This document shows, piece after piece, positions 1 to 38,011 of a stretch of DNA of 38,011 nucleotides. The stretch is from an uncultured Ruminococcus sp. Its GTDB lineage: Bacteria > Bacillota > Clostridia > Lachnospirales > Lachnospiraceae. The stretch is from positions 1 to 38,011 of the forward strand of contig CAJFGR010000018.1 of assembly GCA_904377845.1 (NCBI GenBank). The letters run 5' to 3'. Positions within the stretch are counted from its first letter, which is position 1. Every line of letters begins with the position of its first letter. Under the pieces are notes generated by a model that had not been told where the DNA came from, ran no database searches, and saw nothing but the letters and a program-made list of their open reading frames with translations. The position numbers and the translations under genes were made by a program.

Positions 1-22
1 TACAGATTGTGTCGATTTTCAT
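1..22 (-). CDS. start of a gene running off the left edge
   Basis: A minus-strand ATG at 22-20 opens a frame reading MKIDTIC before the window ends. A very good ribosome binding site, AAGGAGG on the minus strand (32-38), sits about nine bases upstream. This is too short to identify. The repeats at 78-182 lie upstream and could regulate it. Confidence 0.4.
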
Positions 23-23
23 C

Positions 24-65
24 TTGAAGTACCTCCTTGTCTTATAATAAAAATAGGTACTTCAA
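24..65. repeat. 11-bp inverted repeat around the left-edge ribosome binding site
   Basis: TTGAAGTACCT at 24-34 is the exact reverse complement of AGGTACTTCAA at 55-65, with a 20-base loop. The left arm overlaps the ribosome binding site of the partial minus-strand gene, so in mRNA the hairpin could hide it. The role is inferred from position only. Confidence 0.5.
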
Positions 66-77
66 TTATATAAAATA

Positions 78-182
78 CTATGCCGAAAAAATTTGAAACA
101 TCGGCTTAGTATAAGGCTTAATGCAAAACTTCGGCATAGTGTTTTCTTCGGCATAGTCACTATTATACCGAATTCGGTATAA
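78..182. repeat. cluster of TTCGGYATA half-sites with a 20-bp palindrome
   Basis: CTTCGGCATAGT occurs at 129-140 and again at 146-157, a 17-bp period. A variant CATCGGCTTAGT is at 99-110, and the inverted form ACTATGCCGA is at 78-87. At 163-182 lies a perfect 20-bp palindrome, TTATACCGAATTCGGTATAA, whose halves carry the related word TTCGGTATA. The set sits upstream of the minus-strand gene starting at 22 and beside an IS3 remnant. It could be a multi-site operator or insertion-sequence terminal debris; I cannot separate these from the sequence. Confidence 0.55.
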
Positions 183-472
183 GACAGACAGAGGCTGTCA
201 GTATGTATCGGATGCGTTCCGTCAGGCAACAGATGGGATGGTAAACAGCTATTCAAAGAAAGCGTATCCATGGGATAATGCCTGTATCGAATCCTTCCAT
301 GCACTGCTAAAAAGGGAGTGGATTAATCGCTTTAAAATTTTTAACTACCGGCATGCATATAAGTTGGTATTTGAATATATCGAAACATTTTATAATACAG
401 TGCGGAGCCACAGTCATTGTGGATATGTATTATGCAGCGTTAGAGGAAAAAGCAGAAGCTCTGGCAGGGTAA
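181..472 (+). pseudogene. IS3-family transposase, C-terminal remnant with frameshift
   Basis: The plus frame from 181 reads the end of the IS3/IS150 integrase catalytic domain. It has the DRGCQY stretch, then the YPWDNACIESFH block containing the last catalytic glutamate, then KREW and a C-terminal FYNTVRSHSHCGY. There is no start, and the N-terminal two thirds of the usual 280-300-residue OrfB are missing. After HCGY (about 426) the frame is lost: the expected tail (MYYAALEEKAEALAG, stop) continues in another frame from 425 to 472. The element is dead. The left breakpoint coincides with the palindrome at 163-182. AT-rich sequence to about 525 may include the old right terminus of the element. 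Confidence 0.85.
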
Positions 473-654
473 GCCAACCTAAAAAAGGCATATTTAATTT
501 GTACTTTTTCTTGACATAGGACCAGTCGGTTTAAATGGGATGTGGAATCAGGTATGTGGGGTATTTTCCGCGTACTGAAACGCGGTGTAGGATTCAAATG
601 CAGAAACGCCTGCCGGAAAATGTGGCAGCGCATATGTAGAGAATAAGAAATAAA
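473..654. other. non-coding remnant DNA between the IS fragment and the eutP terminator
   Basis: No convincing gene. A small hairpin (CCGCGT/ACGCGG) is at about 567-584. The sequence ending near 525 resembles the outer end of an IS3 element. Short open frames here lack ribosome binding sites. Confidence 0.4.
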
Positions 655-705
655 ATTCCCGCGATCTTCCTGCGTTTATGCGGAATTTCGCGGGTTTCTT
701 TCTTA
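651..705. terminator. bidirectional-looking terminator downstream of eutP
   Basis: CCCGCGA at 658-664 pairs with TCGCGGG at 688-694, with an inner stem between them. T-rich runs flank both sides, on the plus strand after 694 and on the minus strand before 658. It lies just past the stop codon of the EutP-like gene and probably ends the minus-strand cluster. Confidence 0.7.
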
Positions 706-735
706 TCGTTGTCTATAATTTACAGGAGCGGCTTT

Positions 736-1263
736 TCAGGTTGTTTCAGGATACTCGATACCCTCAGGGAGCGGATCCCACTCATTTAATCCCAGCTGCT
801 GTTTGAACATAGCCTGCTCCAGCGTCAGGTGAGGCTCGTCCTCCTCCAGATATTCCATCAGCTCATCAATGCCTTCTCTAGTCACATTATTCACCATAAA
901 AATACGTTCACACCCGGCGTTGATCAGCCATTGTCGGACCATCGGGATATTGGCATAGGGCGAATCAATCTTTGTGATAATACCGATCAGAGGGCGCTGG
1001 ATAAACGCGCGGCTGCTGTCGCCAAACAGATTGAAAGGCTCGTCGGCAGCCTGAACGATAGCTACCACGTCCGCTTCAAATGAAAAACAGGCGAGACCGA
1101 CGCTGAATCGCTTGGACTCGGCATACTCACCCGGAGAGTCGATAGTATCGTCCTCTGTATTGGTATATTGTGTCTTTATGTAATGAAGTTCTTCCCCTTT
1201 AAGCGCCTGTGTCAGAGAAGTCTTTCCCGCTTCACTTCTGCCCATCAGAAATAACTTTTTCAT
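736..1263 (-). CDS. eutP: EutP/PduV-family small GTPase of a microcompartment cluster
   Basis: A 175-residue P-loop GTPase-like protein of the EutP/PduV family, which accompanies bacterial microcompartments for ethanolamine or propanediol. The Walker A motif is GRSEAGKTS (residues 8-16), the G3 motif is DSPGEY (42-47) and the G4 motif is TKID (97-100). Length is normal for the family. An AAGGAG site precedes the ATG. The gene follows two shell-protein genes with 11-12 base gaps, so the three are almost certainly co-transcribed. EutP proteins have been reported to have acetate kinase activity; whether this one does cannot be told from the sequence. PduV is the other plausible name. Confidence 0.88.
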   Translation of the reverse strand: MKKLFLMGRSEAGKTSLTQALKGEELHYIKTQYTNTEDDTIDSPGEYAESKRFSVGLACFSFEADVVAIVQAADEPFNLFGDSSRAFIQRPLIGIITKIDSPYANIPMVRQWLINAGCERIFMVNNVTREGIDELMEYLEEDEPHLTLEQAMFKQQLGLNEWDPLPEGIEYPETT

Positions 1264-1274
1264 CTTGTCTCCTT

Positions 1275-1703
1275 CTAACTCCTGTGGATCTCACAGGTCT
1301 TAAATCCCAGTACTTCGTCAAAAAATCTGACCACTCCCTCTACCGCCGTCTGCACCTCGGCCAGTCCGCCGGTAATAATGAGGGAACCACAGAAGCGGTC
1401 CATAAAACCGATCTCCACATGGGCACTCTTCACCGCGGTGTCTGCTGCCACTACAACTGCCTCCCAGGGAGTAAAACGCATAAGACCGATGGACTCACCC
1501 GTATGATCCTCGCCCTCATGGACACCGATATGAAGCGCAAGATTCTGATAGATCCGCGTATCGGACGGACTTATAACGTGAGCCATACACACTTCTTTTC
1601 CCGGCACACGGACACGAGTCATGCGCAGCTTTTTCCCTTTCAGATGCTCATAATCATCATGGAACAGCTTTTCCAGCAGTTCTTCTTTCGTCATTCGCGC
1701 CAT
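1275..1703 (-). CDS. microcompartment shell protein, circularly permuted BMC domain (EutS/PduU/CutR-like), long form
   Basis: A 142-residue shell protein of the EutS/PduU/CutR/GrpU type, with a circularly permuted BMC domain. The permuted start VPGKEVCMAHVI (about 33-44) precedes the core GESIGLMRFTPWEAVVVA and the EIGFMDRFCGSLIITG block, and the protein ends FKTCEIHRS. It carries about 25 extra N-terminal residues (MARMTKEELLEKLFHDD and onward) that its partner at 1715-2080 lacks. A GGAAG site lies before the ATG. The gene is 11 bases downstream of that paralogue. Proteins of this family form hexameric tiles with a plugged or narrow pore. The exact subtype is not certain. Confidence 0.9.
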   Translation of the reverse strand: MARMTKEELLEKLFHDDYEHLKGKKLRMTRVRVPGKEVCMAHVISPSDTRIYQNLALHIGVHEGEDHTGESIGLMRFTPWEAVVVAADTAVKSAHVEIGFMDRFCGSLIITGGLAEVQTAVEGVVRFFDEVLGFKTCEIHRS

Positions 1704-1714
1704 GAATTCACTTC

Positions 1715-2080
1715 CTATCTCTTAGTAATGTTGCAGACTACATATCCCAGAGAATCACGGAAATATTCCACGATCTCTGTCAGTGCTGCCGTGACATCCG
1801 AAATCTCTCCTGTGATGATCAGCGTTCCTGTAAAACGGTCTGCAAAACCAAGATAAACATTTCCGCTCTTAACCGCAATATCAGATGCAATGACAGCAGA
1901 TTCCGGCGGTGTCATATTCATGATACCGATTGCCGATGAACGGTAATCCACCTGCGGATTCAGGCCAAGTTTCTGATATATAATCGGGGACGGTCCGCCC
2001 ATCACGTGTGCAAATGTGATTTCTTTACCGGCCACGGTTTCCTGTACAATTCTTATCTGTTCTCCATGATCATTAGCCAT
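1715..2080 (-). CDS. microcompartment shell protein, circularly permuted BMC domain (EutS/PduU-like), short form
   Basis: A 121-residue paralogue of the neighbouring shell protein. It opens with VAGKEITFAHVM (16-27) and has SSAIGIMNMTPPESAVIASD and LGFADRFTGTLIITGE, ending VVCNITKR. This is the usual EutS/PduU length. The start is supported by GGAGAGAGG before the ATG. It is the first gene after the promoter at 2141-2169, and the order is shell, shell, EutP. No BMC-P vertex protein, ordinary BMC-H protein or encapsulated aldehyde dehydrogenase is present here, so if a shell is built the rest must be encoded elsewhere. Confidence 0.9.
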   Translation of the reverse strand: MANDHGEQIRIVQETVAGKEITFAHVMGGPSPIIYQKLGLNPQVDYRSSAIGIMNMTPPESAVIASDIAVKSGNVYLGFADRFTGTLIITGEISDVTAALTEIVEYFRDSLGYVVCNITKR

Positions 2081-2119
2081 TATTAAATTCCTCTCTCTCC
2101 TGTGTATCTGCTCTGCGGC

Positions 2120-2132
2120 GAGCAGTCTGCTC
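2120..2132. promoter_or_regulatory. 13-bp palindrome at the transcription start of the shell-gene promoter
   Basis: GAGCAGTCTGCTC is a 6-1-6 palindrome lying where the transcript should begin (about 2134, by spacing from the -10 box). It could be a repressor operator or a 5' hairpin. The role is inferred. Confidence 0.4.
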
Positions 2133-2140
2133 CACTAAAA

Positions 2141-2169
2141 ATCATACTATTATGTGTGTCCTCTGTCAA
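2141..2169 (-). promoter_or_regulatory. promoter for the shell-protein/eutP genes
   Basis: On the minus strand TTGACA (2164-2169) and TATGAT (2141-2146) are separated by exactly 17 bp. It lies in the 140-bp gap between deoC and the first shell gene, so that part can be transcribed without udp-deoC. Confidence 0.8.
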
Positions 2170-2220
2170 GCTGTTATACAATATCCTGTTATCTTATAGA
2201 GCGGGCAGAACTGTTGCATC

Positions 2221-2871
2221 TTATATATCTTTCACCAGCTTCACAATACGGCTCGTACCGAGACGGTCTGCCCCGAGCGACAGGAATTTTTCCGCATCTT
2301 CCAGAGAAGAAATCCCGCCTGCTGCCTTGATCTTTACATCCGGTCCCACGTTTTCATCGAACAGCTTAATGTCTTCAAATGTTGCTCCGCCACTTGAAAA
2401 TCCGGTGGAAGTCTTGATATAATCTGCCCCGGCCTCGGTCACAATCTGACACATTTTCACTTTTTCTTCCTCCGTCAGCAGACAAGTCTCAATAATGACC
2501 TTTAAGATTCTGTCTTCACATACCGCTTTCAATAAACGGATCTCACTTTCGATAAGATCATATTTCCTGTCTTTGAGCCATCCGATATTGATGACCATAT
2601 CGATCTCGTCCGCTCCGTTGGCAATAGCGTCCTTTGTCTCAAATTCCTTAACTGCCGTAGTCATATATCCGTTTGGGAAACCGATCACTGTGCAGACGGC
2701 AGTTTTCCCGTTCACATAGTCGGCGGCCTGCTTTACATAACTTGGCGGAATACAGACAGACGCCGTATGATATGCAATACCGTCGTCACAGATCTGACGT
2801 ATCTCATCCCATGTGGCTGCCTGTGACAAAAGTGTATGATCTACGTGAGCCAAGATTTCATTTATATCCAT
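2221..2871 (-). CDS. deoC: deoxyribose-phosphate aldolase
   Basis: Splits 2-deoxy-D-ribose 5-phosphate into glyceraldehyde 3-phosphate and acetaldehyde, a class I aldolase reaction in the cytoplasm or inside a microcompartment. The 216-residue protein has the family blocks: [12 protein letters not shown] with Asp91, the Schiff-base lysine in YIKTSTGF (Lys153), and the second lysine in IKAAGG (Lys182). Its length matches short bacterial DeoC proteins. GAGGT lies before the ATG, and the gene starts 22 bases after udp. The next genes encode microcompartment shell proteins. DeoC is the signature enzyme of one described microcompartment class (sugar-phosphate utilising), so trapping acetaldehyde is a sensible reading of the context. 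Confidence 0.95.
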
Positions 2872-2893
2872 TATTCGCTACCTCGCTTCTTTT

Positions 2894-3676
2894 TCACTGA
2901 TTTTTCCGGTCAGAACGTATGAGTCCGCGGATAGCCTCCACGGCCACCTGAACCGCCATATCGGTATCGTGCACAACGGGATTATCCAGTCCCAGTTTTT
3001 CCCGTTCCTGGTTTGCAAGAACAAGGAAACAGGAACCGACCCTCACTTTGAGACAGCTTGCAACCACAAATAAAGCCGCCGACTCCATCTCCGAAGCAAG
3101 ACACCCGAGACGTTTCCACGCCTCCCATTTATTCAGCAGTTCATAACTTACCGGTTTTACTTCCGGCTCATGCTGCCCGTAGAAAGAATCTTTGCACTGT
3201 ACGACGCCGGTGTGATACGGAAAACCTTTCTGTTCTGCCGCATCAACCAGAGCGTTCGTCACTTTCAGATCCGGTACCGCAGGGAATTCAATGGGCGCAT
3301 ATTCCCGGCTTGTACCCTCCATACGGATCGCACCTGTGGCGATCACGATATCTCCGCTCTTCACCTCCGGCTGCATCCCGCCGCACGTCCCGATCCGGAT
3401 AAATGTATCTGCCCCGCAGCGATACAGTTCTTCCATTGCGATCGAAGCGGACGGGCCTCCGATTCCCGTAGAAGTCACACTGACCTTTTCTCCGTCCAGT
3501 GTTCCGGTATATGTAATGTATTCCCGGTTGTCGGCGATCAGGACAGGATCATCAAAATATTTTGCGATCTTTGCACACCGCTTTGGATCGCCCGGCATGA
3601 TTACGTATCGTCCCACTTCTCCTTTTGCCACCTGTATATGGTACAGCCTGTCGGCGTCCTCCGAATAATTCTTCAT
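2894..3676 (-). CDS. udp: uridine phosphorylase (nucleoside phosphorylase family)
   Basis: Phosphorolysis of uridine, and often deoxyuridine, to base plus (deoxy)ribose 1-phosphate. The 260-residue protein shows the phosphate-binding MPGDPKR (27-33), the RIGTCGG block (94-100) and, later, the [10 protein letters not shown] block that binds the sugar. I chose the ATG at 3676 because AAAGGAGG sits six bases upstream; the longer frame (from 3700) merely translates this site as KGGR. It is the first gene of the udp-deoC pair and supplies sugar phosphate to that pathway. A phosphopentomutase would still be needed and is not in the window. Specificity among nucleoside phosphorylases of this fold is not certain. 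Confidence 0.9.
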
Positions 3677-3752
3677 CTTGCGTCCTCCTTTCCTTTTCAA
3701 GTCATTTAACAGACCAGCGCTGTTCCTCTGCGCCTCATTACATACTTTTCCT

Positions 3753-3767
3753 ATACCAGTATGGTAT
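3753..3767. promoter_or_regulatory. candidate operator upstream of udp
   Basis: ATACCAGTATGGTAT is a 6-3-6 palindrome about 80 bp upstream of udp and just past the leuS terminator. The position fits a regulator of the nucleoside cluster. I could not place a convincing -35/-10 pair around it. Confidence 0.4.
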
Positions 3768-3800
3768 CACATTACGGTACAAAATGCACCAGTAATAGAT

Positions 3801-3841
3801 AAAGAAAGCCGAGTGCCCTGTTTTCAAGGGTTCTCGGCTCT
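3801..3841 (-). terminator. leuS terminator
   Basis: AGCCGAG at 3807-3813 pairs with CTCGGCT at 3833-3839, with further pairing inside (CCCT/AGGG). On the minus strand the stem is followed by TTCTTTATCT. It begins ten bases after the leuS stop. Confidence 0.8.
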
Positions 3842-3848
3842 TTCAACA

Positions 3849-6281
3849 TTATTTCATCACAATATTTACAATCTTCTTCGGCACGTAGATCTCTTTGATC
3901 ACATTGCCTGTCAGCTTGTCAGCAACAGCCTCTTTTCCGGCTGCAATTGCCTCGTCTTTTGTCGCCTCGGCGGAAATGCTGATGACAGCTTTTGTCTTTC
4001 CGTTGATCTGTACCGGGATTTCGATCTCGTCGTCCTTCATCTCATTCTCATCGTAGGTCGGCCAGCCTGCTTTGAAGACAGTCTCATTGTGGCCCAGCTG
4101 CTCCCACATCTCTTCTGCGAAATGCGGTGCAAAAGGAGAGATAAGCACTGCAATCGTCTCCAGTGTCTCTTTATCAATGCCGCCCTCTTTCTTGGCAATC
4201 TCGATAAACTTGTTGTTGTACTCCATAAAACCAGAGACAACAGTGTTCAGGCTGAAGCTCTCTAGACGGCTGGTGATATCATAAACCATCTTGTGGCGGA
4301 GTTTAAGCATCTCCTTTGTAGCCTTGATATCCTGATCCTTGCTGTCCATGAGCAGATTCCAGAGACGTTTCAGGAAACGGTTGACTCCGTCGATTCCGCG
4401 GTCATCCCACTCGGCATCCAGCTCCGGCGGACCTACGAAGAGCTCGTACATTCTCAGGGAATCGCATCCGTAATCGCGCACGAGATCATCCGGAGAAACT
4501 ACATTTCCTTTGGACTTACTCATCTTGATTCCATTCTTTCCTGTGATCATTCCCTGGTTGAACAGCTTGTGGAACGGCTCGTCAAAGTCGATCACACCGA
4601 TGTCATACAGGAACTTTGTATAGAATCTGGAGTACAGAAGATGCAGCACCGCATGCTCCACGCCTCCGATATACATATCTACCGGCAGGTATTTGTCTGC
4701 TTTCTCTCTGGAAACCAGTTCTTTATCATTATGATTGTCTACATAGCGCAGGAAATACCAGGAGGACCCTGCCCACTGAGGCATGGTATTTGTCTCTCTC
4801 TTCGCCGGTTTTCCACATACCGGGCACGTGCAGTTTACCCACTCGTCGATCGCTGCAAGCGGTGATTCTCCGGTTCCCGTCGGTTCGTAGGACTCTACAT
4901 CCGGGAGTGTAAGCGGAAGTTCTTCTTCCGGTACCGGCACACATCCGCAGTCCGGGCAGTGGATGATCGGGATCGGCTCGCCCCAGTAACGCTGACGTGA
5001 GAACACCCAGTCACGAAGCTTATAGTTCACTGTCGCACGTCCCAGGCCTCTCTCCTCGATGATGTGCGGAGCCTCTTTCTTCAGCACAGCGGATTCCATG
5101 CCGTTCCACTCGCCGGAGTTGATCATTGTTCCCGCAGCCTCTGTATAAGCCTCTGTCATGTTCTCGATCTCTTTGCCGTCTTTTGCGATAACCTGAACGA
5201 TCGGAATATCGAATTTCTTTGCGAACTCAAAGTCACGGTCATCGTGAGCCGGCACACACATGATAGCTCCGGTACCGTAATCAGCCAGCACATAATCGGA
5301 CAGCCAGATCGGCGTCTTTGCACCGTTTAACGGGTTGATCGCATAGCTTCCCGTAAATACGCCTGTCTTCTCTTTATCCTGCATACGGTCTACATTTGAC
5401 TTCATTGATGCTTCGTAAATGTATTTCTCCACCGCGTCTTTTGTCTCCGGTGTGGCGAGAGATTTTGCAAGCGCGTGCTCCGGTGCAAGTACCATAAATG
5501 TTGCGCCGTAGAGCGTATCCGGTCTTGTTGTGTATACCGTGATCTTCTCATCTCTTCCCTCAACCGGGAAATCAACCTCTGCACCGTAGGATTTTCCGAT
5601 CCAGTCTGTCTGCATCTTCTTAACCTTCTCCGGCCAGTCCAGCTTATCGAGGTCGTTTAACAGGCGGTCTGCATACTTTGTGATGCGGAGCATCCACTGA
5701 CGGAGATTCTTCTTCGTCACTTCCGCGCCGCAGCGTTCACATTTACCGTTTACAACTTCCTCATTTGCAAGACCTGTTTTACAGGACGGACACCAGTTGA
5801 TCGGGAACTCCTTCTCATATGCAAGACCCGCTTTGAACATTTTTACGAAGATCCACTGTGTCCATTTGTAGAAGTTCGGATCTGTCGTATTTACTTCCAT
5901 ATCCCAGTCGTAAAGCGCTGCGATATCATTGATCTGCTTCTTGATGTTTGCTACGTTCTCAGCTGTGGATTTTGCCGGATGAACACCCATCTTGATGGCA
6001 TAGTTTTCAGCCGGGAGTCCGAAAGCATCCCATCCCATGGGATGGATGATATAGTATCCCTGCTGAAGTTTATAGCGGCTCCACACATCGGAGATCACGT
6101 AGCCTCTCCAGTGTCCGACATGAAGTCCGTTTCCTGACGGATACGGGAACATATCGAGGCAGTAATATTTCTCTTTCTCTTTTCCGTTGTCATCCACTTT
6201 CGGATTGACCGGATTCTCTTCCCATTTCTCACGCCATTTTTTCTCAATTGCTCTGTGGTTGTACACAATCTTTGTACCCAT
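3849..6281 (-). CDS. leuS: leucyl-tRNA synthetase
   Basis: Charges tRNA-Leu with leucine; cytoplasmic, class I synthetase. The 810-residue protein has the HIGH motif as HVGH (54-57, within PYPSGNGLHVGH), zinc-type cysteine pairs (CPSCKTG and CERCG, CPDCG and CPVCG), the editing domain with TTRPDTLYGATF, and the KMSKS motif in GIKMSKSKGN. Length is normal for bacterial LeuS. The frame could begin seven codons earlier, but the ATG at 6281 has GAGAGG at proper spacing and gives the usual MGTKIVYNHRAIE start. It is transcribed alone from the promoter at 6582-6610 through a T-box leader, and ends in its own terminator. Confidence 0.97.
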   Translation of the reverse strand: MGTKIVYNHRAIEKKWREKWEENPVNPKVDDNGKEKEKYYCLDMFPYPSGNGLHVGHWRGYVISDVWSRYKLQQGYYIIHPMGWDAFGLPAENYAIKMGVHPAKSTAENVANIKKQINDIAALYDWDMEVNTTDPNFYKWTQWIFVKMFKAGLAYEKEFPINWCPSCKTGLANEEVVNGKCERCGAEVTKKNLRQWMLRITKYADRLLNDLDKLDWPEKVKKMQTDWIGKSYGAEVDFPVEGRDEKITVYTTRPDTLYGATFMVLAPEHALAKSLATPETKDAVEKYIYEASMKSNVDRMQDKEKTGVFTGSYAINPLNGAKTPIWLSDYVLADYGTGAIMCVPAHDDRDFEFAKKFDIPIVQVIAKDGKEIENMTEAYTEAAGTMINSGEWNGMESAVLKKEAPHIIEERGLGRATVNYKLRDWVFSRQRYWGEPIPIIHCPDCGCVPVPEEELPLTLPDVESYEPTGTGESPLAAIDEWVNCTCPVCGKPAKRETNTMPQWAGSSWYFLRYVDNHNDKELVSREKADKYLPVDMYIGGVEHAVLHLLYSRFYTKFLYDIGVIDFDEPFHKLFNQGMITGKNGIKMSKSKGNVVSPDDLVRDYGCDSLRMYELFVGPPELDAEWDDRGIDGVNRFLKRLWNLLMDSKDQDIKATKEMLKLRHKMVYDITSRLESFSLNTVVSGFMEYNNKFIEIAKKEGGIDKETLETIAVLISPFAPHFAEEMWEQLGHNETVFKAGWPTYDENEMKDDEIEIPVQINGKTKAVISISAEATKDEAIAAGKEAVADKLTGNVIKEIYVPKKIVNIVMK

Positions 6282-6324
6282 CTGACGATTCCTCTCTTTC
6301 ATACATTAGTCGAGCCTGCAGCCC

Positions 6325-6572
6325 ATAAAGAAAGCCTTTTCTTCTCATATCAAGAGACGAAAAGGCTTATTTTCCGTGGTACCACTCTCATTCATCTGAC
6401 CAAAGTCCGATGCACTCATTGATTCTGTAACGGGAATTCCCGCTTCTGCCTACTCTTTATTCAGCAGAAGAACTCCGAGACCAGTTCAGAGTTTACGCTG
6501 CTGCCTCGCACCTCCCGGCAGCTCTCTGGAAACGATATGCTCCTACTACTTCTCTTCTCAGTCTTTGCAATA
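6325..6572 (-). ncRNA. T-box leader of leuS
   Basis: On the minus strand the leader carries the conserved T-box sequence AGTGGTACCACGG (6375-6387), which pairs with the free acceptor end of uncharged tRNA. It is followed by a terminator hairpin (AAAGCCTTTTC at 6331-6341 with GAAAAGGCTT at 6359-6368) and a short T-rich tail. Upstream, a stem I with a distal AGAGAGCTGCC element can be seen, and a CTC triplet (6477-6479) in the expected part of the specifier region reads leucine. It should allow leuS transcription when tRNA-Leu is uncharged. The specifier placement is my reading by eye. Confidence 0.92.
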
Positions 6573-6581
6573 TACTCAATT

Positions 6582-6610
6582 ATTATAGAAAGAACCTTAA
6601 AATAAGTCAA
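6582..6610 (-). promoter_or_regulatory. leuS promoter
   Basis: TTGACT (6605-6610) and a perfect TATAAT (6582-6587) on the minus strand, 17 bp apart, immediately upstream of the T-box leader. Confidence 0.85.
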
Positions 6611-6617
6611 GGAAAAT

Positions 6618-7157
6618 TTATACTCCTCTCCTGACTTTCGGCTCCCAAAGGATTACTTCGCCATTATTCAGACTTTTCTTTACATCAATGATCCGCTGGT
6701 TTGATGACCCCCGGAATACTAGCCGGATATCCTTTAACTTCTCCACAAATCTTCCGTCTACCAGTATGTCGATCATGGAGAGCATCTCATCCGTATACTC
6801 GCACCGGGCCCGGCTTTCACTCAGAAGCTCCCGGTCAAACAGATAACCACTGTAGCACCAGATGGTCTTCTGCGGGTACTGTTCTCTCACTTTTCTCAAG
6901 AGCTGTACGAGTACCTGCTGATTCTGAGGTTCAAAAGGCTCTCCTCCAAGCAGCGACAGACCGTTTATATAGTCCGGAGAAAGGGCTTCTATAATCTCCT
7001 GTTCTGTCTCATCCGTATATTCTTTCCCGTAGCTGAAGTCCCACGTGTCCTGGTTGAAACATCCGGGACAGTGGTGAGTACAGCCGGAAACGAAGAGGGA
7101 GACTCTGACTCCCTCTCCGTTGGCGATATCGCATTTTTTAATTTCTCCGTAGTGCAT
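6618..7157 (-). CDS. nrdG: anaerobic ribonucleotide reductase activating protein (radical SAM)
   Basis: A radical SAM enzyme that makes the glycyl radical on NrdD using S-adenosylmethionine and a [4Fe-4S] cluster. The 179-residue protein has the CxxxCxxC cluster motif (Cys26, Cys30, Cys33 in SGCTHHCPGCFN), then LSLLGGEPF and WCYSGYLFD, as in the NrdG family. Length is typical. AGGAG lies before the ATG. It follows nrdD by 66 bases on the same strand and should share its transcript. No separate promoter was seen in that gap. Confidence 0.95.
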   Translation of the reverse strand: MHYGEIKKCDIANGEGVRVSLFVSGCTHHCPGCFNQDTWDFSYGKEYTDETEQEIIEALSPDYINGLSLLGGEPFEPQNQQVLVQLLRKVREQYPQKTIWCYSGYLFDRELLSESRARCEYTDEMLSMIDILVDGRFVEKLKDIRLVFRGSSNQRIIDVKKSLNNGEVILWEPKVRRGV

Positions 7158-7223
7158 ATTTTCTCCTGTTGCCGCACATTCACTATGCCAGATAGTAGCA
7201 GTTCAGAGGGCGCTTAACTGTTA

Positions 7224-9383
7224 TTACAGATGCAGCACTCTCTCCTTGATCTCCTGAGTTCTCCCCTGATTCCAGAACTGAGTTCCGATGTAACCGCAGG
7301 TGCGCCTCGCCACATTCAGCTTATCCTGATCTCTGTTGCCGCAGTGCGGGCACTCCCACTCAAGCTTACCATCCTCTGTCGTCACGATCTGGATCTCTCC
7401 GTCGTATCCGCACACCTGGCAGTAATCGCTCTTTGTGTTCAGCTCTGCATACATAATATTGTCATAAATGAATCTCATCACCTGAAGCACTGCCGGTATG
7501 TTGTCCTGCATATTCGGCACTTCCACATAGCTGATCGCACCGCCTGTGGAGAGCGCCTGGAACTGGGACTCGAATTTCAGCTTGGAGAAAGCATCGATTT
7601 CCTCGGTCACATGAACATGATAGCTGTTTGTGATATAACTCTTGTCTGTCACGCCCGGGACAATACCAAATCTTTTCTGCAGACATTTTGCAAATTTATA
7701 AGTCGTACTCTCGATCGGGGATCCATAAATGCTGAATCCGATATTCGTCTCTTCTTTCCACTTATCACACGCATCGTTCATATGTTTCATGACATCCAGT
7801 GCAAACGGCGTTGCTTCCGGATCTGTATGAGATTTGCCTGTCATGTATTTTACACATTCATACAGCCCTGCATATCCGAGGGAGATCGTGGAATAGCCTC
7901 CGTAGAGCAGCTTATCGATAGGCTCACCTTTTTTCAGCCGCGCCAGCGCACCATACTGCCAGAGGATCGGCGCTGCGTCCGAGAGCGTACCTTTCAGCCT
8001 GTTGTGTCTGCACATCAGGGCACGGTAGCACAGATCCAGTCTGTCATCAAAGATCTTCCAGAATTTCTCCATATCTCCGCCCGAGGACAGCGCCACATCC
8101 ACAAGGTTGATCGTCACAACGCCCTGATTGAAACGTCCGTAGAATTTATACTCACCGTTCTCATCTTTCCACGGGCTTAATGCACTTCTGCAGCCCATTA
8201 CAGGGAAGCAGTTGCCTTCTTTGAGTTCTTTCATCTTTTTCTCGGATATGTAATCCGGAACCAGACGCTTTGCTGTACACTTGGCAGCCAGCTCTGTCAG
8301 ATAATAATAAGGGGTTCCCTCATCAATATTATCTTCCTCAAGCACATAAATCAGCTTCGGGAACGCAGGTGTCACCCAGACGCCGGCTTCATTTTTGACG
8401 CCCTTGTACCGCTGTTTAAGCGTCTCTTCAATAATCATGGCCAGATCTTTCTTTTCAGCCTCATTCTTAGCTTCGTTCAGATACATGAACACCGTGAGGA
8501 ACGGAGCCTGTCCGTTTGTTGTCATCAGCGTGATCACCTGATATTCTATGGTCTGTACACCTTTTGTGATCTCCTTTTTCAAACGTCCTTCTACTATCTC
8601 ATTGAGCTGATCCTGCGGACAGTCAAATCCGATCACCCGCATCTCTTCTTCTACTTCTGCGCGGATCTTATCTCTGGAAACCTGTACAAAAGGAGCCAGA
8701 TGAGTCAGGGAAATGCTCTGACCGCCGTACTGGTTGCTGGCTACCTGGGCAATGATCTGTGTTGCAATATTGCAGGCTGTGGAGAAACTGTGGGGCTTCT
8801 CGATCATCGTGCCGCTGATGACAGTGCCGTTCTGAAGCATATCCTCGAGATTCACCAGATCGCAGTTATGCATATGCTGTGCATAGTAATCTGAATCATG
8901 GAAATGAATAATTCCCTGTCTGTCCGCCTCCACAATATCTTCCGGAAGGAGCATTCTCTGAGTAAGGTCGCGGCTCACTTCGCCTGCCATATAATCTCTC
9001 TGTACACTGTTGACCGCCGGATTTTTGTTGGAGTTTTCCTGTTTCACGTCCTCATTGTTGCACTCGATCAGGGAAAGGATCCTGTTATCCGTTGTATTTG
9101 CCTTGCGGACAAGTGAACGTTTATAACGGTATCTCACATATCTCCTTGCCAGATCAAAAGCACCGGTTGACATAATCTGGTTTTCCACCATATCCTGTAT
9201 CTCTTCCACGGATACGGCACGATTCAGCCGGTTACATTTAAATTCCACGAACTCGGCGATATCCTCGATCTGGGCATCCGTCAGGCTTCTGCTCTCCGAC
9301 TTTGTATCTGCCTTTGTGACCGCTCTTATGATCTTTTTGTTATCAAATGCTTCTTCAGAACCATTTCTTTTAATAATCTTCAT
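7224..9383 (-). CDS. nrdD: anaerobic ribonucleoside-triphosphate reductase (class III)
   Basis: Reduces NTPs to dNTPs without oxygen, using a glycyl radical. The 719-residue protein starts with an ATP-cone domain (about 1-90, beginning MKIIKRNGSEEAFD), continues with the ten-stranded barrel typical of glycyl radical enzymes, and ends with a zinc site (CQVCG and CPHCG) followed by the radical loop RTCGYIG (CGYIG at 696-700). Length is normal. AAGGAG precedes the ATG. The presence of this oxygen-sensitive enzyme fits a strict anaerobe. It is probably co-transcribed with nrdG and controlled by NrdR (see 9526-9578). Confidence 0.97.
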   Translation of the reverse strand: MKIIKRNGSEEAFDNKKIIRAVTKADTKSESRSLTDAQIEDIAEFVEFKCNRLNRAVSVEEIQDMVENQIMSTGAFDLARRYVRYRYKRSLVRKANTTDNRILSLIECNNEDVKQENSNKNPAVNSVQRDYMAGEVSRDLTQRMLLPEDIVEADRQGIIHFHDSDYYAQHMHNCDLVNLEDMLQNGTVISGTMIEKPHSFSTACNIATQIIAQVASNQYGGQSISLTHLAPFVQVSRDKIRAEVEEEMRVIGFDCPQDQLNEIVEGRLKKEITKGVQTIEYQVITLMTTNGQAPFLTVFMYLNEAKNEAEKKDLAMIIEETLKQRYKGVKNEAGVWVTPAFPKLIYVLEEDNIDEGTPYYYLTELAAKCTAKRLVPDYISEKKMKELKEGNCFPVMGCRSALSPWKDENGEYKFYGRFNQGVVTINLVDVALSSGGDMEKFWKIFDDRLDLCYRALMCRHNRLKGTLSDAAPILWQYGALARLKKGEPIDKLLYGGYSTISLGYAGLYECVKYMTGKSHTDPEATPFALDVMKHMNDACDKWKEETNIGFSIYGSPIESTTYKFAKCLQKRFGIVPGVTDKSYITNSYHVHVTEEIDAFSKLKFESQFQALSTGGAISYVEVPNMQDNIPAVLQVMRFIYDNIMYAELNTKSDYCQVCGYDGEIQIVTTEDGKLEWECPHCGNRDQDKLNVARRTCGYIGTQFWNQGRTQEIKERVLHL

Positions 9384-9418
9384 TCTGCTTCTCCTTAATT
9401 GTCTCTATATTGGAAATA

Positions 9419-9455
9419 ACAGTTCAGCTGTCGGAACAGAAAAGGGCTGAACTGT
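9419..9455. other. hairpin in the nrdD leader
   Basis: ACAGTTCAGC (9419-9428) and GCTGAACTGT (9446-9455) form a perfect 10-bp stem inside the roughly 130-base nrdD leader. A second small stem, GTGG-TTTT-CCAC, lies at about 9485-9498. No T-run follows on the minus strand, so this is not a clear terminator. I do not recognise a riboswitch class. Confidence 0.45.
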
Positions 9456-9525
9456 CATTTTAGGAACAGTCCCTGCAGTCCGCCGGTGGTTTTCCACGTA
9501 AGACCTGCATATCCGTCTGGAATTC

Positions 9526-9554
9526 ATTCTAATACAAAATATAGTATAATGCAA
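9526..9554 (-). promoter_or_regulatory. candidate nrdD promoter
   Basis: On the minus strand TAGAAT (9526-9531) lies 17 bp from TTGCAT (9549-9554). The -35 is weak, but the spacer holds the first NrdR-like box, as expected for a repressed promoter. Confidence 0.5.
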
Positions 9555-9578
9555 TCCCAAAAACACATTATCATGTAT
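9532..9578. promoter_or_regulatory. tandem NrdR boxes upstream of nrdD
   Basis: Box 1 (9532-9547) reads ATACTATATTTTGTAT on the minus strand, whose core CTATATTTTG differs at one position from the NrdR core CWATATATWG. Box 2 (9563-9578), ACACATTATCATGTAT, is a weaker match with good flanks. Their centres are 31 bp apart, which is the usual three-turn spacing of paired NrdR boxes. Confidence 0.65.
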
Positions 9579-9599
9579 TTTCTGAACTACTGCCAATTT

Positions 9600-9778
9600 C
9601 GCACACATTATCCCGAAAATGAAATTATTTTATTTTTTTCTCCATACAACTAACACACTTCGCGAAAATTATCTGTATTTTCAGAAACAGGCTCACCGGA
9701 AGTGCCAAAAGCACATTTCTGGATTGCAAATGGTCGCCGGGGTCTCGGGCAAGCCGGATTTTAGCTCGTTGCAATCGC
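9600..9778. other. intergenic stretch between nrdD promoter and symporter terminator
   Basis: No gene I can support: open frames here lack ribosome binding sites. The part 9722-9776 looks structured. GATTGCAA (9722-9729) pairs with TTGCAATC (9769-9776) around a GC-rich middle with several CCGG words. A small hairpin (GTGC-CAAAA-GCAC) lies just left of it. Function unknown. Confidence 0.35.
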
Positions 9779-9821
9779 AAAAAAAACAGCCCATATCCGG
9801 TTTTTCCCGAATACAGACTGT
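9779..9821 (-). terminator. strong terminator of the AGCS symporter gene
   Basis: The arms 9807-9821 and 9786-9800 form a 15-bp stem, counting four G-U pairs, with a short loop, followed on the minus strand by eight T residues (9779-9786). It lies about 50 bases past the symporter stop. Confidence 0.9.
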
Positions 9822-9868
9822 CTCCTCAGCATTATATCAGTTCATAATTACATCTATAAATATATTCC

Positions 9869-11281
9869 TTATTTCATTGCCTTAAGCCTCGTAAAATAGT
9901 CTTTCGATTCTCTTACAACGACTCCGTTTAGTGCCAGCAGAGCCACAAGGTTCGGAAACGCCATCAGTGCATTAAACACATCTGCGATATTCCATACCGC
10001 TGCCACCGTCATGTACGGTCCGATAAATACTGCCACAATGTACAGCCATCTGTACCCTTTTACCACAGATTTATTTCTGTTAAAAAGATACTCCACACAA
10101 CGTTCTCCGTAGTAGTTCCATCCGAGGATCGTCGTAAAAGCAAAGAACACAAGGCAGATCATCAGAGAAAATGTCGCCACTTCCGGCGGGAACGGCAGCC
10201 CCTTCTGAAATGCATCCATCGTAATCTCCACGCCTTCCAGATCCGGATTCATCCATGATCCGGCGATCACAACGGAAATACCTGTCATTGTACATATTAC
10301 GATTGTATCGATAAATGTTCCTGTCATGGATACAAGCCCCTGACGCGCCGGCTCTTTCGTCACGGCAGCTGCAGCTGCAATCGGCGCACTACCAAGTCCG
10401 GATTCATTTGAAAAGATACCTCTGGCGATACCCTGCTGCATGGCAACCACCATACTGCCCATGGCTCCGCCTGCGAGTGCACTTCCCGTAAATGCTGACT
10501 TCACGATGGAAACAACCGCCGCCGGAACTGCAGTAATATTTGTAATAATAATAATCAGTCCGAGCACTACATACAGAATTGCCATAAACGGCACGACGAT
10601 CTCAGATACTTTGGCAATTCTTTTAATACCGCCGATTACAACAAGCCCGACACACAGTGTCAGGATGATACAGGTAATCACGGTACTCCATGAATATGTC
10701 CTGCCAAACAGCGATACCGCGTTATTTGTATTCGGATCAAAGAAGTTTGTCACAGCAGATGAAATACTGTTCACCTGAGTGAATGTACCGATTCCGAACA
10801 GTCCCACGCAGGCTCCGAAAAATGCAAAAATCTTTGCCAGCCATTTCCAGTTCTTTCCCATTCCGTTCTCAATATAGTAGAATGGTCCTCCGAGAACGTG
10901 TCCGTCCTCGTCAACAGTACGGTACTTAATCGCCAGAAGTCCTTCCGCGTACTTCGTAGCCATACCGAGAAATGCAGCCACAATCATCCAGAACAGTGCC
11001 CCCGGTCCTCCTGCTGCAAGTGCAGTCGCTACACCGGCGATATTTCCGGTTCCGATAGTTGCTGACAGCGCGGTACACAGTGCCCCGAAACTGGTCACCT
11101 CCCCGTGTCCTTCCTCTTCATTTTTAATCATGAATTTGAATGCTTTGCCGAGATGCCTTACCTGTAAAAGCCCCAGCCTGACTGTGAGTAGAAATCCCGT
11201 AAACAGGATAAGAAGAATCAGCGGCAGCCCCCACACAGCGCCCTGAACTGCAGTAATTATTTCGTTGATCTGCTCCAACAT
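9869..11281 (-). CDS. sodium:alanine/glycine symporter (AGCS family)
   Basis: A membrane carrier that imports alanine or glycine with sodium. The 470-residue protein has the length and about 10-11 hydrophobic segments of the AGCS family. The family signature GTGNIAGVATAL is at 77-88, with GGPFYYIENGMG further on. The start has an AAAGG/GGAGG site that directly adjoins the glycine riboswitch. The gene has its own promoter (11477-11505) and terminator (9779-9821), so it is a single-gene unit. The riboswitch makes glycine a likely substrate. The symbols alsT and glyT are both used for relatives, so I leave the symbol blank. Confidence 0.93.
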   Translation of the reverse strand: MLEQINEIITAVQGAVWGLPLILLILFTGFLLTVRLGLLQVRHLGKAFKFMIKNEEEGHGEVTSFGALCTALSATIGTGNIAGVATALAAGGPGALFWMIVAAFLGMATKYAEGLLAIKYRTVDEDGHVLGGPFYYIENGMGKNWKWLAKIFAFFGACVGLFGIGTFTQVNSISSAVTNFFDPNTNNAVSLFGRTYSWSTVITCIILTLCVGLVVIGGIKRIAKVSEIVVPFMAILYVVLGLIIIITNITAVPAAVVSIVKSAFTGSALAGGAMGSMVVAMQQGIARGIFSNESGLGSAPIAAAAAVTKEPARQGLVSMTGTFIDTIVICTMTGISVVIAGSWMNPDLEGVEITMDAFQKGLPFPPEVATFSLMICLVFFAFTTILGWNYYGERCVEYLFNRNKSVVKGYRWLYIVAVFIGPYMTVAAVWNIADVFNALMAFPNLVALLALNGVVVRESKDYFTRLKAMK

Positions 11282-11293
11282 TCCTTTATACCT

Positions 11294-11440
11294 CCATCCT
11301 TTTGCCTGAGAGACTCACGTCTGTGCCATCCTTTCCCATACAAAATGAGAAAAGCCGACATCAACGCTTACACCTTCGGCGCCCTTTCCCAGTTCTCCCG
11401 GCCGGACAGCTGACAGAATTCTGGAAAAGAGACTCTCCTG
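11294..11440 (-). ncRNA. glycine riboswitch
   Basis: On the minus strand the leader shows the hallmark blocks of a glycine aptamer: GGAGAGTCTC at the 5' side, GGCGCCGAAGG in the middle, and TCTCTCAGGCAAAAGGAT at the 3' side. Only one complete aptamer is visible. The 3' end runs straight into GGAGG of the symporter's ribosome binding site, with no clear terminator hairpin between, so control of translation is the more likely mode. The direction of control cannot be read from the sequence. Confidence 0.93.
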
Positions 11441-11476
11441 AGTATTTTTCTTTCGTGTTTTAGCACGACAGATTAA

Positions 11477-11505
11477 ATAATAGCACTATTGTAAACTAAA
11501 TGCAA
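11477..11505 (-). promoter_or_regulatory. promoter of the riboswitch-symporter unit
   Basis: TTGCAT (11500-11505) and TATTAT (11477-11482) on the minus strand with a 17-bp spacer, about 40 bp upstream of the aptamer. Confidence 0.65.
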
Positions 11506-11521
11506 GAATAAATCCGATTTT

Positions 11522-12349
11522 CTACTTCTCGTAGAGGAATCTCTCCGGCAGAGAGATATGAAATCCTTCTTCCAGTTTTCTGAAATTCTCCGGGCTGATT
11601 GTCTGTCTCTTCTGCGGCACCATGGAAAGTACTTTGATCAGGATTTCCGCGGACTTCTCGATAGTGTGCATCAGGCCGAATGTCAGGTCGAACGTCTCAC
11701 CGGAACAGAACATTCCGTGGTGTGCCCAGATAACCGCATTGTATTTCTCCATAAGTTTACTTGTGGCGACGGCGATCTCACGTCCGCCCGGAACCATCCA
11801 GCCGATTACACCTACGCCTTCCGGGAATACAACGGGACATTCCGTAGCCATTTCCCAGAGTTCTCTCGTAAACACTTCATCTTCCAGAGGCAGTACGAAA
11901 GTAAGGGCAATTGTATTGGTGGTATGGGCGTGATAGATTACTCTGTGTCTTCCGTCCGTAAGTTTCTTTTTCACCTCATGATTCATCAAATGAGTCGGAA
12001 GCTCGCTTGTCGGATTGCCTCCCTCGACAAGCCCCCAGCGGATGCGGTAATTGGAGCCGCTCTCGTCAATCTCTATAATTGCCAGGCAGGCCTCCGGATC
12101 CACAATAATATTTCGGAAGTACTTCCCGGTTCCCGTTACAAGGAAAAACTCACCTGCAAGCCCCGGAACTTCCGTACCGATCGGCTGCCATACAGTATCT
12201 CTGTACAGACGCGGGCGGATCGCATCTACTTCGCCCTTTTTCAGACGATAGGAAAGGTTGCCGCCATTTCTCTCATGCCAGCCCTGTTTATATCCGTCAT
12301 CTGCCATTTTAATAAAGTCCTGCATAAATTTTGATTCTAAAACTTTCAT
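11522..12349 (-). CDS. rhaD: rhamnulose-1-phosphate aldolase
   Basis: Class II, zinc-dependent aldolase that splits L-rhamnulose 1-phosphate into dihydroxyacetone phosphate and L-lactaldehyde. The 275-residue product matches the E. coli enzyme in length and in key residues: Glu116 (TSELPTH), His140 and His142 (YHAHTT), and the HHG pair at 210-211. I chose the ATG at 12349 because GGAGG lies seven bases upstream; a frame six codons longer exists without support. The gene stands alone between its own promoter and the symporter unit, with no rhamnose isomerase or kinase nearby, so it probably belongs to a regulon spread over several loci. Confidence 0.92.
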   Translation of the reverse strand: MKVLESKFMQDFIKMADDGYKQGWHERNGGNLSYRLKKGEVDAIRPRLYRDTVWQPIGTEVPGLAGEFFLVTGTGKYFRNIIVDPEACLAIIEIDESGSNYRIRWGLVEGGNPTSELPTHLMNHEVKKKLTDGRHRVIYHAHTTNTIALTFVLPLEDEVFTRELWEMATECPVVFPEGVGVIGWMVPGGREIAVATSKLMEKYNAVIWAHHGMFCSGETFDLTFGLMHTIEKSAEILIKVLSMVPQKRQTISPENFRKLEEGFHISLPERFLYEK

Positions 12350-12398
12350 TGTTTTCCTCCATTCCAAATAAATCCAAATATATTTTTCTGTTTAATAT

Positions 12399-12448
12399 GT
12401 TGTTTTATGTTGTTTCTAGCGGATTTTAATGTTGTTTTCCGTTGTTTT
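12399..12448. promoter_or_regulatory. four-copy GTTGTTT operator array at rhaD
   Basis: GTTGTTTT or GTTGTTT starts at 12399, 12409, 12431 and 12441. The copies form two pairs, each with a 10-bp step (one helical turn), 32 bp apart. They cover the transcription start and early leader of rhaD. Arrays of AAACAAC-type words are typical of DeoR-family sugar regulators, so repression by such a protein is likely. Confidence 0.6.
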
Positions 12449-12449
12449 C

Positions 12450-12477
12450 ATTTTAACACTTTATTTGTAAAACGCAA
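12450..12477 (-). promoter_or_regulatory. rhaD promoter
   Basis: TTGCGT (12472-12477) and TAAAAT (12450-12455) on the minus strand, 16 bp apart, directly before the GTTGTTT array. Confidence 0.6.
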
Positions 12478-12516
12478 TACATTTTTTATATTTTGTGAAA
12501 AACAGCCAGAACTTTA

Positions 12517-12545
12517 TTGCTTTTCACGGCGGTTCGAACTATATT
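12517..12545 (+). promoter_or_regulatory. ferritin promoter
   Basis: TTGCTT (12517-12522) and TATATT (12540-12545), 17 bp apart, 45 bp upstream of the ferritin start. Confidence 0.6.
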
Positions 12546-12589
12546 ATACAGTGTTAAGGATATTTATATTCAGAAAGGGGATTTTAATC

Positions 12590-13102
12590 ATGTTAAATGA
12601 GAAAGTAGCTGAACTGCTGAATACACAGATTAACAAAGAATTTTATTCTGCTTATCTTTACCTTGCTTTTGCAAATTATTTTTCGGACGAAGGACTTGAC
12701 GGTTTTGCAAACTGGTATAATGTACAGGCTCAGGAGGAACGCGACCATGCAATGCTGATCAGACAGTATATGCAGAACAATGATGCTCCTATAACATTTG
12801 AAGCAATTGACAAACCGGACTCTGAGTTTAAGAGTCACATGGAAGTGCTTGAAGCAGGACTGAAACACGAGCGCTATGTAACCGGACTTATTAACAACAT
12901 CTACGGAGCAGCTTACGATGTAAAAGATTTCCGTACTATGCAGTTTCTCGACTGGTTCGTTAAAGAACAGGGCGAGGAGGAGACAAACGCAAACGATCTG
13001 ATCAAGAAGATGAATCTGTTCGGATCAGATCCGAAGAGCCTCTATCTCCTTGATCAGGAGCTTGCAGCACGCACATATGCAGCTCCGTCGCTGGTTCTGT
13101 AA
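12590..13102 (+). CDS. ftnA: bacterial non-haem ferritin
   Basis: Iron-storage cage protein that oxidises Fe(II) and stores Fe(III). The 170-residue protein has all the expected ferroxidase-centre residues at the same numbers as E. coli FtnA: Glu17, Glu50, His53, Glu94, Gln127 and Glu130. I chose the ATG at 12590, preceded by AAAGGGG; the frame is open further upstream but has no support there. It has its own promoter and is divergent from rhaD. It converges on the ZIP transporter gene with only 13 bases between stop codons and no visible terminator. Confidence 0.95.
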   Translation: MLNEKVAELLNTQINKEFYSAYLYLAFANYFSDEGLDGFANWYNVQAQEERDHAMLIRQYMQNNDAPITFEAIDKPDSEFKSHMEVLEAGLKHERYVTGLINNIYGAAYDVKDFRTMQFLDWFVKEQGEEETNANDLIKKMNLFGSDPKSLYLLDQELAARTYAAPSLVL

Positions 13103-13115
13103 TTTAACATTCTTT

Positions 13116-13898
13116 TTATCCCAGGGCCACATCCAGTATCATCATGAGCACAAATCCGACAGCGACTCCTACCGTGCTGATATTGGAATGCGGCCCTGTC
13201 TGCGCCTCGGGGATCAATTCCTCCACCACAACATAGATCATCGCTCCCGCGGCAAATGCGAGAAGATACGGCAGCAGAGGCACGACAAGCCCCGTCAGAA
13301 GAATTGTTATAAATGCTGCCACCGGCTCTACGATTCCAGAGAGTGCACCGTAGACAAATGCACGCCTTTTTGAAATTTCCTGGCTTTTCAGCGGCATGGA
13401 AATAATCGCACCTTCCGGGAAATTCTGAATGGCAATCCCGACAGAAAGCGCAAAGGCTCCGGCCAGAGTCATAGCCGGGTTGTCTGTAAGAGCTCCGGCA
13501 AACGTAACACCGACCGCCATACCTTCCGGTATATTGTGGAGCGTTACTGCCAGGACAAGCATGGTTGTTTTTTTTAAATGTGCAGGCACGCCTTCCGGTT
13601 TGTCATCTGTAAAATGCAGATGGGGAGTCAGTGTGTCCAGCACAAGCAGAAAGCCCATTCCAAACAGGAAACCTACAGCCGGAGGCAGCCATGAAACGCC
13701 TCCCTTCTGTTCCGCCATATCGATAGCGGGTATAAGAAGCGACCACACAGAAGCGGCAATCATTACGCCCGAGGCAAATCCGAGCAGCACTTTCTGAAGC
13801 CGCCCGTTCATTTCTTTTTTCATAAAAAATACCATCGCCGAGCCAAGCGCAGTCCCGGCAAATGGTATCAGTATTCCGATTAATGTATTCTGATTCAT
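13116..13898 (-). CDS. ZIP-family divalent metal transporter
   Basis: A 260-residue membrane protein of the ZIP family (ZupT/GufA type), which imports zinc, iron or other divalent metals. It shows the paired metal-site motifs HNIPEG (121-126) and QNFPEG (158-163) on neighbouring helices, and a conserved EE near the end (VVEELIPEAQ). There are about eight hydrophobic segments. AGGGAGAG lies before the ATG. It has its own promoter with palindromes downstream. Its neighbours (ferritin and a Fur-boxed flavodoxin operon) point to a metal-related role. Which metal it carries cannot be told. Confidence 0.9.
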   Translation of the reverse strand: MNQNTLIGILIPFAGTALGSAMVFFMKKEMNGRLQKVLLGFASGVMIAASVWSLLIPAIDMAEQKGGVSWLPPAVGFLFGMGFLLVLDTLTPHLHFTDDKPEGVPAHLKKTTMLVLAVTLHNIPEGMAVGVTFAGALTDNPAMTLAGAFALSVGIAIQNFPEGAIISMPLKSQEISKRRAFVYGALSGIVEPVAAFITILLTGLVVPLLPYLLAFAAGAMIYVVVEELIPEAQTGPHSNISTVGVAVGFVLMMILDVALG

Positions 13899-13923
13899 AT
13901 CTTCTCTCCCTTTTATCCGGCAT

Positions 13924-13965
13924 ATATATCAGATATATGATACTCTCTGCCGATAATTTTTATCG
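13924..13965. promoter_or_regulatory. two palindromes in the ZIP gene leader
   Basis: CGATAATTTTTATCG (13951-13965) is a 6-3-6 palindrome just downstream of the -10 box. ATATATCAGATATAT (13924-13938) is a 7-1-7 palindrome nearer the gene. The first is well placed for a metal-responsive repressor. Inference from position only. Confidence 0.4.
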
Positions 13966-13972
13966 TTGTCTT

Positions 13973-14002
13973 ATGATATGCACGAGGAGAAGATTTTGTC
14001 AA
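13973..14002 (-). promoter_or_regulatory. ZIP transporter promoter
   Basis: A perfect TTGACA (13997-14002) and TATCAT (13973-13978) on the minus strand with an 18-bp spacer. Confidence 0.65.
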
Positions 14003-14016
14003 CGCATTTCAGATAT

Positions 14017-14033
14017 GGAAGATTTTATCTTCC
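14017..14033. terminator. hairpin after the flavodoxin gene
   Basis: GGAAGAT and ATCTTCC form a 7-bp stem with a 3-base loop, eight bases past the flavodoxin stop. No strong T-run follows on the minus strand, so it is a weak terminator at best. Confidence 0.4.
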
Positions 14034-14040
14034 GGATGTG

Positions 14041-14472
14041 TTACGCTCCTGCTGCCAGCTCCTTTCCGGCCGCACGGCATTGTTCCAGAGCTTCTTCATC
14101 GGGCGATTCATTTGCAATCACTCCCTCGTCTCTTACAAGAACAGCACCGGCATTTCTCATACGCTCCGCCCAGTCACGCATCCACTCTCCGTCTCCCCAG
14201 CCATAGGAACCGAACAGAAGGATCTTCCGACCTGATACAAGAGGTTCCAGAGATTCCACAAACGGTTCCATCTCACTCTCTTCAAGCTGTTCCGCCCCCA
14301 TTGACGGGCATCCCAGTGCAAACGCACTCTCTGATGCCAGAGCCGCAGCATCAGCATTTGCCACTTCCAAAACATTTGCCTCTGCACCGGCCGACCGAAT
14401 CCCCTCTGCAACAGCTTCCGCCATAGCCTGAGTATTCCCTGTTCCGCTCCAATATACTACTGATACGCTCAT
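14041..14472 (-). CDS. flavodoxin
   Basis: A 143-residue short-chain flavodoxin, an FMN electron carrier that often replaces ferredoxin when iron is scarce. The FMN phosphate loop SGTGNT is at 9-14, after the first strand (VSVVYW). The second FMN loop region GSYGWGDGEWM is typical. GGAGG lies before the ATG. It follows the DUF3793 gene by 15 bases and shares its promoter, which overlaps a Fur-like box. That fits induction by iron limitation. Confidence 0.93.
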   Translation of the reverse strand: MSVSVVYWSGTGNTQAMAEAVAEGIRSAGAEANVLEVANADAAALASESAFALGCPSMGAEQLEESEMEPFVESLEPLVSGRKILLFGSYGWGDGEWMRDWAERMRNAGAVLVRDEGVIANESPDEEALEQCRAAGKELAAGA

Positions 14473-14487
14473 TTTTTCTCCTCCATT

Positions 14488-15075
14488 TTATGAAATAATC
14501 TCCCGGATGCTTTTTCCGGTTATAAATTCATTCACCGCACAGTCTTTCGCGCGGTCATACTCCTTGAAAATCATTCTCGCTCCTGTAAGATTGCTGTAAA
14601 CTTTCCAGTATCCGATCATCAGGTATTTTTTCCCTTCATTTTCAATAAATCCCTTTACATCGTCTGGCGGATATCCGAGAAAGGCACCGATCTCATGGGG
14701 GAATCCCATTCCCCGTTTCGAGAAGTCTTCTACCCGGTCAGCAAGGCGGCGGATCATTCCTCCAAGATCCATATCCGAATATCCGTATTCCCAGATCAGC
14801 CCCCGTATCACAGGACTGTGCAGATATCTTTCCAGCTCATCGGGACGGTAAAAGAGGACAAGGCATTTTCCCTCAGAGCAGGACAGCCTGTGATATGCAA
14901 TCTCTGTATCCCTGAAAAGTTCCGCAAGCCCGTTGTACAGACCTGCATCCACTGATATGACGCAGGATACTTTCAGTCCTTTCAGAAACGGTGCACACTG
15001 AAGAACTACCTGAAATGCAAGGCGCAGTCTCTGGTCTGCATTCTTTAAAAAATATGATAATACTTCTGCCGGCAT
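14488..15075 (-). CDS. DUF3793-family protein
   Basis: A 195-residue cytoplasmic protein that I recognise as DUF3793, a Firmicutes family of unknown function often found next to flavodoxin genes. Visible features are LCSCS-like cysteines (RLSCSEGKCLVLFYRPDEL), an EIGAFLGYPPDDVKGFI block and KVYS near the C-terminus. I chose the ATG at 15075 because AAGGAGG sits four bases upstream; a frame 23 codons longer has no support and would overlap the Fur-like box. It is the first gene of the pair with flavodoxin. A role in iron or redox adaptation is inferred from context, not from the protein itself. Confidence 0.85.
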   Translation of the reverse strand: MPAEVLSYFLKNADQRLRLAFQVVLQCAPFLKGLKVSCVISVDAGLYNGLAELFRDTEIAYHRLSCSEGKCLVLFYRPDELERYLHSPVIRGLIWEYGYSDMDLGGMIRRLADRVEDFSKRGMGFPHEIGAFLGYPPDDVKGFIENEGKKYLMIGYWKVYSNLTGARMIFKEYDRAKDCAVNEFITGKSIREIIS

Positions 15076-15086
15076 GGTTCCTCCTT

Positions 15087-15105
15087 GATTATGAGAATGA
15101 TTTTC
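15087..15105. promoter_or_regulatory. Fur-like box
   Basis: GAAAATCATTCTCATAATC on the minus strand matches the classic 19-bp Fur consensus at 15 of 19 positions. It lies just downstream of the -10 box of the DUF3793-flavodoxin promoter, where a bound repressor would block transcription. Confidence 0.7.
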
Positions 15106-15115
15106 AATTGAGTTT

Positions 15116-15144
15116 ATATTATCACAATGGCACATCCATTTCAA
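15116..15144 (-). promoter_or_regulatory. promoter of the DUF3793-flavodoxin operon
   Basis: TTGAAA (15139-15144) and TAATAT (15116-15121) on the minus strand, 17 bp apart, upstream of the Fur-like box. Confidence 0.6.
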
Positions 15145-15224
15145 TATAGATTTTGAGAACTTTTATCATTTTCTATATATAGTCAATATGCTCAATTATT
15201 TTTCCCTTTTTATCCTTTTTTTAG

Positions 15225-15253
15225 TTGTTCCCCACAGTGCTTTAGTGTATAAT
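15225..15253 (+). promoter_or_regulatory. promoter of the small P-loop gene
   Basis: TTGTTC (15225-15230) and a perfect TATAAT (15248-15253) with a 17-bp spacer. Confidence 0.7.
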
Positions 15254-15315
15254 GGGTATATGATATTTGAGAGGTGAAAGTCTCAAACAATACATACATA
15301 AAGGAGAGATTCGCC

Positions 15316-15738
15316 ATGGTAAATTTAATTACAGGCCCAAGAGGCAGCGGAAAGACACAGCAAATGATCGAACTTGCAAATGAGAAGGTGAAAACTTCCA
15401 ACGGAAACGTAGTATTTATCAAAAGGAGCCACAAGGATACCTACACGGTAGATTTCAACATCCGTGCGATCCGTATGGCTGATTATCCGGATATTCTGAC
15501 ACTCGAAGAATTCGTGGGATTCCTTTACGGTATGGTAGCCGGCAACCACGACATCGAAACCATCTTTATCGACAGCGTGCTGAAACAGGCAAACATCACT
15601 CTTGAAAGTCTTCCTGTTTTCCTGCAGAAACTGAATAAGATAAGCTCCGAAAACAACATCGATTTTTATCTGAGCATTGGTGCAGATAAAAACGAGATTT
15701 CCGGTATTGATTCTTCCGATTACAATGTAATCTCATAA
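15316..15738 (+). CDS. small P-loop ATP-binding protein of unknown function
   Basis: A 140-residue protein with a clear Walker A motif at the very start, GPRGSGKT (7-14), and a likely Walker B strand, TIFID (82-86). It resembles a stripped-down ATPase core; no other domain is evident. I chose the ATG at 15316, which has AAGGAGAG upstream; an earlier in-frame ATG at 15274 has weaker support. It is a single-gene unit with its own promoter and terminator, between the divergent DUF3793 operon and the convergent membrane-protein gene. I do not recognise a function. A short thymidine-kinase-like or PilT-like label would not be justified. Confidence 0.85.
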   Translation: MVNLITGPRGSGKTQQMIELANEKVKTSNGNVVFIKRSHKDTYTVDFNIRAIRMADYPDILTLEEFVGFLYGMVAGNHDIETIFIDSVLKQANITLESLPVFLQKLNKISSENNIDFYLSIGADKNEISGIDSSDYNVIS

Positions 15739-15790
15739 GAAGCCAGACCGATAGAACTTTCAGATGTTTTTAAGCATCTGCAGAAAAAGA

Positions 15791-15834
15791 ATGAAAAAGC
15801 GGCGACAGAACAAAACCTCTGCCGCCGCTTTTTT
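15791..15834. terminator. bidirectional terminator between convergent genes
   Basis: GCGGCG (15799-15804) pairs with CGCCGC (15823-15828), with CAG/CTG inside. There is an A-run to the left and a run of six T to the right, so it can work on both strands for the convergent genes at 15316-15738 and 15882-17510. Confidence 0.85.
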
Positions 15835-15881
15835 CATATTCAGTTATTGTTATACTACGTTTATTTATTCCTGTACCGTCT

Positions 15882-17510
15882 TTACTCCTCCGGCGCGGAA
15901 GGCACATCTGTACCGTTCATCGACAGAACTGTATTTGTCTGTTCGCCCTCTTTATACTCGATCGTCACTTCATCCCCCACGTCAAAACGGATCACATCGA
16001 TATAATCCACAACCGATACGTCAAAGATTCCGTCTGATCCTTCTATCATAATATAGTAATGGGAATTTCCGTCTACTACTCCCTGGGCAATTTTCGTGAT
16101 CTTCCCTTCCGCCGTCAGTATCTCGCGGGTATCTTCCTCCACCTCTTTGATGCCGTTCTCATACATCAGTGTGGTATACTGCTCCTCACACTGGCTGACT
16201 GTATCTCCGGTAGCCACAATCTGATATTTCTGGACGTTGACCATAGCGTACATCTTTACAAGGCCCGCATCGTCCTTGAGCGCAATAAAATACGTCGGTT
16301 CTCCTGAAATGTTCAGAAGGAGCGGGAATGTAGCCGTATAGTGCAGGTTCTGCACCTGGCCTTCTGCAGAATCCATAGCCGACTGTTCCGTGGCGCCCTC
16401 GACCTCGTAGAATCTTGTTTCCATCGTTCTCTGATTCATAAGTACAAATCCTACGTTGGACTGATCACCTGTAATAGATGTAACACCTGTGTACACCCAT
16501 ACATCATCGTCGATCGCCAGATAATTATAGCCGTCCGTGGTTACAAGACAGTCCTTCTGTCCGAACACGCTGTTGAGAAAACCATGACGCAGCGTTCCGT
16601 GATAATCATAAAGTTCTACAAGGAGATCCGCAGAGTATGCACGGTCAATCCACTGCGGAGCATCCTCAATTGCATAATCCTCTGTCTCACCTGTAATCGC
16701 GTTGCATAGTACGACTCTGCCGATGGTCACACCGCCAAACAGACCGATATTGTATTTTTTCACCGGGCAGATCCAGTAGGGAGTTCCGTCCTCATCCACC
16801 TCAAAACTGAGATCATTAAAAATATAAGTGGGATACTTAAATCTCAAATGCCGGTAAATATTCCGGTTAAAATGATCGCTGGTTGTATATTTCATACCTT
16901 CGTCCAGCTTTACCAGCTCGGTATCCTGAGTCGCCATATCTATCTTCATATATGCAGGGATACCTTCGCCATTATTCGTAAGCCATTTTATAATGCTGGC
17001 ATATTTAAGAGGAGACACTCTCACCGGACGATCCTGATAATTGATCTGGGAGTACAGGTCATCAACCTCGAACTGAGACACCATATCCACCATACTTCCC
17101 ATCTCTCTGTTTCCCAGAAGTGTTGCGGAATCCCGGTCAAGCAGGGGGATCTGGTCAAAGGAGAGTTCTTCAATGTCTGTCGTAAATTCTCCCGTCTCCA
17201 CTGTCATAAGCTGCTGGTATTTCTTTGCGTTTACAACAGGAGAAGACAGAAGGGTTCCTGCCAGATATACGATAACAACTGCCGCAAATACACCCAGAAT
17301 CACTTTCAGCCCTTTTGAATCCTTGAGTTCATACCGGCTGAGTTTTTTCTTTCTAATAAATATTGCCGCCACCAGAAGCACCAGCACTCCCAGAAATACC
17401 CAGAATTCCGTGGAGTGAATGTTCACTGCCGGCAGCGCGACATAATAGTAGAGCCCGAGCAGGATAATAACAGCTGCTGCAATAATAATATTTCGTTTTA
17501 CCTTTTTCAT
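15882..17510 (-). CDS. membrane-anchored protein with a large extracytoplasmic domain, function unknown
   Basis: A 542-residue protein with three predicted membrane segments at the N-terminus (about 8-27, 36-52 and 68-87), then some 450 residues likely outside the membrane. The C-terminal 80 residues (GKITKIAQGVVDGNSHYYIMIEG and on) look like a small beta-barrel, perhaps OB-fold-like. I chose the ATG at 17510, which has GGGAAA close upstream and a basic MKKVKR start. The longer frame starts inside the hairpin at 17531-17558. It lies downstream of trkA-trkH on the same strand and might be partly co-transcribed. I do not recognise the family. Confidence 0.8.
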   Translation of the reverse strand: MKKVKRNIIIAAAVIILLGLYYYVALPAVNIHSTEFWVFLGVLVLLVAAIFIRKKKLSRYELKDSKGLKVILGVFAAVVIVYLAGTLLSSPVVNAKKYQQLMTVETGEFTTDIEELSFDQIPLLDRDSATLLGNREMGSMVDMVSQFEVDDLYSQINYQDRPVRVSPLKYASIIKWLTNNGEGIPAYMKIDMATQDTELVKLDEGMKYTTSDHFNRNIYRHLRFKYPTYIFNDLSFEVDEDGTPYWICPVKKYNIGLFGGVTIGRVVLCNAITGETEDYAIEDAPQWIDRAYSADLLVELYDYHGTLRHGFLNSVFGQKDCLVTTDGYNYLAIDDDVWVYTGVTSITGDQSNVGFVLMNQRTMETRFYEVEGATEQSAMDSAEGQVQNLHYTATFPLLLNISGEPTYFIALKDDAGLVKMYAMVNVQKYQIVATGDTVSQCEEQYTTLMYENGIKEVEEDTREILTAEGKITKIAQGVVDGNSHYYIMIEGSDGIFDVSVVDYIDVIRFDVGDEVTIEYKEGEQTNTVLSMNGTDVPSAPEE

Positions 17511-17530
17511 ATTTTCCCTTTCTTTTTTAA

Positions 17531-17558
17531 ATGCCCCGCAGCAAACCCTGCGGGGCAT
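17531..17558. terminator. strong hairpin between trkH and the membrane-protein gene
   Basis: ATGCCCCGCAG and CTGCGGGGCAT form an 11-bp GC-rich stem. On the minus strand it is followed by TTT then A residues, not a full T-run, so it may only partly stop transcription coming from trkH. Confidence 0.65.
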
Positions 17559-17589
17559 CTTTTGTATACAACACTTTCAGACTTTTTCG

Positions 17590-19035
17590 TCAGAATTTCT
17601 TCCGCCAGAGTGCGGGTGACAAAAGAATCAGAAACGGAATGATCTCAAGTCGTCCCACGAGCATATCAAAACTGAACACAATCTTGGAAAGCGGGGAGAA
17701 CATATGGAAGTTCTCTACCGGTCCTACTTTGGATATACCCGGTCCTACATTATTTATTGTTGTCAGTACGCCGCTGAAAGATGTAGCAAAATCAAAATTA
17801 TCGATAGATACAATCAGTACCGATGCCACCAGTATAAATACATATGCGGCAAAGTATACATTTATTCCACGCATTGTATCCTGTCCGACTTTTCTTCCAT
17901 TGAGCTTCACCACGGTCACTGCATTCGGATGGAGCACTTTATGGATCTCCTGTCTGATAGATTTGATCAGAATAACGAAACGGCACACTTTAATACCGCC
18001 GCCGGTAGATCCTGCGCTGGCACCGATAAACATAATGGTCAGCAGTATCGCTTTCGACAGTTCAGGCCACAGCTCATAATCCGCCGTGTAGAATCCTGTT
18101 GTCGTAATAACCGATGCCACCTGAAACGCCGCATACCGGAATGCATGGAACACATTTTCATAAATGCTCAGAATATTAACTGTAATTACTGCGATAGATG
18201 CAGCGATGATCCCGAGGTATGCCCTCAGCTCCTCGTTTTTGAGCACACTCTTCCAGTCCTTTATAAGGAGCAGAAAATACAGGTTGAAGTTCACTCCGAA
18301 GAGGATCATGAACACTGTGATCACTCCGTCAATATATGCGCTGTCATAAAAAGCCACACTTGTATTCCGGTTGTTGAAGCCTCCGGTTCCTGCCGTACTG
18401 AAGGAGTGGATCAATGCATCGTAAAGATTCATCCCGCCGAGCATGAGAAGTATCACTTCCACTGCAGTCATCGCAAAATACATACCGTACAGGATCGTCG
18501 CCGTATTTCTTGCCTTCGGAACCAGCTTATCCGACTCAGGTCCGGGCATCTCCGCACGCATGAGCGGCATTGAATTCTCATCATCCAGGGAAGTGATCAT
18601 CAGTACAAAGACCAGCACTCCCATTCCGCCGATCCAGTGCGTCAGACAGCGCCAGAAGTTCATGCCCATTGGGAGACTCTCAATCTCCTGAAGGATCGTG
18701 GAGCCGGTAGTGGTAAAGCCCGATACTGTCTCAAAGAATGCGTCAATATAGTTCGGGATGCTTCCGGATATTACAAACGGAAGCGCGCCGAAGAGAGACC
18801 ATAAAAGCCATGCCAGTGCGACAATGGCGAAACTTTCTTTTCCGTATATCCTCGTGCATTTCGGACGTTTCCTTCCAAAGATAAGATACACAACTCCGAG
18901 AATTACACTTACGATCAGGAAAGAGAAACCGCTTTTTTCCCAGTAAATCAGGGAGACAAGAGCGGGAATCAGGAGTACTGCACCTTCCACGCCGAGCATT
19001 TTCCCCAATATGTATACAATCATTCTTTTGTTCAT
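17590..19035 (-). CDS. trkH: potassium uptake protein, membrane subunit
   Basis: The potassium-conducting subunit of the Trk/Ktr system. The 481-residue membrane protein has the four pore loops of the family: TTTGST (108-113), STAGTGGF (213-220), TTTGFYT (311-317) and TTINNVGPG (425-433). I chose the ATG at 19035, preceded by TGTAGGAAA. A frame 21 codons longer overlaps the end of trkA and has no support. The gene starts ten bases after trkA ends, so the two form one operon with regulator and channel together. Confidence 0.95.
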   Translation of the reverse strand: MNKRMIVYILGKMLGVEGAVLLIPALVSLIYWEKSGFSFLIVSVILGVVYLIFGRKRPKCTRIYGKESFAIVALAWLLWSLFGALPFVISGSIPNYIDAFFETVSGFTTTGSTILQEIESLPMGMNFWRCLTHWIGGMGVLVFVLMITSLDDENSMPLMRAEMPGPESDKLVPKARNTATILYGMYFAMTAVEVILLMLGGMNLYDALIHSFSTAGTGGFNNRNTSVAFYDSAYIDGVITVFMILFGVNFNLYFLLLIKDWKSVLKNEELRAYLGIIAASIAVITVNILSIYENVFHAFRYAAFQVASVITTTGFYTADYELWPELSKAILLTIMFIGASAGSTGGGIKVCRFVILIKSIRQEIHKVLHPNAVTVVKLNGRKVGQDTMRGINVYFAAYVFILVASVLIVSIDNFDFATSFSGVLTTINNVGPGISKVGPVENFHMFSPLSKIVFSFDMLVGRLEIIPFLILLSPALWRKKF

Positions 19036-19045
19036 TTTCCTACAC

Positions 19046-20404
19046 CTACACCAAAATATCCTCGAGATCTTCAATATGGCTGTCCATTGTGACCACAATC
19101 ACACTGTCGCCCACTTCCATGCAGTCATTACCGCCGGGAATAATGATCTGCCGCTTTCTGGCAATGCACGCAATCAGATTGTTCGATCTGATCTGAAGAT
19201 CTTTCAGCGGTACTCCGGTATATCTTGTCTCCGCCCTGATGATAAATTCAAGTGCTTCAACTTTCTCATCTACAAGCTGATAGAGTGTTTCCACATTTGC
19301 GCTGCCCTGAGAATTCTTTCTCGCTCTGACATAACTCAGTATTGCATCTGCTGTCGCTGTTTTTGCAGATACAATGCTGTCGATTCCGAAGTCTTCGACC
19401 ATACTGGCACGCCGGTCTTCATTAATCTTTGCTATAATCTTCTTCGTTCCCTGACTCTTGGCAAACAGCGCTGTAATAATGTTTTCCTCGTCCATACCGG
19501 TCAGGCCCACAAACGCATCTGCCTCCTCGATTCCCTCCTCGATCAGCAGATCATGATCCGTGGCGTCCCCGTTAATAACTGTCGCTTTCGGAAGAAGTTC
19601 GCAGAGCTCCTCGCATCGGTTCACATCGCGCTCAACGATCTTGACCTGCATTCCGATTTTACACAGCTGCACAGCCAGATAATAAGCCACCCTGCCTCCT
19701 CCGCAGATGATTACCTTTTTTATCTTTCCGCGGTGTTTTCCGAACATACGGAAAAACCGCTCCATCTCAAAGTGGGAGACAGCCATATGGAGCCTGTCTC
19801 CTTCCCGGATCTCATAATCGCCGTCAGGAATCAGTACATCCCTTCCATGCTCAACCGCACAGACAAGAAGTTTGATCTGGAACTTATTATACATATCCGC
19901 AAGCGACATTCCCGCAAGCCTGCTGTCCTTCTGTATCGGATATTCGATCAGTTCTACTTTTCCCTTTGCGAAGGTTTCAATCTTGCTGGCATCCGGGAAA
20001 AGCAGAAGTCTGCTGATCTCGTCTGCAACGATCAGTTCCGGATTCACCGCCATACTAAGGTGAAGATCCTCTTTCAACAGCCCGATCTGTTTGTAATAGA
20101 TCGGATTGCGCACACGTGCAATCGTGTGTCTCGCACCAAGCCGTCTTGCAATAAGACAGCTTAACATATTACACTCGTCCGCTGATGTACAGGCGATTAC
20201 AAGATCCGCATGAGGTACGTCAGCCTGCTTCTGTACTTCGGCATCCGCCGCATCTCCTGTTACACAGGAAATATCAAGCCTGTCCACAGCATATTTCAAT
20301 TTCTTTTCATTACTGTCGATCATCACCACATCATAGTTTTCGACAGAAAGCTGCTTCGCAAGTTTATACCCTACTTTCCCATCTCCGATGATAACAATCT
20401 TCAT
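19046..20404 (-). CDS. trkA: potassium uptake regulator, NAD-binding subunit
   Basis: Cytoplasmic ring-forming regulator of TrkH. The 452-residue protein is a tandem of two RCK modules: the first Rossmann motif is GDGKVG near the N-terminus (about 7-12), followed by a TrkA-C domain with YEIREGDRLHMAV. The second Rossmann motif is CGGGRVAYYLA, then a second TrkA-C domain. This is the full E. coli-type length. I chose the ATG at 20404, with AGAGGG upstream, rather than a frame 26 codons longer that begins in the promoter. It is first in the trkA-trkH operon. Confidence 0.95.
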   Translation of the reverse strand: MKIVIIGDGKVGYKLAKQLSVENYDVVMIDSNEKKLKYAVDRLDISCVTGDAADAEVQKQADVPHADLVIACTSADECNMLSCLIARRLGARHTIARVRNPIYYKQIGLLKEDLHLSMAVNPELIVADEISRLLLFPDASKIETFAKGKVELIEYPIQKDSRLAGMSLADMYNKFQIKLLVCAVEHGRDVLIPDGDYEIREGDRLHMAVSHFEMERFFRMFGKHRGKIKKVIICGGGRVAYYLAVQLCKIGMQVKIVERDVNRCEELCELLPKATVINGDATDHDLLIEEGIEEADAFVGLTGMDEENIITALFAKSQGTKKIIAKINEDRRASMVEDFGIDSIVSAKTATADAILSYVRARKNSQGSANVETLYQLVDEKVEALEFIIRAETRYTGVPLKDLQIRSNNLIACIARKRQIIIPGGNDCMEVGDSVIVVTMDSHIEDLEDILV

Positions 20405-20481
20405 TATTTTTACCCTCTGTTGTATCAATATTTTCGTGCCGGTATCAGCCCGGCTGTGCTGTCCGCATACACAGCAGAGCA

Positions 20482-20510
20482 ATTATAGCACCTTTAATTC
20501 TAAATCACAA
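20482..20510 (-). promoter_or_regulatory. trkA promoter
   Basis: TTGTGA (20505-20510) and a perfect TATAAT (20482-20487) on the minus strand, 17 bp apart. The leader is only about 70 bases and shows a small GCCGG/CCGGC hairpin. I see no room for a cyclic-di-AMP riboswitch. Confidence 0.75.
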
Positions 20511-20581
20511 TAATCTTAGCACTTTCTTAACGTTCTTCTTAATACAATCTAATGTCCTTCTGTAACAGTACAGCCCTCATC

Positions 20582-20629
20582 AAAAAGGAAGCGCCAGATC
20601 CTGTCTGTCAGATCCTGCGCCTCCTTTTT
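20582..20629. terminator. terminator of the EF-G-like gene
   Basis: AAAAAGGAAGCGC (20582-20594) pairs with GCGCCTCCTTTTT (20617-20629) over 13 bp including one G-U pair, about 40 bases past the stop. The loop holds CAGATCCTG twice. Confidence 0.75.
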
Positions 20630-20671
20630 CATTCGTAATTATAATATTATCTAAAAAACTTACATCCGCTT

Positions 20672-22747
20672 TTAGTCTTCTGCAGCCCTTGCCGCGATTT
20701 CTTTTTCCTGCACGTCTGACGGTGCCTGCTCATATCTTGCAAAAGTATACTCATAAGTACCGCGTCCGCCTGTCATGGATCTTAATGTCGTACAGTACCC
20801 GAACAGCCCCGTCATCGGGATATCCGCTTCGATCACCTGCTTGCCGCCTGCAATCGGATTCATGCCGAGCACACGGCCGCGTCTCTTGTTCAGGTCACCC
20901 ATTACATCGCCTGTATAATCGTCAGGTACTGTAACTTTCATAGAAGCGATAGGCTCGAGAAGTACAGGAGATGCTTCCATGAAACCTTTCTTAAATGCCT
21001 GCGACGTAGCTGTCTTGAATGCCATCTCCGAAGAGTCTACCGGATGATAAGATCCATCATAAAGAATTGCTTTCACGCCTACAACCGGATATCCGGCAAG
21101 TGGTCCTTTGACTACAGATTCCTGAAGTCCCTTCTCCACTGCCGGGAAGTAGTTCTTCGGAACCGCACCGCCGACTACGCACTCCTCAAAAATATATGGT
21201 GTATCCAGATCGCCTGACGGCTCGAATTTCATCTTAACATGACCGTACTGTCCATGTCCGCCGGTCTGTTTCTTGTATTTCATATCCACATCGGATGACT
21301 TGCGGATCGTCTCGCGGAATGCCACTTTCGGCGTCTCCAGCGTGATCTCTACTTTATATCTCGCAGCCAGCTTGCTCGCTGTGATCTCCAGATGCTGATC
21401 TCCCATGCCATAGAGAAGAGACTGTCTGTTCTCACTGTCATTTACAACCTTAAGCGTTACATCCTCGGCTGTCATCCTTGCCAGAGCCTGTGATACTTTG
21501 TCCTCATCACCTTTATTCTTCACCGTATATTTCATATATGTATAAGGTACAGAATAATCTGTCTTCGCATATGTCACCTGATTTGCCTTGGTAGACAGAG
21601 TATCACCTGTACGCGTATTTGCAAGTTTTGCGATAGCGCCGATATCACCTGCAAAGAGTTCTGATACCTCTGACGGCTTATTTCCGCACATCGTGTAGAG
21701 CTTGCCCGGTTTTTCCTCTGATTCCGTATTTGCGTTGTAAAGAACGTCATCGCCCTTGAGCACACCGGAGCACACTTTAATAAAGGAATATTTTCCGATA
21801 AACGGATCAACCATTGTTTTAAATACATAGGCTGTTTTTGCTTTCGAGAAATCATAATTCGCCTCAAAGATATCATTTGTCGTACGGTTAATTCCCGCGC
21901 ACGTCCTCTTGTCAGGGCTTGGGAAGAAACGGACGATATCCGACAGCAGATTGGCAACGCCCTGAGCCTGTATGTTAGAACCCATTGCAACCGGAACGAT
22001 ATCTCCGTCCATAACCTCAGTACGCATTGCAGCGCGGATCTCCTCAACTGAGAACTCCTCGCCGTTAAAATAGCGCTCCATAAACTCTTCACTCGTCTCA
22101 GCGACAGCTTCCATCAGGGAATCTCTTAAAATCTCAAGGTTCGGCTTACAGTAATCCGGGATCTCGCATTCTTCTCTCTGACCGATTCCCGTATATCTGC
22201 GTCCTGCATTCTTAATTACATTAATATATCCGACCAGCTTCTCATTCTCACGGATCGGCTGGAAATGCGGAGCGATCTTCTTGCCGTAACGTGCGGTGAG
22301 ATCCTCAACCACCTGGCGGAAACTTGCATCGTCCACATCCATCTCCGTTACATAGATCATCCTCGGAAGATTGTACTTGTCACACAGCTCCCATGCTTTC
22401 TCTGTGCCGACCTGAACGCCTGCCTTGCCAGATACTACGATAACCGCCGCATCTGCCGCGCTGACTGCTTCCTCCACCTCGCCGACAAAATCGAAATATC
22501 CCGGGGTGTCAAGAATGTTGATCTTCGCTTTCTCCCACTCGATGGGGATCAGGCTTGTACTGATTGAAAATCCGCGTTTCTGCTCCTCTTTATCGAAATC
22601 ACTTGCCGTATTTGCCTCGAATACTTTTCCCATACGGCTTGACGCTCCTGAAACGTAAAGCATTGCCTCAACAAGACTTGTCTTTCCGCTTCCGCCGTGT
22701 CCGAGCAATACCACGTTTCTTATTTCGTCCGTTCTGTAAACTTTCAT
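20672..22747 (-). CDS. elongation factor G-like GTPase (EF-G-2 type)
   Basis: A 691-residue translational GTPase with the full EF-G domain set. The nucleotide motifs differ from ordinary EF-G: G1 is GHGGSGKTS (16-24) instead of the usual AHIDAGKTT type, G3 is DTPGYFDF (80-87) instead of DTPGHVDF, and G4 is TEMD (134-137) instead of NKMD. Domain IV keeps the TGGHGQYGHV loop. These changes are typical of the EF-G-2 paralogues known from Thermus and clostridia, so this is not the main translocase. AGGAGG lies before the ATG. Its precise role is not known. It is a single gene with its own promoter. Confidence 0.88.
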   Translation of the reverse strand: MKVYRTDEIRNVVLLGHGGSGKTSLVEAMLYVSGASSRMGKVFEANTASDFDKEEQKRGFSISTSLIPIEWEKAKINILDTPGYFDFVGEVEEAVSAADAAVIVVSGKAGVQVGTEKAWELCDKYNLPRMIYVTEMDVDDASFRQVVEDLTARYGKKIAPHFQPIRENEKLVGYINVIKNAGRRYTGIGQREECEIPDYCKPNLEILRDSLMEAVAETSEEFMERYFNGEEFSVEEIRAAMRTEVMDGDIVPVAMGSNIQAQGVANLLSDIVRFFPSPDKRTCAGINRTTNDIFEANYDFSKAKTAYVFKTMVDPFIGKYSFIKVCSGVLKGDDVLYNANTESEEKPGKLYTMCGNKPSEVSELFAGDIGAIAKLANTRTGDTLSTKANQVTYAKTDYSVPYTYMKYTVKNKGDEDKVSQALARMTAEDVTLKVVNDSENRQSLLYGMGDQHLEITASKLAARYKVEITLETPKVAFRETIRKSSDVDMKYKKQTGGHGQYGHVKMKFEPSGDLDTPYIFEECVVGGAVPKNYFPAVEKGLQESVVKGPLAGYPVVGVKAILYDGSYHPVDSSEMAFKTATSQAFKKGFMEASPVLLEPIASMKVTVPDDYTGDVMGDLNKRRGRVLGMNPIAGGKQVIEADIPMTGLFGYCTTLRSMTGGRGTYEYTFARYEQAPSDVQEKEIAARAAED

Positions 22748-22816
22748 GCTGCTGCCTCCTTGTATGTAGTTATTCTGCCCACCTTGTTTTCAGTCAGGTA
22801 AGCACATCATGGGTAT

Positions 22817-22845
22817 ATTGTACTAAAATTTACTTATAATTACAA
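22817..22845 (-). promoter_or_regulatory. promoter of the EF-G-like gene
   Basis: TTGTAA (22840-22845) and TACAAT (22817-22822) on the minus strand with a 17-bp spacer. Confidence 0.65.
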
Positions 22846-22884
22846 CTATTTTATTCATATTTTACATATATACCAATTGGGCCA

Positions 22885-22934
22885 TCTGATGTCAGAATAC
22901 GGATTTATGTCTGCATAAGAATCCGGCGACTGAC
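22885..22934. other. nested hairpin in the EF-G-like/tyrA intergenic region
   Basis: GTCAG (22891-22895) pairs with CTGAC (22930-22934), and inside it CGGATT (22900-22905) pairs with AATCCG (22920-22925). An alternative small palindrome TCTGATGTCAGA overlaps its left side (22885-22896). It lies between the two divergent promoters. Apart from this and the promoters, the 334-bp gap holds nothing I recognise. Confidence 0.35.
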
Positions 22935-22981
22935 ACGGGCCGAACCGTTACTTATATATAGCTTCACCCATGCGATGTGAG

Positions 22982-23010
22982 TTTACTTTTATGGTGTAAA
23001 GTGCTAAGAT
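22982..23010 (+). promoter_or_regulatory. tyrA-aroA promoter
   Basis: TTTACT (22982-22987) and TAAGAT (23005-23010), 17 bp apart. Confidence 0.6.
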
Positions 23011-23019
23011 ATGCGTATG

Positions 23020-23039
23020 TATGCAGACAGTTCTGCATA
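23020..23039. promoter_or_regulatory. 8-bp inverted repeat at the tyrA transcript start
   Basis: TATGCAGA and TCTGCATA flank a CAGT loop. By spacing from the -10 box it sits at about +4 to +23. It could be an operator or a 5' stabilising hairpin. Confidence 0.4.
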
Positions 23040-23081
23040 ACAGCCATGACCTTACAACAGACGAAAGGAACTTATCTGATC

Positions 23082-24179
23082 ATGAATTCTATTAAGATCG
23101 GCTTTATCGGACTTGGTCTGATCGGCGGCTCAGTTGCCAAAGCCATACGAAAATACTACCCCGGCTATGAAATTGTCGCTTTTGACAAAAACCGGGAAAC
23201 TCTTGCACTTGCCGTACAGGAGAATATCATAGATACGGCCTGTTCTTCCATCGACGAGAATTTCAAAGGCTGCAGTTATCTTTTTCTCTGCGCACCTGTC
23301 TCCTGCAACACTGCTTATCTTGCCCAGCTGAAAAATCTGCTGGATAAGAACTGTATACTTACGGACGTAGGCAGTGTAAAAACCTCTATTCACGAAGAGA
23401 TTATCGCCCTTGATATGGAAGAAAATTTCATTGGAGGCCATCCCATGGCCGGTTCCGAGAAGAGCGGTTTTTCCAATTCCAAGGCGCATCTTATCGAGAA
23501 CGCCTACTATATCCTTACTCCCTCGAAAAAGGTATCGGAAGAAAAAGTAGACAGATACCGCAGTTTTGTATCCTCATTAAAAGCTATTCCGGTTATTCTG
23601 GATTACAGTGAACACGACTGCATCACAGGAACAATCAGTCACCTTCCTCACATTATCGCAGCCACACTGGTCAATTATGTCCGGGATAACGACACAAAGG
23701 ACGAGCTGATGAAAGCCCTCGCGGCAGGCGGTTTTAAAGATATCACCAGAATCGCTTCCTCATCGCCCGTAATGTGGCAGCAGATCTGCCTGAAAAATGG
23801 AAGAAATATCTCCCAAATTCTCTCAGGATATATACAGGCTCTGGAGAGGGCAAAAGCTGCTGTTGACTCTGCAAATGAAAATGAACTGTATTCGCTCTTC
23901 GAGACATCACGTGACTACCGGGATTCCATGCCGAACAGCTCCGCAGGTCCGATTAAGAAACAGTTTGCCGTCTACTGCGATATCATTGACGAGGCAGGCG
24001 GTATCGCAACAATCGCCACCATACTTGCCAGCAATAATATTAATATCAAAAATATCGGTATCGTACACAACAGGGAATTTGAAGAAGGTGTACTGCGCAT
24101 CGAATTCTATGATGAGGCATCATCTGCAAAAGCAGCCGGGCTGCTGCAGAAATACCGCTATATTGTCTATGAAACCTGA
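23082..24179 (+). CDS. tyrA: prephenate dehydrogenase with ACT domain
   Basis: Converts prephenate to 4-hydroxyphenylpyruvate in tyrosine synthesis, with NAD. The 365-residue protein has the Rossmann motif GLGLIGGS (10-17), the HPMAGSE active-site block (120-126), the helical dimer domain, and a C-terminal ACT domain (about 294-365) that usually senses tyrosine. I chose the ATG at 23082, with GAAAGGA upstream; the longer frame begins inside the promoter. It is followed by aroA on the same strand after 79 bases, so both are probably one transcript. Confidence 0.93.
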   Translation: MNSIKIGFIGLGLIGGSVAKAIRKYYPGYEIVAFDKNRETLALAVQENIIDTACSSIDENFKGCSYLFLCAPVSCNTAYLAQLKNLLDKNCILTDVGSVKTSIHEEIIALDMEENFIGGHPMAGSEKSGFSNSKAHLIENAYYILTPSKKVSEEKVDRYRSFVSSLKAIPVILDYSEHDCITGTISHLPHIIAATLVNYVRDNDTKDELMKALAAGGFKDITRIASSSPVMWQQICLKNGRNISQILSGYIQALERAKAAVDSANENELYSLFETSRDYRDSMPNSSAGPIKKQFAVYCDIIDEAGGIATIATILASNNINIKNIGIVHNREFEEGVLRIEFYDEASSAKAAGLLQKYRYIVYET

Positions 24180-24258
24180 GTGCGGGACAACAGAGATACG
24201 GAAAATAAAATTGGAGTCTTAAAAATACAAGGCTCCGGAAAAGAAAGGATAAACACTT

Positions 24259-25548
24259 ATGGAATTATGCAGTATCACAGGGTTAAAAGGTAAAATCACT
24301 GTTCCGGGGGATAAATCCATTTCTCACCGGTGCGTTATGTTCGGATCCATTGCCAGCGGCATGACAGAGATCCACAATTTTCTCCAGGGAGCGGACTGTC
24401 TCGCTACAATCCGCTGTTTTCGCACCATGGGAATTGACATTGAGGAAAAGGGCGACACCATACTTGTCCACGGGAAAGGTCTGCACGGTCTCTCTGCACC
24501 GACCGATATACTCGATGTCGGGAACAGCGGTACAACAACACGTCTTCTGTCGGGAATTCTTGCCGGACAGCCGTTCGAATCAAAGCTTTCCGGAGACGAA
24601 TCACTGAACTCCCGCCCTATGAAAAGGATTATTGATCCGCTGACCCAGATGGGCGCCAATATCTCAAGTATCCTGCGAAACGGATGCGCACCGCTGTATA
24701 TTACGCCCGGCGAACTTCACGGAATCCACTATAACTCACCTGTGGCCTCCGCGCAGGTAAAATCATGCGTCCTGCTCGCAGGGCTGTATGCGGACGGTGA
24801 GACCTCTGTTACCGAGCCGTCCCTCTCCAGGAATCACACAGAACTGATGCTGAAAGAATTCGGAGCCGATATCCGTTCCTCACATGAACTGGGAAGCACA
24901 AGGGCAACCGCCTCCATCTCTCCCTGTGACGAACTTTTCGGCCAGAAGATCACCGTACCCGGCGACATTTCCTCCGCCGCATACTTTATTGCAGCAGGGC
25001 TGATTGTGCCGGATTCTGAGATTCTCATTGAAAATGCAGGCATTAATCCAACCCGTGCCGGCATCCTGAAAGTATGCGAAGATATGGGAGGCGATATTAC
25101 TCTTCTCAACGAGCGTGTCGAGGGAGGAGAGAAAATTGCGGATATCCTTGTCCGTACAAGCAGGCTCCACGGCATCACGATACAGGGCGATATTATTCCG
25201 ACGCTTATCGACGAAATCCCTGTTATCGCCGTCATGGCAGCCGTTGCGGAGGGCACTACTATTATCAAAGATGCAGCCGAATTGAAAGTAAAAGAAACAG
25301 ACCGCATTGAGACTGTCTGCGATAACCTGAAAGCAATGGGATGTAATGTCACACCGACCTCGGACGGCATGATCATCACCGGCGGGAAACTCAAAGGCGC
25401 GTCCATCCACACACTGCTCGACCACCGCATTGCAATGGCATTCAGCATTGCAGCGCTGGTGGCAGAAGGAAATACCAAAATACTGGACAGCAGGTGCGTG
25501 GATGTATCGTATCCCACATTCTATGATACCTTTGAGGAATTGCTGTAA
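24259..25548 (+). CDS. aroA: 5-enolpyruvylshikimate-3-phosphate synthase
   Basis: Joins shikimate 3-phosphate and phosphoenolpyruvate in the shikimate pathway. The 429-residue protein has PGDKSISHR (16-24), GNSGTTTRL (88-96), PGDISSAAYF and LKVKETDRI. The NSGTTTRLLSG form, rather than NAGTAMRPL, puts it with the class II enzymes of Gram-positive bacteria, which include glyphosate-tolerant members; tolerance here is untested. AAAGGA precedes the ATG. It is the second gene after tyrA. Its TAA stop is the first triplet of the long palindrome at 25546-25920. Confidence 0.96.
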   Translation: MELCSITGLKGKITVPGDKSISHRCVMFGSIASGMTEIHNFLQGADCLATIRCFRTMGIDIEEKGDTILVHGKGLHGLSAPTDILDVGNSGTTTRLLSGILAGQPFESKLSGDESLNSRPMKRIIDPLTQMGANISSILRNGCAPLYITPGELHGIHYNSPVASAQVKSCVLLAGLYADGETSVTEPSLSRNHTELMLKEFGADIRSSHELGSTRATASISPCDELFGQKITVPGDISSAAYFIAAGLIVPDSEILIENAGINPTRAGILKVCEDMGGDITLLNERVEGGEKIADILVRTSRLHGITIQGDIIPTLIDEIPVIAVMAAVAEGTTIIKDAAELKVKETDRIETVCDNLKAMGCNVTPTSDGMIITGGKLKGASIHTLLDHRIAMAFSIAALVAEGNTKILDSRCVDVSYPTFYDTFEELL

Positions 25549-25920
25549 ATTCCGCGATTGCCGGGGAGACACTTCCGATTGGAAGAGCACAGAGAATCAC
25601 TCGGATACAGCCGATATGAACCATTTTTCGGATCAGTCGGGATTGTGATGCGGACGGCGACTGTGAAGAAAGGTTAGATGAACTTTAACCCTGAGATATA
25701 GCGTTAATCAGCCAGACGGGCTTGTCTGAGCACTGCGAGTTGTCCGTCTGGCTGATTGTTTTTAGCTATATTTCAGGGTTATTAGTTTATCTTCCTTTTG
25801 TAACCGGAGCCGGAAGCATTACAATCCCGACTGATCTGAATACGTGAGTCAATCCACTGTATCCGATTGATTTTCAGACGCTTTACCGAGGAATTGACTC
25901 TCCGGCAAATACGGAATTTA
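25546..25920. repeat. about 375-bp imperfect palindrome filling a convergent intergenic gap
   Basis: The two halves are reverse complements of each other at a constant centre near 25733. Matching blocks are: TAAATTCCG (25546-25554 with 25912-25920), TCGGATACAG (25601-25610 with 25857-25866), GATCAGTCGGGATTGT (25631-25646 with 25821-25836), the 17-bp arm at 25686-25702 with 25765-25781, and AATCAGCCAGACGG (25706-25719 with 25744-25757). Between the blocks identity is lower. The palindrome begins with the TAA stop of aroA and ends with the TAA stop of the FGGY kinase on the other strand. RNA from either strand could fold into a very long hairpin. The inner part doubles as a terminator. Confidence 0.85.
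25686..25781. terminator. central hairpin of the palindrome, likely bidirectional terminator
   Basis: An inner 14-bp stem (25706-25719 with 25744-25757) followed by GTTTTTA on the plus strand, and an outer 17-bp arm with one G-U pair. It lies between the convergent aroA and kinase genes and probably ends both transcripts. On the minus strand the T-rich run is weaker. Confidence 0.75.
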
Positions 25921-27522
25921 GATTCCGGCATCCACTGCTGCTCTTTCGATCGCCAGTCCTTTTGTATACCTCTCCATAAACTTCTCATAGCCTTCCACAT
26001 CTTCCGGCACCGGATCCATTCCTGAGCCCTGTGCATCGTGGAATACTTTGTTATTGAGGTAGTCTGTCAGGCTCTCGCCGTCTTCTTTGCGCACAAGGTA
26101 ATCTGCAAGAAGCGCAATTCCCCATGCACCGCCTTCTCCGGCAGTCTCCATAACGTATACAGGCGTATCGATCGCTCCGGCAAGGATTCTCTGTCCCACG
26201 CCTTTTGTCTTGAACAGGCCGCCGTGTCCCATCATACGGTCAAGTTTTACATTTTCTTTCTTGAGCAGGATATCCATTCCTGTCTTCAGAGCGCCGAGAG
26301 ATGTGTAGAGATTCACTCTCATAAAGTTTGCCAGATTGAATCTGCTCTCAGGGGAGCGCACGAAGAGGGGACGTCCCTCGTCGAATCCTGTGATATGCTC
26401 GCCTGAGAAGTAATTGTATGCGAGCAGGCCGCCGCAGTCAGCATCGCCCTCAAGCGCTTTATTGTAAAGGGTTCCGAACAGTTTGTTCATATCCACGTCA
26501 ATACCGAAGCTCTCTGCAAATTCTTTGAACAGTCCCACCCATGCATTCAGGTCGGATGTACAGTTGTTGCAGTGAACCATAGCTACCAGATCTCCGGCAG
26601 GTGTTGTCACAAGGTCGATCTCCTCGTACGGTTTTGTCAGGTCTTTCTCAAGGACTGCCATAGCAAATACACTTGTTCCGGCAGATACATTTCCTGTTCT
26701 TACGGCAACGCTGTTTGTGGCTGTCATTCCGGTTCCTGCATCTCCCTCAGGCGGGCACATAGGGATGCCTGCTGCCAGATTTCCGGAAGGATCAAGAAGT
26801 TTTACGCCCTCTTCTGTCATACAGCCTGCATCTTCGCCCGCAAGAAGTACTTTCGGGAGAAGTTCGCGGATCTTCCACGGGAATCCTTTGTCTGCCACCA
26901 GCTCATCAAACTGATCCAGCATCCTGCTGTCATAGTCTTTCGCCTCAATATTGATCGGGAACATTCCGGCCGCATCGCCGCTTCCGATCACTCTCCGGCC
27001 GGTCAGCTGCCAGTGGATATATCCGGCAAGTGTGGTAAAGAAACGCACTTTTCCTACATGATCTTCGCCATTTAAGATCGCCTGATACAGATGAGCGATA
27101 CTCCAGCGCTGCGGAATATGATACTGGAAGAGCTCTGACAGCTTCTCTGACGCCTCTCCCGTGATCGTATTTCTCCATGTGCGGAACGGCACAAGAAGCT
27201 CATCGTTCTCATCAAATGCCAGATAACCGTGCATCATCGCACTGACTCCCGCTGCCGCCAGATTTGTGATGGTGACTCCATATTCCTCCTGCACATTTTT
27301 CACAAGGTCCTGATAGCTGCCCTGAAGCCCTTTCCACACTTCGTCGATGGCATACGTCCAGATATGGTTCACATACTGATTCTCCCAGTCATAGCTTCCG
27401 GAAGCGACAGGTGATTTGTCCACATCGATGAGCACTGCCTTAATCCTTGTCGATCCCAGCTCGATGCCGAGCACCGCCTGTCCGGCGCTTATCATCTCTC
27501 TGATCTCTTCTTTGCTTCGCAT
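25918..27522 (-). CDS. FGGY-family carbohydrate kinase, probable L-ribulokinase
   Basis: A sugar kinase of the FGGY family, 534 residues, with the N-terminal phosphate loop [15 protein letters not shown] (19-33) and the second nucleotide-binding block [18 protein letters not shown] in the C-terminal domain (about 430-450). By sequence alone it could be called a xylulokinase-like protein. The neighbouring araD, araA and araR make L-ribulose (L-arabinose pathway) the best substrate guess; many clostridia use such a kinase in place of classical AraB. AGGAGG lies before the ATG. It follows ddh by 80 bases with a hairpin between and no clear promoter of its own. Confidence 0.85.
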
Positions 27523-27564
27523 TTACGCACTCCTCCTTTTGATGTTTATTATTCTCTATAGCAA

Positions 27565-27594
27565 TCAGCAGGCGCCTTTTCATGCGCCTGCTGA
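27565..27594. terminator. hairpin between ddh and the kinase gene
   Basis: TCAGCAGGCGC (27565-27575) pairs with GCGCCTGCTGA (27584-27594), an 11-bp GC-rich stem. No T-run follows on the minus strand (ATTGCTATAG), so it may be a processing or stability element, or a leaky terminator, rather than a full stop. Confidence 0.5.
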
Positions 27595-27602
27595 CCTGTA
27601 TC

Positions 27603-28589
27603 CTACAGCATTGTTTTACGCAATTCTTCCCCGCTCTTCGCACTTAAATATGCTGGCGCGATATCAAAAACTGTCCTGCATCCGCTCTGCCCTTCCTGTG
27701 ATAACCGGTATGCCGCACGGGCATAGGCGATCAGGACCGAAGATGTAAACTCCGGATTGGAATCCAGCTTCAGACTGTATTCGATCAGGTGGCTGTTCTC
27801 ACCATTCCATCCGGTCTTGCCGCTCCTTAAAACGAATCCTCCGTGAGGAATGCCGCTGTGGTCTCTCTTTAACTCTTCTTCACTGATAAAATGTACGGTC
27901 GTGTCATAATCCGAGAAATAGTTCGGCATAGTCTTGATCTCTTCTTCAACTTTCGCTGCATCCGCCCCTTCTTCCAGAACAACGAAGCACTCTCTCGTAT
28001 GCTTCTGTCTTGTCGTCAGATCCGGATTTTCTCCGCTTCTCACTGCCTCAAGCGCTGCATCTACAGGAATCGTATACTGCTTCGCATCTTTGACTCCTTC
28101 GATCCTGCGGACAGCGTCAGAATGCCCCTGACTTACACCTTTTCCCCAGAACGTATAATCTTTACCGTCCGGAAGAATAGCATTTGCATACAGCCTGTTA
28201 AGGGAAAACATACCCGGATCCCAGCCGACAGAGATGATGCCGATCTTTCCGGCTTCTTTTGCCGCCGCATCCACATTTGCATAATGCTCCGGGATCTTTG
28301 CATGGGTGTCAAAGCTGTCAATAACATTGAACATACGCGCATATTCCGGCGTCTGCTTCGGAAGATCCGTAGCGCTTCCGCCGCAGAGGATCATAACATC
28401 GATTTTGTCTTTCCATTCTCCTGCGTCTTCAGTCCTGCACACCGGCACGCCTTCTGTCAGGATCTGTACTCTTGACGGATCTCTCCTTGTAAATACTGCC
28501 GCAAGTTCCATATCCGGATTCTGCTTTATCGCACACTCGATACCTCTTCCGAGATTTCCATAACCTGAAATACCTATTCTGATACTCAT
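27603..28589 (-). CDS. ddh: meso-diaminopimelate dehydrogenase
   Basis: Single-step route from tetrahydrodipicolinate to meso-diaminopimelate with NADPH, for lysine and peptidoglycan. The 328-residue protein has the nucleotide-binding GYGNLGRGI (9-17), the ILCGGSATDLP block, the SVGWDPGMFSLNR block and HGGFVLRSG, all typical of Ddh; length is normal. AAAAGGAG precedes the ATG. It sits inside the arabinose cluster, between araA and the kinase, but has its own strong promoter (28634-28662), so it need not depend on arabinose. Read-through from araA would also raise it. Confidence 0.95.
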   Translation of the reverse strand: MSIRIGISGYGNLGRGIECAIKQNPDMELAAVFTRRDPSRVQILTEGVPVCRTEDAGEWKDKIDVMILCGGSATDLPKQTPEYARMFNVIDSFDTHAKIPEHYANVDAAAKEAGKIGIISVGWDPGMFSLNRLYANAILPDGKDYTFWGKGVSQGHSDAVRRIEGVKDAKQYTIPVDAALEAVRSGENPDLTTRQKHTRECFVVLEEGADAAKVEEEIKTMPNYFSDYDTTVHFISEEELKRDHSGIPHGGFVLRSGKTGWNGENSHLIEYSLKLDSNPEFTSSVLIAYARAAYRLSQEGQSGCRTVFDIAPAYLSAKSGEELRKTML

Positions 28590-28633
28590 TTGCCTGCTCC
28601 TTTTCTGTTGTTTTATTTTAATACTCTGCTGTT

Positions 28634-28662
28634 ATTATACAGGGGCGCGGATAAGTTTTCAA
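28634..28662 (-). promoter_or_regulatory. ddh promoter
   Basis: TTGAAA (28657-28662) and a perfect TATAAT (28634-28639) on the minus strand with a 17-bp spacer, in the gap between araA and ddh. Confidence 0.8.
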
Positions 28663-28673
28663 TGAATACATGG

Positions 28674-30173
28674 CTATTTTCTGTATGCGATATCGTTCCA
28701 TCTCAGTTCATTTTTGAGATTCCGGATCGTCGTATCTTTATCAATATAAACTGCCTCAATACCCATGGCTGCCGCCCAGTCTCCCATCTGCTCGCTTGTC
28801 AGGTCATAGGAGAACGCCGTATGGTGTGCTCCGCCGCAGAGGATCCACGCTTCCGCTCCTGTCTGCAGGTTCGGCTCCGGTGTCCAGAATGCTGTCGCAA
28901 CCGGAAGTTTCGGCATCGGTTTCTCTGTCTTCTTGCAGTTCACGTCATTGATGATCAGACGGAAACGGTCACCCAGGTCGATCAGGGAAGTTGCCACAGC
29001 CGGTCCTGTCTTCGCTGTAAATACCAGTCTTGCCGGATCTTCGCGGTCTCCCATGGAAAGGGGCTGTACTTTAATACTGATCGGGCCGTCGGAAATCGTC
29101 GGGCACACTTCCAGCATATGAGCCTGAAGAATTCCTTCTTTGCCCGGTACCAGGTTGTATGTATAGTCTTCCATAAAGGAAGTTCCCTTTGCATCTTTCA
29201 TGCCTTCTGTCATGATTTTCATGATACGGACCATAGCTGCTGTCTTCCAGTCTCCCTCTGCTCCGAAGCCGTAGCCCTTCTGCATCAGTCTCTGAATCGC
29301 AAGTCCCGGGAGCTGTTTCAGACTGCCGAGATCGCCGAAATGTGTAACAATTGCCTGATAATTTTTCTCCTCGAGGAACCGCTCGAATCCGATTTCAATC
29401 TGTGCCTGTACAGCCACGTGACGTCGGAACTCTTCCGGATCTCTTCCCTCGAGCAGGATATCGTATGTATCATAATATTCATCTGTCAGTGCTTTTACAT
29501 CGCTCTCGGATACTGCCTCTACAGCCTCCGCGATCTCATTGACCGGATAAGCATCCACTTCCCAGCCGAATTTGATCTGCGCTTCTACTTTATCTCCGTC
29601 TGTGACCGCCACATTTCTCATATTGTCGGCAACTCTCATAACACGTACATGGCTGCTCTCGATCACGCCTACCGCCGTGCGCATCCAGGAACCGATCTTC
29701 TTCTGCACATCCTCATCGGCCCAGTATCCGACAATCACCTTGCGCTCGATTCCCATGCGGGTGAAGATATGTCCGAACTCTCGCCCGCCGTGTGCAGACT
29801 GGTTCTCATTCATGAAATCCATGTCGATGGTATCATAAGGAATTTCACGGTTAAACTGTGTATGCAGGTGAAGTAGCGGTTTTCTGTACTCCTGAAGGCC
29901 GAGGATCCATGATTTTGCCGGCGAGAATGTGTGCATCCATGTGATGACGCCGGCACACGTCTCGTCCATATTTGCCTCGTTGAAAGTCTTTCTGATCAGT
30001 TCGTTTGTGATCAGTGTAGGCTTTAATACTACCTCGTAGGGAAGATTTCCCGACTCATTGAGTTTTTCCACAATAATGCGGGAATGCTCTGCCACGTGGG
30101 TAAGGCACTCATCTCCGTAGAGATCCTGTGAACCTGTGCAGAACCAGAACTTGTACTCTTTTCTTTTTAACAT
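28674..30173 (-). CDS. araA: L-arabinose isomerase
   Basis: Interconverts L-arabinose and L-ribulose, metal-dependent. The 499-residue protein has the normal AraA length and its conserved blocks: WFCTGSQDLYGDE near the start, ITWMHTFSPAKSWI, LHTQFNREIPY, the GFGAEGDWKTAA stretch with a catalytic glutamate, and CGGAHHTAFS near the end with a metal-binding histidine. AAGGAGG lies before the ATG. It follows araD by 27 bases on the same strand, so the two are co-transcribed from the araR promoter. Confidence 0.97.
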   Translation of the reverse strand: MLKRKEYKFWFCTGSQDLYGDECLTHVAEHSRIIVEKLNESGNLPYEVVLKPTLITNELIRKTFNEANMDETCAGVITWMHTFSPAKSWILGLQEYRKPLLHLHTQFNREIPYDTIDMDFMNENQSAHGGREFGHIFTRMGIERKVIVGYWADEDVQKKIGSWMRTAVGVIESSHVRVMRVADNMRNVAVTDGDKVEAQIKFGWEVDAYPVNEIAEAVEAVSESDVKALTDEYYDTYDILLEGRDPEEFRRHVAVQAQIEIGFERFLEEKNYQAIVTHFGDLGSLKQLPGLAIQRLMQKGYGFGAEGDWKTAAMVRIMKIMTEGMKDAKGTSFMEDYTYNLVPGKEGILQAHMLEVCPTISDGPISIKVQPLSMGDREDPARLVFTAKTGPAVATSLIDLGDRFRLIINDVNCKKTEKPMPKLPVATAFWTPEPNLQTGAEAWILCGGAHHTAFSYDLTSEQMGDWAAAMGIEAVYIDKDTTIRNLKNELRWNDIAYRK

Positions 30174-30200
30174 TTTTGTGTCCTCCTTGTTTTGAATATT

Positions 30201-30905
30201 TTATTTTTCTCCCGGCTGTCCGTAATATGCGTTTGCCCCGTGTTTTCTGTAATAGTGCTTATCCTGCAGTTCCTGCGGCGCAGGCTTTACATCCGGATTA
30301 ATAAACTCGCAGCGTGCCGCCATCTTGGCTACCTCCTCTGCCACCACTGCATTATGCACTGCTTCGTGGGCGTCTTTTCCCCATGTGAATACGCCGTGAT
30401 TCTTACAGAGTACGGCAGGAACTGCGATATAGTCTTTCCCCAGTCTCTCAAACTCGTCGGCGATCAGCACACCCGTGTTCTTTTCATATGCCTCTTCAAT
30501 CTCCTCTTTTGTGAGATTTCTCACACAGGGGATCTCTCCGTAGATATAATCTGCGTGTGTGGTTCCATAGCAGGGAATGTCCCGTCCTGCCTGCGCCCAG
30601 CTTGTCGCCCATGAAGAGTGCGTGTGCACGACTCCCCCGATCTTCGGGAAACGGTTGTACAGCACGACATGGGTCGGTGTATCTGAAGAAGGATTGTATC
30701 TTCCCTCCACTTTATTGCCGTCAAGGTCAACAACGACCATATCATCCGGAGTCAGCTTATCGTACTCCACTCCGCTCGGCTTAATGACAAACAGACCGCT
30801 CTCGCGGTCGATCCCGCTTACATTGCCCCACGTAAATGTCACAAGATTGTACTTCGGCAGAAGCATATTTGCCTCATAGACCTCTTTCTTTAATTGTTCC
30901 AGCAT
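30201..30905 (-). CDS. araD: L-ribulose-5-phosphate 4-epimerase
   Basis: Converts L-ribulose 5-phosphate to D-xylulose 5-phosphate, the last step of arabinose entry to the pentose phosphate pathway. The 234-residue protein has the zinc ligands His94 and His96 (VVHTHSS) and His170 (CKNHGVF), and Asp75 in SSDTPTH, at positions one below those of E. coli AraD. AAGGAGG lies before the ATG. It is second after araR, with a 20-base gap. Homology to rhamnulose- and fuculose-phosphate aldolases is expected, but the ligands and context favour AraD. Confidence 0.96.
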
Positions 30906-30925
30906 AATGATTATCCTCCTTTTAT

Positions 30926-32005
30926 TTATATCTCATGGATGACCTTCACCGAATTGCGCATAATCAGTTTTGGCGCGAATTCCCGGGTCTCCATTTCTTC
31001 GTTCTTGAGTATCTTACAGGTGATCTGTTCTGCCGCTGCTCTCCCCAACTCTTCTACCGGATTCTCCACTGACGTAAGCGGCACGGGACAGAATTTTGCA
31101 AGTCCTGAATTATCGATTCCTGCCACAGACAGATCATCCGGCACCCGTCGTCCTGCTTTCCGGAAGATCCCTACGAGTTTGTATGCAGTCTCATCATTAT
31201 AACAGACACATGCCGTACAGCCTTTAAGCCGCTTTAAAAATTTGACGCTCTCATCTTCCATCATCCTGAGTTCTTCCGAATCGATCCAGATAACCTGCTC
31301 ACCCCGTATCTTTATTTCCTGCTCCATCAGTGCGTCCGTATAACCCGCGTACCGCAGATGCCCCTGCCCGTCGTCTGACTTAAATATTCCGCCGATACGG
31401 GTATGCCCGCACTCTGTAAGATGTTTCGCCGCAAGGTATCCTGCCCTTCGGTCATCCATACTGATATGCGGGATATCCAGCTCCCTGTAATAGCTATTAA
31501 CAAACAAAACCGGTATCCCCAGCTTCTCAATTTCTCTGTAAAGCTCCATATTCGGGTTGGGCAGGGCGCTCTTTACCGTCTCTGCTATGATCCCGTCCAC
31601 CGACTGGGTATGGATGAACTCTTTCAGCAGCATCCGCTCTTTCTCCACCGCATTGTCCGTCATGGCGATCTGGAGAGTGCATCCTTCACGTGAGAGTACG
31701 GATTCGATTCCTTTTATAATTGAAGGGAAAATATAAGTGTCCACGTAGGTCAGCATAACTGCGATCCTGACCTCTTTACCTGCATACCGTCTGGTATTAA
31801 CAGTAACATAAGTCCCGCTTCCTCTGCGCCCCTCAACCACACCTTTTTCCGTCAGCTCCTCCATGGCACGCCGGACTGTCTGCCGGCTTACGTCAAAGAG
31901 CTCCATAAGGTCATTTTCCGAAGGAAGCTTATCTCCCCTGCATAAAGATCCGTTTTTGATCTCCTCCTGAACCCATGAGACGACCCTCTCATATTTCTTC
32001 TGCAT
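30926..32005 (-). CDS. araR: arabinose operon repressor, GntR/LacI hybrid
   Basis: A transcription repressor of the AraR type: a GntR winged-helix domain at the N-terminus (about 1-70, with [20 protein letters not shown]) joined to a LacI-like sugar-binding domain (about 78-359, with [25 protein letters not shown] and [11 protein letters not shown]). This fusion is the known AraR of B. subtilis, which responds to L-arabinose. The 359-residue length is typical. It is the first gene of the cluster, so it probably represses itself and araD-araA. I could not match a known AraR box with confidence in its promoter. Confidence 0.93.
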
Positions 32006-32048
32006 TCATCAGCCCCCTTTCCTCGTTCTCCATATCCGTTCAGCACTA

Positions 32049-32077
32049 TATATATAATACAACATAACAACTTTCAA
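32049..32077 (-). promoter_or_regulatory. araR-araD-araA promoter
   Basis: TTGAAA (32072-32077) and TATATA (32049-32054) on the minus strand with a 17-bp spacer. GTTGT occurs twice, eight bases apart, inside the spacer and may be part of an operator. Confidence 0.6.
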
Positions 32078-32126
32078 TACAATTCGCAATATAGATAAAG
32101 ATATTGAAGGTTTTTTGGCATAAAAT

Positions 32127-32171
32127 AAGAAGTTGTACTGTTTTTATTTTTAAAAAGCAACACAACTTCTT
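32127..32171 (-). terminator. terminator of the ABC transporter operon
   Basis: AAGAAGTTGT (32127-32136) pairs with ACAACTTCTT (32162-32171), with a further TTTTTA/TAAAAA pairing in the loop. On the minus strand ATTTTATG follows. It lies about ten bases past the permease stop. Confidence 0.65.
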
Positions 32172-32180
32172 TTCTTCTTC

Positions 32181-33608
32181 CTACTCGTTCCTGATCGCAG
32201 CCAGCGGGCTGAGTTTCATTGCACGCACCGCCGGAAAGTATCCCGCCGCCATTCCTACCAGAACGGCAAATCCCATCGACGCCAGCATCAGCCAGACCGG
32301 AATGTATGAAATATTTCCTTCTGTCCCCCACAGACTTTCCCCGGGAATAAGTACATTTATCACACCGGAAATAATCAGGCTCAGAACATTTCCCGCAATT
32401 CCTCCGATAAGCCCTATAAATGCGGCTTCCAGCAAAAAGAGCTGGCGGATATTTTTCAGGCTGCAGCCTATCACTTTCATGACGCCGATCTCCTTTGTCC
32501 TCTCATAGATCGCCATCATCATTGTATTTGCGATTCCGATTGCGGCAACAAGCAGAGAGACTGCTCCGATCCCGCCGAGTACAGCCTGCACCATACCGAG
32601 CGTTTTCTTCATTCCGTTAATGTATTCCACGTTAGTGTATACATCATATCCCAGACTCCGGATCGTCTGAGCCAGTTCTTCTACGTGATCCATATCATCC
32701 GCCTGAAGGGATGCCGATGAATATACAAACTGTCCGTACGGCTTTCCATTCTGTGTCGTCGGCTGTCCTGGGATGGCCCGCCCTCTGAACTCTTTCTGAA
32801 GATATTCTCTTAATTTATAAATATCGCACAGTACATTATACGAATTGGCATTGTAGGTATCCGGTCCGCCCGCAATCACCCCGCACACACCGAGTACATA
32901 TTTCTTCGGCGTTTTTACTGTGTTTCTTCCTCCTGATCCTTCACTGTCGGCCGGAGCCGCTCCCAAATCCGCAGTCTCCTGCGTCTGATAATAGCTGTCC
33001 TGATCCAGAATCACAAAGAGTTTGTCCTTACTGAGATCAATATCCGGAAGTTCTCCCGTCTCCCAGTATCCGCTTCCCGTTCCTTTTTCATAAAAATCCA
33101 CAAGCACCATATTTCCGAACAGCATCTCAAGCTCGGGACTGTCCGGATCGGGAAGCCTTCCTCCCGGTTCCAGTTCCGGATTCAGCCGCTCCATTGCTTC
33201 ATGAGTCATCCCATAAAGCTGGATATACCCCTCATACTTTCCCTTCAGCGCCAGAGCGGAAAAGTTCAGTACAGGATCTGCACTCTTTACGTGTTCCAGC
33301 ATTTTAAATTCCCGGATCGTCTCATCTGTAATATATTTCGCTGTTTCCCCGTCGTCGCCTGTATCCGTACTGTAACTGTAGGAGCCGTACATCATGCCGT
33401 CATCTGTTTTTCCCGTGACGGTAAGTCCTGTCGTACCACCGTCAAGCTCCATCTGTTCGTACATCGACTGCTGCAGTCCGAGCCCCAGAGAAATCATAAC
33501 GACAATGGACGCAGTTCCGATCACAACGCCGAGGATTGTGAGAAATGCGCGAAGTTTCCGCCTTTTAAGGCTCCCCGCGCTCATCCTCAGTAAATCGCTC
33601 CACCTCAT
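32181..33608 (-). CDS. ABC transporter permease, MacB/FtsX type
   Basis: A 475-residue membrane protein with the MacB layout: one membrane helix near the N-terminus (about 20-42, after RKLRAFLTILGVVIGTASI), a large extracytoplasmic domain, and three helices at the C-terminus (about 358-380, 405-430 and 440-462). The ERTKEIGVMKVIGCS stretch and the PLAAIRNE end are family hallmarks. These permeases act mechanically on exported or surface substrates rather than forming a simple channel. The ATG at 33608 has GGAGGAG upstream and overlaps the end of the preceding gene by 44 bases, which implies translational coupling. Substrate unknown. Confidence 0.9.
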   Translation of the reverse strand: MRWSDLLRMSAGSLKRRKLRAFLTILGVVIGTASIVVMISLGLGLQQSMYEQMELDGGTTGLTVTGKTDDGMMYGSYSYSTDTGDDGETAKYITDETIREFKMLEHVKSADPVLNFSALALKGKYEGYIQLYGMTHEAMERLNPELEPGGRLPDPDSPELEMLFGNMVLVDFYEKGTGSGYWETGELPDIDLSKDKLFVILDQDSYYQTQETADLGAAPADSEGSGGRNTVKTPKKYVLGVCGVIAGGPDTYNANSYNVLCDIYKLREYLQKEFRGRAIPGQPTTQNGKPYGQFVYSSASLQADDMDHVEELAQTIRSLGYDVYTNVEYINGMKKTLGMVQAVLGGIGAVSLLVAAIGIANTMMMAIYERTKEIGVMKVIGCSLKNIRQLFLLEAAFIGLIGGIAGNVLSLIISGVINVLIPGESLWGTEGNISYIPVWLMLASMGFAVLVGMAAGYFPAVRAMKLSPLAAIRNE

Positions 33609-35199
33609 CCATCAACTCCTCCTCTTCCGATGACTGGATCTTTTTCTTTCTCCGCTTCAGCAGTACAGCCGTCACAACAGCCGTCGCTGCCGCTACAATG
33701 ACTATGACTGCTATAATAATCCCGACCGGACTTCCGGTCTCCTCCGGCACATCTGTCATCATCTCCATATCCGCAGGTTCCATCTCTGCCGTAACCAGCA
33801 TTGTGAAGGGCTGCTCAACCGAATATTCTTTGCCGGAATCATCTTCATAGGTTAGGACCAGCTTACAGTTAGACTCATCATAGGATTCCGTGACAGCGGT
33901 CACTATACCGTCGATCGTTCCCGTAGCGCCGGACTCCAGATTTCCGACAAACTGTTCCTCACCCTCGATAGCATCTCCCTCAAATCTTGCTTTTACATTG
34001 TACATCTTTACCCGTCCCAGATTGTAGAGGTTACAGGTAACATTTGCCTCTTCGTAGACCGCAACCGTATCGGGCATTACCTGGATCTCACTGAACTCAA
34101 ATCTGGCTTCCTGGGCAACCGGGATCGCAAGGCTTGACTCTCCTTCAAACTGTGTGGCGTTTCCGTCCTCATACTTCATCGTCATTGTAATGCTGTAAGG
34201 CTTCTGAACCAGGTCTGCACGGCTGTTCAGATCTATGGAAATATCCTTTGTTCCGTCCGCCGGTATTTTATCAAGATAGACCGAACTGGATCCTGATACC
34301 GGGAGAAATGCCGGTGCTTCCGCCGCTTCATCCGTTCCTGCGGCAGGCGCCTGAAAGTCAAAAAGCATATTTGTAACAGCTGTCTTTTTAGACGTGTTTT
34401 TCAGATGAATTACAAGTTTAAAGTTGCTCCCTGCCTTGACCGTACCCGGATCCGTATCGAATCCCGTAACAATGACACGGGGAACAGATCCGTCACCGGC
34501 TCCCCCTCCTCCTGTTGAGACAGGTTCACTGTTGTATATGCCGCCGTCATAGAACTCACCGCCGGACGAACCGCTGCCCGGATCGGCCGTATCGTTTCCG
34601 GAATCTCCGCCACCGGTTTTATTCCCTCCATCATCTTTATCGGGAGTATTTCCGGTCTGGGTATTTCCCTGAGTCTTATCTCCGCTTCCCGACGTGTCTT
34701 TCTTAGCTTCTGTCTTTACAAAGACATAGCGTTCGGTTTCATATACCTTATCGCCATCGTCATAGGTAAGCTTGAATACAAGTTTTAATGACTTGCCGGA
34801 GACATCATCTCTCACGGTCAGTGATTCATCTCCTTCACCCCATACCGCTTCAGCCTTTTTGCCTGCCGCAATCGTTCCGAGACTTTTGTCATAATTCAGC
34901 TGATCCATATCAAAGGGCCAGTCATCCGTACTGTTGATCACCGGAGCGATCGTAACATTCCGGGCATCTGTATTTCCCTTATTCAGAATATTGATTTTCA
35001 GAACAGCCTTCTCGCCCGCTTTGTAAACCGGAGTTTTCTGGTCGTCGCCCACACTGAGCACAATCCGGCTGAATTCTTTTGTCACCTGATCTTCCTGATC
35101 CGCTGCGGATCCCTCCGCGTGTACACCCGCAGGCAAAAACATAAACACAGACAGAATCAGGCAGAGAAGCATTGCTCCCGCTCTTTTTAACTGTTTCAT
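33565..35199 (-). CDS. exported adaptor-like surface protein with C-terminal membrane anchor
   Basis: A 544-residue protein with a signal peptide (basic MKQLKR, hydrophobic core, likely cleavage after Ala28 in GVHA), a beta-rich domain resembling CARDB or S-layer-type COG1361 modules, a Gly/Ser/Asp/Asn-rich linker (about 170-235), two or three more such modules, one membrane helix (about 491-514) and a charged cytoplasmic tail (RRKKK and acidic end). The modules repeat a motif of extended strands with GN/NTSKKTAV turns. It lies between the ATPase and the permease, so it likely works with them outside the membrane, in the place of a MacA-like adaptor. Family is inferred, not certain. Confidence 0.8.
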   Translation of the reverse strand: MKQLKRAGAMLLCLILSVFMFLPAGVHAEGSAADQEDQVTKEFSRIVLSVGDDQKTPVYKAGEKAVLKINILNKGNTDARNVTIAPVINSTDDWPFDMDQLNYDKSLGTIAAGKKAEAVWGEGDESLTVRDDVSGKSLKLVFKLTYDDGDKVYETERYVFVKTEAKKDTSGSGDKTQGNTQTGNTPDKDDGGNKTGGGDSGNDTADPGSGSSGGEFYDGGIYNSEPVSTGGGGAGDGSVPRVIVTGFDTDPGTVKAGSNFKLVIHLKNTSKKTAVTNMLFDFQAPAAGTDEAAEAPAFLPVSGSSSVYLDKIPADGTKDISIDLNSRADLVQKPYSITMTMKYEDGNATQFEGESSLAIPVAQEARFEFSEIQVMPDTVAVYEEANVTCNLYNLGRVKMYNVKARFEGDAIEGEEQFVGNLESGATGTIDGIVTAVTESYDESNCKLVLTYEDDSGKEYSVEQPFTMLVTAEMEPADMEMMTDVPEETGSPVGIIIAVIVIVAAATAVVTAVLLKRRKKKIQSSEEEELMDEVERFTEDERGEP

Positions 35200-35213
35200 A
35201 ACTTCTTCCTCTC

Positions 35214-35921
35214 TTATTCATTTTTCGCTGTATCGTGTGTATTAACATCAATCTTTACAATCTTACCGTCAATAATATGGAAAACCCGGTCTGCATACTC
35301 TGCCAGATGATCATCGTGCGTTACCATAACAAGAGTCTTTCCCTGCTCTGTCACCACTCTTCTCATAAGACGCATCACTTCTTCGGATGTATGAGAGTCA
35401 AGATTTCCTGTGGGTTCGTCCGCAAAAATGATATCCGAATCCGCCACCAGAGCTCTGGCCACGCCTACTCTCTGCTGCTGTCCGCCGGACATCTGGTTGG
35501 GCATATGTTTTTTGTGAGCGTTCAGTCCTACTTTTGAAAGCATCCTGTCTGCTTTCTGCATCCTTGTACTTCGCGGCTCCCCGCGGAACATCAGCGGCAG
35601 TGCCACATTTTCCAGTGCGTTCATGGTTCCGATCAGGTGAAAAGACTGAAAGATAAATCCCACATTTTCTCTGCGGAACCGGACAAGTTCGTCTTCTCCA
35701 AGCTTTTCGATATGCTTTCCGTTTATAATGACCTGCCCTTTTGTCGGTTTCTCCAGTCCTGCCAGCATATTAAGCAGGGTAGACTTACCCGACCCGCTTG
35801 TCCCGACAATTGCACAGAATTCGCCTTTTTGTATTTCAAAGCTCACTCCATCCAGCGCACGGACTACAGAATCACCGACTCTGTAGAGTTTGTAAAGATC
35901 TTTTACAGTGATTGCTCTTAT
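35214..35921 (-). CDS. ABC transporter ATPase (LolD/MacB type) with irregular start
   Basis: ATP-binding subunit for the downstream permease. Counting from codon 35921 it has 235 residues: Walker A GTSGSGKST (40-48), signature MSGGQ (144-148) and Walker B IIFADEP (164-170), with the LolD-like RENVGFIFQSFHLI. The normal N-terminal strand and A-loop aromatic (RAITVKDLYKLYRVG) are present in frame, but there is no ATG in that frame: the codon where homologues would start is ATA (35921-35919), and the ATG at 35926-35924 reads into a stop two codons later. A GTG at 35846 is the first standard in-frame start and would remove 25 residues. GGAGAGGGGGAG precedes the ATA/ATG. This is a true oddity or a single-base sequence error. 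Confidence 0.85.
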   Translation of the reverse strand: MRAITVKDLYKLYRVGDSVVRALDGVSFEIQKGEFCAIVGTSGSGKSTLLNMLAGLEKPTKGQVIINGKHIEKLGEDELVRFRRENVGFIFQSFHLIGTMNALENVALPLMFRGEPRSTRMQKADRMLSKVGLNAHKKHMPNQMSGGQQQRVGVARALVADSDIIFADEPTGNLDSHTSEEVMRLMRRVVTEQGKTLVMVTHDDHLAEYADRVFHIIDGKIVKIDVNTHDTAKNE

Positions 35922-36019
35922 CGCATTCTCCCCCTCTCCTAAGATAGTTTTATTATATTTTAAGGTATGAATTGGAATATTTTAGAAAGGAAATTATGAA
36001 GTTTTTCTTAAGATGAATT

Positions 36020-36041
36020 CAGTCCGCACTAATGCGGACTG
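36020..36041. terminator. hairpin after the 77-residue gene
   Basis: CAGTCCGCA and TGCGGACTG form a perfect 9-bp stem with a 4-base loop, starting nine bases past the stop. No clear T-run follows on the minus strand. Confidence 0.55.
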
Positions 36042-36049
36042 AGTACGAT

Positions 36050-36283
36050 TTATTCGTCAAATTCTAATGTCAGATACTTGAAGCGGTCATCGCTCCATTT
36101 CTTTACGACTTTTCCTGATCTGGTTTTCAGCCGCTCACGGTTCTTAAAATTGCCGCTGGCTCCATATGCGTGCTCAAGCATATACCAGTAGGACGTGGGG
36201 AGTTTGTTCTCTTCCACTTCCAGAATATCTCCGATCTCGCAGCAGTCCGGCTGCTCGGTTGTAAAATCCATTAATCTTGCCAT
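36050..36283 (-). CDS. small protein of unknown function
   Basis: A 77-residue acidic then basic protein with a CC pair (PDCCEIGDILEVEENKLPTSYWYMLEHA), and a C-terminal RSGKVVKKWSDDRFKYLTLEFDE that looks like a small beta domain. I do not recognise the family. AAAGGAG lies 12 bases before the ATG, a little far. It has a plausible promoter of its own (36346-36374) with a perfect palindrome in the spacer, and a hairpin downstream. This arrangement supports a real, regulated single gene. Confidence 0.7.
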   Translation of the reverse strand: MARLMDFTTEQPDCCEIGDILEVEENKLPTSYWYMLEHAYGASGNFKNRERLKTRSGKVVKKWSDDRFKYLTLEFDE

Positions 36284-36345
36284 TGTCTCTGCGCACTCCT
36301 TTTTGCCCTGTATAATGCCCCATCTGCTTTCCCGATGCTTACTCC

Positions 36346-36374
36346 ATTATACAGGAGTCTCCTGTACTTTTCCA
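36346..36374 (-). promoter_or_regulatory. promoter of the 77-residue gene with a 17-bp palindrome in the spacer
   Basis: TGGAAA (36369-36374) and a perfect TATAAT (36346-36351) on the minus strand, 17 bp apart. The spacer contains TACAGGAGTCTCCTGTA (36350-36366), an 8-1-8 palindrome that overlaps the edge of the -10 box and would be an ideal operator. It does not match an operator I know. Confidence 0.65.
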
Positions 36375-36429
36375 GCCTATTATTTTCTCTGCCCCGGAGC
36401 CGCCGAATCCAGCTGTCATCGGTACTGTC

Positions 36430-37308
36430 TCAGTAACATTCCCGGAATATCTCCAGTATTTCCGAGGATCCCAGCCTGCGGTAACTTCCCTGAGAGTAAT
36501 GGCAGGAATCTGCAATTTCCTTCAGTTCGGACGGATCTTTCACGCCCAGCTCCCTCAACGTCTTCGGAAGCCCGATCTCACTGATAAATCCGGAAAGAGC
36601 TTCAATACCCGCCTCGGCGAGTTCTGCATCCGTCTTGTCATTCTGCCGGATCCCCCATACATTTCGTGCAAATCTGGCGAACTTTTTTAAACCGCTTCTG
36701 TAAATATGGCGGTAGTACGCCGGATGAAGCACTGCCACTGCCTGTCCGTGGTTACAGTCCGTATAGGCTCCGAGCTGATGAGCCATCAGATGACAGGTAA
36801 AATCACATTTCTTGCCCAGTTTAATCAAACGGTTCTCCGACAGCATGGAATCCCAGAACAGATTACTCCTTGCCATATAATTCTCCGGATCATCAAGTGC
36901 AAGTCTTGTATTGCGGATCACACTGCGCATCAGTGCTTCTGCGATCTCATCGGACACATTCTGTTCATCCGGCTCGCTGAAATAGGTTTCCATAATATGG
37001 GACAGACTTTCAAAGGCCCCGCCGATCCCGAGAATGAGCTGTACGCCACTGTTCTTCGCCAGGCGCGCTCCTTCCATGACTTTTCCGTATACAGGATTCG
37101 GCATGATCCCGGAAAATTCCACTACATTTTTTCCGGATTTTATCAGGATATTCAGGATTTCATCATAGATACCGTTCTTCTTGACAGACCCCTCCCCGTA
37201 AGCCATCATGACCGTATCACAGTCTTTCACCAGGCTGGTCAGAAACTCCTTCACGCATCCCGTCCCGAAAAAAACTTTTGTCCTATTTTCATAGATAAAG
37301 TTATTCAT
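36430..37308 (-). pseudogene. iron-containing alcohol dehydrogenase with large internal deletion
   Basis: An in-frame 292-residue remnant of an iron-type alcohol dehydrogenase of the BdhA/YqhD branch, normally about 385-390 residues. Residues 1-96 match the N-terminal domain and end at LILGIGG. The sequence then jumps at residue 97 (about 37017-37022) straight to AFESLSHIMETYFS. Roughly 95 residues are gone, including the GGGS nucleotide loop and the middle of the protein. The first metal ligand, normally Asp in a DxxxH motif, reads Glu (ESLSH). The later metal histidines (AHQLGAYTDCNHG) remain. The reading frame is kept, so a protein could still be made but is unlikely to be an active dehydrogenase. 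GGAGG lies 11 bases before the ATG. Confidence 0.8.
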
Positions 37309-37349
37309 CTTCTGAAAAACCTCCTCTGATGCCTTCTGCTTCTATTATA

Positions 37350-37377
37350 GAAAAAAGAGACTTCGTACAGAAGTCTC
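37350..37377 (-). terminator. terminator after the LysR remnant
   Basis: GAGACTTC (37357-37364) pairs with GAAGTCTC (37370-37377) and is followed on the minus strand by TTTTTTC. A TATAAT (37344-37349) just beyond it may serve the dehydrogenase gene, with TTCTGT 17 bp upstream inside the hairpin. Confidence 0.85.
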
Positions 37378-37406
37378 CATTAGTTTTGCAGTTATTACCC
37401 TGCGCT

Positions 37407-37915
37407 TTATACTGCTTTTTTAACCGCTTTTAAAAAACGCTTTACCAGATTCGACGGTTCCGTGGAATATAATACTCCGTAAGGGATCGTATATTTCCAT
37501 TCCACGGGAATGATTTTCAGCAGGGGATGGGCATCCTTCCAGTTCTCCACAGCCATCAGAATTTCGTTACTGTTTTTTCTCCGTACAGATCCTGAACTGT
37601 CTGAATTTCTTTACCTGCGAGCCGGTGATTGACTGACACCGCACAGCATATCCTCTGCCTGGAAAGTTCCATACCCTGACACTGACGCAGTTTCAGCATT
37701 GTCTCATCGAAAATTCCACCGACTACATCAATATTTGTTCCCAGGTTCTTCAGGATCTCTCTTGCATTTTCCTGAGTATTCATATACGGGATCATCTGCA
37801 GACGGATATCCGGATAATCTTTCTGAATTCTTGACCAGATTTTGACCAGAGGTGCTGCCGGAGTCATTGGCGAGGTTCCGATCCTGATAATATTGTCCTT
37901 CTCCTCCATCGCTGT
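37407..37915 (-). pseudogene. LysR-type regulator remnant, 5'-truncated and frameshifted
   Basis: Only the effector-binding part of a LysR-type regulator remains. The frame from 37909 reads EEKDNIIRIGTSPMTPAAPLVKIW and on to VQDLYGEK, then stops at 37556. A second frame, entered at about 37565-37575, continues as NEILMAVENWKDAHPLLKI and ends with LVKRFLKAVKKAV and a TAA at 37407-37409. Compared with the family about 40 residues are missing at the junction and the frame changes. The whole N-terminal helix-turn-helix is missing: where it should be, the 24-bp repeat at 37921-38011 begins. It cannot be a working regulator as it stands. Confidence 0.8.
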
Positions 37916-37920
37916 GCGTG

Positions 37921-38011
37921 GTAAGGTGATTTTACAGTCACAGGGTAAGGAGTTTTTTACATGGCACGGTAAGGACTTTTTTACATGACAGAGTAAGGAG
38001 TTTTTTACATC
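37921..38011. repeat. 24-bp tandem repeat at the right edge
   Basis: Four units start at 37921, 37945, 37969 and 37993, the last cut by the window end. The common core is GTAAGGAGTTTTTTAC followed by an eight-base ATGRCASR-type tail; unit 1 is the most diverged. Each core has GTAA/TTAC ends and is nearly palindromic. The period is a multiple of three, but one plus-frame reading contains a stop, so it is not a simple coding repeat. The array probably continues beyond the window. Confidence 0.9.

Follow-up and report, generated by a model that had tools for sequence, protein, structure and literature searches.

Long hairpin cassettes in convergent gene gaps of Mediterraneibacter-like Lachnospiraceae: a dispersed, structure-conserved repeat family with a candidate role at mRNA 3' ends

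The palindrome between aroA and the kinase gene

How can a repeat come to lie flush with the stop codons of two convergent genes when the previous spacer has left no visible trace? This question is raised by a locus in an uncultured Ruminococcus sp. (contig CAJFGR010000018.1, positions 1 to 38,011; this whole stretch of 38,011 nucleotides is referred to as the window). The left neighbour (24259..25548, + strand) is aroA, encoding EPSP synthase (PF00275), and the right neighbour (25918..27522, - strand) encodes an FGGY-family carbohydrate kinase (PF00370 and PF02782). An initial annotation had reported that an imperfect palindrome of 375 bases, at 25546-25920, spans the gap from one stop to the other. 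The coordinates are right, and both ends of the gap are indeed stop codons, TAA at 25546-25548 for aroA (+) and TAA at 25918-25920 for the kinase (-). The blocks that were said to pair at a constant centre were recovered by the repeat search as five nested inverted pairs of 14-47 nt with almost one common centre and 77-100% complementarity. Protein-coding content was discarded as an explanation, there being no 100-aa open reading frame inside the gap; an antisense frame (24880-25590) starts inside the gap and runs back through aroA.

The palindrome, the fold and the copies of the family described below define the whole aroA-kinase gap, with both stops (25546..25920, +), as the single-hairpin form of a cassette, here called module A. 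Its outer left arm TAAATTCCGCGATTGCCGGGGAGACACTTCC (25546..25576) starts with the aroA stop codon and has similar left ends in other copies; it forms an inverted pair with the outer right arm (25890..25920), which ends in CGGAATTTA and whose final triplet is complementary to the kinase stop. The middle left arm (25627..25673), with conserved asymmetric internal loops, pairs (77%) with the middle right arm (25794..25840, the TGTAACCGGAGCCGGAAGC region), a pairing also seen in the consensus fold. The inner stem is made of AATCAGCCAGACGG (25706..25719) and CCGTCTGGCTGATT (25744..25757), whose sequence differs among copies with the pairing kept, and it encloses an apical loop (25720..25743) in which the copy alignment reveals a conserved TTGTCTGAGC...GCGAGTT motif. 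Right behind the inner stem a T run, TTTTTAGC (25759..25763), looks terminator-like by eye. All these features are given on the + strand. It would give no more than four or five U residues in the RNA, and a simple terminator scan called no terminator-like site in the window element.

As RNA, the 375 nt from stop to stop form one imperfect hairpin, which on both strands is far better than shuffled sequence. The + strand RNA of 25546-25920 folds at -208.8 kcal/mol (z -19.4) and the - strand RNA at -173.5 kcal/mol (z -17.9), with 0 of 100 shuffles as good in each case. These fold statistics, together with the homologous copies, rule out a chance palindrome. The covariance models of Rfam gave no match at the window locus; for 11 other loci there were only three matches, all to microRNA families and far below gathering scores.

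A dispersed family with a conserved hairpin

Dispersed copies were searched for with one arm in the own genome and with the full element in relatives, and both searches found them. In the own genome (G000, 2.76 Mb) the arm had 24 matches at E<=10, and the eight below 1e-4 comprise the window's own two arms and six other places. At E<=0.001 the full element matched 16 of the 61 genomes searched, every one of them among the 37 genomes of the same genus; none of the 24 genomes from other families matched, and some genomes of the genus carry several to many copies each. The named relatives are Mediterraneibacter and close Lachnospiraceae, among them many poultry-named metagenome assemblies. The palindrome is one copy of a dispersed repeat family in Mediterraneibacter-like Lachnospiraceae, and since many relatives are without it the element is dispensable. 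After overlap removal 80 matching stretches were obtained. Six of them, in L046, L048 and L051, repeat the loci of G004, G002 and G027 and were dropped; from the rest, the 38 copies that begin no later than query position 10 and reach at least position 330 were retained as near-full. The highest identity among copies is 88.7% within a genome and 94.7% between genomes, so no very recent duplication is seen.

The alignment of 37 of these copies (L146, with a shortened tip, was left out) contains paired substitutions, of the kind that the annotation had proposed to test for in the aroA-kinase gap of related species. Compensatory double changes are present in 52 of the 102 consensus pairs of the whole hairpin, and at the tip both sides have changed with the pair kept in 23 of 43 pairs. 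The consensus fold pairs columns 48-342, with a small local hairpin at the left end, and omits the outermost arms, which stay unpaired, so the covariation holds for the inner three quarters only. At the tip 97.4% of the cells are paired, against 35.8-41.4% when the partners are slid by 1-3 columns. The covariation score of the tip is 0.450 against 0.200 for shuffled alignments (0 of 500 as good), and the count of further pair types there, 52 against 54.5 shuffled (470 of 500), is no better than shuffled; the slid control weighs more, because shuffling loses the relatedness of the copies. Amid this variation the apical TTGTCTGAGC..GCGAGTT motif is nearly fixed, as are the internal loops GUUA/GCUUUUAGC and GACUGUG/UGUAACCGGAG, which argues against a palindrome merely copied from arm to arm. 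A structure-conserved repeat that recurs in one genus is well supported.

The copies also differ between strands. When pairing was scored alike for both, the + strand had 502 G-U against 218 A-C combinations; G-U outnumbered A-C in 36 of 38 copies, the two were equal in one, and A-C prevailed in one. Moreover the + strand gives the better fold in 37 of 38 copies, an advantage to which base composition adds, the shuffled means differing between strands too. Among the consensus pairs a minority G-U occurs in 51 columns and a minority A-C in 21, a count which leans to the + strand because the pairs were predicted on that strand. This bias suggests that selection acts on the element as a single strand in the + orientation, RNA being the simplest reading; the wobble bias would fit a single-stranded DNA hairpin as well.

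Compared with its flanking genes the element has diverged little. Between G000 and G002 it is 93.3% identical, with four-fold sites at 51% in aroA and 67% in the kinase, and between G000 and G027 it is 90.3% identical, with four-fold sites at 48% (aroA) and 61% (kinase); the contrast is smaller for the L133/L148 pair (element 94.7%, left-gene four-fold sites 83%). Among the 25 differences to G002, 9 are unpaired, 13 keep the pairing and 3 break it; the 36 differences to G027 divide into 13, 15 and 8. The high identity of the element would be explained by constraint or by independent or recent copying between species, and either fits. A recombination tract including the flanks was rejected as the source of the 93% identity, the flanking gene ends showing no rise to near-identity.

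The search was extended beyond the genus. A covariance model of the tip matched in 24 of 250 genomes of the family at E<=0.001 under strict filters (own genome included) and in 8 of 196 genomes of the order at E<=1e-4; apart from the own genome, these eight are a second member of the family and six genomes from other families with weak scores. Twenty-eight loci from other genera were inspected, 25 measured together and L178, L186 and L190 separately. Most of the 25 form a palindrome about 180-370 nt long, with 33 and 511 as extremes, and in six of the 25 one end is no more than 10 nt away from a stop codon that closes a long open frame; the three others have hairpin folds at the matched place. 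In L166 (G174) the palindrome extends past the stop codon and takes in the final codons of the gene, with GCGGATGAGAACTTGTCTG on one arm and its complement on the other. The tip motif in viral contigs (60 loci) was set aside; it lies mostly in other sequence contexts, with a median stem of 4 and a T run in 1 of 60.

Modules, stop codons and gap lengths

Module A is part of a larger unit. The full unit, taken from L040, measures 795 bp (ATTCGTGTTTGCCGG..CACGAAT) and consists in this order of hairpin B in reverse orientation, a small central hairpin and hairpin A. Reversed B is homologous to A, with a global score of 89, where 50 shuffles reached 49 at most, and a blastn E of 2e-8 over 172 nt; the full unit is a palindrome of palindromes, the comparison of B with A coming from this one unit. 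The 795-bp unit is bounded by the terminal inverted repeats ATTCGTG...CACGAAT and, being short, non-coding and multi-copy as well, it resembles a MITE in these respects. The starts of the end motifs are 774-780 bases apart in six listed loci, and elsewhere shorter or longer. Judged by eye, two things lie ahead of most of the 38 copies: an additional hairpin, GAAACCGGTCGAAAGGG..CCCTTTCGACCGGTTTTCTG, and a module of one of several other types. The window holds module A only, and the three module sequences compared match nowhere else in it.

Other modules were seen in passing. One of about 200 nt, GACGCAGAAAAAGAAGATACTGC..GCAGTATCTTCTTTTTCTGC, lies to the left of module A (L128, L133, L139, L145 and others), is near-identical by eye and is possibly another structured RNA. 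A third type, GCACACGCTTTCGCTCGG or GACGCGCTC, is hairpin-like and near stop codons in L144, L157, L061 and L231. In L342 (182-2602, G036:C85) a B-type hairpin and an A hairpin enclose two open reading frames of 308 and 277 aa, neither with a Pfam match; the stop codon of the second directly adjoins the A end, which gives the look of genes inserted into a cassette.

The exact fit from stop to stop, which had been singled out at the window locus, is real, yet it is frequent in the family and not peculiar to this place. With at most 2 mismatches allowed, six genomes gave 126 matches to the end motif ATTCGTGTTTGTCGG and 24 to the reversed control. The 59 loci examined comprise 56 sites that differ from the motif at one position or none and 3 that differ at two; they gave 58 distinct scored sites, since at one locus the neighbouring site was scored in place of its own. 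Of these, 28/58 lie at -1..+1 nt from the stop of an open frame of at least 80 codons, 39/58 at -1..+9 nt and 4/58 at 71-146 nt; the 15/58 without such a frame include contig ends, nested copies and coding false hits. For the control, other ATTCG sites in the same loci, the corresponding numbers are 2/122 within -1..+1 and 3/122 within -1..+9. In being a dispersed palindromic mosaic at gene 3' ends, the family resembles BIME/REP elements. A strict script, which overlooks ends with the sequence TAA/TTCG, as at glmM, placed the right end at a stop in 27/38 near-full copies and both ends in 15/38, and the stop-to-stop lengths of near-full copies are 372-809. Flush ends are common, not universal. 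At G020:C10:35550-35636 three end-motif matches stand 36 bases apart, which is probably a coding repeat and not cassette ends.

Gap lengths were compared at two further genes. A convergent partner of glmM was in reach at 18 of 30 loci; seven gaps of 289-735 nt have cassette-like sequence at both stops, nine without a cassette measure 53-146 nt, and two (224 and 609 nt) have other inverted-repeat ends. For dnaJ the partner is present at 3 of 30 loci, all with cassette ends (366-696 nt); the long gaps at both genes were inspected at their ends only. In cassette gaps the gene's own stop is unchanged in codon position, and at the ends of these gaps no leftover of the old short spacer was found by eye between stop and cassette. 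Likewise by eye, the TAA, TGA and TAG flanks show no constant duplicated word that would be a target-site duplication. A duplicated TA or overlapping-stop target, in which TA/ATTCG..CGAAT/TA keeps both stops, is not general, as TGA-flanked ends exist, and the empty glmM gaps of 53-146 nt are not overlapping stops. TAA stands beside cassettes in 42/51 against 53/90 (11 ambiguous rows excluded), which is suggestive only, because related species are not independent and the labels of L059, L074 and L240 are doubtful. The glmM gap of L238, 112 nt without long arms, holds a tip-like hairpin, GTTAAAAAACAGGGC..GGAACTTGTTTCA..GAGTTCC..GCCCTGTTAACGC, perhaps an ancestral terminator form. The fit to stop codons and the missing spacer are the surprising parts.

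The refuting case named in the annotation, relatives in which these two genes flank a gap without paired arms, did not arise as such. Among the 80 aroA loci compared the kinase is convergent and in reach at 15, of which six match the element by blastn and nine do not; these nine gaps, inspected over their full length, span about 22-1297 nt, and one of them (L061) has a different type of hairpin. In L048 and L051 aroA is followed first by an A copy in inverted orientation, next by a gene, and last by another A copy that directly adjoins the kinase stop, the latter copies being 93% and 89% identical to the window copy (blastn). The gene in L048 (5734-6117, -) is of the VanZ family (PF04892). A gene between hairpins downstream of aroA was also noticed in L046 and L051, and in L050 only a remnant of the VanZ-family gene was visible by eye. 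The comparison suggests that the window copy is probably a deletion form of this longer arrangement; a crossover between the similar left ends of its two A copies would produce the form in the window.

Interpretation and likeness to known systems

Of the origins put forward initially, an ancient inverted duplication of a local terminator region is unsupported, because the palindrome has homologues at unrelated loci; the 795-bp unit, one level up, does contain an inverted duplication. The two other readings agree with each other. The window palindrome is one of many dispersed fold-back copies. As for a structure kept by selection to provide double-stranded 3' ends, the compensatory changes bear out the conserved structure, and the 3'-end function is one that we infer. 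Taken together, we lean, with a little better than even confidence, towards a modular non-coding repeat, similar to BIMEs and MITEs, that is selected as a structured RNA at mRNA 3' ends. A 3'-end role of the cassette is a plausible candidate: the mRNAs of the neighbouring genes would carry the unit at their 3' ends, and the long hairpin may shield these ends. The tip, with its GTCTGAGC..GCGAGTT loop, the inner stem and then UUUUAGC, could end transcription in one direction. If it terminates one way only, the two inverted hairpins of the full unit would therefore serve both genes, one direction each. Recombination between units presumably lets copies spread and swap parts, in the manner of BIMEs and MITEs, and the cassettes may have replaced an older, shorter terminator spacer.

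The cassette might instead be a selfish MITE-like element, its hairpin kept for its own transposition and its location after stops explained by the harm done by insertions elsewhere. This would agree with the dispersed multi-copy family and the terminal motif ATTCGTGTTTGTCGG at both ends, with the 795-bp unit of L040 and the spacings of 774-780 in six loci, and with presence and absence at the same locus among relatives. We consider it rather unlikely, given that no constant target duplication was visible by eye, that cassette gaps show no old spacer at either end, and that a top within-genome identity of only 88.7% shows no fresh jump. In addition no phage or plasmid record matches the element, so carriage by either was rejected, and no match to a Y1 transposase (Y1_Tnp, E<=0.001) was found in G000 and G036, both copy-rich draft assemblies; such transposases are present in four copy-rich genomes and in seven without an element match. 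Among the families searched, Y1_Tnp and integron integrase, no mobilising enzyme was found. Cassettes directed to stop codons, in which a nested double hairpin replaces the whole spacer between the last sense codons of convergent genes and gives their mRNAs a shared, mutually complementary and structured 3' end, are a bold and distinctly doubtful idea; if true, the cassette would amount to a mobile regulatory 3'-UTR that is addressed to stop codons with single-nucleotide precision.

Template switching, by which one arm is copied from the other without selection for structure, would account for long and highly complementary arms and for the L166 palindrome that crosses the stop into the gene end. 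Arm-by-arm correction would nevertheless erase the asymmetries of the loops, and the asymmetric internal loops and the apical loop are kept in 37 copies while the flanking pairs covary; moreover the tip motif is recognisable in other genera, and we regard this process as quite improbable. The least credible proposal, to which we give very little weight, is a recombination site of single-stranded DNA like the integron attC, where the folded strand after a stop captures genes. Structure more conserved than sequence, ends flush with stops and extra genes between hairpins (the two frames of L342, the VanZ-family gene of L048) recall such sites, but the cassettes are set tail to tail and not in cassette arrays, and no integron integrase exceeded the curated cut-off in any of 14 genomes, weak matches occurring in 14/14 and also in 14/14 controls.

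If the reading as a selected 3'-end RNA is right, one recurring, selected RNA architecture without an Rfam family occupies whole convergent gaps in one group of gut bacteria. The cassettes then offer a natural test of the effects of very long 3' hairpins on termination, antisense overlap and mRNA stability.

The attC sites of integrons are imperfect palindromes after a stop codon whose structure outlives their sequence, and their hairpins are far shorter than those of the cassettes, which also differ in their tail-to-tail setting and in having no integrase over the cut-off in the 14 genomes. BIME/REP sequences of Enterobacteria and Pseudomonas, associated with RAYT transposases, are mosaics of palindromes that lie after stops or in convergent gaps and play a part at 3' ends and in termination. 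The cassettes share with them the dispersed palindromic mosaic in the same positions. However, REP units are about 20-40 nt, whereas a single hairpin of the cassettes measures about 375 nt and a full unit 795 bp. With these sizes, and with no Y1_Tnp match in the copy-rich drafts of G000 and G036, the cassettes do not look like a combination of 20-40-nt palindromes with a RAYT gene.

The portions of the literature searched hold no description of this hairpin family, which is not proof of its absence from print; a family of very long, structure-conserved hairpin cassettes in convergent gaps is apparently undescribed. In PMC2267715, 25 of 92 stem-loop repeat families exceed 200 bp, and no Lachnospiraceae appear in the portion of its species table covered here. 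MITEs, ERIC and YPAL, as treated there, are like the cassettes non-coding, multi-copy and hairpin-folding; the nested double hairpin and the abutment on stop codons set the cassettes apart from those families. The sections covered of PMC8040213 give 250 palindromic RNA candidates, 230 of them predicted to bear terminators, with examples of 80-132 bp. Like intrinsic terminators and these RNAs, the cassettes lie at convergent gene ends and have a stem-loop with, by eye, a short U run behind it; unlike them, as far as those sections go, they are much longer than a terminator stem, keep conserved apical and internal loops and have dispersed homologues.
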